NCBI GenBank assembly: GCA_026981615.1
Contig: JALSIH010000199.1
Coordinates: 1-42,516 of the forward strand
Direction: 5' to 3'
Length of the DNA stretch: 42,516 nucleotides
DNA from: Chitinophagales bacterium
GTDB taxonomy: Bacteria > Bacteroidota > Bacteroidia > Chitinophagales > S012-47
The notes beneath the pieces were generated by a model. It searched no databases and was not told the DNA's origin. It was given only the letters and a program-made list of their open reading frames with translations. Numbering within the stretch: the first letter of the stretch is position 1; every line of letters begins with the position of its first letter. Positions 1-42,516 of this stretch are shown in pieces. A program made the translations under genes and the position numbers.

Positions 1-252
1 AGAGGCATTCCGTTGGCGCAGAAAACGCAGAACAGGCTTTTTCTTCGTTAGTCGCTCCGGTGCATTAAAGCAAGCTTCACCCTAATGGGATGCCGACAAG
101 GAAAAAGTACTTTCGGGTATTGCCGTATTTTCCGCGGTCTCTGCGTCCCCGCTTCTGCGAAATCTGCGAGAAAAAAAAGAAAAAAGAAGTTTCACGCAGA
201 ATGCGCAGATCAACGGCTTTGAATTCCTAAAGAGGCATTCCGTTGGCGCAGA
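1..252. repeat. Intergenic repeat structure: 22-bp direct repeats around an imperfect inverted repeat
   Basis: A 22-base sequence beginning AGAGGCATTCCG and ending GGCGCAGA occurs at 1-22 and again, identical, at 231-252. Between the copies lies an imperfect inverted repeat: 154-173 (TCTGCGAAATCTGCGAGAAA) against 190-209, separated by a purine-only stretch (174-189). Motifs of the type 'CTGCG...GAAA' and 'TTTCACGCAGA' recur in Bacteroidota intergenic regions, as far as I recall, so this may be an interspersed repeat family. No open reading frame of note is present here. Confidence 0.6.
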
Positions 253-484
253 GAGGAATGCTCCGAACTTGGAGACCCGGATGCACCGGGGATTTGGGTG
301 ATTGCTGATTAGGAGTTTGAAATTGAAAGAAGCGATACCCCCGAAACAGTTGAGCCTTACAAAGTTTAACCCTTAAAGCTCATATGGATATTGTCGCTCC
401 CGGTAAAAGCTGCATCATAGATAGCGGGCTGTCGCTTTTCCGTATTTTTGATAAGACGATTTCTTTCTCATCAAAGTAAAAATC
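253..484. other. Non-coding leader before the S9 peptidase
   Basis: No credible coding sequence is visible. The only element I can support is a promoter-like box at 443-450, described separately. The rest of the region shows no clear hairpin with a T tract, riboswitch or RNA gene. Confidence 0.4.
443..450 (+). promoter_or_regulatory. Candidate Bacteroidota -7 box for the S9 peptidase
   Basis: TATTTTTG matches the Bacteroidota -7 consensus TAnnTTTG at all fixed positions and ends 34 bases before the ATG at 485. No good -33 TTG is seen at the usual distance, so the call rests on the -7 box alone. Confidence 0.45.
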
Positions 485-2515
485 ATGCGAACTCTTTTTG
501 TTTTAATTGCCCTTTTGGCTACATCAATTACCGGTTGGTCTCAGGAAACATTTACAGCCCTCGACCTTCAGCGTGTAAAACAGGTGCGTGAGGCGGCCAT
601 ATCGCCCGATGGCGCTTACATCGCCTATATCGTGGAAACACCCCGCCCGATCAAGGACGGGAAAGGCCATAATTACCGCGAACTCTACGTGCTCGACCTC
701 GGCACGGGCAAAAGCGAGAAATACATCAGCGGGAAAAATTACTTCTACCGTCTGAAATGGCATCCCGATGGTGCAGCCATCAGCTTTCTCGGAAAACTGG
801 ACGACTCGAAAATGACCATGGTTTACAGCATTCCCCTCGGAGGAGGGCCTTATTTTCCCCTGAGTGAAATTTCCGAATCGGTGCTGGACTACGACTGGAG
901 CCCCGATGCCTCGGAGCTGGCCTTTCTTGTTCATCCGAAGTATAAGCGGCCCGATGCGGCCATGGAAAAATACGGTTTCGACCAGGAGGTATTTGAAGAA
1001 GAACTGACGCACCGCCAACTGAAAGTCTATAACCTTGCCAGCGGTGAGATTCGAACCCTGGTGGATGATGCATCGGTCTTTGCCCTCGACTGGGCACCCC
1101 GGGGCAAGTTGATTGCCGCTCAGATCGCTCCTCAAAACCTCACCGATGACTCGTACATGTTCAAGCGCATTTATCTCATTGATGCCCACAGCGGCAGGCG
1201 CGATAAGCTGGTGGACAACCCCGGCAAACTGACGGCCATGGCCTGGAGCCCGGATGCCAAACACCTGGCATTTGTCGCTGCCGAAATCATCGAAGATCCT
1301 GTGGCGGGTTCACTCTACGTGCAGTCGCTGGATGATCCGAAGGATTTTTCGGAGCTGCAAAATTATACGGAAGGCTTTGAGGGCCAGGTGAATGACGTGC
1401 AGTGGCAGGATGGGAATACCCTGTTTTTTGCCAGTTACGAAAGTACCAAAGCCACCCTGAGAAAGATTGACCTGGGGGAAGAGGAAAGCGAGCTGATACT
1501 GCCGGGCGGAGCTACGGTGTTCAGCCGCATCAGCCTCGCTGGCGGAGTGCTTGCCATGGCCGGAAATACAAGCACCCGGCCTTCGGAGCTTTATACCGTG
1601 CATCTGAAGAAGGCCTACCTCAAGCGCCATACGGATTTGAATCCCTGGGTGCGGGATTTAAAACTTGGCCGGCAGGAAAGCATACGCTATAAAGCCCGTG
1701 ACGGAATGGAAATCGAGGGCGTTGTGATTTATCCGGCAGATTATGAGGAAGGCAGGCGCTACCCGCTGATTGCAATGATACACGGAGGGCCGGAGTCGTG
1801 CATCACAGACGGCTGGCAGACCTACTACAGCCGCTGGGGGCAGATCGCTGCGGGCCGGGGTTATTTTGTGTTTATGCCCAACTATCGCGGAAGCTCGGGC
1901 CGGGGCCTGGCATTTTCGCGTGCCGACTATGGCGACCTGGCCGATGAGGAATTTCTGGATGTGCTGGACGGTATTCAATTTTTGGTGGACAAGGGGTGGG
2001 TCGATGCACAGAAAGTCGGGATAGGCGGAGGCTCATACGGAGGTTATTTCTCTGCCTGGGCCGCCACGAAACACTCCGATAAATTTCGGGCAGCCGTAGT
2101 TTTTGTCGGCATCTCCGACCAGATATCAAAAAGGAACACTACCGACATTCCTTACGAGGACTATTACGTGCATTGGGGCCTCTGGACCAACGAAAATTTT
2201 GAGTTGGTATATGACCGCAGCCCGGTGAAATACAGCAGTCAGAACGTGACGCCTACGCTGATTTTGCACGGGAAGAATGATCCCCGGGTGCATCCCTCGC
2301 AATCGCTGGAGCTTTATCGCAGCTTGAAAATGCACGGGCACGCAGCCGTTCGCCTCATCTGGTATCCGGGCGAGGGCCACGGCAACAGCAACAATCCGGC
2401 CCGCCTTGACTATTGCCTGCGCACCATGGACTGGTTTGACTTCTACCTTCAGGATGGCCGCGACAAAGAAGAGCTGCCCGAAAAATATCTCGATTACGGA
2501 CTGGATCTGGACTAA
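485..2515 (+). CDS. Secreted S9 family (prolyl oligopeptidase) serine peptidase
   Basis: Predicted to cleave peptides in the periplasm or outside the cell, like dipeptidyl/acylaminoacyl peptidases of family S9. A signal peptide (about residues 1-20, ending GWSQ) precedes a beta-propeller-type region (about 25-390) with repeated 'W(S/A)PD' blades such as DWSPDASELAF and AWSPDAKHLAF. The C-terminal alpha/beta-hydrolase domain (about 400-660) carries the nucleophile motif GGGSYGGYF (Ser517), the acid in HGKNDPRVH (Asp599) and the histidine in GEGHG (His632). At 676 aa it has the usual length for S9 enzymes with a propeller. It is monocistronic, followed by a strong terminator and a convergent operon. 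Substrate preference (DPP-IV-like or acylaminoacyl peptidase) cannot be read from sequence. Confidence 0.93.
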   Translation: MRTLFVLIALLATSITGWSQETFTALDLQRVKQVREAAISPDGAYIAYIVETPRPIKDGKGHNYRELYVLDLGTGKSEKYISGKNYFYRLKWHPDGAAISFLGKLDDSKMTMVYSIPLGGGPYFPLSEISESVLDYDWSPDASELAFLVHPKYKRPDAAMEKYGFDQEVFEEELTHRQLKVYNLASGEIRTLVDDASVFALDWAPRGKLIAAQIAPQNLTDDSYMFKRIYLIDAHSGRRDKLVDNPGKLTAMAWSPDAKHLAFVAAEIIEDPVAGSLYVQSLDDPKDFSELQNYTEGFEGQVNDVQWQDGNTLFFASYESTKATLRKIDLGEEESELILPGGATVFSRISLAGGVLAMAGNTSTRPSELYTVHLKKAYLKRHTDLNPWVRDLKLGRQESIRYKARDGMEIEGVVIYPADYEEGRRYPLIAMIHGGPESCITDGWQTYYSRWGQIAAGRGYFVFMPNYRGSSGRGLAFSRADYGDLADEEFLDVLDGIQFLVDKGWVDAQKVGIGGGSYGGYFSAWAATKHSDKFRAAVVFVGISDQISKRNTTDIPYEDYYVHWGLWTNENFELVYDRSPVKYSSQNVTPTLILHGKNDPRVHPSQSLELYRSLKMHGHAAVRLIWYPGEGHGNSNNPARLDYCLRTMDWFDFYLQDGRDKEELPEKYLDYGLDLD

Positions 2516-2517
2516 AG

Positions 2518-2550
2518 AAAAAAGCCGGCTACGCGGAGGCCGGCTTTTTT
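2518..2550. terminator. Rho-independent terminator, probably bidirectional
   Basis: A-run 2518-2523, stem GCCGGC (2524-2529) pairing with GCCGGC (2539-2544), 9-base loop, then six T (2545-2550). The A and T runs extend the stem, so the element can work for the S9 gene (+) and for the convergent operon ending at 2578 (-). Confidence 0.85.
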
Positions 2551-2577
2551 ATGCATGTCTCTAAAGGTGCGCTTGCT

Positions 2578-3516
2578 TTATTCCGCATCTCTTTTGTCCT
2601 GCTCTTCTTCCTTTTTCCGCGGCACCAGCCCGTAGATATTCTGCCGGACAAAATCCTGCGGAAAGTCTTCATCGCCCGGGAAGCCCAGCTCGATGTCGCG
2701 CCCATTGTGGGGGATGTAATTGGTGCGGAAAATATAATCCCAGATGCTCAGCGAAAGGCCGAAATTGACTCCGTATTTGCGATCCGGAGGCAGGTGCTTG
2801 GCATGGTGCCAGATGTGCATTTCCGGATTGTTGAAGATGTACTTCAGGAAGCCGATGTTGGTAGTGAAATTGGCATGGTTCCAGTGCCCGATAAAGGTGG
2901 TAATCAGAAAGACCACAAAGGCATGATTGAGGTCAAAACCGATGAAGGCAAGCGGCAGGTACTGCAGGGTTCCGTAGACGATGTTTTCCATCCAGTGGAA
3001 ACGCAAGTGGGCGGCAAAGCCCATTTCCTTTACGCTGTGATGCACCTTGTGAAAATTCCAGAGGAAGGGAACGCGGTGAAGCAGGACATGAACCAGCCAC
3101 TGGATAAAATCGCGCAGGATGAAGAAGACCACGAGCTGAAGCCAGACCGGCCAGCCGTGCACATCCACGACAGCGATGAGGTCAAAGCCCAGCTGGTGCT
3201 GAATGTCCTGGAAAAAAGCAACCACCACATTGGCACCGGCCTCGTAGATGAGCAGGGCAAAGAGGAAAAAGTTGAAATACATGTAGAAGAAGTCGAGCCA
3301 GAAATCCTTGCGCAAGACGGGCTGTCCTTCGCGCCAGGGTTTCCACGCTTCGAGCAGAATAAATAGCAGCGAAACGGTGTTGAGCATCCAGAAATAATTG
3401 TAGTACCAGGGTTCGGAGCGGAACATGATCTGGTCAATAAGCCAGTTGGCATAGTTGCGGTACGATTCGACAAACAACTGCCAGTAATCCGTTAAAAATA
3501 CTTGTAAAAAATCCAT
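2578..3516 (-). CDS. Fatty acid hydroxylase / sterol desaturase family membrane protein
   Basis: Di-iron membrane oxygenase of the fatty acid hydroxylase superfamily; such enzymes hydroxylate or desaturate lipids. Visible histidine clusters are HVLLH (HxxxH), HKVHH (HxxHH) and HIWHH (HxxHH), with a further His in WNHANF, the expected arrangement for metal binding. Several hydrophobic helices lie in the first two thirds (for example around LLFILLEAW and LDFFYMYFNFFLFALLI). It is 312 aa, within the family's usual range. It is the last gene of the sulfite-oxidase operon: the preceding stop codon and this ATG are separated by one base (TAA-A-ATG). Substrate is unknown, and the link to sulfur chemistry is positional only. 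Confidence 0.85.
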   Translation of the reverse strand: MDFLQVFLTDYWQLFVESYRNYANWLIDQIMFRSEPWYYNYFWMLNTVSLLFILLEAWKPWREGQPVLRKDFWLDFFYMYFNFFLFALLIYEAGANVVVAFFQDIQHQLGFDLIAVVDVHGWPVWLQLVVFFILRDFIQWLVHVLLHRVPFLWNFHKVHHSVKEMGFAAHLRFHWMENIVYGTLQYLPLAFIGFDLNHAFVVFLITTFIGHWNHANFTTNIGFLKYIFNNPEMHIWHHAKHLPPDRKYGVNFGLSLSIWDYIFRTNYIPHNGRDIELGFPGDEDFPQDFVRQNIYGLVPRKKEEEQDKRDAE

Positions 3517-3517
3517 T

Positions 3518-4483
3518 TTAAATTTCCTTTTTTATGGGTTCTGATTCAATGGGTGATTCTTCGAACCGGGTCCATTCGACCCAGCTGCCGTCATAGTTTC
3601 GTACATCGGGATATCCGAGAATTTCGCGCAAAACGAAGAGCGAAAGAGCCGAGCGGACCCCTGAATGGCAGTAGGTGATGATCTTTGAGTCCGGCCCGAT
3701 TCCTTTTGCCTCAAATAGCTGGCGGAGGCTGTCTGGCGAAAGAAAGGTGTAGTCGCCATCATAGCGCAGGCAGTAGATGTAATCTACGTGCACCGCCCCC
3801 GGGATATGACCGCCTTTCAGGGCTCCGTTTTTTATGATTTTCCCACTGTATTCATCGTCAGAGCGGCAGTCGATAATAATACGGCTGCTGTCCTTCAGAA
3901 GGGCAAGCAATTCTTTCCGGTCGATGTTCAGCGAGTTGTCAAATTCATGCGGGAAATGAAATTCTTTCTCTTCAGCTTTCCGGATTTCCGTACTTATTTC
4001 CTTGCCACTCAAAGTCCAGGCCGTGTAGCCACCGTTTATCAGGCGTACTTTTTTATGTCCGAACTGCACCAACATCCACCACAGACGGGCGGCATCTACA
4101 TTGCCGTGCTCATCGTAGAGCAAAATAAGCGTGCTGCTGTCAATGCCTCTGATTCCGAGTTCGTGCTCCAGTTTTTCTTTTTCCGCATGCATTCCTTTGT
4201 ACGAAAAGGTGTCGGATTCATAATCGGGGCGATAGATCCGCTGTGCCCCCGGAAGGTGTCCTTCTTCAAATCGTTCGGCTTTGCGGACATCCAGTATGAC
4301 AAGCTTGTCCGCGTGGCGAATCAACGAGTCGGCATCGTCAACATCAATGAGATAAGGAGTGCTTTGTGCCCGAACATCCTTGTCTTGTGCGGGGGCATCG
4401 TCCTTCTTTGCTTTTTCGTTGCAGGCAATGAAAAGCAGAGACAGCACACCCAGGAATAAAAAGCTTGATTTCATTGTGCTCAT
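3518..4483 (-). CDS. Two-domain rhodanese-like sulfurtransferase, lipoprotein
   Basis: Predicted thiosulfate or 3-mercaptopyruvate sulfurtransferase. Two rhodanese domains are visible: an N-terminal one (SLIRHADKLVILDVRKAERFEEGHLPGA) without a catalytic cysteine, and a C-terminal one with active-site loop YCHSGVRSA (Cys272 from the start used here). The N-terminus is a lipoprotein signal (SFLFLGVLSLLFIAC), so the enzyme should be anchored outside the cytoplasm. The start at 4483 is chosen because its ATG overlaps the upstream cytochrome stop (TGATG). An ATG three codons further in (4474) is equally good, and longer readings would run into the cytochrome gene. The exported location matches the Tat-exported molybdoenzyme and cytochrome encoded just upstream, so a shared sulfur-oxidation role is likely but inferred. 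Confidence 0.88.
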   Translation of the reverse strand: MSTMKSSFLFLGVLSLLFIACNEKAKKDDAPAQDKDVRAQSTPYLIDVDDADSLIRHADKLVILDVRKAERFEEGHLPGAQRIYRPDYESDTFSYKGMHAEKEKLEHELGIRGIDSSTLILLYDEHGNVDAARLWWMLVQFGHKKVRLINGGYTAWTLSGKEISTEIRKAEEKEFHFPHEFDNSLNIDRKELLALLKDSSRIIIDCRSDDEYSGKIIKNGALKGGHIPGAVHVDYIYCLRYDGDYTFLSPDSLRQLFEAKGIGPDSKIITYCHSGVRSALSLFVLREILGYPDVRNYDGSWVEWTRFEESPIESEPIKKEI

Positions 4484-4980
4484 CAGTTTTTTGATTCTTT
4501 CAGAACGTACCACTGAATATTTTGAAGCCTGGCCCTGCGGCCTTTGGCTTCGGGTGCATAATTTTTTGCGAGGTAGTCCAGTATGAGGTCTTCATTTTTC
4601 CCGAGATCCCAGAGACCTTGTGTTTCCTGCATCCATGCAATCACTTCCTTCCAGCCATCCCGTGTCTGGCGGTTTTGAGTAATCAGTTTGGCCGAATGGC
4701 AGGCTGTGCAGTTGGCCCGCACCATTTCCCATCCGTCATCGGCAATGAGGCCGGTGCGCATGTCCATGCCATTGCGAATGCCATCGACAGGCTCGGGAAT
4801 GACAAGCACCGGAGTGGCGGGCCGGGGCGGCTTCGGCTTGAAAACATCGGCAATGTGATTGTTTTGATAGGTAATCAATGCCAGAATGGAAAGACTGATG
4901 GCAAGGATAAAAGCCGGGAGCGTCAGAAAGACGGCATAGACCAGCTTCGAAAAGCCCGTATGTGTGTTCGCTTTTTTCAT
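4483..4980 (-). CDS. Membrane-anchored mono-heme cytochrome c, likely electron acceptor of the sulfite-oxidase-like enzyme
   Basis: Residues 91-95 (CTACH) form a c-type heme site, and WMQETQG downstream offers a candidate axial Met. An N-terminal hydrophobic helix (about residues 13-37) acts as uncleaved signal anchor, followed by a proline-rich linker (PKPPRPATP). The protein is 165 aa. Arrangement next to a sulfite-oxidase-type molybdoenzyme resembles SorAB systems, in which the small cytochrome subunit takes electrons from the molybdenum subunit. The ATG at 4980 lies one base after the upstream stop (TAA-A-ATG); an in-frame TTG at 4989 is possible but would overlap the upstream gene. Its stop overlaps the next ATG, so translation is probably coupled. 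Confidence 0.85.
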   Translation of the reverse strand: MKKANTHTGFSKLVYAVFLTLPAFILAISLSILALITYQNNHIADVFKPKPPRPATPVLVIPEPVDGIRNGMDMRTGLIADDGWEMVRANCTACHSAKLITQNRQTRDGWKEVIAWMQETQGLWDLGKNEDLILDYLAKNYAPEAKGRRARLQNIQWYVLKESKN

Positions 4981-4981
4981 T

Positions 4982-6247
4982 TTACACAACTTTGACGGCT
5001 ATGCGGTGGGTGGCATTGTTCAGGTATCCTTTGGGGTTCCAGCCCGGGACGACCATGGGCTGGCTCACTCCGGCACTGTCGGTGGCTTTGGCCCATACTT
5101 CGTAGTAGCCTTTTTGCGGAAACTCGACCGTGGCGCGAAAGCGTTGCCAGGCCAGGCGGTTGGGTGGCGGACTGAGACGGGCTTCCTTCCAGGTAGCTCC
5201 GAAGTCAATGGAATATTGCACCCGCTTCACTGAGCGGTCGCCTGCCCATGCATGGCCCCTGATCTCCAGCTTCTCACCTTCTGATATCATTGCTCCGCTT
5301 TTGGGATAAGTAATCAGGGATTTCACCGGCATGGATTCGATGATTTTGAAATCTTCGTGCCTGACTTTACTACCCGGCTCCACCGGAAATTTGGGTACGG
5401 AGTAGCTCGGGGCCTCCATCTTCGGCCCGTCATGCACGCGGTCTCTGACGGATATGCGCGAGAGCCATTTGCCGCTGGTGGATGCGGGCCAGCCGCCCAC
5501 TACAAGGCGCAGAGGCCGGCCGTGCAACTTGGGAATCGGCCCACCGTTGAGCGAAAATGCGATGAGGGTCTCCTCTTCCAGTGCTTTGTGAATGGGCACT
5601 CCCCGCGAAATCACCACCTTGTCGGGGTTGCCGCTCAAATGAATGTCTTTTCCGTAGTAGCCGATGTATTTGGCTTGGTCGGTGATGCCCACATCATTCA
5701 GTACATCTTTCAGCCTCACCCCGGTCCAGCGGGCACAGTGCACGGCTCCCCATTGCCATTGGTTTCCTTTTGCCGGAGGATTGAATTCGGCCCGGCCATT
5801 GCCGCCACACTCCAAAACCAGCTGGTAGCTGTAGTGCTTGAATTTATTTTTCAATTCATCCAGGGTGTAGCTTTTCTTTTCCCGCACGGCTTCTCCGTCT
5901 ATCGTCAGGGTCCAGCTGCCGGCATCCGTTTCCATCGGCAGAAGACCATTGTTGCGGACAAACATTTTATCGGCAGGTGTGATCTCATCGTCCAGCAGGT
6001 GCGGAGGGGTCTCAATGTTCCAGGGCTTGTCGTTGAGTACGATCAGTGCCGGGTCTTTGCCGAGTTCTTTCAACGGGTCGCCTTGCTGAAAAGGAAGGGG
6101 GAGCATATTGGCTCTGACATTTTCGCTGAATACGATGGGTGCGCCTATCAGCGTGCCCATGGCGGCAACCACCGAATTTCTGAGAAATCCTCTTCGGCTT
6201 ATATCTCCTTTTTTGACTTCTATGGATCGGGATTTTTCCTTGCTCAT
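4982..6247 (-). CDS. Sulfite oxidase-like molybdopterin oxidoreductase, Tat-exported
   Basis: Predicted to oxidise sulfite (or a related small substrate) in the periplasm using molybdenum cofactor. A twin-arginine signal is present (ISRRGFLRNS, about residues 16-25). The molybdopterin domain contains the cofactor-ligating cysteine in LECGGNGR (Cys147), then WTGVRLKDVL. The C-terminal Mo-co dimerisation domain is recognisable from IRGHAWAGDRSVKRVQ, the GYYEVWAKATD strand and the closing WNPKGYLNN motif. At 421 aa it fits the SorA/SoxC class. It is first in a four-gene operon with cytochrome c, rhodanese and desaturase-like genes. A -7 box lies only five bases upstream of the ATG (see promoter entry). 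SoxC cannot be excluded, but no other sox genes are in the window. Confidence 0.88.
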   Translation of the reverse strand: MSKEKSRSIEVKKGDISRRGFLRNSVVAAMGTLIGAPIVFSENVRANMLPLPFQQGDPLKELGKDPALIVLNDKPWNIETPPHLLDDEITPADKMFVRNNGLLPMETDAGSWTLTIDGEAVREKKSYTLDELKNKFKHYSYQLVLECGGNGRAEFNPPAKGNQWQWGAVHCARWTGVRLKDVLNDVGITDQAKYIGYYGKDIHLSGNPDKVVISRGVPIHKALEEETLIAFSLNGGPIPKLHGRPLRLVVGGWPASTSGKWLSRISVRDRVHDGPKMEAPSYSVPKFPVEPGSKVRHEDFKIIESMPVKSLITYPKSGAMISEGEKLEIRGHAWAGDRSVKRVQYSIDFGATWKEARLSPPPNRLAWQRFRATVEFPQKGYYEVWAKATDSAGVSQPMVVPGWNPKGYLNNATHRIAVKVV

Positions 6248-6252
6248 GACAT

Positions 6253-6283
6253 CAAAAATAGGAAGTTAATTTTAAATGAACAA
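6253..6283 (-). promoter_or_regulatory. Candidate promoter of the sulfite-oxidase operon, nearly leaderless
   Basis: On the minus strand TATTTTTG (6260-6253) is a full match to TAnnTTTG, with a TTG at 6283-6281 twenty bases upstream. The -7 box ends five bases before the ATG at 6247, so the transcript would start at or next to the start codon. No in-frame start lies upstream before a TAA. Confidence 0.45.
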
Positions 6284-6436
6284 GTGAACATATATTAATG
6301 TGTAGGATTCTACCATGCAGGCAAAGGAATTAGGGATTGGCAGCGCAAGGCTTTTTGCCTCTTCGGGCCCGGAGGGTTCTTCTCTTTGTAATGGGGTGAT
6401 ATTGAAGTATTTTTATTGGAAATCCGCAGCGTTACA

Positions 6437-7336
6437 ATGTTTTTCGGCAAATATTCCGTCCGTATTTCACATCCCGGCAAAGTGCTTTTCCCCCGGATGG
6501 GGATCAGCAAGGCAGACCTGATTAATTATTATATGTCGGTGGCCGATTATTTTATTTATCACAGCCGGATGCGGCCGGTATCGATGCAACGATTTCCCGG
6601 GGGGATCGGGCAAGAAGGGTTCTTTCAAAAGAAGGCGGGGGATTATTTTCCCGACTGGATTCCGGTGCTGGAAGTTCCGAAGGAAGGCGGCAGCCTGAAG
6701 ATGGTGATGGTCAACAACAAGGCTACCCTCGCCTATCTCTGCAATCAGGATGTGATTGCCCACCACCTTTGGCTGAGCCGGGCCGACCGCATCAGGCAAC
6801 CCGATCAATTGATCTTTGACCTGGACCCGCCAAGGGGAAACTTTGACCTGGTTCGCGAGGCGGCTCTGGCTTTGCACGAAATGCTCTCCGGGCTTGACCT
6901 GCTTCCCTTTGTAAAAACCACGGGTTCGCGCGGATTGCATGTGGTGGTGCCACTGAGGCGGCAATATCCTTTTGAAAAGACGCGTGAGCTGGCGCGGCAG
7001 ATTGCTGAAGTGCTGGCCGGGCGCCATCCTTCGAAGTTTACCACCTCCATTCGCAAAGAAGAACGCAGGGGCCGCCTTTTTCTCGATTACCTGCGCAACG
7101 GCTATGCCCAGACAGCCGTGGCCCCATATTCGCTGCGGGCCATCGAAGGGGCTCCGGTGGCCATGCCCATAGCGTGGAGCGAAGTTCGTGATCCTGCATT
7201 GCATCCGCGCAAATACACCCTCCGGAATGCAGGAGAAAAATTAAAACGCGATGGCGATGCCTGGGAAGGAATGCGGAAATCGGCACGCAGCCCGAGGAAG
7301 GCAATGAAAGCACTCGGAATCAGCGATAAATCATGA
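6437..7336 (+). CDS. Stand-alone LigD-type polymerase (primase-polymerase) domain protein
   Basis: Matches the polymerase domain of bacterial NHEJ ligase D, an archaeo-eukaryotic primase-type enzyme that adds nucleotides at DNA breaks. Landmarks: HPGKVLFP near the N-terminus, the metal-binding pair in FDLDPPRG, KTTGSRGLHVVVP, and the third carboxylate in RLFLDYLRN. The whole 299-aa protein is this one domain; ligase and phosphoesterase modules of full LigD are absent, and no ku or ligase gene is in the window. The ATG at 6437 gives the usual short N-terminus; an in-frame TTG at 6416 would add seven residues. It is transcribed away from the sulfite-oxidase operon. Confidence 0.87.
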   Translation: MFFGKYSVRISHPGKVLFPRMGISKADLINYYMSVADYFIYHSRMRPVSMQRFPGGIGQEGFFQKKAGDYFPDWIPVLEVPKEGGSLKMVMVNNKATLAYLCNQDVIAHHLWLSRADRIRQPDQLIFDLDPPRGNFDLVREAALALHEMLSGLDLLPFVKTTGSRGLHVVVPLRRQYPFEKTRELARQIAEVLAGRHPSKFTTSIRKEERRGRLFLDYLRNGYAQTAVAPYSLRAIEGAPVAMPIAWSEVRDPALHPRKYTLRNAGEKLKRDGDAWEGMRKSARSPRKAMKALGISDKS

Positions 7337-7439
7337 CAAAGACCCGCGATAACTTTTCGCGGCTGCCACATATTGCGCATCTTTGCAGCTGCGGGTTTCG
7401 GACGGAACCTTTTGCTGCTTGTACTCATTAAGCCAAACT

Positions 7440-9410
7440 ATGCTCCAGGTTAATAATTTAAGTGTCCGGTACGGGGCACGGGTCTTATTTGATGCCATCT
7501 CCTTTCAGGTGGGCGAACAGGAACGCATTGGCCTGGCCGGGCGAAACGGTGCCGGGAAATCTACATTGTTAAAAATCCTGGCCGGCCTTCAAAAAGATTA
7601 TGAAGGCAGTGTGCAGTATCCCAAAGAATACCGGATCGGCTATCTGAAGCAGGAACTTGATTTCAGCTCCTCCAAATCCGTTATTGAAGAGGCTTCGAGT
7701 GCAAGGGGAGATGTGAAGGCATTGAAAAAGCGAATGGACGAGCTGAGCGATGCCATCAGCAATCACAAGGACTATCAAAGCGATCATTATGGCGAACTGC
7801 TCGAAGAACTGGGTGAAGTTTCCCATCGCTACGAGTTGCTCGGGGCCGACAAGGCAGACAAAGAAATAGAGCGCGTGCTTCTGGGGCTGGGCTTTGAACG
7901 AGAGGTGCTGCACAGGCCGGTGAACACGTTCAGCGGTGGTTGGCAGATGCGGGTGGAGCTCGCCAAAATCCTCCTCGAGCAGCCCGATCTCCTGCTCCTG
8001 GACGAGCCCACCAACCACCTCGATATCGAATCCATTATCTGGCTCGAATCCTTCCTGCGCAACTACCCCGGATCGCTCATGCTCGTCAGCCACGATAAGC
8101 GATTGCTTGACAACCTGACCCAGCGGACCATTGAGCTCGAACTGGGCAAAATGTATGATTACAAGGCCAACTACAGCCAATACGTGGAGCAGCGCAAGCT
8201 GAGGCGGGAGAAAATGATGCGGGAGAAGAAAAACCAGGATCGCTTTGTAGAACATACCGAGCAACTGATTAATAAATTCAGAGCAAAGAAAAACAAGGCG
8301 GCCTTTGCCCAGTCACTGATAAAGAAGCTGGAGCGCATGGAGCGCATTGAAATTGAAGACACGGACTCGACTGCCATGAAACTCCGCTTTCCCGATCCGC
8401 CCCGCTCGGGGCAGCGGGCGCTCCATTGCAAGAACCTGAGCAAACGCTATGATGATCATTTGGTGCTTGACCGCATTGACCTCGAGGTGGAAAGGGGTGA
8501 AAAAATAGCATTTGTAGGGCGAAACGGAGAGGGAAAAACCACGCTTTCGAAAATCATTGCCGGCTTGGAAAGCCATGAAGGCCTGTGTGAGCCGGGCCAC
8601 AATGTGCAGCTTGGCTTTTTTGCCCAACATCAGAATGAGATGCTGGACGAAAACAGCACCGTCCTCGAAAGCATCGAAGATGCCGCACCGGACGAACTGC
8701 GCCCCCGTGCAAGAGCCATTCTGGGAGCCTACCTCTTCAGCAGCGATGATGTGTACAAAAAGATCAAAGTCTTATCGGGAGGAGAAAAGGCCCGGGTGTC
8801 GCTGGCAAAACTCATGTTGCAGCCGTACAACTTTCTGGTCATGGATGAGCCCACCAATCACCTGGATATGGTCTCGAAGGAAATCCTCAAACAAGCCATA
8901 TTGCAATACAAAGGCACGGTCATTATTGTAAGCCACGATCGTGAATTTCTCTCCGGGCTTACGAGCAAAGTCTATGAATTCAGGAACAAAAAAATTCACG
9001 AATTCCTGGGCGATATCAACTACTTCCTCGAAAAGAGAAAGATCGGCCACCTGGATGAACTGAGTGCCGGAGAGGAGCCCGGTAAGAAAAAGGAAGAAAC
9101 CCCGGCCGATAAGGAAAGAAACACGGGGAAGTCGGCATATGAAAAGAAGAAAGACCGCGAAAGAACCCTGCGCAAGCTCAAAAACGGCATCCGCAAAAGG
9201 GAAAAGGAAATAGAGGCGCTTCAGGCAGACATCGCTTCCCTTGAAAAAATTATCTACGCCCCGGATTTTTATGAAACAGCCGTTCATCCGCAGCTCAAAT
9301 TTGACGAATACAGCCGACTGAAAAAACAACTTGAAAGCGCTGAGGAAGCCTGGACGCAAATGCAAATTGACAAAGAAGCCCTGGAGGGCGCTTCGAAAAT
9401 CGATTCCTGA
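7440..9410 (+). CDS. ABC-F family ATPase (ribosome-associated)
   Basis: Two ATP-binding cassettes in one chain with no membrane segments, the layout of ABC-F translation factors (EttA/Uup type). Cassette 1 has Walker A GRNGAGKST (about residues 34-42), signature FSGGWQMR and Walker B LLLLDEPTNHLD. Cassette 2 has Walker A GRNGEGKTT, signature LSGGEKAR and Walker B DEPTNHLD. Between them is the charged arm/linker (KLRREKMMREKKNQDRF). The C-terminal ~110 residues (KKEETPADKERN... to the end) form a basic, coiled-coil tail as in Uup. The ATG at 7440 starts right at the conserved MLQVNNLSVRYG; longer in-frame readings lack similarity. Length is 656 aa. The exact subfamily cannot be fixed without alignment. 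Confidence 0.93.
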   Translation: MLQVNNLSVRYGARVLFDAISFQVGEQERIGLAGRNGAGKSTLLKILAGLQKDYEGSVQYPKEYRIGYLKQELDFSSSKSVIEEASSARGDVKALKKRMDELSDAISNHKDYQSDHYGELLEELGEVSHRYELLGADKADKEIERVLLGLGFEREVLHRPVNTFSGGWQMRVELAKILLEQPDLLLLDEPTNHLDIESIIWLESFLRNYPGSLMLVSHDKRLLDNLTQRTIELELGKMYDYKANYSQYVEQRKLRREKMMREKKNQDRFVEHTEQLINKFRAKKNKAAFAQSLIKKLERMERIEIEDTDSTAMKLRFPDPPRSGQRALHCKNLSKRYDDHLVLDRIDLEVERGEKIAFVGRNGEGKTTLSKIIAGLESHEGLCEPGHNVQLGFFAQHQNEMLDENSTVLESIEDAAPDELRPRARAILGAYLFSSDDVYKKIKVLSGGEKARVSLAKLMLQPYNFLVMDEPTNHLDMVSKEILKQAILQYKGTVIIVSHDREFLSGLTSKVYEFRNKKIHEFLGDINYFLEKRKIGHLDELSAGEEPGKKKEETPADKERNTGKSAYEKKKDRERTLRKLKNGIRKREKEIEALQADIASLEKIIYAPDFYETAVHPQLKFDEYSRLKKQLESAEEAWTQMQIDKEALEGASKIDS

Positions 9411-9441
9411 GTCTTCCCAGCTGTTCTGTTTTGCTTTGTTT

Positions 9442-9463
9442 GTCGCCTCAGCGACCCTCTTTT
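9442..9463 (+). terminator. Weak terminator-like hairpin after the ABC-F gene
   Basis: Stem GTCGC (9442-9446) with GCGAC (9451-9455), four-base loop CTCA, followed by CCTCTTTT. The stem is short and the T run interrupted, so efficiency is doubtful. Confidence 0.35.
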
Positions 9464-9571
9464 GTGTGACTTTTATTCCAAAAAATGTATCTTCAGCTAA
9501 AGCTGAGTGCAGTGCTCGTCCTTTTCGGGCCGGCCCCGTACCAAAATCTTCTGTCTGGCGTTTTAAAGCCA

Positions 9572-10168
9572 ATGCGTTTCTGCCTGCTCTCTTTTCTCTT
9601 TCTTTCCTTCCTTCCTTTGAAGGCGCAATCTCCGTTTGATACGGTCGACTTTGCGCATCCCGACATTTCCCTGATTGAGTCGCTGGTCAGTGAAAAGGTG
9701 GATTCCCTGCGACTTTGCCATGGGTTGAATGCCCTTCGCTATGATTTCGTCCTGAACAAAGCAGCGGAGGACCATGCGTTCTATTTAATGGCCCGCAAGG
9801 AGTTGAGCCACTATCAGCGATTTTATAAAAAACAGGATGTCATGCAGCGATTGCTCTACTTTGGTGCCAAAGACCTGACCCTGGCCGGTGAGAACCTGCT
9901 TTGGCAGCACCCCGCGCGATTGTTGAAGTGGAATAAAAAGAAGAAAAAGTATATCCCGCGCTTTTTCTATACCTACGACTCTTTGGCTGACAGCATCGTG
10001 GCAGCCTGGGTGAAATCTCCGTCTCATTACCGGAATTTGATACGGCCCGGATATACCACCACGGCTGTGGCTGTAGCCTTCGACAGTCGAAAGAAAGAGC
10101 TGACCTGTGTGCAGGTATTTGCCAATACCCGGCTCAGCGGTAAAAAGGCTTCAGCCGGTATTCGTTGA
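9572..10168 (+). CDS. Secreted CAP (SCP/PR-1) domain protein
   Basis: A signal peptide (about 1-19, MRFCLLSFLFLSFLPLKAQ) is followed by a CAP-superfamily domain: VDSLRLCHGLNALRYD, a helix with AAEDHAFYLM, AGENLLW, and AAWVKSPSHYRNLI, which matches the 'W..S..H..n' CAP block. The bacterial family is widespread and its biochemical role mostly unknown. ATG 9572 is chosen because it places the signal peptide at the N-terminus; the in-frame start at 9485 would add 29 residues without similarity. The 3' end overlaps the end of the convergent TraB-like gene by 35 bases. Confidence 0.82.
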   Translation: MRFCLLSFLFLSFLPLKAQSPFDTVDFAHPDISLIESLVSEKVDSLRLCHGLNALRYDFVLNKAAEDHAFYLMARKELSHYQRFYKKQDVMQRLLYFGAKDLTLAGENLLWQHPARLLKWNKKKKKYIPRFFYTYDSLADSIVAAWVKSPSHYRNLIRPGYTTTAVAVAFDSRKKELTCVQVFANTRLSGKKASAGIR

Positions 10169-12029
10169 GAAATCGTCTGGCAAAGGCCGATTCTGCGCTG
10201 CCTTCCGGTCCGCTTACCATCAGGTGGACAATCATGGCATGATTGATAAAAAAACGATTTCGTTGCAGTTGCTCTTCTTTGCCCCCGGCTTCCATGTAAA
10301 AGAGCCGAAAGTCCTTGTTTTCATTGTAGCTTTCCGAAACCAAAACCCCGTCAATGCTGCGAATGGCAGCATAAGCCATGCGCTGATACACGTCCACGGT
10401 GTTTTTAAGTTTGTAACGGGCGGGCAAAAGGGATAAGGTAGCGCTGTACTGCAAGCCCGTTTCTTCCGATTTTGCTTCGATGCTCAGTACACTGGCTGTT
10501 GTGTCGCGAAAGGGCAGATAGTACATATCAACGTGCGGTGTGCGGGGAAGCGAAAAGGCAATGGCTGCCGTCTGAATGGGAAGCCATGGGTTTTTGTAAA
10601 CATCGAGAAGCCTGAACGACCGGAAATAGGCCTCGTTTTGAGCCGAAAAAGCCTTCAGGTCTTCGGCACCCAGAATGACCTGAAAGAGCCTGCGGCCGAT
10701 CAGATAAAAGCGAATTCTCAGGATTTGTCCGTCATCGGTACTTAAATGTATTTCGCGCCCGGTGAATGTGGAAGAGGAGATTTTTTCTTCTTTTAAAAGA
10801 AGGCCGTTGAAATGCTGCACGCTTTGAGCAATGAGGGCATTGAAATAGACATCGTCTCCATCGGGTGTGGCCTCACGCGGATAGTCGAAAAAACTGACGA
10901 TATAAAGTTGTCGTTTGTCCGCATCTTCATATCGATAGAGGTACATGGTCATGCCTCCGGCCTCCCGCGGCAATTGATCAATCACAATTTCGGGCGGGCC
11001 GGGCATCATCACGGAAAACCCGCCCCGGTAGGAGTTGAGCTGATACCAATCTTTCAGCAGATGCCCGTCTGCAATTGTATCCGGCTCGTCTCCCAAGGGG
11101 TAATAAGCCATCGGAAGTTCGGGCCTGTAAAGCAGGGAATCATGAAAAAAGGGAAAAGGAGTGCCCGTACTTTGATTTTTCTTTTTTTCTATTCCCGGGC
11201 GAATCGGTCGGACACGGATTCCTTCTTTCTCCATCTGGCGGAGCAGCCCTTCGGGCCCTCCCAGCAATGAGGCTTCAATAAAAAAGAAAGAGCCGTGACG
11301 TGCAGCAAGGGGCCGGATCTTTTGAACCACTTTGCCGATCAGTGCCGGGCGCAGCAGGTAAAGCCGGACGGCATGGCGATAGCTTTGTTCCACCCGGTAG
11401 CATCCGTCCATATCTTCCGAGAGGTACTGATTGACAAATCGCTTTTCGTAATCACTGTCTTCTGAAAGCTGCAGAAAATAAGCCAGCATATCTGCCTGCC
11501 ATTCGAGCGGAATCCGATTGATCAGCCCGGCATACTCGGAGGCCGGGAAAAGGCTCTTCCGCTCCTTCTTCTGATATCGAACGAGGGTCTGAAAGAAGTC
11601 CGCCTGCCTGCCATCGGGCTTTTGCATTTTGAGCCATTGCTCCAGCCGAATCTGCAGAAAAAGCGGGCTCCATGTTTCGTATTTCCAGAAAGAAGCACCA
11701 TTGACCGAATGGATCAGCCGGTCCGCTTTGCCAAAATATGGATTGTTCAGCAGGTCATAGGCTTTCACCTTCGGGCCCGGCAGCGTTTGAGCTTTGACCT
11801 CTGCCCAGAAAGCACTGTCACCGGCATAGAGGGTAACGAACTGCTCGCTTCGGTCAAAAGCGGCAAAGACAGAATCGCTGAGGTCAAAATTATGCTCATC
11901 GGCAAAAGGGTTGCCGGCCAGCAGGTAGCTTCGCTTCATGTCTTTGCCCGTCAGTTCGTACAAAATGCTTTGCTGCCCGGCCAGGAAAAGGGGGAGCATA
12001 AAAAGAATAAGAAAGACCGGGCGATACAT
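10134..12029 (-). CDS. Large secreted protein with degenerate TraB/GumN-like N-terminal domain
   Basis: A signal peptide (MYRPVFLILFMLPLFLAGQQ) is followed by about 250 residues resembling TraB/GumN proteins: ILYELTGKDMKRSYLLAG at the start and LLGGPEGLLRQMEKEGIRVRPI at the end, which align with the family's opening block and its 'HLpG..Gll..L...G..v' block. The GxxH motifs expected in this metalloprotease-like fold are missing at both places (AGNPF, EASLLGG). The remaining ~350 residues hold two regions beginning FSVMMPG and IAFSLPR that look like related beta-rich domains of unknown role. The ATG at 12029 is chosen for the signal peptide; the frame stays open upstream to 12413 but that part overlaps the divergent L,D-transpeptidase gene. 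Length 631 aa. Function unknown. Confidence 0.65.
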   Translation of the reverse strand: MYRPVFLILFMLPLFLAGQQSILYELTGKDMKRSYLLAGNPFADEHNFDLSDSVFAAFDRSEQFVTLYAGDSAFWAEVKAQTLPGPKVKAYDLLNNPYFGKADRLIHSVNGASFWKYETWSPLFLQIRLEQWLKMQKPDGRQADFFQTLVRYQKKERKSLFPASEYAGLINRIPLEWQADMLAYFLQLSEDSDYEKRFVNQYLSEDMDGCYRVEQSYRHAVRLYLLRPALIGKVVQKIRPLAARHGSFFFIEASLLGGPEGLLRQMEKEGIRVRPIRPGIEKKKNQSTGTPFPFFHDSLLYRPELPMAYYPLGDEPDTIADGHLLKDWYQLNSYRGGFSVMMPGPPEIVIDQLPREAGGMTMYLYRYEDADKRQLYIVSFFDYPREATPDGDDVYFNALIAQSVQHFNGLLLKEEKISSSTFTGREIHLSTDDGQILRIRFYLIGRRLFQVILGAEDLKAFSAQNEAYFRSFRLLDVYKNPWLPIQTAAIAFSLPRTPHVDMYYLPFRDTTASVLSIEAKSEETGLQYSATLSLLPARYKLKNTVDVYQRMAYAAIRSIDGVLVSESYNENKDFRLFYMEAGGKEEQLQRNRFFINHAMIVHLMVSGPEGSAESAFARRFLNEYRLKPFYR

Positions 12030-12043
12030 TTTTTTCACGATTT

Positions 12044-12051
12044 CAAAAATA
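12044..12051 (-). promoter_or_regulatory. Candidate -7 box for the TraB/GumN-like gene
   Basis: On the minus strand TATTTTTG fits TAnnTTTG and ends 14 bases before the ATG at 12029. No convincing -33 element was found. Confidence 0.35.
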
Positions 12052-12142
12052 CGTGTTTTTAAAAGTTTGATACCGCTAAAATATTGCGTGCGGCAGCGAC
12101 TGCTCTTTCCTTTATTGCTGACAGCAGCTAAGAGCCTTTCTG

Positions 12143-12150
12143 TAACTTTG
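12143..12150 (+). promoter_or_regulatory. Candidate -7 box directly before the L,D-transpeptidase gene
   Basis: TAACTTTG is a full TAnnTTTG match, ending four bases before the ATG at 12155. As with the sulfite-oxidase operon, this would give an almost leaderless transcript. A -33 box at the normal distance is not evident. Confidence 0.35.
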
Positions 12151-12154
12151 ATCA

Positions 12155-12829
12155 ATGATGGAGAAGGATAATTTATCGGGGCCGCTGCCTCCGGGTTTTC
12201 AAGCTTGCCGCCAGCTTCTGCTGGCCTCAGCCGAATCCATGGATTCGCATCGGGGCAGATGGCAGCTCTTTGAGCGGCAGGGCGGGGCCATGCGGCCCGT
12301 GGGTGAAAGTGCTCCCTGTGTTTTCGGAAAAAAGGGACTGGCATATGCCCCGGGCCATGCAGGGGAAGAAGCAGCCGGGAGAACGAAGAAAGAAGGTGAC
12401 ATGAGAACCCCAATGGGCGTTTTTTGGCTGGGTACGGCCTTTGGCAGAATCGGCAGCTTCCCGCCCGAAAGCAAAATGCCTTTCTTGGAGCTGCATGCAG
12501 GGCTAATGGCTGTAGATGATCCCTCCTCGGCCTATTACAACCGCATCGTGGATACGGGCCTGCTAATGGATGAAAAAGATTGGAAGAGCGCGGAAAGGAT
12601 GGACCGCAGGGACGGTCTCTACGATCTGGGAGCCGTTATTCATTACAATACGGTGAATCCGCAGCCGGGATGGGGGTCCTGCATTTTTTTACACATCTGG
12701 CGCGATGAAGACCATGGCACGGAGGGTTGTGTGGCCTGCTCGCGTGAAGATATGAGCGAACTTATGAAACGGCTGAATCCCGAATGGAATCCCGCCATAT
12801 GGATCAGAAGCGAAAAAGCGGGGCGATAA
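12155..12829 (+). CDS. L,D-transpeptidase (YkuD) family protein
   Basis: Predicted peptidoglycan cross-linking or related L,D-transpeptidase, of the YkuD/YafK-like group. Visible motifs: KKEGDMRTPMGVFWLG (about 78-93), typical of the family's substrate-side block, IHYNT, and the catalytic segment FLHIWR...GTEGCVAC with His180 and Cys192. The protein is 224 aa. No signal peptide or membrane anchor is visible at the N-terminus, which is odd for an enzyme that should act outside the cytoplasm; no better upstream start is apparent. It faces CorA tail to tail. Confidence 0.82.
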   Translation: MMEKDNLSGPLPPGFQACRQLLLASAESMDSHRGRWQLFERQGGAMRPVGESAPCVFGKKGLAYAPGHAGEEAAGRTKKEGDMRTPMGVFWLGTAFGRIGSFPPESKMPFLELHAGLMAVDDPSSAYYNRIVDTGLLMDEKDWKSAERMDRRDGLYDLGAVIHYNTVNPQPGWGSCIFLHIWRDEDHGTEGCVACSREDMSELMKRLNPEWNPAIWIRSEKAGR

Positions 12830-12849
12830 ACGGGGCAAACGGACACTTC

Positions 12850-13803
12850 TCAAAGCCATCCGCGCCTGCGGAAATACCATAGAAAAAGAAGGGAAGACAT
12901 AATCATCAGGGCCAGGGCGATGGGATAGCCCCAGCCCCAGAAGAGTTCCGGCATATAGCGAAAATTCATGCCGTAAATGCTGGCAATCAGCGTGGGAGGC
13001 ATAAAGGCAACCGTGACCACGGTAAAAATCTTGATCACCTGGTTTTGTTCGATGTTGACCAAACCCATGAAAGTGTCCTGCAAATATTCCAGGCGTTCGA
13101 AGCCAAACTCCGTATGCTGAAGCAGGGAGTTGATATCCTTCATTACGATTCGCAGGCGGTCTTTTTCCGTGTCTTTGATCAGCGAACTTTTGATCAGTGA
13201 AGAAACCAGCCTTTGCTTGTCCGTAATGCTTTCACGTATGAGGATCATGTTTTCCTGCAATTCCGTGATTTGAATCAGAATTTCCTCTCCGTATTCTTTT
13301 TTCTTGGTCAACTTGCGGCTGAGAATGGTTGTCTGCCGGGTGACGTACTCTATAAAGTCGGCATCGAGGTCGATGCGCACCTCGAGCAAAAGCATGAGAA
13401 TTTGTGAGCCCAGCAGACCCGGGCTTTTGCGAATGGTTTTAAGCTTTCGAACGGCTTCGGCAAAAGCCCTCATATCCGAATTGCGCAGGCTGAAAAGGGT
13501 GTTGTCCTGCAAAATGAAAGAAACCTGGCGGACATAAGCGTTGCCGCCATCCACTTCTACGAAGTTGGTATTGGCCTCAATGCGTTCTTCATATTCGATG
13601 TATCTCGAACTGCTTTCGATTTCGGCCATCTCCTGGGGCGTCTGAAATTCCAGATTGAATTTTTTCTCTACCGCAGCCTTCTCCTCATTGTCCGGGTGTT
13701 GCAAATCCACCCAAATAATCCGGTCTTCTGCCGGGAATTCCAGATCGTCCGGATTTTTTATCCAATTCACCCGGCCTTCATGAATATAGAATACTCGAAT
13801 CAT
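12850..13803 (-). CDS. corA: CorA family magnesium/cobalt transporter
   Basis: Mg2+/Co2+ channel of the CorA (MIT) family. A long, charged, mostly helical cytoplasmic domain (about 1-250) precedes two C-terminal membrane helices. The signature GMN sits at about 278-280 (SIYGMNFRYMPELFWGWGYP) between TM1 (VVTVAFMPPTLIASIYG) and TM2 (PIALALMIMSSLLFLWYF), with a basic tail (RRRGWL). Length 317 aa is normal. It appears monocistronic; the intergenic region to the next gene (13804-14070) carries that gene's promoter. Confidence 0.93.
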   Translation of the reverse strand: MIRVFYIHEGRVNWIKNPDDLEFPAEDRIIWVDLQHPDNEEKAAVEKKFNLEFQTPQEMAEIESSSRYIEYEERIEANTNFVEVDGGNAYVRQVSFILQDNTLFSLRNSDMRAFAEAVRKLKTIRKSPGLLGSQILMLLLEVRIDLDADFIEYVTRQTTILSRKLTKKKEYGEEILIQITELQENMILIRESITDKQRLVSSLIKSSLIKDTEKDRLRIVMKDINSLLQHTEFGFERLEYLQDTFMGLVNIEQNQVIKIFTVVTVAFMPPTLIASIYGMNFRYMPELFWGWGYPIALALMIMSSLLFLWYFRRRGWL

Positions 13804-14003
13804 GATTTCGAAAAATAAACAATTACTGGATAAAGCGTCTGTGCACCCCTCTGCTGCGCAAATTAATCAAAGTATATGACCGGGGAAAAGAAGTGCAGAA
13901 GATATTTGCCTGCCTCAGGGATGAAATGCAGGGTGCAAGGCAAAAAAAGTACGGCTGCGAATGCCTTTATTGAATTGAAGTTCTTATTTTTATATAGAGA
14001 AAA

Positions 14004-14035
14004 TTTTGCAATCATTGGGTGAAGTTCTATATTTG
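14004..14035 (+). promoter_or_regulatory. Bacteroidota-type promoter for the T9SS surface protein
   Basis: TTTTG at 14004-14008 (-33) and TATATTTG at 14028-14035 (-7, full TAnnTTTG match) are separated by 19 bases, the consensus arrangement. The ATG at 14071 lies 35 bases downstream. This is the best promoter in the window. Confidence 0.7.
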
Positions 14036-14070
14036 TTCACCCTATTGTAAAATATACACCTTAACCTGCT

Positions 14071-15732
14071 ATGAGAAAAGCCGTTTTTGCCCTGTGCTTT
14101 GCCTTTTTGTCTTTGTTTTTGAACGCTCAGCACAACAACGAGCTATATCTAAATGGTGCGAATGTCTACACCTCTGCATCGGCAGTTGTGGAGGTGCGTG
14201 GCGATGTGCATTGCATGGGCGGTACTTTGACACACAACGGAAACCTGCGGGTACAGGGCAATATGTATTCTTCCAACTCCTTTCAGCAAAGAGGAACCGG
14301 GACTGTCAGGCTTCAAAATGCCAATGTGAACACGGGCGAACGGCAATTTATCTCAGGCAGCTTTGCCGTACGTGGCGGACAATCGCAAATCGGAGTGAAT
14401 GATGGCTCCTTTTACAATCTGGAACTGGCCAATGACCAGGGAATTGTGTACCTGGTTGGTTCGGGAAATGTGGCCGATGTGCGCAATTCCGTTGATTTTC
14501 AGCCTGCAGGCGGAGCAATTAATCGCATCGTAACACATGATATAGGTATGACGGGTGCCATCACCTGGCCGGCAAACGGCAGCAACTACACGTCCACTTT
14601 CGGGCTGATGAACTCCACAGCAGGCCTGGCCAATCTCATTAACAATACGGTGAGTACCAATGGGGCGGTAAGCAATGTGGACAACGGCTATATTCAGGGA
14701 AATTTCAGGCGGGCCATTGCGGCTGCCGGTGGCAATTTTGAATTTCCCGTAGGCCTCGAACCGGCCGGTGTGGGGGCCCAGCGTGGCATGCAGTATATCA
14801 TTGTCACACCCGGAAGCGGCAACAGCTACGACTACATTGAGGGCTATTTCCAAACTGCCTCGGTCAACACGCCAAGCAATACGATGTTTATCGAGTGTTT
14901 TTATGAAATAGATTATTTCGGGGCTCCCGACCACGGGGAATGGATGTTCAGGTCTGCCAATAACGCGGCAGGGGATACTTTTTCAGTGACCGTATATCCC
15001 CAGGACGACAATTTTACCACCCACACGGTGTGGATCGTTACTCAGGATGATACGGTAAAAGGTACGGTCGATGAATGCGGGGGAACACCTGTGGGACTGA
15101 CCAAAAGCGGCTTGGCCGGTTTTGGAGCCAACTCTTCGACTTATACGGAATTTGGTCTGGCGGGCGGCTCCATTCAAAACCTCCTTGCCCTGGATGATAT
15201 TCAACTTTCGATGCGCATCCGCCCGGATAATTTTCTGCTGGAATGGTATGTAGAGGAAGCGGACGAGTATCGCTATTTTGAATTGCAGCGCAGCGAGGAT
15301 GGCCTCAGCTACGAATCCTTATACGTGGTCGAAAACAACGGAAAGCAGTATCAGTACGAGGACCGGGATGTTAAAAGTGGCCAGCGGTATTATTACCGCG
15401 TGCGCGGATGGAGGCAAAGCGGTAGTGAAAACAGCTCGAATGTAGTGGAAGGCCTGCTTCCCGTGGGCGACTATTCCCTCTTGGCCGAGGCCATCTATCC
15501 CAATCCGGCTTATGATCAGTTCAATATCATTCTGCATTCCTCAGAAGCCTCAAAGGTCTCTGTTCAGATATACAGCATTACGGGAAAAACCATTCAGGCA
15601 GCCAATTTTAAAGTTTTCAAAGGGACCACCGTGATCCCCGTCAATGCTTCACAAATGAGCAGCGGCACCTACCTCGTACGAATCACCGCTCAAAATTATC
15701 AGAAGTCGCTCAAAGTGGTCGTGCAGCACTAA
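14071..15732 (+). CDS. T9SS-exported surface protein
   Basis: A signal peptide (MRKAVFALCFAFLSLFLNAQ) and a C-terminal type IX sorting domain (from about YPNPAYDQFNI, through YSITGKTI, to GTYLVRITAQNYQKSLKVVV) show export across both membranes by the T9SS. The N-terminal ~100 residues are rich in short Gly/Asn beta strands (LYLNGANVYTSASAVVEVRGDVH). Before the sorting domain is a fibronectin-III-like stretch (FELQRSEDGLSYE... YYYRVRGWRQSGSE). No enzymatic motif is seen, so an adhesin or matrix role is possible but unproven. 553 aa. Confidence 0.85.
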   Translation: MRKAVFALCFAFLSLFLNAQHNNELYLNGANVYTSASAVVEVRGDVHCMGGTLTHNGNLRVQGNMYSSNSFQQRGTGTVRLQNANVNTGERQFISGSFAVRGGQSQIGVNDGSFYNLELANDQGIVYLVGSGNVADVRNSVDFQPAGGAINRIVTHDIGMTGAITWPANGSNYTSTFGLMNSTAGLANLINNTVSTNGAVSNVDNGYIQGNFRRAIAAAGGNFEFPVGLEPAGVGAQRGMQYIIVTPGSGNSYDYIEGYFQTASVNTPSNTMFIECFYEIDYFGAPDHGEWMFRSANNAAGDTFSVTVYPQDDNFTTHTVWIVTQDDTVKGTVDECGGTPVGLTKSGLAGFGANSSTYTEFGLAGGSIQNLLALDDIQLSMRIRPDNFLLEWYVEEADEYRYFELQRSEDGLSYESLYVVENNGKQYQYEDRDVKSGQRYYYRVRGWRQSGSENSSNVVEGLLPVGDYSLLAEAIYPNPAYDQFNIILHSSEASKVSVQIYSITGKTIQAANFKVFKGTTVIPVNASQMSSGTYLVRITAQNYQKSLKVVVQH

Positions 15733-15812
15733 TCCTCCGGTCAATCTATTTTGCCCGGCATCAGAGCGCTAAAAACGTCAATTGCCAATGCATTAACGGA
15801 AGCTGAGGCTTA

Positions 15813-15840
15813 TTGGCCGAATGACAAAGAGATATCTTTT
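15813..15840 (+). promoter_or_regulatory. Weak promoter candidate before the TonB receptor
   Basis: TTG (15813-15815) and TATCTTTT (15833-15840), a TAnnTTTG match with one mismatch, are 17 bases apart. The receptor ATG is at 15904. The interval 15733-15903 shows no clear terminator. Confidence 0.3.
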
Positions 15841-15903
15841 AACTTTTTATTAAGTTAGTTGCCGAATTTTCGCAAGCCGAGCACAAAAAGCAATTGAAAG
15901 ATT

Positions 15904-18726
15904 ATGAAGAACTGGAATATGTCTACGGGCAGGAGGGGTTTTTATTTTCAATACTTGCTCTTGGGAGCTTTCTTTTTCTTTACTCATTTTGAGAGTTTGG
16001 CTCAAAGCACCGTGAGCGGAAGTGTGAAAGATGCCGCCACGGGAGAGCTGCTGCCCGGGGCCACGGTGATTGTGGAGGGAACGACAGACGGTACCACGAC
16101 AGACATAGACGGAAGATTTGAGTTTACGACTTCGAAAAAGCCGCCTTTTAATTTGAAGATATCCTATGTGGGCTACGAGACCCTGATATTTCCCTTAACT
16201 CGTAAAAGTACAGGATTGACGATACGTCTTCAGTCGGGCAATCAGCAGCTAAGCGAGGTAGAAATAAAGGGGAGCCGCATTTCGGAAGAGCGCAAAAAAG
16301 AGCCTCTGACCATGGAAACGATGGACATCATCGCTATCAAACAAACACCGGCCCCCGATTTTTATGACGGACTTGGAAATCTTGCAGGAGTGGACCTGAC
16401 TACCGCAAGTCTCGGGTTCAAAGTGATCAATACCAGAGGCTTTAACTCAACCAGCCCGGTACGTTCCCTTCAGATCATTGATGGTGTCGACAACCAGTCG
16501 CCCGGCCTCAATTTCTCTCTGGGCAATTTCCTGGGAGCACCCGAACTGGATATTCAAAAGGTGGACATGATACAGGGTGCGGCATCGGCCTATTACGGCC
16601 CCAATGCTTTCAACGGGGTGATCAGCATGACCACACAGGACCCCTTCGTACACAAAGGCTTTTCGGCCATGGTGAAAATGGGAGAGCGCAGCCTGTATGA
16701 GTCGGCTTTTCGCTGGGCCGATGCCTTGAACAACAAGAATGATCTTCCGGTCTTTGCCTATAAAATCAATTTTTCATATCTCCAGGCACAGGATTGGGAA
16801 GCCAACAACTATGACCCTGTAGATGGCTCGCTGGTCGGCAAAGACAATCCGGGGCGATTCGATGCCGTGAATATTTACGGTGATGAGTTTTATCCCCTTA
16901 ATGATGCTTCGGGTGTGCAGCCATGGAGCGATGAGGCCGGGCTGGGAATCTATTACCGCACCGGTTATATGGAAAAAGACCTCGTAGATTACAACACTCA
17001 AAACTTAAAGGCGAATGTACAACTGCGTTTGCGCCTCAACCCCGATTCTCTTTTCAATTCACCGGAACTGATTTATGCATCCAATTTTGGAAACGGCACT
17101 ACCGTATATCAGGGTGACAATCGCTTCAGCCTGAGGGGAATTCTATTCCTTCAGAACAAACTGGAACTCAGAAAAAAGGATCGATACTTTCTACGGCTTT
17201 ACTCAACCCACGAAAATTCGGGTCGCTCATATGATCCGTATAATACGGCCCTGCGCCTGCAGGACAATGTGAGGGATGACGAAGACTGGAGCCTGACTTA
17301 CCGCACTTTCTGGAAAAGCAATATCCGCAAAAGAATGAGAGAAAACGGTTATCCTGATTTGGTGTTTGACCCCGTGACCTTTGAATTTACCTTTGATCAG
17401 GAAGCAGCCGATCAGTGGATGCAAGAATATCAGGATTCGCTGCTTTATTGGCACAGCCTTGCCCAACTATGGGCCGATAGCCGCGATCCGGAGTTTCTGC
17501 AACCGGGCTCCCCGTCTTTCCGGACGGAGTTTGACAGGATCACTTCGGCCAAAAACAACAGCAAGGAAAAAGGAACCCTTTTCTACGACCGCTCGGCCCT
17601 GTATCACATGCAGGGGGAATATCGCTTCACCCCGTCATTTGTCAATGAGATAAAAGCCGGTTTCAGCGGGAGGCTCTACACGCCACGCACGGACGGAACC
17701 ATCTTCAGCGATACCTCCGGCAGGGTCATTCGCAACTATGAGTATGGAGTGTATGCCGGATTTACCAAAGATATGGCCAATGACAAGCTGACCGTCAGTG
17801 CGACCCTTCGGTCTGATAAAAATCAGAACTTCAATTATATCTTTTCACCGGCAGCATCGCTGGTGTGGAATCCATCCAAAGACAATTACTTCCGCTTTTC
17901 TTTTTCTTCGGCCCTGCGCAATCCCACGCTGGCCGACCAGTATCTCTTCCTGAATGTCGGCAGGGCCATCCTGGCCGGAAATCTGGAAGGGGCCGACTCA
18001 TTGATTACCATCTCTTCTTTTCAGGATTATCGCAACAGCCTGAATACCGATAAACTGGTATACTTCAATGTGGACCCGGTGCGCCCCGAGCGGGTGAAAA
18101 CCCTGGAACTGGGCTATCGTACCATCCTCCGGGAGAAAATATTTATCGATGCGGGATTTTATTTTAACTTTTATCAGGATTTTCTCGGCTATAATATCGG
18201 GATTGACGCAGATATCGGGCAAAACGGCCTGGTACGCGATCTGACCATTTTTCGCTATGCAGCCAACTCTACCCAGGAAGTGACTACCCAGGGCTTCAAC
18301 ATTGGCATCAAGTATTTTGTCGGGCAATTTGAACTGGGGGGCAATTACAGTTGGAACAAGCTCAATGCCATTGAAGAAGATCCGATCATTCCGGCCTTCA
18401 ACACCCCCGAGCATAAATTCAATCTTTCCGTGGGCGGACGAAATATTGACTTTAATATCTTTGGAAAAACGATCCGAAATGTTAGCTTTAATGTCAATTA
18501 CAAGTGGGTGCAGGGATTCTTGTTTGAAGGCTCTCCTCAATTCACCGGTTTTATCCCCACGTATGACCTGCTGGATGCACAGGTAAACTGGCATATTGAA
18601 AAATGGAAAACCACACTGAAAGCAGGAGCAACCAATATATTGAACAAGGCACAATTTCAAACCTACGGAGGTCCGAGAATTGGCCGTTTGGCTTATTTTT
18701 CAGTATCTTACGAATGGAATAAATGA
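15904..18726 (+). CDS. TonB-dependent outer membrane receptor with carboxypeptidase-regulatory-like domain
   Basis: Energy-coupled outer membrane transporter. After a signal sequence ending near FESLAQS, an N-terminal carboxypeptidase-D-regulatory-like domain (STVSGSVKDAATGELLPGA... FEFTTSKK...YVGYETL) is followed by the plug (about 120-240: INTRGFNSTSPVRSLQIIDG, VDMIQGAASAYYGPNAFNGV) and a beta-barrel ending in an aromatic strand (RLAYFSVSYEW). It is 940 aa. No susD-like gene follows, so this is not a classic polysaccharide utilisation pair. The next gene begins 23 bases downstream and is probably co-transcribed. The substrate is not predictable from the sequence. Confidence 0.9.
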   Translation: MKNWNMSTGRRGFYFQYLLLGAFFFFTHFESLAQSTVSGSVKDAATGELLPGATVIVEGTTDGTTTDIDGRFEFTTSKKPPFNLKISYVGYETLIFPLTRKSTGLTIRLQSGNQQLSEVEIKGSRISEERKKEPLTMETMDIIAIKQTPAPDFYDGLGNLAGVDLTTASLGFKVINTRGFNSTSPVRSLQIIDGVDNQSPGLNFSLGNFLGAPELDIQKVDMIQGAASAYYGPNAFNGVISMTTQDPFVHKGFSAMVKMGERSLYESAFRWADALNNKNDLPVFAYKINFSYLQAQDWEANNYDPVDGSLVGKDNPGRFDAVNIYGDEFYPLNDASGVQPWSDEAGLGIYYRTGYMEKDLVDYNTQNLKANVQLRLRLNPDSLFNSPELIYASNFGNGTTVYQGDNRFSLRGILFLQNKLELRKKDRYFLRLYSTHENSGRSYDPYNTALRLQDNVRDDEDWSLTYRTFWKSNIRKRMRENGYPDLVFDPVTFEFTFDQEAADQWMQEYQDSLLYWHSLAQLWADSRDPEFLQPGSPSFRTEFDRITSAKNNSKEKGTLFYDRSALYHMQGEYRFTPSFVNEIKAGFSGRLYTPRTDGTIFSDTSGRVIRNYEYGVYAGFTKDMANDKLTVSATLRSDKNQNFNYIFSPAASLVWNPSKDNYFRFSFSSALRNPTLADQYLFLNVGRAILAGNLEGADSLITISSFQDYRNSLNTDKLVYFNVDPVRPERVKTLELGYRTILREKIFIDAGFYFNFYQDFLGYNIGIDADIGQNGLVRDLTIFRYAANSTQEVTTQGFNIGIKYFVGQFELGGNYSWNKLNAIEEDPIIPAFNTPEHKFNLSVGGRNIDFNIFGKTIRNVSFNVNYKWVQGFLFEGSPQFTGFIPTYDLLDAQVNWHIEKWKTTLKAGATNILNKAQFQTYGGPRIGRLAYFSVSYEWNK

Positions 18727-18749
18727 TTTTAACAAACCAAATTTGACCT

Positions 18750-20285
18750 ATGAAACGAATTATTACGACTTTTTTATTGCTGATGGCCACCCTGCCGGCT
18801 ACTCAGGCACAGAATACGCGCTATCTCAACGAAGTGTTTACGGATGTAACAGTAACACCTAATGTAATTTACGGAGTGAATGCCACGGTGTTGGCACTGG
18901 CCCAGTTTGGTGAGGCCATTCCGCAGCCTTTGATTATGGATGTCTACGAGCCCACCGGAGATACCCTCTCAAAGCGGCCGCTGGTTTTGCTGTGGCACAC
19001 AGGCAACTTCCTGCCTCATCCCCAAAACGGAAGTACCGGAGGCACCATCCACGACTCGACCATGGTAGAACTGGCCACACGACTGGCCCGAATGGGTTAT
19101 GTGGCAGCCGTTTGTGACTATCGCCTGGGATGGAATCCCATCGCTCCGGATCAAACCACCCGGGTCTTTACCCTTATCAATGCCGTGTATCGTGCCATCC
19201 AGGATGTGCACACTGCGGTAAAATACTTCAGACGCAATGTGGCCGAAGCCGGAAATGCCTTCGGTGTGGACGATGAAAAAATTGTGGTCTGGGGCTCCGG
19301 TTCGGGAGGTTATCTTGCCTTAAATGCTGCGGCCCTCGATGAATATCTCGAAATCCCTTTAACTCCGGGAGGTAAATTCGTAATTCAGGATAGTGCCGGG
19401 AATATCTTACCGATGGTAATCGAGGAAATAAACGGAGACCTCAATTGTGATTCGGTGGGTATTGTGCCTCAAGGATATCCCGGTTTCCCCCCGGGCGATA
19501 CGCTTAACTATCCGAATCATGTGGGTTATGACGGAAGCTTCCAGTTGGCCGTCAACATGGGCGGTGCCTGTGGCGATACTTCCTGGGTGGACCAAGGCCA
19601 GATTCCCCTGATCTCTTTTCACGTACCGACCGATCCCTTTGCTCCGTATAAAATCGGCCTCGTGATTGTTCCCGGCTTTAACCTTCCCGTGGTGGAGGTG
19701 GCCGGAAGTTATACGGTACAGGAACTTCAGACCCGCTACAACAACAATGCTCCTTTTGCCGGAAAAACGTACCCCGGTGATTATTCGGACGTTGCCAATG
19801 CCCGCAATGATGGCAATGACGGACTTTTCCCGATTATCGGGAGCGGGCCTTTGGACAGTGCTCCGTGGCAATGGTGGGATACCACTGCCAATGTAAATTC
19901 GGCCAACGGACTGATGACCAACCCTGATATGAGTGCGGAAAAAGCCCGTACCTACATCGATACCATTATGGCCTACTTTGCGCCTCGTGCCTGCGAGGTG
20001 CTGGGGCTCGACTGTACTGCCACAGGTGTCGAAGAACTCAGAGCAGAGGAGTATCTTTCCATATCGCCCGTGCCGGCCGCAGAAGTGCTGAATATCAGCA
20101 CCAGAAGCAGCGAAAGCATCCATAGTGTGAGTGTTTATGATATGAGCGGAAAGCTGGTCTTCTTTAAAGACGGCATTGAAAGCAGCAACTACCAGTTGCA
20201 GAGAAACGGGCTCTCCAAAGGAATGTATTTACTTCGTGTTGAGCTCAATGCCGGAATGACGACCTCTTCCGTCATCTTTGAATAA
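18750..20285 (+). CDS. T9SS-exported alpha/beta-hydrolase-fold protein
   Basis: A signal peptide (MKRIITTFLLLMATLPATQAQ) and a T9SS sorting domain (about 435-511: YLSISPVPAAEVLNIST... YDMSGKLVFF... GMYLLRVELN) flank an esterase-like domain. A nucleophile elbow is visible in VVWGSGSGGYLALNA, and a HTGNFLPHPQNG segment sits where related esterases have the HGGG oxyanion motif. The acid could be Asp in FHVPTDPFAPY. No histidine occurs between that segment and the sorting domain, so the usual catalytic His is not where expected. It may be an inactive or unusual member. I recall similar proteins as conserved in Flavobacteriia and Saprospiria. Substrate unknown; the upstream receptor may be a functional partner. 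Confidence 0.78.
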   Translation: MKRIITTFLLLMATLPATQAQNTRYLNEVFTDVTVTPNVIYGVNATVLALAQFGEAIPQPLIMDVYEPTGDTLSKRPLVLLWHTGNFLPHPQNGSTGGTIHDSTMVELATRLARMGYVAAVCDYRLGWNPIAPDQTTRVFTLINAVYRAIQDVHTAVKYFRRNVAEAGNAFGVDDEKIVVWGSGSGGYLALNAAALDEYLEIPLTPGGKFVIQDSAGNILPMVIEEINGDLNCDSVGIVPQGYPGFPPGDTLNYPNHVGYDGSFQLAVNMGGACGDTSWVDQGQIPLISFHVPTDPFAPYKIGLVIVPGFNLPVVEVAGSYTVQELQTRYNNNAPFAGKTYPGDYSDVANARNDGNDGLFPIIGSGPLDSAPWQWWDTTANVNSANGLMTNPDMSAEKARTYIDTIMAYFAPRACEVLGLDCTATGVEELRAEEYLSISPVPAAEVLNISTRSSESIHSVSVYDMSGKLVFFKDGIESSNYQLQRNGLSKGMYLLRVELNAGMTTSSVIFE

Positions 20286-20316
20286 GTTCCTGCCTCCTGT
20301 TAAAGCTCTTAACTTG

Positions 20317-20355
20317 AAAAGCCCCGATGAGCAGTCATCGGGGCTTTTCTTTTTT
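20317..20355 (+). terminator. Strong Rho-independent terminator
   Basis: Stem GCCCCGATGA (20321-20330) with its exact complement (20335-20344), four-base loop GCAG, extended by AAAA/TTTT, then C and six T (to 20355). It closes the receptor/hydrolase unit and insulates the following operon. Confidence 0.93.
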
Positions 20356-20586
20356 CCCCTGCTTCTTATTTCTTATATTGTATTAGCCGCTTAAGTTAAG
20401 CATGGTGCTTCACCCTCGCAGCTTGCATGGGGTCTGACACTTTGGCTTTAATCTTTATCTGTTGCTTTTTTAATATGCCAATATGACGCATATCTTCGGG
20501 AACAGGCTGCTGGAATAAGCTTTGCAGAGGGGCAGTTTGAAAGCATTCAGGACGGCTTATAAGAGCGTAGGAAAGAAACAAGAACT
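20356..20586. promoter_or_regulatory. Upstream region of the stress-island operon
   Basis: No gene is seen. The region must hold the promoter of the long operon starting at 20587, yet no full TAnnTTTG box is present; TATCTTCG (20491-20498) is a one-mismatch candidate without a good -33 partner. No CIRCE-type inverted repeat was found. An alternative sigma factor is possible but unproven. Confidence 0.3.
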
Positions 20587-21174
20587 ATGGCAAGATACTT
20601 CAAACCGGGCGACAAAGTGCAGCTGAAAAACGGGGGGCCCCTTATGACGGTACTGAAATATATAGAGGAGAAGGAGCCGCTGGTGGGAACGGTTGAGAGC
20701 GATGAGTTTCTAGCGTGCGAATGGTTTGACAAAGAAGGCCCGCACCGCGATGTATTCAATCAGAATGCATTAATCAGGGTGGCGTCCGAACTGCAATCTC
20801 CGGATTCGGAGGTCAACCGGGATATTGAGGGAATGAGGCAGGAACAGGAAGACAGGAAGCCGGAAGATGCATGGACCCTCTCCGTAGCGATCGAATACCT
20901 CCATTCACTGGGATACCGCAGTGAGTTTCTTGCGGGACCCGAAGGATTGAGGGATTCCGATACAGGAAAGTTGTATAAGCCGGAGGAGTTGAAAATTGTA
21001 AAAGTATTCCGGTTTGAGGGGAATACGGATTTGGATGATATGTCGGTCTTGTATGCCATCGAGAGCAATGACGGGAAAAAAGGATGGCTGGCAGATGCCT
21101 ACGGGGTATATGCCAATCCTTACCTGCAGGCATACATTGACCGGATTGAGTTGGAAAGAGATATTAAGGGATAG
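20587..21174 (+). CDS. YodC-like (DUF2158) domain fused to a small conserved Bacteroidota domain
   Basis: Residues about 1-67 match the YodC/DUF2158 family: FKPGDKVQLKNGGPLMTV, then CEWFDKEGPHRDVFNQNALI. The C-terminal half (about 95-190: SVAIEYLHSLGYRSEF, FRFEGNTDLDDMSVLYAIES, KGWLADAYGVYANPY) resembles a ~100-aa Bacteroidota protein that databases often label 'phosphoribosylpyrophosphate synthetase' without real support; I recognise it by the 'RFEG..dpDD...YAI' and 'DAYGvYa' blocks. Function of both parts is unknown. 195 aa, cytoplasmic, first gene of the stress-island operon, 17 bases before the DnaJ-like gene. Confidence 0.72.
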   Translation: MARYFKPGDKVQLKNGGPLMTVLKYIEEKEPLVGTVESDEFLACEWFDKEGPHRDVFNQNALIRVASELQSPDSEVNRDIEGMRQEQEDRKPEDAWTLSVAIEYLHSLGYRSEFLAGPEGLRDSDTGKLYKPEELKIVKVFRFEGNTDLDDMSVLYAIESNDGKKGWLADAYGVYANPYLQAYIDRIELERDIKG

Positions 21175-21191
21175 ATTAAAAAAGAAAGAAA

Positions 21192-22121
21192 TTGGAATAC
21201 AAAGATTACTATAAAATACTGGGAGTTGACAAGAAAGCCTCGCAGGCAGAGATAAAGAAAGCATTCAGAAAGCTGGCCGTGAAATACCACCCGGACAAGA
21301 ACCCCGGGGATAAAAAAGCGGAGGAAAAATTTAAAGAAATCAACGAAGCCTATGAAGTGCTGAAAGACCCGGAGAAACGCAAAAAATATGATGAATTGGG
21401 CGAGAACTGGAGGCACTTTCAGCAGGCGGGCGGACAAGGTGATTTTGACTGGAGCCGGTGGCAGCAGGCCGGAGGCGGCCGGGCATACAGCTATGGCGGA
21501 GATGCATCCGATATTTTCGGAGAAGGCGGTTTTTCCGACTTCTTTTCTACCATTTTCGGAGGCGGGGGCTTTGGCGCTGGCGGCCGCAGAGCGCACAGCC
21601 GGTCGATGAAGGGGCAGGACTATGAGGCAGAGATTGAAGTAACGCTGGAAGAAGCTTTTCACGGCAGCTCGAGAATACTCAATGTCAACGGAAAGAAAAT
21701 CCGTCTGAAACTGAAACCCGGAATTCGTGACGGGCAGGTACTCCGGATAAAGGGCAAAGGAGCTCCGGGAACAAACGGAGGGCCGGCCGGAGACCTCTAT
21801 CTGCGCATCCGCGTTTTGCCGCATCACCTCTATGAGCGGGTAGGAGACAACCTCATGCAGACCCTGAAGGTTGATCTCTTTACGGCTGTACTCGGTGGAA
21901 AAGTGACGGTCAATACCTTCAGCGGACCTGTAAAAATCACGATTCCGGCAGGAAGCTCAAACGGCAAAGTGCTGCGCCTCAAAGGCAAAGGCATGCCGGT
22001 CTACGGCAAAAAAGATGCGTACGGGGACATGCTGGTGAAAATCGAAGTGGAAATACCCGCTGCCGTGACGGATGAGCAGAAGAAGCTTTTCGAAGCGCTG
22101 AGAAAAACATATAAGAACTAA
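21192..22121 (+). CDS. cbpA: DnaJ/CbpA-type co-chaperone
   Basis: Hsp70 co-chaperone of the CbpA (class II DnaJ) type. The J-domain at 1-70 has DYYKILGV and HPD (33-35, KYHPDKNPG). A Gly/Phe-rich linker (about 75-135, with [10 protein letters not shown]) follows, then two DnaJ C-terminal substrate-binding domains ([54 protein letters not shown]). There is no zinc-finger region. The start is TTG at 21192: an in-frame TAA lies just upstream, no ATG exists before the J-domain, and the result ([12 protein letters not shown]) is the family's usual N-terminus. It likely feeds clients to DnaK and the ClpB encoded two genes later. 309 aa. Confidence 0.92.
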
Positions 22122-22137
22122 GAAAAACAGTAAGAAG

Positions 22138-22443
22138 ATGAAAGGAAATTTTAAAGAGCTGATAAATGGCGACAAAGCGGTGCTGGTTGATTTTTCGGCA
22201 GAATGGTGCGGGCCCTGTAAAATGCAGTCGCCCATACTGAAAGAATTGGCCGGAGAGATGAAGGGTAAACTGCGCATCATCAAAATCGATGTCGACAAAA
22301 ATCCCGCTATTGCGGCTCAATACCAGGTGCGCGGGGTTCCCACTCTGATTTTGTTCAGAAACGGGGAGGCCATCTGGAGACAATCGGGTGTGGCAAGCAA
22401 GCCGCAACTGATGCAGATCATCAGCCGGCATTTGGAGACGTAA
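22138..22443 (+). CDS. Thioredoxin
   Basis: Small cytoplasmic thioredoxin, 101 aa, with active site WCGPCKM (Cys24 and Cys27), the cis-Pro motif in RGVPTLILF, and the usual DVDKNPAIAAQYQV block. It begins 16 bases after the DnaJ-like gene and precedes clpB by 54 bases. In this setting it probably repairs or protects thiols during stress rather than being the main housekeeping thioredoxin, which is an inference from context. Confidence 0.93.
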   Translation: MKGNFKELINGDKAVLVDFSAEWCGPCKMQSPILKELAGEMKGKLRIIKIDVDKNPAIAAQYQVRGVPTLILFRNGEAIWRQSGVASKPQLMQIISRHLET

Positions 22444-22497
22444 TACCTTTAATCGAAGGAAAGAAATTGAATTGAAAAATCTAAAAACGAAAGAACT

Positions 22498-25128
22498 ATG
22501 CAACTGGATAAATTTACCATAAAATCGCAGGAGGCCATACAGAAGGCACAGATGCTTGCGATGGAGAATGAAAACCAGGCCATTGAGCCGGGTCACCTTC
22601 TCAGGGGGGTCATGGATGTCGATGAAAACATCCTTCCCTTTCTTTTTAACAAGCTTTCGATCAATGCCGAGAATGTGAAGCTGGCACTCGAGCGGATTAT
22701 CAAAGGATATCCGAGGGTATCGGGAGCCAACGATCAATATCTCTCGCGCACGGCCAATGAAGTGCTGATGAAGGCATTGAAGATTGCCAAAGACATGGGC
22801 GATGAATATGCTTCGCTGGAGCATCTCATTCTGGCCATGCTGCAGGTCAAAGACCCGGTGGCCAATCTTCTGAAAGACAGCGGCATGAACGAAAAAGACC
22901 TCCGTACGGCCATTGAACAACTTCGAGGGGGCCGCAGAGTGAGCAGCCAGAGTGCGGAGGATACCTATCAATCGCTGTCAAAATATGCCATCAACCTCAA
23001 CGAAAAGGCCAGGAGCGGCAAACTCGATCCCGTGATTGGCCGCGATGAGGAGATCAGGCGGGTTTTGCAGATACTTTCGCGCAGAACCAAAAACAATCCC
23101 ATCCTGGTCGGAGAACCCGGAGTGGGAAAAACGGCCATAGCCGAAGGCATTGCCTTTCGCATCGTCAACGGGGATGTGCCCGATGACCTGAAGGAAAAAG
23201 AACTATGGGCCCTCGACATGGGTGCCCTGATAGCCGGAGCCAAATACAAGGGAGAGTTTGAAGAGAGACTCAAGTCGGTGGTGAAAGAAGTGATGGAAAG
23301 CGAGGGACAAGTAATCCTCTTTATCGATGAGATTCATACCCTTGTGGGTGCCGGAGGCGGACAGGGAGCCATGGATGCCGCCAACATTCTGAAACCGGCC
23401 CTGGCGCGGGGCGAGCTGCGCGCCATCGGAGCCACCACCCTCGATGAATACCAGAAATATTTTGAAAAGGACAAGGCCCTGGAGCGCAGGTTCCAGAAAG
23501 TGCTGGTCGAAGAACCTTCGGAGGAAGATGCCATCTCCATTTTGCGCGGCATCAAAGACCGCTATGAGGCCTATCACAAGATCAGGATTAAAGACGAGGC
23601 CATCGTGGCTGCCGTGCAGCTTTCGTCAAGGTACATTACGGATCGATACCTGCCCGACAAGGCCATTGACCTGATTGACGAGGCGGCTGCCCAGCTGAGA
23701 CTTGAAATGAATTCAAAGCCCGAAGAGCTGGATGTGCTGGAACGAAAAATACAGCAACTGGAGATCGAACGGGAAGCCTTCAAGCGCGAAAAAGATGAAG
23801 AAAAACTGAAACAGATCAACAAGCAACTGGCCGAACTCGAAGAAGAACGCTCCGAACTGATGGCCCTCTGGATGCAGGAAAAAGAAGCTGTTCAGAACAT
23901 TCAAAAAATCAAGGAGGAAATCGAAAGCCTCAAGTTTGAAGCCGAAAAGGCCGAGCGCGAGGGCGACCTGACCCGCGTGGCCGAGATTCGCTACAGCAAG
24001 CTGCCCGATGCCGAAAAACGCCTTAAAGATGCCATCGCAAAATTCCATGAATACGAGGAAGAAGGCAAGCGGCTGGTACGAGAAGAGGTGACGGCCGAAG
24101 ACATAGCAGAAGTGATCTCACGCTGGACGGGCATTCCCGTAAGTAAAATGCTGCGCAGCGAACGCGAGAAGCTGCTGCACATCGAAGAGGAACTGCACAA
24201 GCGGGTGGTCGGGCAGGAAGAGGCCATCCATGCCATTGCAGCCGCCATCAGGCGAAACCGCACGGGACTGGCCGATGAGAACAAGCCCATCGGTTCTTTC
24301 CTTTTCCTCGGTACCACCGGGGTGGGAAAAACCGAGCTGGCCAAAGCGCTGGCCGAATATCTTTTCGACAGCGAAAAAATGATGACCCGCATCGATATGA
24401 GTGAGTATCAGGAAAAACATGCCGTATCAAGACTTATCGGGGCACCTCCCGGCTATGTGGGCTACGAAGAAGGCGGCCAACTGACCGAGGCGGTGCGCAG
24501 GAAACCCTATTCGGTCATCCTGCTCGATGAAATCGAAAAAGCCCACCCCGATACCTTTAATATTCTGCTTCAGGTATTGGAAGACGGCCGGCTGACCGAC
24601 AACAAAGGACGGGTGGCCAACTTCAAGAATACCATCATCATCATGACCAGCAACATGGGCAGCGACATCATTCGCGACAACTTCGAAGATGCCGATGAAA
24701 AGAACATCAACGAAGTCTATGAAAAAACGAAAGTGCTGGTGATGGATCTGCTGAAGACAAGCATCCGGCCCGAATTTCTGAACAGGATAGACGAGGTGAT
24801 CATGTTCAGACCGCTGACCCGGGACGACATCGAAGGCATAATCCGCATTCAACTCATGCACCTGGCCGGGCAACTGGCCAAGCAGGAGATTACCTTCAAT
24901 GTGACGCAAGACCTGCTGGACTACCTCAAAGAGGAAGGCTTCGATATGCAGTTTGGCGCACGACCGCTCAAGCGGGTCATACAGCGCAAAGTGCTGGATG
25001 AACTGGCCGTTGCCATCCTGCAGGACAAAGTGCATCCGGGTTCACACATTGTGATTGATGCCATCGATGGCAAGGTGGTCTTTCGCGAACCGGTAAACGA
25101 TGAGGAGAAACTGCCATTTAGTGTATAA
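22498..25128 (+). CDS. clpB: ATP-dependent chaperone ClpB (Hsp100 disaggregase)
   Basis: Extracts polypeptides from aggregates together with the DnaK/DnaJ system. The double-Clp N-domain (1-145) starts [21 protein letters not shown]+ module 1 has Walker A GEPGVGKT (205-212), Walker [14 protein letters not shown] and the [15 protein letters not shown] segment. The coiled-coil middle domain (about 400-520) is present, which separates ClpB from ClpA/C. Module 2 has Walker A GTTGVGKT (605-612), Walker [10 protein letters not shown], and the pore loop [13 protein letters not shown]. No ClpP-binding loop typical of ClpA/X was noticed. No N-terminal zinc motif as in ClpG/ClpK is seen. 876 aa, slightly longer than typical ClpB. 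Confidence 0.96.
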
Positions 25129-25142
25129 CCCTTCGGGGATGG

Positions 25143-25167
25143 AGGCCGGAGCGTCTTGTTCCGGCCT
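25143..25167 (+). other. Stable hairpin after clpB without T tract
   Basis: AGGCCGGA (25143-25150) pairs perfectly with TCCGGCCT (25160-25167) across a nine-base loop. No T run follows, so it is not a standard terminator; it could protect the upstream message's 3' end or attenuate readthrough to the next gene. Confidence 0.45.
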
Positions 25168-25208
25168 GCACTCCGATTCAAAAAAATAAAAAAATGAAAC
25201 GTCCCTGT

Positions 25209-25248
25209 TTAAATAATTATTTAAGACGCAAGGGAATGATTATTTAAG
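25209..25248. promoter_or_regulatory. 16-bp perfect palindrome plus repeated half-site (candidate operator)
   Basis: TTAAATAATTATTTAA (25209-25224) is a perfect palindrome. The sequence ATTATTTAAG at its right side (25216-25225) recurs at 25239-25248, 23 bases further on. The element sits in the longest internal gap of the operon (25129-25297), 50 bases or more before the HPF-sigma gene. It is AT-rich, so chance is not excluded, but palindrome and repeat together suggest a dimeric regulator site. Confidence 0.5.
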
Positions 25249-25297
25249 CATGGCAAATTCCATGCGGCTTTGATGTTAAAAATTAAAATATAAACTC

Positions 25298-26341
25298 ATG
25301 AAATACATTATTCACAGAAAAGAATTGCTTGAAAGCGAGGGAGTACGGCAAAAGCTCGAAAAAATCGCAGCGGAGAAGGTCAAAAAAATTGAAAAACTGC
25401 TGAAAGGCTATCCGAAGTCGCCTCTCGTAGAGATTTTTATCAGCAAAATCAGCCGGGACAGCTACAGGATGGCCGTTTCGCTCAAACTGAAAAGCCGCCT
25501 CGTATATGTGGACGAGAAAGGACGCGACCCGGAGGATATTTTGAAAAAAGCCTTTGACAAGGTGCTGACGGAGGTGAAAAAGACAAGAGCACGGGAGCGA
25601 AAGGAATACTACTACAAACGAAAGAACCGCAGGGCCGAAGATTTCACCCGGTATGCCTACAAGCTGGATGAATACTACGAAGAAAAGGAAAGGGAACAGT
25701 TTGAGCAGCTGCTCGGGCAGTTGCTGCCCCACATCCGCAATTACGTTTTACGATACATGAAACTCTACGGCAAGGGAAAGCACCTTGTCCTTGATATCAA
25801 AGATGTGATGGATGAGGTGATGAGCGAGCTCTACAATCGCTATGAGGAGCGTCCGAAAAACCCGGCCAATATCTCAGCCTGGTGCTACAAAATTGCCTAC
25901 CGTACCATGCAAAAAATCTTTGCGGACAAAAGCGAAGAAAGCAGCGGAGATATGGATGTCGCGAAGCTGGCCCGCAAAGAGCTGGATGTGATGAATGAGC
26001 GATACACCGTGGACGGGGATGGGGATTATATCATGTTTGAGGAGCTGGATGATATTTCTTACCGCAACTATAAGTTTAGCGATGAGATAGTGCTGAATGA
26101 GAATCTGGAAGAGGATGCAGAGGTGCTCCATGAAATTGAGGACCGGGAATTTCACGATCTGGTGGCCGATGTCCTGGAAGGGCTTCCCGCGGAGCAGCGT
26201 CAGGTGTTTGAGCACTACTGGCTGGATGAAATGACCGAAGAAGAAATTGCGGAGGCTACGGGAAAGAGCAAAGCGGAGATAGCTGCCCTGATCCGGGAAA
26301 CGGGGAGCAGAATCAGGGAAGAACTGGAAAAACTTCATTAA
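25298..26341 (+). CDS. HPF-like ribosome-hibernation domain fused to a sigma-70-like factor
   Basis: The N-terminal ~105 residues look like the HPF/RaiA (S30AE) fold: VEIFISKISRDSYRMAVSLKL, LVYVDEKGRDPEDILKKAFDKVLTEVKK, then a basic run (KKTRARERKEYYYKRKNR). The C-terminal part resembles an ECF-type sigma factor: a region-2-like segment (about 150-205, IKDVMDEVMSELYNRYE... ISAWCYKIAYRTMQKIF) and a region-4 helix-turn-helix (about 285-345, VLEGLPAEQRQVFEHYW, MTEEEIAEATGKSKAEIAALI). An acidic linker lies between them. The protein could join control of ribosome dormancy to transcription. 347 aa. It lies after clpB with its own possible operator. Domain calls are by eye; the fusion is inside one uninterrupted frame. 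Confidence 0.72.
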   Translation: MKYIIHRKELLESEGVRQKLEKIAAEKVKKIEKLLKGYPKSPLVEIFISKISRDSYRMAVSLKLKSRLVYVDEKGRDPEDILKKAFDKVLTEVKKTRARERKEYYYKRKNRRAEDFTRYAYKLDEYYEEKEREQFEQLLGQLLPHIRNYVLRYMKLYGKGKHLVLDIKDVMDEVMSELYNRYEERPKNPANISAWCYKIAYRTMQKIFADKSEESSGDMDVAKLARKELDVMNERYTVDGDGDYIMFEELDDISYRNYKFSDEIVLNENLEEDAEVLHEIEDREFHDLVADVLEGLPAEQRQVFEHYWLDEMTEEEIAEATGKSKAEIAALIRETGSRIREELEKLH

Positions 26342-26358
26342 GTAAAAAAAGCGGGATC

Positions 26359-26727
26359 ATGACTTCATATCTGATTGACATACGGAGAGCCGGGCGGAGC
26401 CGGGTATTTAATGAACTGGAGGAAGCGCTGATACACCGGGCCCTGAGCTACAAGGCGAGCAACTTGTGGGACAAGGGTTTCGAAACCCCGGAGGGGCTGC
26501 GCAGGGCGGTGGCGCGGGCCATGCGTGCCTGCCGCAGCGCGGGCATTCCGGTGAGGGAGCACTTCAAGCCGGTCTATGTCTCCGATGAGGCGGAACATCT
26601 CGTGCTACAGGACTGGAGCTTGTCAAAATTTGCCTATTTGCTGGTATTGTTGAATGCCGAAAAGGAGCACCCTCTGGTCAGCCGGCTTCAGGTGCGCCTG
26701 ATCCGTAGTTTTCTCGGAGATCGTTAA
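26359..26727 (+). CDS. Small protein resembling the DinD/BRO-type damage-inducible domain
   Basis: 122 aa, cytoplasmic. The order of motifs is close to the N-terminal part of DNA-damage-inducible protein D as I remember it: LWDKGFETPEGLRRAVARAM (helix), ACRSAGIPVREHFKPVY (compare 'AC..SG....DHF..V'), then WSLSKFAYLLVLLNAEKEHPLV (compare 'LsryAcYLi.qNgDp....i'). It lacks the longer C-terminal half of DinD. It begins 17 bases after the HPF-sigma gene, so it is in the same transcript. If the assignment is right, it links the island to DNA-damage or general stress; otherwise it remains hypothetical. Confidence 0.55.
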   Translation: MTSYLIDIRRAGRSRVFNELEEALIHRALSYKASNLWDKGFETPEGLRRAVARAMRACRSAGIPVREHFKPVYVSDEAEHLVLQDWSLSKFAYLLVLLNAEKEHPLVSRLQVRLIRSFLGDR

Positions 26728-26756
26728 TTTGTTGTTTCAATCCAAAACCGCGCATC

Positions 26757-27488
26757 ATGATTCCCATTCAGGATACCATACCGTCCCGCAGTTTCCCGGT
26801 GATTACCTGGGCGTTGATCCTGCTTAATACCCTCATTTTTGCCTTGGAGGCGTCCCTTTCTCCGGCCGAGCTGGAGCGGCTGGTCTATGCTTTCGGAGTC
26901 ATTCCGGCACGCTACACCCATCCTGCCTGGGCCGTGTCAATGGGCCTGACCCCCAATGCCTGGTGGCCGTTTCTCAGCAATATGTTTCTGCATGGCGGCC
27001 TGCTGCACCTTGCAGGCAATATGTGGAGCCTCTATATATTTGGCGATAATGTGGAAGACCGCATGGGCCGGGGGCGATTTCTGGTCTTCTACCTCCTCAC
27101 CGGGGTGGCTGCCAGCCTGCTGCACATAGCCGTCAACCCCGATTCCACCATGCCGGCCATCGGAGCCTCCGGAGCCATCTCGGGGGTCATGGGTGCCTAC
27201 ATGTTTCTTTTTCCCCGTGCCCGCATCATATTTCTTATTCCTCTGCTTTTTATTCCCTACTTCGTTGAGATATCGGCCTTCTTTTATCTGGCGCTCTGGT
27301 TCTGGGGGCAGTTTATCAGCGGAACGGCAAGCTCGGTGATGGCACAAAATGCCGGAGGAATCGCCTTTTGGGCACATGTCGGTGGATTTGTGGCCGGAGC
27401 CTTGCTCTATCGCTTTTTTATCCGCGGCCGGCCCAAAGCCTATTATGCCGATGAATACTATAAACGATATATTCACTCACAAACATAA
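26757..27488 (+). CDS. Rhomboid family intramembrane serine protease
   Basis: Cleaves transmembrane helices within the membrane. Six to seven hydrophobic segments are visible. The catalytic dyad is Ser138 in GASGAISG and His207 in FWAHVGGFVAG; the oxyanion-side HLAGN (Asn88) and the upstream FLHGGLLHL block are also present. 243 aa, the usual size. In the operon it precedes a second membrane-linked serine protease, so the two may both handle damaged membrane proteins (inference). Confidence 0.92.
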   Translation: MIPIQDTIPSRSFPVITWALILLNTLIFALEASLSPAELERLVYAFGVIPARYTHPAWAVSMGLTPNAWWPFLSNMFLHGGLLHLAGNMWSLYIFGDNVEDRMGRGRFLVFYLLTGVAASLLHIAVNPDSTMPAIGASGAISGVMGAYMFLFPRARIIFLIPLLFIPYFVEISAFFYLALWFWGQFISGTASSVMAQNAGGIAFWAHVGGFVAGALLYRFFIRGRPKAYYADEYYKRYIHSQT

Positions 27489-27500
27489 ATTCAAAATACA

Positions 27501-28343
27501 ATGAATCAGACATACGATCCCATGTCTTTGTTCTGGCTCTTCTTTATCATCGCTTCTCTGCAGCCGATTATCAGGCAAAAGATGATACAGGCTGCCCGCC
27601 AGCGCATGCTGGCCTCCATCGAGAAGAAGCGCAACAGCCGGGTTATTATGCTGGTGCACCGCCAGGAGTCTATGAGTTTTCTCGGTTTCCCGTTGGTAAA
27701 ATATATCAGCATGGAAGATTCGGAAGAAATACTGCGGGCTTTGGAATCCACCGATGAGGACAAAGACATCGACCTCGTACTGCACACCCCGGGCGGGCTG
27801 GTGCTGGCATCCCTTCAGATTGCCCGCGCCATCAAAAACCGCAAAGGAAAAGTGCGCGTCATTGTGCCGCACTATGCCATGAGCGGTGGCACCCTCATAG
27901 CCCTCGCTGCCGATGAGATCATCATGAGCAAAAATGCCGTTCTCGGGCCGGTAGACCCCCAGCTCGGGGAATATCCGGCAGCTTCCCTCTCAAGGGTAAT
28001 CCGGGAAAAGGACATCAATAAAGTGGATGACAAAACCCTCATTCTGGCCGATGTGGGAGAAAAAGCACTGCGCCAGATCCGGGAGGCCGTGGAAGAACTG
28101 CTGAGCGAAAACTACGGAGAGGAAAAAGCCAAAGAACTGGCTGCAACCCTCAGCCAGGGCACCTGGACACACGACTATGCCATCAATGCCGATATTGCCC
28201 GTGAAATCGGCATACATGTCAGCACGGAGATTCCGGTCGAGTTTCTGCAGTTGATGAGCCTCTATCCGCAGCCGGTAAAAAGGCAGCCCAGCGTGGAATA
28301 TCTGCAATCGCCCGGGCGCCAACGGCATAAAGCGGATGCCTGA
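27501..28343 (+). CDS. SDH family Clp-fold serine protease, membrane-anchored
   Basis: ClpP/crotonase-fold serine protease of the 'serine dehydrogenase proteinase' (SDH) family. A short N-terminal hydrophobic segment (about 8-24, MSLFWLFFIIASLQPII) should anchor it. HTPGG (95-99) gives the oxyanion-type glycines and HYAMSGGTLIAL holds the nucleophile (Ser128), followed by the LGPVDPQLG block characteristic of this family. 280 aa. It begins 12 bases after the rhomboid gene, indicating tight co-expression. Substrates are unknown; membrane quality control is the likely role. Confidence 0.88.
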   Translation: MNQTYDPMSLFWLFFIIASLQPIIRQKMIQAARQRMLASIEKKRNSRVIMLVHRQESMSFLGFPLVKYISMEDSEEILRALESTDEDKDIDLVLHTPGGLVLASLQIARAIKNRKGKVRVIVPHYAMSGGTLIALAADEIIMSKNAVLGPVDPQLGEYPAASLSRVIREKDINKVDDKTLILADVGEKALRQIREAVEELLSENYGEEKAKELAATLSQGTWTHDYAINADIAREIGIHVSTEIPVEFLQLMSLYPQPVKRQPSVEYLQSPGRQRHKADA

Positions 28344-28366
28344 GACTTTTTGATTTAATATCGGAT

Positions 28367-29740
28367 ATGGAAGAGCAAAGACTTGGAATTACTTTTCTCG
28401 GAGCTGCCGGCACGGTCACCGGATCGAAGACCCTGCTCGAGGTCAACGGTCTCCGGATACTTATAGATGCCGGGCTTTTTCAGGGTCTCAAGGAGTTGAG
28501 GCAGCTCAATTGGAAAGAGTGGCCGCTCCATCCTTCGCACATCGATTGTGTATTGCTGACCCATGCCCATCTCGATCATTGCGGATATCTTCCGCGCCTG
28601 GTCAAAGAGGGCTTCAGGGGTCCTGTATTCTGCACCCCTCCCACGCTTGATCTGGCGGATATTGTCATGCGCGACAGCGGGAAGATTCAGGAGGAGGATG
28701 CGCGAAAGGCAAATGAGCAGGGCTTCGGCCGTCATCGTCCGGCCCTGCCGCTCTATACCGTGGAAGATGCCATGGCCGTGTTGCCGCTCATGAGGCCCTG
28801 CAACTACCATCAGGAAGTGGAGCTTGGTCACGGAGTACGTTTTTCCTTTTTTAATGCGGGGCACATCCCGGGCTCGGCCGGAGTTCGACTTCAAGGGGCT
28901 GGCAGGCACATTGTCTTCAGCGGTGATCTGGGCCGTAAAAAACCGCTTTTTCTTTACCCGAAAGAGCCCCCGGGGCATGCCGATTATCTCATCTGTGAAT
29001 CCACCTATGGCGACCGGCTTCACAGCAAAACATCTCCCTATCGTGTGATTAAAGAGGCCATTTGGAGAGCTTACCGGAAAAAAAGTGTTCTCCTGATTCC
29101 GGCTTTTGCCATCGAGCGGACCCAGGAAGTGATTTATATTATCCATCGCCTGAGAATGAAAAAGGCACTGCCTCCCATTCCTGTTTATCTGGACAGCCCC
29201 ATGGGCATCAATGCTACGGAGATTATGCTGAAGTATCCGGAGTGGCACCGCCTGAGTGAAGCAGAGGCCAAAGCGATGGTAGATGCCGTGAAGCTGATTC
29301 GTGACCCGCGCAGCTCGCGCGCGCTCGTTCACAAAGGAGAAACGGCCGTGATTATGGCCGGAAGCGGAATGATCGAAGGGGGGCGCATCCTGGATTACCT
29401 GGAGCGATACCTGTCCGACTCCGATGCGGGGCTCCTGCTGGTCGGCTTTCAGGCCGAGGGCACCCGCGGAAGGGCATTGCTCGAAGGGGCCGGTGAATTA
29501 AAATTCCACGGGCGCTACCACAAGGTCAAAGCCCATATCCGCCATCTGGACTCCCTGTCGGCACATGCCGACCAGAAGGAATTGCTGGAATGGTTGCAGC
29601 AGGTGAAATCAAAACCGAAACGCATTTTTCTCAATCATGGCGAGCGGCATCAGGCCGATGCCCTGCGTGTGAAAATTGAGACTCTGCTGGGCTGGGAAGT
29701 CCGGATTCCCCGAATTGGTCAATACTTTGCACTTGGCTGA
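28367..29740 (+). CDS. MBL-fold beta-CASP RNase (CPSF/YSH1-like)
   Basis: Zinc-dependent nuclease of the beta-CASP family, which includes CPSF-73-like RNA-processing enzymes. The metallo-beta-lactamase motif is HAHLDH (66-71) in LLTHAHLDHCGYLP, and further metal ligands lie in GHIPGSAGVRL and FSGDLGRK. The beta-CASP portion is shown by ICESTYGDRLH, AFAIERTQEVIYIIHRL, IMAGSGMIEGGRILDYL and the C-terminal SLSAHADQKELLEWL and LNHGE blocks. 457 aa, normal. No KH domain is seen. It begins 23 bases after the SDH protease gene. Confidence 0.92.
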   Translation: MEEQRLGITFLGAAGTVTGSKTLLEVNGLRILIDAGLFQGLKELRQLNWKEWPLHPSHIDCVLLTHAHLDHCGYLPRLVKEGFRGPVFCTPPTLDLADIVMRDSGKIQEEDARKANEQGFGRHRPALPLYTVEDAMAVLPLMRPCNYHQEVELGHGVRFSFFNAGHIPGSAGVRLQGAGRHIVFSGDLGRKKPLFLYPKEPPGHADYLICESTYGDRLHSKTSPYRVIKEAIWRAYRKKSVLLIPAFAIERTQEVIYIIHRLRMKKALPPIPVYLDSPMGINATEIMLKYPEWHRLSEAEAKAMVDAVKLIRDPRSSRALVHKGETAVIMAGSGMIEGGRILDYLERYLSDSDAGLLLVGFQAEGTRGRALLEGAGELKFHGRYHKVKAHIRHLDSLSAHADQKELLEWLQQVKSKPKRIFLNHGERHQADALRVKIETLLGWEVRIPRIGQYFALG

Positions 29741-29786
29741 GCGGAAGATGAAAAATTCATTTATTTGAATATCTTTATTTTAAACT

Positions 29787-30365
29787 ATGCGTCCACCCGT
29801 CCGGCAAGTCATTCTCTTTGTTTCCACGGCCGTTATTACGGTCTCCGGCTATCTGCTGGTGCGCAGCATTCTCGAAAGCAAAGGAGCGGCTTCCATCACC
29901 TTTGAGCTTTATGCGGCTTTGCTGGGCGTCATCCTGACGGCACTCATCACATTTGCCCTGCTCAGCAAACAAACGCAGGCCGAACTCAACAAAGAAGAAT
30001 CCATCAAATTCTTAGACCTGAAAATCAGTGTCTATACCGAATTGATCAATCAGGTGCAGGACATCATGACCAAGGCGGAAATTACGGACATTGATATGAT
30101 TGAGATTCGCCTGCTCAATCAAAAGATAACCTATGTGGCCAGCGTGGATGTGCTGGAAGCCTTCAACAGATTTGCCGATGCATTTGCACGCAAAGCACGC
30201 AAAGAGAAAATAACGGACAACGACATGGACGATCTTCTGCTCAGGCTGAGCGATGTTTCGCTGGCCGTGAGAGAAGACTTGTTAAGCTCCCGTGAGTCGA
30301 AAGAGATAAGGGAAAAAGTGCGTGAGCGCTTATTAAGCAGTAATAAATATCTGGATCTGGAATAA
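29787..30365 (+). CDS. Small membrane protein with long cytoplasmic helical tail
   Basis: No family recognised. Two hydrophobic segments (about 7-27 and 39-60) are followed by ~130 mostly helical, charged residues (QTQAELNKEESIKFLDLKIS... VREDLLSSRESKEIREKVRE), probably forming a coiled coil. 192 aa. Its TAA overlaps the ATG of the Kef-type antiporter (TAATG), so translation is coupled, and a role as subunit or regulator of that antiporter is a reasonable guess. Confidence 0.7.
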   Translation: MRPPVRQVILFVSTAVITVSGYLLVRSILESKGAASITFELYAALLGVILTALITFALLSKQTQAELNKEESIKFLDLKISVYTELINQVQDIMTKAEITDIDMIEIRLLNQKITYVASVDVLEAFNRFADAFARKARKEKITDNDMDDLLLRLSDVSLAVREDLLSSRESKEIREKVRERLLSSNKYLDLE

Positions 30366-31552
30366 TGATATTTCTTGCCGGCATGGGTCATTTGCTGAAT
30401 GGCATTGTCATCATATCGCTGACCATTCTGCTGCTTGCCGTCTTGCTGAAAAGGCTGAAGCAGCCCTATTTCATTGCCTACATACTGGCCGGGGTCTTGC
30501 TCGGCCCCGAGGGCTTTGCCGTCATCAGTGACCGGGAGAGCATCATGCAACTCGGTGAGCTGGGCATTGTTTTGCTCATGTTTTTTATCGGTGCCGAAAT
30601 TCGCCTGCCCGACCTGCAAAAGCAATTCATAAAGCCGGTAGTGGCCACACTGAGTCAGCTTGTCTTAAGTTTTGCATTCATCTTTCTTTTGGGTATGCGT
30701 CTTGCCTGGAGTTGGCATCTTGTCGTGCTGATGAGCTTCATTGTCAGTCTGAGCAGCTCGGCCATCATTTTTCAATATCTCAGCAAGAGCGGAGAAATCA
30801 ATACCCGCCTGGGGCTGCTCACTTCGGGGGTGCTGCTCGTTCAGGATATGCTGGTTGTGCCCATGTTGCTTACGATCAGCTTTATGGTCGAAGGCAGTGT
30901 GGAAGTGGCGGATATTGTTCGTATGCTTCTCGGGGCGATTCTTATTCTTGCCTTTCTGTGGGCGGCTGTCCGGCAGCGTCTTTTTCGCATCCCTTTTCAT
31001 CGCGAGATTGAAAAAGACCACGACCTGCAGGTCTTTGTCGGCTTTCTTGTCTGTTTCGGATTTGCATGGGTCAGCCAATGGTTTGGCCTGTCAGCGGCTT
31101 TGGGCGCCTTTGTCGCAGGCATTCTCATTGCACAGGATGATTCCACCCGCTGGCTCGACCGGGCCATGGTGCCCTTCCGTGTCTTTTTTCTTACTTTTTT
31201 CTTTCTGGCCATCGGCCTCCAGCTCGATTTGCATTTTCTCAGCGACAATATCCTCCTCGTGATGCTCATTGTGCTCTTTGTTATGCTGAGCAACAGCTTG
31301 ATCAATGCACTCATCTTCAGATTTCTCGGCAGTTCCTGGCGAAACAGCATCTATGCCGGGGCCTTGCTTTCTCAGATCGGGGAATTCAGCTTTGTCCTTG
31401 CCGCCACAGCCTTTGCCGGGGGTATAATCGGAGATTTTATTTATCAGCTTACTTTGTCGGTCATTTCTCTTACCATGGTATTCACCGTCCTATGGATTTC
31501 CATAATCCGGCAGGCAATCTATCCCGGGCACGGAAAACGGGATTTGACGTAA
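30365..31552 (+). CDS. Kef-type cation:proton antiporter (CPA2 family)
   Basis: Polytopic membrane protein with about 11-12 helices and the CPA2 pattern: LKRLKQPYFIAYILAGVLLGPEGFA near the N-terminus, MSFIVSLSSSAIIFQYL, LLVQDMLVVPMLLTIS and GLSAALGAFVAGILIAQ, followed by FLTFFFLAIGLQLDL. These match KefB/KefC and related K+/H+ antiporters. It is 395 aa, ending after the transport domain, so the TrkA-N/RCK regulatory domain of true KefB/C is absent. It is the last gene of the operon and converges on a gene ending 20 bases away. K+ efflux under electrophile or heat stress is the inferred role. Confidence 0.88.
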   Translation: MIFLAGMGHLLNGIVIISLTILLLAVLLKRLKQPYFIAYILAGVLLGPEGFAVISDRESIMQLGELGIVLLMFFIGAEIRLPDLQKQFIKPVVATLSQLVLSFAFIFLLGMRLAWSWHLVVLMSFIVSLSSSAIIFQYLSKSGEINTRLGLLTSGVLLVQDMLVVPMLLTISFMVEGSVEVADIVRMLLGAILILAFLWAAVRQRLFRIPFHREIEKDHDLQVFVGFLVCFGFAWVSQWFGLSAALGAFVAGILIAQDDSTRWLDRAMVPFRVFFLTFFFLAIGLQLDLHFLSDNILLVMLIVLFVMLSNSLINALIFRFLGSSWRNSIYAGALLSQIGEFSFVLAATAFAGGIIGDFIYQLTLSVISLTMVFTVLWISIIRQAIYPGHGKRDLT

Positions 31553-31572
31553 CGCCCCCCAAAGGGCATGCT

Positions 31573-32442
31573 TTATTCTGTCTGTCCGGCTGATGAGCTG
31601 TTATCAGGCTTTGTGATAAAACGATTGTAGGAATACGTGAGGGCCAGTACAAAAAGCGCTCCGGCCACACCCAGGGCCACGCTTTGCAGGGCTGGCAGGC
31701 TAAGGGCAATTCGTATGAAGATAGTGGACAAAACAAAAGCGGAATACCGGAAAACCCGGAGATAATCACTCGTGTAGCGCAGTGCAAAAAGAACAATGAG
31801 AATGTCACTGAAAACCAATACCGTATAAAAGGCTTCGAAGGAAGAGCGATAGAGTCCGGTCTCGATTAAATAGCGGATATCAAAAAAACCGATAAGGAAA
31901 AAGAGGAGCAGGAGCAGGAGGGCCAATGATTTCTTGAAATTGATAAAGGACAGCCGCGCATCTTCGTCCCGGCTTATTTTGACGTGTTTCTGCATTTTGG
32001 AAACCAGGTTGACGATGATAAAAATGGCCAGGCCGCCAAGGCCGTACACGAACATGTCAATCAGTTCCGGGGAATGGACGGACCATTCCGAAAGGCTGTG
32101 GATATGACTGAATTCTTTGAAGCCGTAGCGCAAGAATATGAGTGAAAGCAAGGCATACTGCTTGTAATTGGAAGTGGCAACCGAGCGGGGAAGAACGAAT
32201 ATCAGGCTGAGCAGTTCAATAATCAGCAGCAGTGTGAAAGAGAGATCTATGGCAAAGAAGGGATTTGTATAGACCGGATTCCCGGGCTCGTATAATCCAA
32301 AGCGGGCTCCAAGAAAAAGCAGGACACCAAGGATAAAACTTAGAATGAGGCCGTTGCTGATCAAATAGTGACTTTTCTTTAGAGCCCATATTTTTTCAAA
32401 AAAATTAAAAATACCGGCCATGAGCGAAAGGAGTTTCTTCAT
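31573..32442 (-). CDS. Polytopic membrane protein of unknown function
   Basis: Seven to eight hydrophobic helices are visible, among them LILSFILGVLLFLGARFGLY, FFAIDLSFTLLLIIELLSLIF, GLGGLAIFIIVNLV, SLALLLLLLFFLIGFF and FVLALTYSY. I do not recognise the family. A basic loop (LVSKMQKHVKISRDEDARLSF) separates the first and second halves. The ATG at 32442 is used; an in-frame TTG at 32466 would add eight residues. 289 aa. It converges on the Kef gene and is divergent from the lamin-tail-like gene. A channel-like or PsiE-like role was considered but no motif supports either. Confidence 0.7.
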   Translation of the reverse strand: MKKLLSLMAGIFNFFEKIWALKKSHYLISNGLILSFILGVLLFLGARFGLYEPGNPVYTNPFFAIDLSFTLLLIIELLSLIFVLPRSVATSNYKQYALLSLIFLRYGFKEFSHIHSLSEWSVHSPELIDMFVYGLGGLAIFIIVNLVSKMQKHVKISRDEDARLSFINFKKSLALLLLLLFFLIGFFDIRYLIETGLYRSSFEAFYTVLVFSDILIVLFALRYTSDYLRVFRYSAFVLSTIFIRIALSLPALQSVALGVAGALFVLALTYSYNRFITKPDNSSSAGQTE

Positions 32443-32620
32443 TTTGCTAAGGTAGTATTTCTGCAAAAAGAGTCTGAATGATGCTATTCGCAGAGCGTAG
32501 CCATTGCTTGCTTTTGAGCTTCCCGGGCACCTGTATCATCCCCCGGGCTTTTTAAGAAACATTTTTCAGGGTTTTCAGTATAAATAAAGGCTGCGTAAAA
32601 CTCTATATCTCCGTTTTATC

Positions 32621-33910
32621 TTGAAACGATATCTTCATACGCTCTTGATCATGCTTTGTGCGTGCTTTTCAGCCTACGGACAGACGCTCTTTGTCAATGA
32701 AATCTCGAATGGAACCAGTGGGTCAAAAGAATTTATCGAACTCGTGGTGGATGCCGGTGCATGCGGCACCATGGACCTGCGCGGATACATCATTGATGAC
32801 AATAATGGAGCAGATGACGGAACTTGTCAAGGCTTTTCCACTTCCACTTCTACCGGCCAGGGCATTGCGCAGGGCCATTACATGTTTGATTCCATTCCTG
32901 CCTGGCAAAATATCCCGAACGGTTCCATTATTCTGATTTACAACTCGCTGGACAAGAACCCGAAAATTCCGGCTGACGATGAAGACGATACCAGCCCGAA
33001 GGATTCCATTTACATATTGCCGATCACCAGTTCCAAAATCAAGCGCTGCACATCCATCCCGAGCGGTTCTGCCGGGAATTGTGCGTTTAAGGGCCAAACG
33101 TATATTGCCCCGACCGCCTGGACATCCATCGGGATGCGGAATACCGGAGATGCCGGACAGGTCAGATATCCTGACGGCAGCTATTGCCACGGCATCAGCT
33201 ACGGAAGCAGCATGACCGGAGGCCCCGATAATCTGAAAGTGTATGCTTCCTCTGGGTCAAAAAAGTGTTTCTATTTCAATGATGGGGACTATCGCAATGT
33301 GGCCAACTTTTCAGTCGGTACGGCAGGCTCATCTGACGAAACGCCCGGAGATTTTAACAATGCACTGAACAAAGCCTATATCCGCAACTTCCGAACCTGC
33401 ACTTTGCTGCCACTCCCGAAGGAAATATCCCAAAACTGTGAATCGGGCGAGCTCATCGTGGAATTCAGCAGCCCGGCAATGGATGAGAGCAGCTACATCC
33501 TCGAATGGCGCGACCGAAACGGAGAAATTATGGAAGCCGATCGAAGTGACGAGGCTGTCACGGGCCTTTCGCGCATTCTTCGCGGTCGCAATGCATTCCT
33601 GTATCCTTACTGGCGCATTAGCGAGGAACGGGCTGACGGCACGCTTGAGCACAGTCCCTGGAAGATAAATACATGCTATTCTGCCGAGAGCGGGCTTAGC
33701 TACCTCGGCATGCAGGGATATGTACAGGTGAGAGGGGCGCGATACGGCATTACCTATTTTCTGGTCGGCAGCGAAGGCCAGGTCTTGTCGAGTGCGCTGC
33801 CGGCACCGGACGGCACTTTGCTATTTGACATCCCCGGGATTAAGAACGGATTTTATCTTGTGGTTTCGCAAGACCGCCTCGAAGTGCTGAAGATTACGAT
33901 CATAAAATAG
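32621..33910 (+). CDS. Secreted lamin-tail-domain-like protein with possible sorting tail
   Basis: A signal peptide (MKRYLHTLLIMLCACFSAYGQ) is followed by a domain with the lamin-tail pattern: LFVNEISNGTSGSKEFIELVV, LRGYIIDDNNG, and IPNGSIILIYN (about 22-110). The segment after it is Gly/Ser/Asp-rich. The last ~75 residues (QVRGARYGITYFLVGSEG... GFYLVVSQDRLEVLKITIIK) resemble a degenerate T9SS sorting domain. The start is TTG at 32621, because it gives a complete signal peptide; the only in-frame ATG nearby (32651) would cut it in half. 429 aa. Surface or secreted location is likely; function is unknown. Confidence 0.75.
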   Translation: MKRYLHTLLIMLCACFSAYGQTLFVNEISNGTSGSKEFIELVVDAGACGTMDLRGYIIDDNNGADDGTCQGFSTSTSTGQGIAQGHYMFDSIPAWQNIPNGSIILIYNSLDKNPKIPADDEDDTSPKDSIYILPITSSKIKRCTSIPSGSAGNCAFKGQTYIAPTAWTSIGMRNTGDAGQVRYPDGSYCHGISYGSSMTGGPDNLKVYASSGSKKCFYFNDGDYRNVANFSVGTAGSSDETPGDFNNALNKAYIRNFRTCTLLPLPKEISQNCESGELIVEFSSPAMDESSYILEWRDRNGEIMEADRSDEAVTGLSRILRGRNAFLYPYWRISEERADGTLEHSPWKINTCYSAESGLSYLGMQGYVQVRGARYGITYFLVGSEGQVLSSALPAPDGTLLFDIPGIKNGFYLVVSQDRLEVLKITIIK

Positions 33911-33955
33911 ACGGCCACGGCTGCCTCACTGTCTTCCCGCAGTTTGCGCTCCTTT

Positions 33956-33975
33956 CTCCGGATATTTTTCCGGAG
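33956..33975. other. Hairpin between convergent genes
   Basis: CTCCGG (33956-33961) pairs with CCGGAG (33970-33975) over an eight-base AT-rich loop. No T tract follows on either strand, so a terminator function is only possible. Confidence 0.3.
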
Positions 33976-33983
33976 CATTTCAC

Positions 33984-34979
33984 TTAGCGAACCAGTTCCA
34001 GCTCATACTTTTTAGGGGTCATGCCGTATTTCCGCTTAAAGGCAGAAATGAAGTTGCTTGCTTTGTTGTAGCCCAGCATATAGGCAATTTCATTTACCGT
34101 ATAGTTGCATTTTTCAAGCATGCGAATGGCCTCCTGCATGCGGTATTCATTAAGATAGCTGTGTATGGGAGCTCCGTAAAGGTCTTTAAATCCGTTCTTG
34201 AGTTTAAATTCATTGATCCCGGCCAGTTTTGACAGTTGTGCAATGGTCAGGGGTTCCGATACATGGGCCAAAAGCAGTTGCTTGGCCTTGCGAATGCGTT
34301 TGATGTCTTCCGGATTCTCCAGGAAGGGGCAGTTGAGATCGGTATTTTTATCCCGGGCGGCATAGCTGAAATAGAGCGCCATGATCTCAAGCAGTTTGGC
34401 TTTTAAGTACATTTTTTTAAAGTGGCTGTCCATCTCAAGGTGGAAGACCTGGCGAAGCGGGATTTTTATCTTGCCGTTCAGTGGCTTGATCAGGTAGAGT
34501 TTTTGAGGATCGTAGTAGCGTTTCAGTTCCTCGCGGCTGATTGTATTCATATCCAGGGTAGAATCGAAAAAGCGGTGCATGCTGTCGATGCTTGTGACGA
34601 TGCTTACAATCTTGCTCCTGTCTGCCACCTTCAGAGAGGCTTGAATCTTTGAATAGGGATGGGAGAAGAAAATGCTCCGGCCCTGATCTACCTGCACCCG
34701 CTCGAGCATGCGTTCAAAGCGGATTCCGATTTGCCCTTCCAACACAAAAGCCAGCACCACCAACTGCGGATGTATGCCGAGGTCCAAATTCAACTCGTGT
34801 CCGGCTCTTGTTTCTATACTTACCAATCCCATATCTCCTGCCTCCACCACCTCTGTGGTGCTGAGTGCATGCGAGCCCTCCGTTCTGCCTTCCTCCAGGG
34901 CCCTTGCTACTTTGGCTTTAATACTCTTTAAGGTATTTTTTATCAGATCGGGATGCTTTTCATTTTTTCTTTTGGCCAT
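33984..34979 (-). CDS. AraC family transcriptional regulator, likely of the heme-uptake locus
   Basis: The C-terminal ~104 residues form an AraC-type double helix-turn-helix: LTIAQLSKLAGINEFKLKNGFKDLYG and YTVNEIAYMLGYNKASNFISAFKRKYGMTPKKY. The N-terminal ~220 residues are a sensor/dimerisation region that I do not recognise in detail; they resemble the PchR-like regulators of iron uptake only by overall layout. 331 aa. It is divergent from the HmuY-like/TonB receptor operon with a 177-base shared intergenic region, so it most likely controls that operon in response to iron or heme. Confidence 0.88.
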   Translation of the reverse strand: MAKRKNEKHPDLIKNTLKSIKAKVARALEEGRTEGSHALSTTEVVEAGDMGLVSIETRAGHELNLDLGIHPQLVVLAFVLEGQIGIRFERMLERVQVDQGRSIFFSHPYSKIQASLKVADRSKIVSIVTSIDSMHRFFDSTLDMNTISREELKRYYDPQKLYLIKPLNGKIKIPLRQVFHLEMDSHFKKMYLKAKLLEIMALYFSYAARDKNTDLNCPFLENPEDIKRIRKAKQLLLAHVSEPLTIAQLSKLAGINEFKLKNGFKDLYGAPIHSYLNEYRMQEAIRMLEKCNYTVNEIAYMLGYNKASNFISAFKRKYGMTPKKYELELVR

Positions 34980-35064
34980 AAAGAGAAGAATTATTGCTTG
35001 AATTATTGGAGATACAAAGGGTTTTAGCCGGTCAGGCCTAAAAATAGCAATTTTTTAACTCAAC

Positions 35065-35101
35065 TACCAAATTGGGTATTTATTATCCGGTTTAAGGTAT
35101 T
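35065..35101. promoter_or_regulatory. Candidate regulator-binding repeats between araC-type gene and hmuY-like operon
   Basis: GGTATT occurs at 35075-35080 and 35096-35101, 21 bases apart, so on the same face of the helix as AraC-type half-sites often are. The first copy overlaps a near-palindrome TACCAAATTGGGTA (35065-35078). The second copy touches the predicted -33 region of the promoter at 35122-35129. Confidence 0.4.
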
Positions 35102-35129
35102 CGCTCAGCTGCCCGGGCCCGTAATTTTG
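35100..35129 (+). promoter_or_regulatory. Promoter of the heme-uptake operon
   Basis: TAATTTTG (35122-35129) is a full TAnnTTTG match; TTCG at 35100-35103, 18 bases upstream, is a weak -33. The ATG at 35157 follows after 27 bases. A poor -33 fits a promoter needing an activator such as the AraC regulator. Confidence 0.6.
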
Positions 35130-35156
35130 CCGTCATAACATATTAAATCGCAAAAA

Positions 35157-36395
35157 ATGAAAAAAATATTTTCACTTCTTATCTTCTTTGGGCTTCTTAC
35201 GGCCCTTCGTGCTCAGGAGAGCAGGACCCTGTCCATGGGGCCGGCTTATGCCAATCAGGTGTATTTTGGCCTGGCTTCCGGCCAGACGGCTTCGGCTCCC
35301 CGCGATGCCTGGGACCTGGCTTTCATCAGCAATCCTTTTTCGGCTTCCATCCGGGTCAATTCGGGGGCCGGGGCGCAGCTCTTTATTCCGCTTGCAGCAG
35401 ATACGGGAGACTGGGAAACGAGCGATACGGCCGGGATGATCCCCGTTTTTGACAGCGATACATCATGGGAAGAGTCGGCTTTTAACTATGGCCACGGAGG
35501 GCACCCCGATTACGGATGGGGCCTCTATGCAGGCGGGGGCACTCTGATCGGCAAGCGGATTTTCTTTATCCGTCTTCTTGACGGCAGCCTTAAAAAAATA
35601 TGGATAAAGCGCCTCGACAGCGGTGACACCTATACCATCCGCCTGGCCAACCCCGACAACAGCCGGGACACAACATTTCAGATACGCAAAAGCGACTACC
35701 AAGGCAAGCGTTTCTTTTACTATGACCTGCGCTCGATGCGCAGCCTCGACCTCGACCCTCCGGCAGAGGAATGGGACCTGCTCTTTACCAAGTACAGTGC
35801 TCAGCTTGCTCCCGGTGTTTTTTATCCGGTTACCGGAGTGTTGAGCTCCGGAGATATCCTCGTGGCCAAGGCCGGGCCCGTGGATACGGCAGCGGCCGAT
35901 TACCGGTCTTACCGCTTTAGCGAGAATATCTCGGGCGTGGGCTACGACTGGAAATCTTTTGATCCGCAAAGTTTTCAATATGAGATAGAAGACTCCACGC
36001 TTTATTGGCTGATGAGCTCCGACAGCAGCATCTACCGCCTCATTTTTACCGCATTCGAGGGGGCTTCGAGCGGAAATATAACTTTCAATCTGAAAAAACT
36101 GACGACAAGTACGGGACTCGGGGAAGAGAAAAACAACGATGCCTTTGACTTTTTCCCCAATCCGGCATCCGGGCGTCTCTACCTCATGATGGCATGGAAA
36201 CGGGCCCCGGAGAAAGTGCTTTTGCAAATTGCGGACATGCACGGAAAAACGCTTTTGACAAGATCATTCGAAGGATTGAACAGCGGCATGCAGCGACTGG
36301 AACTATCCATCGCTTCGCTGCCGGCCGGGGCCTATCTTCTGCTTTTGGATGATGGAAGAGAAATTATAAGCAGAAAACTCTTTGTAAGGAAATAG
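35157..36395 (+). CDS. HmuY-like heme-binding-type protein with T9SS sorting domain
   Basis: Predicted exported heme-capture protein. A signal peptide (MKKIFSLLIFFGLLTALRAQ) precedes two HmuY-like units: QVYFGLASGQTASAPRDAWDLAFISNPFSASI (about 35-70) and FFYYDLRSMRSLDLDPPAEEWDLLFTKYSA (about 185-215), each with the 'WDLaF' signature. Near 260-310 lies GYDWKSFDPQSFQYEI... SSIYRLIFTAFEG, the family's C-terminal block. The last ~80 residues are a T9SS sorting domain (FFPNPASGRLYLMMAW... GAYLLLLDDGREIISRKLFVRK). 412 aa. It is first in the operon with a TonB receptor and a second HmuY-like lipoprotein. Confidence 0.82.
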   Translation: MKKIFSLLIFFGLLTALRAQESRTLSMGPAYANQVYFGLASGQTASAPRDAWDLAFISNPFSASIRVNSGAGAQLFIPLAADTGDWETSDTAGMIPVFDSDTSWEESAFNYGHGGHPDYGWGLYAGGGTLIGKRIFFIRLLDGSLKKIWIKRLDSGDTYTIRLANPDNSRDTTFQIRKSDYQGKRFFYYDLRSMRSLDLDPPAEEWDLLFTKYSAQLAPGVFYPVTGVLSSGDILVAKAGPVDTAAADYRSYRFSENISGVGYDWKSFDPQSFQYEIEDSTLYWLMSSDSSIYRLIFTAFEGASSGNITFNLKKLTTSTGLGEEKNNDAFDFFPNPASGRLYLMMAWKRAPEKVLLQIADMHGKTLLTRSFEGLNSGMQRLELSIASLPAGAYLLLLDDGREIISRKLFVRK

Positions 36396-36420
36396 AAGAT
36401 CAAAGAACGGGGATTTGAAA

Positions 36421-38631
36421 ATGAAAGGGATGCCCTCATTTGTGCAGATAGCCTGCCTGCTGCTATTCATTTTTGTTCAGCTTGCCGGGCGGGCGCAGCG
36501 GATAGAGGTGCGCTCTTCAGAGGACGGGTGTCCCCTGCCCTATGCCCATGTCGTTTTCAAACCCGCGGAGAGCAGCAGAGGGGAGTCATACACGGTCGTC
36601 ACGGACAGCAAGGGGAGTGCAATTTGTCCGGCTGACGGCCGTGTTTTCCTTCATATCAGCTACACCGGATTTGCTCCCGTCACGGATACGCTGTCCGGAG
36701 AGGAAGAATTGAGTATTTACTATCTCAGGCCGCAAGCCGTAGATATGCAGCCCCTGGTGGTGACGGCTCAATACCGGCCCGGAAGCCCGGAAAAATCAAT
36801 GGTGCCGCTTGCCGTACTAACGAGGAAAGACATTGATTCGCGGGCTGCGGTGAACCTCGAAGACCTGCTGCGCGATCAGATGAATATCCGCATATCGCGC
36901 GACAATGTGCTGGGCGCCTCACTGAGTGTCAACGGTATGAGCGGGCAGAATGTCAAGATTCTCATTGACGGAATACCGCTGATCGGAAGGCTGAACGGCA
37001 ACCTTGATCCGGGACAGATCAACCTCAATGAAATCGAACGCGTGGAGGTGATAAAAGGCCCCCTCAGCATTGAGTACGGCAGCAATGCCCTGGCCGGCAC
37101 GATCAATCTTATCACAAAAAAGCCCGGAAAAAAACCTTCGGCTTTTGTCCATCTCTACGGAGAAGCGGGCTTTCATTACAACATAGACGGAGGAGCCGGT
37201 TTTGGCCTCGGGAAAAACAATCTGCAGCTGCACAGCGGGCGCAATTTTTTTGCAGGCTGGTCGGCCGATCCGGATTCACGCAAAAAAACATGGAACCCCA
37301 AAGAGCAGTATTTCGGCAGCCTTCAGTGGCAGCGCTCGTTGGCCGGGGCGGAAATTCGCTTTCGTTCGGCCTGGTTTCGCGAGCTCATTCTCGATCGCGG
37401 TGCTCCCCTGGCTCCCTATTTTGAAACGGCTTTTGACCATTATTACCGGACGAATCGCTTTGACAATAGTGTTCATTTCCAAAAAAGCGGGAAAGTGTAC
37501 GGTCTGGAAGTTCAGGGTGCCTACAATGTATATTCAAGAATCCGCAACCGCTATTTCAAAGACCTTGTCAGCCTGAACGAGACCCTGACCCGCACACCCG
37601 GAGATCAGGACAGCACCCGTTTTGATCGCTATATGCTGCGGGCCGTATATCGCCATGTCAAAGACGATGCGCCCTGGCAATTCGAACTGGGCAGCGACCT
37701 GAATCTGGAGACGGGCGAGGGAGAACGGCTGGCCGGTGGCCGGCAGTCCATCGGAGATTATGCCCTTTTTGCCAGTGCACGCTGGTCGCCCCTTTCCTTT
37801 TTGGCCGTCAAACCCGGGCTGCGCCAGGCCTTCAATACGCGCTATTCCTCCCCTTTGCTGCCGGGCATCAGCCTGCGCTGGCGCCTTTCCGAAAAGCTGA
37901 TATTGCGCATGGCATATGCCCGGGGATTCAGAGCTCCGTCCCTCAAAGAGCTCAACCTGGAGTTTGTGGATGTCAATCACGATATCCGGGGCAATCCGGC
38001 ACTGAAGGCCGAAAAATCCAACAACTACAATATCGCTCTGAGCTATAAAAAAGCTTTTCAGCGAAGTGTGATCCGCAGTGAATGGACGGCTTACTACATC
38101 GATTTTTTTAACCGGATTGTGCTCTCTTCTCTGGGCGGAAGCTCGTACAGCTACGAGAACAGCGGGGCCATGCGCTTTATGGGGAGCAATGTCTCCCTTG
38201 CCTATCGCACGGAAAAGCTGCAACTCAGGGCAGGCGGAGGCCTGGAGTACCAACGACCGGATTTGGAAGGAGACACAGTGCCCGCCTTCACTCCTTCTCC
38301 GGAATTTACATTGAACGGGCAATTTCATGAAGCGCATTCGGGGCTCGACCTGCAGTTTTATTACAAATACACGGGAAGACGCCTCTATTTCCTCAGAGAT
38401 GAAAACCGGGAGCTGAGAAGCGACTATCTGGCCGGGTATCACATGGCGGATATCAGCATCAGCCGCTCTTTTGTAAATGAACGCGTGCGCCTGCAAGCCG
38501 GCATTAAAAACCTCTTTGACCTGCGCGATGTGGAAGCACGCATTTCCACAGCCGTGCATGGCACTGCCGGTGGCCGGCAGGCCGTGGGCTACGGACGTTC
38601 TTTTTTTCTGAATCTGAAAATAAATTGGTAA
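36421..38631 (+). CDS. TonB-dependent receptor, probably for heme or iron complex
   Basis: Outer membrane transporter. A signal sequence ending near LAGRAQ, then a short carboxypeptidase-regulatory-like domain (CPLPYAHVVFKPAE... LHISYTGFAPV), a TonB-box/plug region (VVTAQYRPGSPEKSMVPLAVLTRKDI, VNGMSGQNVKILIDGIPLIG, IERVEVIKGPLSIEYGSNALAGTINLIT) and a C-terminal beta-barrel ending in an aromatic residue (YGRSFFLNLKINW). The FRAPSLKELNLEF block is typical of heme and siderophore receptors. 736 aa from the ATG at 36421; an in-frame TTG at 36415 adds two residues. Neighbouring HmuY-like proteins on both sides suggest a HmuR-type role. Confidence 0.9.
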   Translation: MKGMPSFVQIACLLLFIFVQLAGRAQRIEVRSSEDGCPLPYAHVVFKPAESSRGESYTVVTDSKGSAICPADGRVFLHISYTGFAPVTDTLSGEEELSIYYLRPQAVDMQPLVVTAQYRPGSPEKSMVPLAVLTRKDIDSRAAVNLEDLLRDQMNIRISRDNVLGASLSVNGMSGQNVKILIDGIPLIGRLNGNLDPGQINLNEIERVEVIKGPLSIEYGSNALAGTINLITKKPGKKPSAFVHLYGEAGFHYNIDGGAGFGLGKNNLQLHSGRNFFAGWSADPDSRKKTWNPKEQYFGSLQWQRSLAGAEIRFRSAWFRELILDRGAPLAPYFETAFDHYYRTNRFDNSVHFQKSGKVYGLEVQGAYNVYSRIRNRYFKDLVSLNETLTRTPGDQDSTRFDRYMLRAVYRHVKDDAPWQFELGSDLNLETGEGERLAGGRQSIGDYALFASARWSPLSFLAVKPGLRQAFNTRYSSPLLPGISLRWRLSEKLILRMAYARGFRAPSLKELNLEFVDVNHDIRGNPALKAEKSNNYNIALSYKKAFQRSVIRSEWTAYYIDFFNRIVLSSLGGSSYSYENSGAMRFMGSNVSLAYRTEKLQLRAGGGLEYQRPDLEGDTVPAFTPSPEFTLNGQFHEAHSGLDLQFYYKYTGRRLYFLRDENRELRSDYLAGYHMADISISRSFVNERVRLQAGIKNLFDLRDVEARISTAVHGTAGGRQAVGYGRSFFLNLKINW

Positions 38632-38633
38632 AA

Positions 38634-39632
38634 ATGACAATGCATCGATTTCTTCCCGGCTTTCTCCTTCTCATTGCCGCTGTTTTTTCCTCTTGTTTTC
38701 AGCGCGAAGTTCCGTTGACCCCGCATGAAGCCGGACCGGTGCAAAGCGACAGGGTGGACCTGGGCGACAATTATTCCTTTCAGATTTATTATGACCTGAG
38801 CGAGGGCGCGGTGAGCGGAAGAAATGAACGCATGGACTGGGACCTGGCCATCGCACGAAGCGACAGCAGCCTGACGGTATGGCTCAATTCCTCGCGGGCC
38901 ATGATGGCCGCACGGACGCAAAGCAGCCGTTTCGACACGCTCCTGCGGGCGGAGGACTTGGACTTTAAATGGGACCAGCCGTCCGGAGGGCTTTCGGGAG
39001 CGGTCATCGGAGAGATATGGAAACAGGGCAAACTCAGCCGCGAGATTTTTATGCTGGATATGGGCGTGCGGCCCGATGCCTCGTCTCCGGGCTACCGGAA
39101 GCTGCAATTTGAATCGTGGGACGGGGATACGCTGGGCCTTCGATTTGCGAATCCGGACTTGCCCGAAGTGCATCATTTGCGTGTTTCGCTTGGCGATACC
39201 GGGCGCTATTTTCAATATATCAGCCTGCTGCAAATGAAAAAAGCCGAATCCGTGTCGGCTCCGAAAGAAAATTGGGATATCCTCTTCACGCAGCACCTGC
39301 GCATCTTTTTTGTGGATGGCGACAGTCTTCCGTATCTCGTCAACGGGGTGCTGCTCAACCCCTGGCGCACTCTGGCTGCCCGCGACTCGCTGCACTCATT
39401 CGCGGAAATTACACGGGAAATGATGGATGAATTTGAATTCACGCGTGCCCGCGATGTCATCGGTTATGACTGGAAACGCTATGACTTCAACAGCAATCAA
39501 TACAGCATTGTGCCGGGGCGGAATTACATTATCCGCGATGCGGCCGGCTATTATTACAAGCTTCGCTTTACGGGCTATTATGATGAGAACGGGCGCAAGG
39601 GTGTGCCGCAGTTCGAATTTCAGCAACTTTAG
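38634..39632 (+). CDS. HmuY-like heme-binding lipoprotein
   Basis: Lipoprotein signal MHRFLPGFLLLIAAVFSSC, with the lipidated cysteine about residue 21. Two HmuY-like units follow (FQIYYDLSEG... MDWDLAIARS; YFQYISLLQM... NWDILFTQH), and the C-terminus has the family block VIGYDWKRYDFNSNQYSI... YYYKLRFTGYYDENGRKG...FEFQQL. It should sit on the outer membrane, passing heme to the receptor encoded two bases upstream. ATG 38634 is used; another ATG at 38640 is possible. 332 aa. Its stop overlaps the stop of the convergent acyltransferase gene by four bases. Compared with the first operon gene it lacks a T9SS tail. Confidence 0.85.
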   Translation: MTMHRFLPGFLLLIAAVFSSCFQREVPLTPHEAGPVQSDRVDLGDNYSFQIYYDLSEGAVSGRNERMDWDLAIARSDSSLTVWLNSSRAMMAARTQSSRFDTLLRAEDLDFKWDQPSGGLSGAVIGEIWKQGKLSREIFMLDMGVRPDASSPGYRKLQFESWDGDTLGLRFANPDLPEVHHLRVSLGDTGRYFQYISLLQMKKAESVSAPKENWDILFTQHLRIFFVDGDSLPYLVNGVLLNPWRTLAARDSLHSFAEITREMMDEFEFTRARDVIGYDWKRYDFNSNQYSIVPGRNYIIRDAAGYYYKLRFTGYYDENGRKGVPQFEFQQL

Positions 39633-40930
39633 GCACCGGATGGTGGCCGGCCTTCGTTGGCCGGCTGCTGTCCGTTTTGGAAAAAGGATTTCAGGTAGGC
39701 CGAGAGTTTGTGCTCGCTGCCCTGCTTTTTCCAGATGATGTTGGCCGCAATCTCGTATTTCAGGGAAGAAACCCCGGGCTTTCTCCCGTGCAGCCTGAAT
39801 GATCTGCCTCCGGCATGCAGTTCGAGGCGCTCGTGCAGTTCGGTACTGATGGCATCGATATGCTCAAAACGAAAAACACGGGCCCCTCCCTTTTCGGGGT
39901 GCACTTCGATGCGGTCGATGTAAGTACGTACTTCGGCCGGGCCGTATTTTTTTACCTTATCGCTGCCAAACTCAAAAAAATGCATGGAGGGGTCGATAAA
40001 GAGCGGCTCCGAAACCTTGCGCGAAAGAGCATGATTCAGCTGTTTTTCAAAAGCCCCCATTTGCCAGGCAAACCAGTCGCGGGCATTGCCGAAGCGCCTC
40101 TTGCTGCCCGCTTCGAATTGGAAAAATCCGTATTCATCCACATGGATATGCAGGCCGCAATGCTTGCAGTGCACTTCATTTCCCCGGGAACGGAGACTGC
40201 CGGTGTGCTCGCAGCGGGGGCAGAGGAAAAGAAAAGTTTCGAGGTACTCGGCCCGGTGCCGGCTTTTGATGCGATTTCGCTTGCTGCGCTGCCATTCCCA
40301 TTCATCGTGGGCAAGGGCCCTGCTGATCTTTTCATAGATTTCATCTTCGCCCGAGGCGGCTATGCCCTCGCGGTCGAAAATCAGACGATACTCGAGCCGT
40401 ACGGGGGTTTTGCGCAGACGCCCGGCCCAGCGGGGGTTAAAGAGCAGCATGCCCTTTGAGCGGGCCGTGATCACCGGGACGTTCATTCTTTTTATCAGCT
40501 TGGCAATGGAGGGCTCGTAATAGAGCGTGTTGCCCGTCCAGGTGCGGTTGCCCTCCGGAAAGAGCCCGATGGAATGGCCCGCGCGGCTCAGCTGCAGCAT
40601 CTCGCGTATCACTTTGGAGTCGCGTCTGTTTTTTTTCTTGGCAATGACTCCGAATCCTTTTAAAAGCCAGGCCATAAAAGGGTCCTGCATGACCCCTTCC
40701 GAAGCGACAAAGTGAATGGGCTTTTGCAGAAAGTAATAGTAAAGAAAGGGTTCGTAGGTGCCCACGTGATTGGCCAGAAAAAGAAAGGGCCCGCTGAGCT
40801 GGCGCACTTCTTCCGGAATTTCGGCCCGGATGCCGTAGAGCCTGCTCATGCCTCCGAAGAGGAGATCGGCCAGAAGGCGGTGGCTTTTTTTTATTCTGTA
40901 ATCCTTTTCCCTGCGCTTATCGCTCGCCAT
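39629..40930 (-). CDS. PlsC-like lysophospholipid acyltransferase with zinc ribbon
   Basis: Predicted 1-acylglycerol-phosphate-type acyltransferase. The catalytic block is FLANHVGTYEPF (H55, with Glu60 where most family members have Asp in HxxxxD) and LFPEGNRTWTG (FPEG at 124-127). A following segment, KGMLLFNPRWAG, fits the third acyltransferase motif. About residues 237-258 hold a zinc ribbon: CPRC ... CKHC. The C-terminal ~130 residues (HALSRKVSEPLFIDPSMHFF...) are an extra domain I do not recognise. 433 aa, longer than simple PlsC. The gene is transcribed toward the hmuY-like gene. Confidence 0.82.
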   Translation of the reverse strand: MASDKRREKDYRIKKSHRLLADLLFGGMSRLYGIRAEIPEEVRQLSGPFLFLANHVGTYEPFLYYYFLQKPIHFVASEGVMQDPFMAWLLKGFGVIAKKKNRRDSKVIREMLQLSRAGHSIGLFPEGNRTWTGNTLYYEPSIAKLIKRMNVPVITARSKGMLLFNPRWAGRLRKTPVRLEYRLIFDREGIAASGEDEIYEKISRALAHDEWEWQRSKRNRIKSRHRAEYLETFLFLCPRCEHTGSLRSRGNEVHCKHCGLHIHVDEYGFFQFEAGSKRRFGNARDWFAWQMGAFEKQLNHALSRKVSEPLFIDPSMHFFEFGSDKVKKYGPAEVRTYIDRIEVHPEKGGARVFRFEHIDAISTELHERLELHAGGRSFRLHGRKPGVSSLKYEIAANIIWKKQGSEHKLSAYLKSFFQNGQQPANEGRPPSGA

Positions 40931-41094
40931 GGGTTAAAAATAAGGACTTGCAGGCTTTTTGTCATCTGGCGCTGTTGCCTTTAACTCGCACAGCAACTGA
41001 GAGCCGATAAATCTTTTTTTAACAGGGTCGCGATGAATAGCTTAACAAGCGATTTGGGGTACCCCGGACAAGAGATAGAATAAAAAACCCTATA
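40931..41094. other. Intergenic region before the toxin-antitoxin pair
   Basis: No gene seen. Base composition turns AT-rich across this stretch. It contains no clear hairpin terminator; the region marks the left edge of the AT-rich segment that continues to the window's end. Confidence 0.35.
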
Positions 41095-41113
41095 GTTCCA
41101 TATAAATTGGAAC
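41095..41113. promoter_or_regulatory. Inverted repeat, candidate HigA operator
   Basis: GTTCCA (41095-41100) and TGGAAC (41108-41113) form a 6-bp inverted repeat around a seven-base AT-rich spacer. It lies immediately upstream of the promoter box at 41122, the usual place for autorepression by an HTH antitoxin. Confidence 0.55.
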
Positions 41114-41121
41114 AAGGTTTG

Positions 41122-41129
41122 TATTTTTG
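41122..41129 (+). promoter_or_regulatory. Promoter -7 box of the higBA-like operon
   Basis: TATTTTTG is a full TAnnTTTG match. It ends 11 bases before the TTG at 41141 and 20 bases before the TTG at 41150. Confidence 0.5.
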
Positions 41130-41140
41130 TCTAAAATTGA

Positions 41141-41491
41141 TTGGGTAATTTGGATTTACTACACAGAAGTAAGCTACTAAAACTGAAAAGAAAAAATCAG
41201 GGAAATATTAAACTGTTAAGGGCAATTGACAAGTTAATTGCTGACATTGAAGATTCGGAATGGGAAAATAAAATGGACATAATTAAAGCCCGTCCGGATG
41301 CGGACAGGGTTCACAGCGATAATTTTTACTTTTTTAATATTAATGTTCACAGAACAATGATTTTAATCGTATTTGAGGAACAGGAAGCAGAAATACTTTG
41401 GGTAGGCAGCCATTCAGAATATGACAAGACATTTAAGGGAAATAAAAAAACAATAGAAACCTGGCTAAGGAATCACGGCAAAATAAATTAA
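41141..41491 (+). CDS. higB: HigB-like toxin (RelE/HigB superfamily mRNA interferase)
   Basis: Type II toxin-antitoxin component of the HigB type, which cuts mRNA on the ribosome. Visible family blocks: KMDIIKARPDADRVHSDN-FYFFNI (compare 'dIk..yp.adrv...r.vFNI'), then ILIVFEEQEAEILWVGSHSEYDKT (compare 'vRfvGtHaEYDki'). About 116 aa. The start is uncertain: no ATG precedes the conserved part, so translation must begin at TTG, either 41141 or 41150. Its stop is seven bases before the antitoxin ATG. Codon use is AT-rich compared with the left part of the window, indicating horizontal gain. Confidence 0.82.
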   Translation: MGNLDLLHRSKLLKLKRKNQGNIKLLRAIDKLIADIEDSEWENKMDIIKARPDADRVHSDNFYFFNINVHRTMILIVFEEQEAEILWVGSHSEYDKTFKGNKKTIETWLRNHGKIN

Positions 41492-41498
41492 TAAATTC

Positions 41499-42059
41499 AT
41501 GGAAGGTTTGGAAATAGATAATATCTTAAAACTGGATAAGCTGAGTAGTGAACTGGAGTACGAAAAGGCCATTTCAATTTATGGTAGATTGAGATGGATG
41601 CTTAGGGATGATAAATCCCTGATAACTGCAAAACAACACTTGAAGGCCTTGATAAAGCAGTACGAAGAAGCGCATTGGCAAGATGAGGCCGGAATAAGCA
41701 GTAAACAAATAAGGGAAAGTGATAATGCAGAGAAGATTGTTTATTTGGAAAGTAAATTTATACAGAAGCGGAAAGAACTAATTAGAGAGAAGCTTAAAGA
41801 AAGCGGAATTGCCCAACAGGATTTAGCAAAAATTCTGGGGCACAGGCCCAATTATATGTCCGAATTAATAAATGGTGTACGCCCGTTCTCACGAGATGAT
41901 ATAATAGTACTTCATCGGCTTTTTGACTTGGACTTAAAGGATTTGGTACCACCCTTTTTAAAGTTGGAAGTGGCGTATCATATTAAACAGACTCTTAACG
42001 AACTGAAAAACAAGAAAACGAAAATTAATCTAAGACTAACAGACCTTGAGGCTGAGTAA
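41499..42059 (+). CDS. higA: HigA-like antitoxin with XRE-family HTH
   Basis: The partner of the HigB-like toxin. A helix-turn-helix is recognisable at about 93-150 (LIREKLKESGIAQQDLAKILGHRPNYMSELINGVRPFSRDDIIVLHRLFDLDL), typical of the HigA group in which the HTH lies in the C-terminal half. The N-terminal ~85 residues are helical (KAISIYGRLRWMLRDDKSLITAKQHLKALIKQYEE) and should neutralise the toxin. 186 aa. The order toxin-then-antitoxin is that of classic higBA. Autorepression at the inverted repeat upstream is expected. Confidence 0.86.
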   Translation: MEGLEIDNILKLDKLSSELEYEKAISIYGRLRWMLRDDKSLITAKQHLKALIKQYEEAHWQDEAGISSKQIRESDNAEKIVYLESKFIQKRKELIREKLKESGIAQQDLAKILGHRPNYMSELINGVRPFSRDDIIVLHRLFDLDLKDLVPPFLKLEVAYHIKQTLNELKNKKTKINLRLTDLEAE

Positions 42060-42239
42060 ATGCTTTGGCACCATTTGGCATTATGACGAATTTGCGTAAA
42101 ACAATCAGGTTTAAAATATCGGCGGTGCGCTTGAAAGGACTGTTTTTCTGTACCAACTAAAGTTGGATTTGTCCCGCTGGCAATTCAGACTTTTTTGCCG
42201 GCAGGTGTTTCACATAGGGATGTTCTATTGTTTTTAGAT

Positions 42240-42261
42240 CCGGGCATTGTGCCGGTTTTTT
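42240..42261 (+). terminator. Possible terminator before the last small gene
   Basis: CCGGGCA (42240-42246) pairs with TGCCGG (42250-42255) with one bulged base, followed by six T (42256-42261). The stem is short and the site is 180 bases after the antitoxin gene, so the assignment is tentative. The rest of 42060-42272 shows nothing I can name. Confidence 0.4.
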
Positions 42262-42272
42262 GATTTATTTTT

Positions 42273-42485
42273 ATGGCTCTAAAAAGTTATTCGGAACAAC
42301 TCCGGAAAAGCTTGAAACGGCAAGAAATAAGATATGATCAATACACTCCTCATTTTTTTATTGGAAATAGTGTTAATCTTATATTGTATGTGCAGTATCG
42401 CAAGACCAAAGAAAAAAGATATTACTACGCGATAACGATTGTTTTAGTTATCATGGTAATTCTCTTTATCCGTTTTGGAGACTGA
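42273..42485 (+). CDS. Possible small membrane protein
   Basis: 70 aa with one clear C-terminal hydrophobic helix (YYYAITIVLVIMVILFIRFG, about 50-69) and a charged N-terminal half (SYSEQLRKSLKRQEIRYDQY). It starts with ATG; no convincing Shine-Dalgarno or promoter was found. It is an isolated short open frame in AT-rich DNA, so it may be spurious; the membrane helix is the only positive sign. No family recognised. Confidence 0.35.
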   Translation: MALKSYSEQLRKSLKRQEIRYDQYTPHFFIGNSVNLILYVQYRKTKEKRYYYAITIVLVIMVILFIRFGD

Positions 42486-42516
42486 TATTCCGGGTCCTTT
42501 TTTGAAAATCTTTCAT

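Follow-up and report, generated by a model that had tools for sequence, protein, structure and literature searches.

A Bacteroidota protein family joining an HPF-like domain to sigma-70-like regions, and its possible part in ribosome hibernation

Can a single protein tie ribosome hibernation to the control of RNA polymerase? The question is raised by one gene in the window analysed here, a stretch of 42,516 nucleotides that corresponds to the complete contig G000:C199 in a genome of 2.66 Mb assembled as 232 contigs. S30AE proteins used to be called sigma-54 modulation proteins, alternative sigma genes are frequent neighbours of hibernation genes, and we know of no description of a single molecule that ties hibernation and sigma together. 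Our search of the open-access literature (subscription papers and preprints lay outside it) found no description of an HPF-sigma fusion. Both domains are of known kinds; what is new is their combination and a sigma half that seems to be blind to DNA. With this family, a physical connection from ribosome hibernation to the control of sigma or RNA polymerase becomes testable, and ribosome shutdown may be joined to transcription by mimicry rather than by direct gene switching.

The fusion gene occupies positions 25298-26341 of the + strand, starts with ATG and encodes 347 amino acids. One polypeptide comprises an HPF/S30AE-like N-terminal domain (approximately residues 1-110) and a C-terminal domain with sigma-70 regions 2 and 4 (residues 134-343; Table 1). 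We accept both halves on the strength of sequence profiles, PDB profile searches, and AlphaFold2 and Foldseek results. The initial annotation, which had read the frame as an S30AE-like and sigma fusion, was thus borne out: the ORF is exact, and each half is recovered by profile and by fold. Structure prediction, which it had named as the test that could refute the fusion, returned S30AE-like and sigma-like folds, and the proposed HMM searches agree, directly for the sigma half and through homologues for the other. The AlphaFold2 model was built on an alignment only two sequences deep (the window protein and one orthologue), so confidence in its C-terminal half is moderate. Residues 116-133 of the linker have 94% amino acid identity between the window protein and that of the sister species G001.

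Table 1. Positions of the fusion protein's segments and of neighbouring features in the window
Feature	Position	Strand	Remarks
DUF2158 gene	20587..21174	+	First gene of presumed operon
DnaJ-type co-chaperone	21192..22121	+	
Thioredoxin	22138..22443	+	
ClpB-type disaggregase	22498..25128	+	
RNA hairpin between clpB and fusion gene	25133..25176	+	-33 kcal/mol, z -5.4
HPF/S30AE-like domain, residues 1-110	25298..25627	+	Profiles, AlphaFold2, Foldseek
Linker helix, residues 111-133	25628..25696	+	AlphaFold2, low confidence, pLDDT 32-47
Sigma region 2, residues 134-211	25697..25930	+	Profile matches, charge comparison
Acidic insert, residues 212-286	25931..26155	+	pI 4.05, net -18, predicted mostly disordered
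Sigma region 4, residues 287-347	26156..26338	+	Profile matches, charge comparison
122-aa protein	26359..26727	+	17 bp downstream of fusion gene, candidate partner
Rhomboid protease	26757..27488	+	
SDH-type ClpP-like serine protease	27501..28343	+	
Beta-CASP metallo-beta-lactamase-fold RNase-like protein	28367..29740	+	
KefB-like cation/proton antiporter	30365..31552	+	

In a Pfam search the window protein alone has no S30AE match at E ≤ 1. PF02482 matches occur in 5 of the 15 full-length homologues (best E 3.3e-8), and in the genome scan three homologues exceed the cut-off of 23.7 bits (36.5, 25.0 and 23.8 bits); the N-terminal domain of a G951 member that is cut off by its contig also passes (25.8 bits). 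When a profile of 17 N-domain sequences was searched against the PDB, HPF/YfiA structures were the best matches (E 6.2e-6) and 23 of the 24 matches listed were S30AE/HPF-type proteins; a profile of 29 canonical Bacteroidota HPFs aligned to the N-domain profile with an hhalign probability of 94.8 (E 5.5e-8). AlphaFold2 predicts a beta-alpha-beta-beta-beta-alpha order over about residues 1-100, with pLDDT mostly 70-87, and Foldseek, run on this one model, ranked HPFs top for the N-terminal half (TM on target of 0.71-0.81 for the better ones).

The N-terminal half is also strongly basic (residues 1-115, pI 9.96, net +15). Its ribosome-facing helices are no less basic than the corresponding helices of canonical HPFs, with family mean charges of +2.2 versus +1.0 for alpha1 and +2.9 versus +1.9 for alpha2. 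The domain ends in a conserved E-R-K-x-Y-x-x-K-R-K tail, and stand-alone relatives in G248, G093, G891 and G1000 stop at the same end point. HPF and YfiA occupy the 30S decoding channel during stress; long HPF carries a different C-terminal dimerisation domain and makes 100S dimers. The N-domain shares fold, basic helices and profile-level homology with HPF/RaiA (YfiA), but among the PDB matches and the literature searched there was no HPF with sigma regions 2 and 4.

For the C-terminal half, sequence-profile searches and Foldseek (again on one model) led to ECF and related sigma factors. TIGR02937 (sigma70-ECF) matches residues 134-343 over its cut-off, at 65.3 bits and E 4.8e-18, and is matched by 15 of 16 family members. 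The Pfam models Sigma70_r4_2 and Sigma70_r4 also exceed their cut-offs; Sigma70_r2 falls below (20.2 versus 24 bits), and the region 2 fold is additionally backed by PDB profile matches and by the predicted structure. The model has helical domains at residues 125-211 and 282-347; the stretch linking them is of low confidence and mostly unstructured.

Is this half still a sigma factor in the functional sense? We set 26 C-domains of the family against ten ordinary ECF sigmas drawn from five of the genomes that carry family members. Mean net charge is -1.8 in the family versus +2.5 in the ECF sigmas for regions 2.3-2.4 (Mann-Whitney p 2.5e-5), and +0.2 versus +4.0 for region 4.2 (p 1.4e-4), p-values that treat related sequences as independent and so overstate the strength of the difference. 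An Asn in region 2.3, which together with a basic tract serves -10 recognition and melting in ECF sigmas, is present in all ten of them and kept by 2 of the 26 family members, and the window protein has Arg202 there. The Lys or Arg in region 4.2 of every ECF sigma, in the basic helix that recognises the -35 element, is found in 4 of 26, with Glu in 14 of 26 and A329 in the window protein. The side of region 2.2 that we take to be core-facing is better preserved: its Asp is D or E in 20 of 26, and 19 of 26 have E or D four residues further along. Region 2 of the window protein keeps both acidic residues (D169 and E173) and has lost the Asn and the basic tract of regions 2.3-2.4, which are near neutral (+1) rather than acidic; its region 4.2 is likewise at +1.

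The whole C-domain of the window protein has a pI of 4.57 and a net charge of -26, compared with pI 6.1-9.3 and net -2 to +5 for the ECF sigmas, and pI values across the fused members are 4.4-4.9. Regions 2 and 4 of ECF sigmas are separated by fewer than 50 residues (PMC8103513); in the window protein the spacing is 75. The insert bears a family signature, TVDGDGDxxMxEELDDISYH, which in the window protein reads TVDGDGDYIMFEELDDISYR, and across residues 232-262 G000 and G001 show no amino acid difference despite a pS of 0.42. A weak Pfam match to baeRF_family2 inside the insert is far below threshold. The fusion shares with group IV (ECF) sigma-70 factors the region 2 and 4 folds and the TIGR02937 match, but differs in the absence of the DNA-contact residues of regions 2.3-2.4 and 4.2, in the 75-residue acidic insert and in the ribosomal N-domain. 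Judged from these alignments, the C-terminal half appears to be a degenerate sigma, its promoter-facing surfaces lost or charge-reversed across the family.

Every domain of the fusion is under purifying selection. Between G000 and G001, dN/dS is about 0.07 throughout: 0.071 overall, 0.078 for the HPF domain, 0.069 for region 2, 0.068 for the insert and 0.074 for region 4.

Our preferred interpretation, held with moderate confidence, is that the fusion is not a promoter-directing sigma factor but a ribosome-hibernation-type protein, with a pseudo-sigma tail that binds either an anti-sigma factor or core RNA polymerase. It is favoured by the HPF homology and basic helices of one half, and by the sigma homology, DNA-side loss, region 2.2 acidity and 75-residue spacing of the other. 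The basic HPF/S30AE domain would be expected to enter the 30S decoding channel during stress. Because the region 2 and 4 folds are kept and the DNA-contact residues are not, the acidic C-terminal part would most likely bind one of these two sigma partners and not a promoter. Under stress that promotes ribosome occupancy, the supply of that partner might then change, or RNA polymerase and ribosomes might be held together idle. Points against this interpretation are that regions 2.3-2.4 and 4.2 of the window protein itself are each at +1 and not acidic, that ECF DNA contacts vary and that the comparison panel comprised only ten sequences.

Purifying selection, the hibernation and stress genes nearby, and a precedent from another lineage add to the support for a pseudo-sigma tail. 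Sigma mimicry operates in the stress response through PhyR, NepR and EcfG (PMC8999054). The PhyR-type anti-anti-sigma mimics of Alphaproteobacteria resemble the fusion in joining a sigma-like domain to a sensory domain and in serving a general stress response, and the DNA-side loss seen here would be consistent with mimic-type binding of an anti-sigma factor without promoter binding. The attached domain of the fusion is, however, HPF-like, the lineage is unrelated, and Pfam and PDB profile searches found no receiver domain in it; the fusion is not a PhyR family member. Weak PhyR-family matches among members were considered as a sign of mimicry and rejected, since they reflect shared sigma ancestry. 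Pfam/TIGR-type profile scans of the window genes recognised no anti-sigma gene adjoining the fusion gene; the gene downstream for a 122-aa protein is an unassigned candidate.

The strongest competitor, though we think it unlikely, is that the protein is a working alternative sigma with a ribosome-sensing N-domain, engagement with or release from the ribosome masking or freeing the sigma half so that it transcribes the proteostasis island. Some ECF sigmas are known to carry regulatory extensions (PMC8103513), the complete region 2 and region 4 architecture is under purifying selection, and TIGR02937 is matched over its cut-off. Counting against mimicry, the acidic insert could act as a mask with a regulatory role, its displacement or removal yielding a working sigma. 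Set against this are the loss of DNA-contact residues across the family, the excessive size of the insert, and a sigma scan of six genomes in which fusion proteins were among the weakest matches, several of them below the cut-off in their own genomes. The suggestion in the initial annotation that the fusion directs RNA polymerase to the island's own promoters therefore finds no support, the ECF DNA-contact residues apparently being lost or charge-reversed throughout the family. Its remark that the operon start lacks a standard -7 box is correct, as there is no TAnnTTTG in 20286-20586. This absence carries little weight, because the 42.5-kb window holds 19 such motifs versus 22.6 expected by chance. 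A non-coding block of ~60 bp upstream of the operon start (~20435-20500) is conserved in both species of the genus, lacks TAnnTTTG and is a possible promoter or operator; it speaks for a working sigma.

Somewhat more doubtful than a working sigma is a bridging factor, with the HPF end on the 30S decoding channel and the pseudo-sigma end on core RNA polymerase, which would shut both down jointly, exclude the housekeeping sigma and possibly replace canonical HPF in the genus. 

Neither PF02482 nor the profile of 29 HPFs found a canonical HPF in three fusion-bearing genomes, G000 (94% complete), G001 (98%) and G003 (82%). G002, which belongs to the same family, has a canonical HPF and yielded no fusion, and most other fusion-bearing genomes retain theirs. 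As neither G000 nor G001 shows one, the fusion may have replaced canonical HPF in the genus and may act in its stead; the apparent gap is suggestive only, being drawn from four draft genomes, all incomplete.

We regard as less probable than either a working sigma or a bridging factor that the sigma fold has been reused in a hibernation factor, its acidic C-domain binding the ribosome, an island protein or a second copy of the fusion and never RNA polymerase. The acidic, disordered insert and the degenerate sigma surfaces suit such reuse, as do the position of the gene among chaperones and proteases and the co-occurrence of the downstream 122-aa protein and the family in two further genera. Regions 2 and 4 are nonetheless kept, including the acidic residues of region 2.2, for which a domain serving dimerisation alone would have no use, and the sigma-only form is present alone in many genomes. 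We accordingly rank a hibernation protein with a sigma-mimic tail first, a true promoter-directing sigma second and fold reuse apart from RNA polymerase third. That a long helical protein resembles HPF and sigma by chance or through an annotation artefact is scarcely credible and is refuted by the PF02482 matches of homologues, the PDB profile matches and Foldseek: the single sequence's lack of an S30AE match would suit it, but profile, structure and gene-split evidence stand independently against it.

How widespread is the combination? Genome searches gave matches in 14 of 299 genomes at the level of the order, 10 of 395 for the class and 11 of 396 for the phylum, sets that overlap and include sigma-only and split forms. 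The genome-collection scan recovered nothing but the 89% orthologue, in a Chitinophagales MAG. Full-length fusions were recovered from eight or more Bacteroidota genera (G000/G001, G003, G020/G278, G023/G231/G283, G190, G270, G366 and G691, the last assigned from an A4 profile match over 28-336 plus a region 4 match), in addition to the truncated G951. The G366 protein, on a long branch and without the DGDGD motif, may have arisen as a fusion independently. The gene is not evidently mobile, given that a plasmid tblastn search found no match to it and a scan of viral contigs no relative.

The two halves also occur apart. G248 encodes an HPF-like protein (114 aa) and a sigma-like protein (224 aa), whose genes flank an HdeD-like gene and have YfdX next to them; in G093 and G1000 the HPF-like and sigma-like halves lie on different contigs, and in G891 the HPF-like gene adjoins an HdeD-like gene. 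The sigma-like half is found alone in flavobacterial genomes, sometimes adjoining DnaJ, Hsp20 or baeRF. In the HPF-domain tree, whose deep branches are weak, the two stand-alone copies tested fall within the fused group (93/91), apart from canonical HPFs, and fused and sigma-only forms are intermixed in the sigma tree. The placement of the stand-alone HPF copies agrees with a fusion having split or having lost its other half.

Stand-alone HPF genes of the island type are paired with HdeD-like genes at three loci (L042 6216-8973, L135 8701-9587 and L043 8115-9004), and their products end in E-[RK]-K-D-Y-x-Y-K-R-K, matching the fused domain. Genes of the baeRF family lie beside the sigma-only form in two flavobacterial-type genomes (L048 8968-10122 and L050 6651-7832).

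The gene run around the fusion reads as a proteostasis and stress operon. Its genes lie on the same strand with gaps mostly of 12-55 bp and one of 169 bp immediately before the fusion gene; a gene for a 192-aa protein lies between those for the beta-CASP protein and the KefB-like antiporter. Fused and sigma-only members are repeatedly, and not always, near DnaJ, Hsp20, Trx, FtsH, ClpB, rhomboid, SDH protease, YfdX and HdeD, the islands of relatives adding Hsp20, FtsH, YfdX, HdeD and baeRF. By eye, neighbours in G270, G366, G395 and G512 are metabolic or unrelated, and a second copy in G000/G001 adjoins citrate synthase. The 122-aa protein encoded downstream has a weak resemblance to DinD, and its homologues in G484 and G190 lie in islands of this kind.

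Two known arrangements invite comparison. In Balon operons, hibernation genes stand beside genes for Hsp20, DnaK/DnaJ, HdeD, RaiA and alternative sigma-70 factors (PMC10901736). The parts list matches that of Balon/baeRF operons, with hibernation, Hsp20, DnaJ, HdeD and alternative sigma-70 genes side by side, but there the factors are separate genes, whereas here HPF and sigma-like domains form one polypeptide. The core of the tLST/LHR stress island is a dna-hsp20-clpK(clpG) module (PMC8290217). Islands of the fusion family overlap with the tLST/LHR island in Hsp20, Clp disaggregase, FtsH, YfdX, HdeD, Trx and KefB; they differ in phylum and gene set, with a ClpB-type disaggregase instead of ClpK and with rhomboid, SDH protease and the HPF-sigma fusion in addition. 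The window operon has ClpB, DnaJ and Trx, and its scanned genes include no recognisable Hsp20 or dna gene.

The gap after clpB holds two features. Positions 25196-25297, immediately ahead of the fusion gene's start codon, hold ~102 nt that are extra relative to the sister species, AT-rich and with inverted repeats; a dispersed repeat was considered and rejected, as the insertion is single copy in the genome. No U-run follows the upstream RNA hairpin, and its stem is conserved in the sister species.
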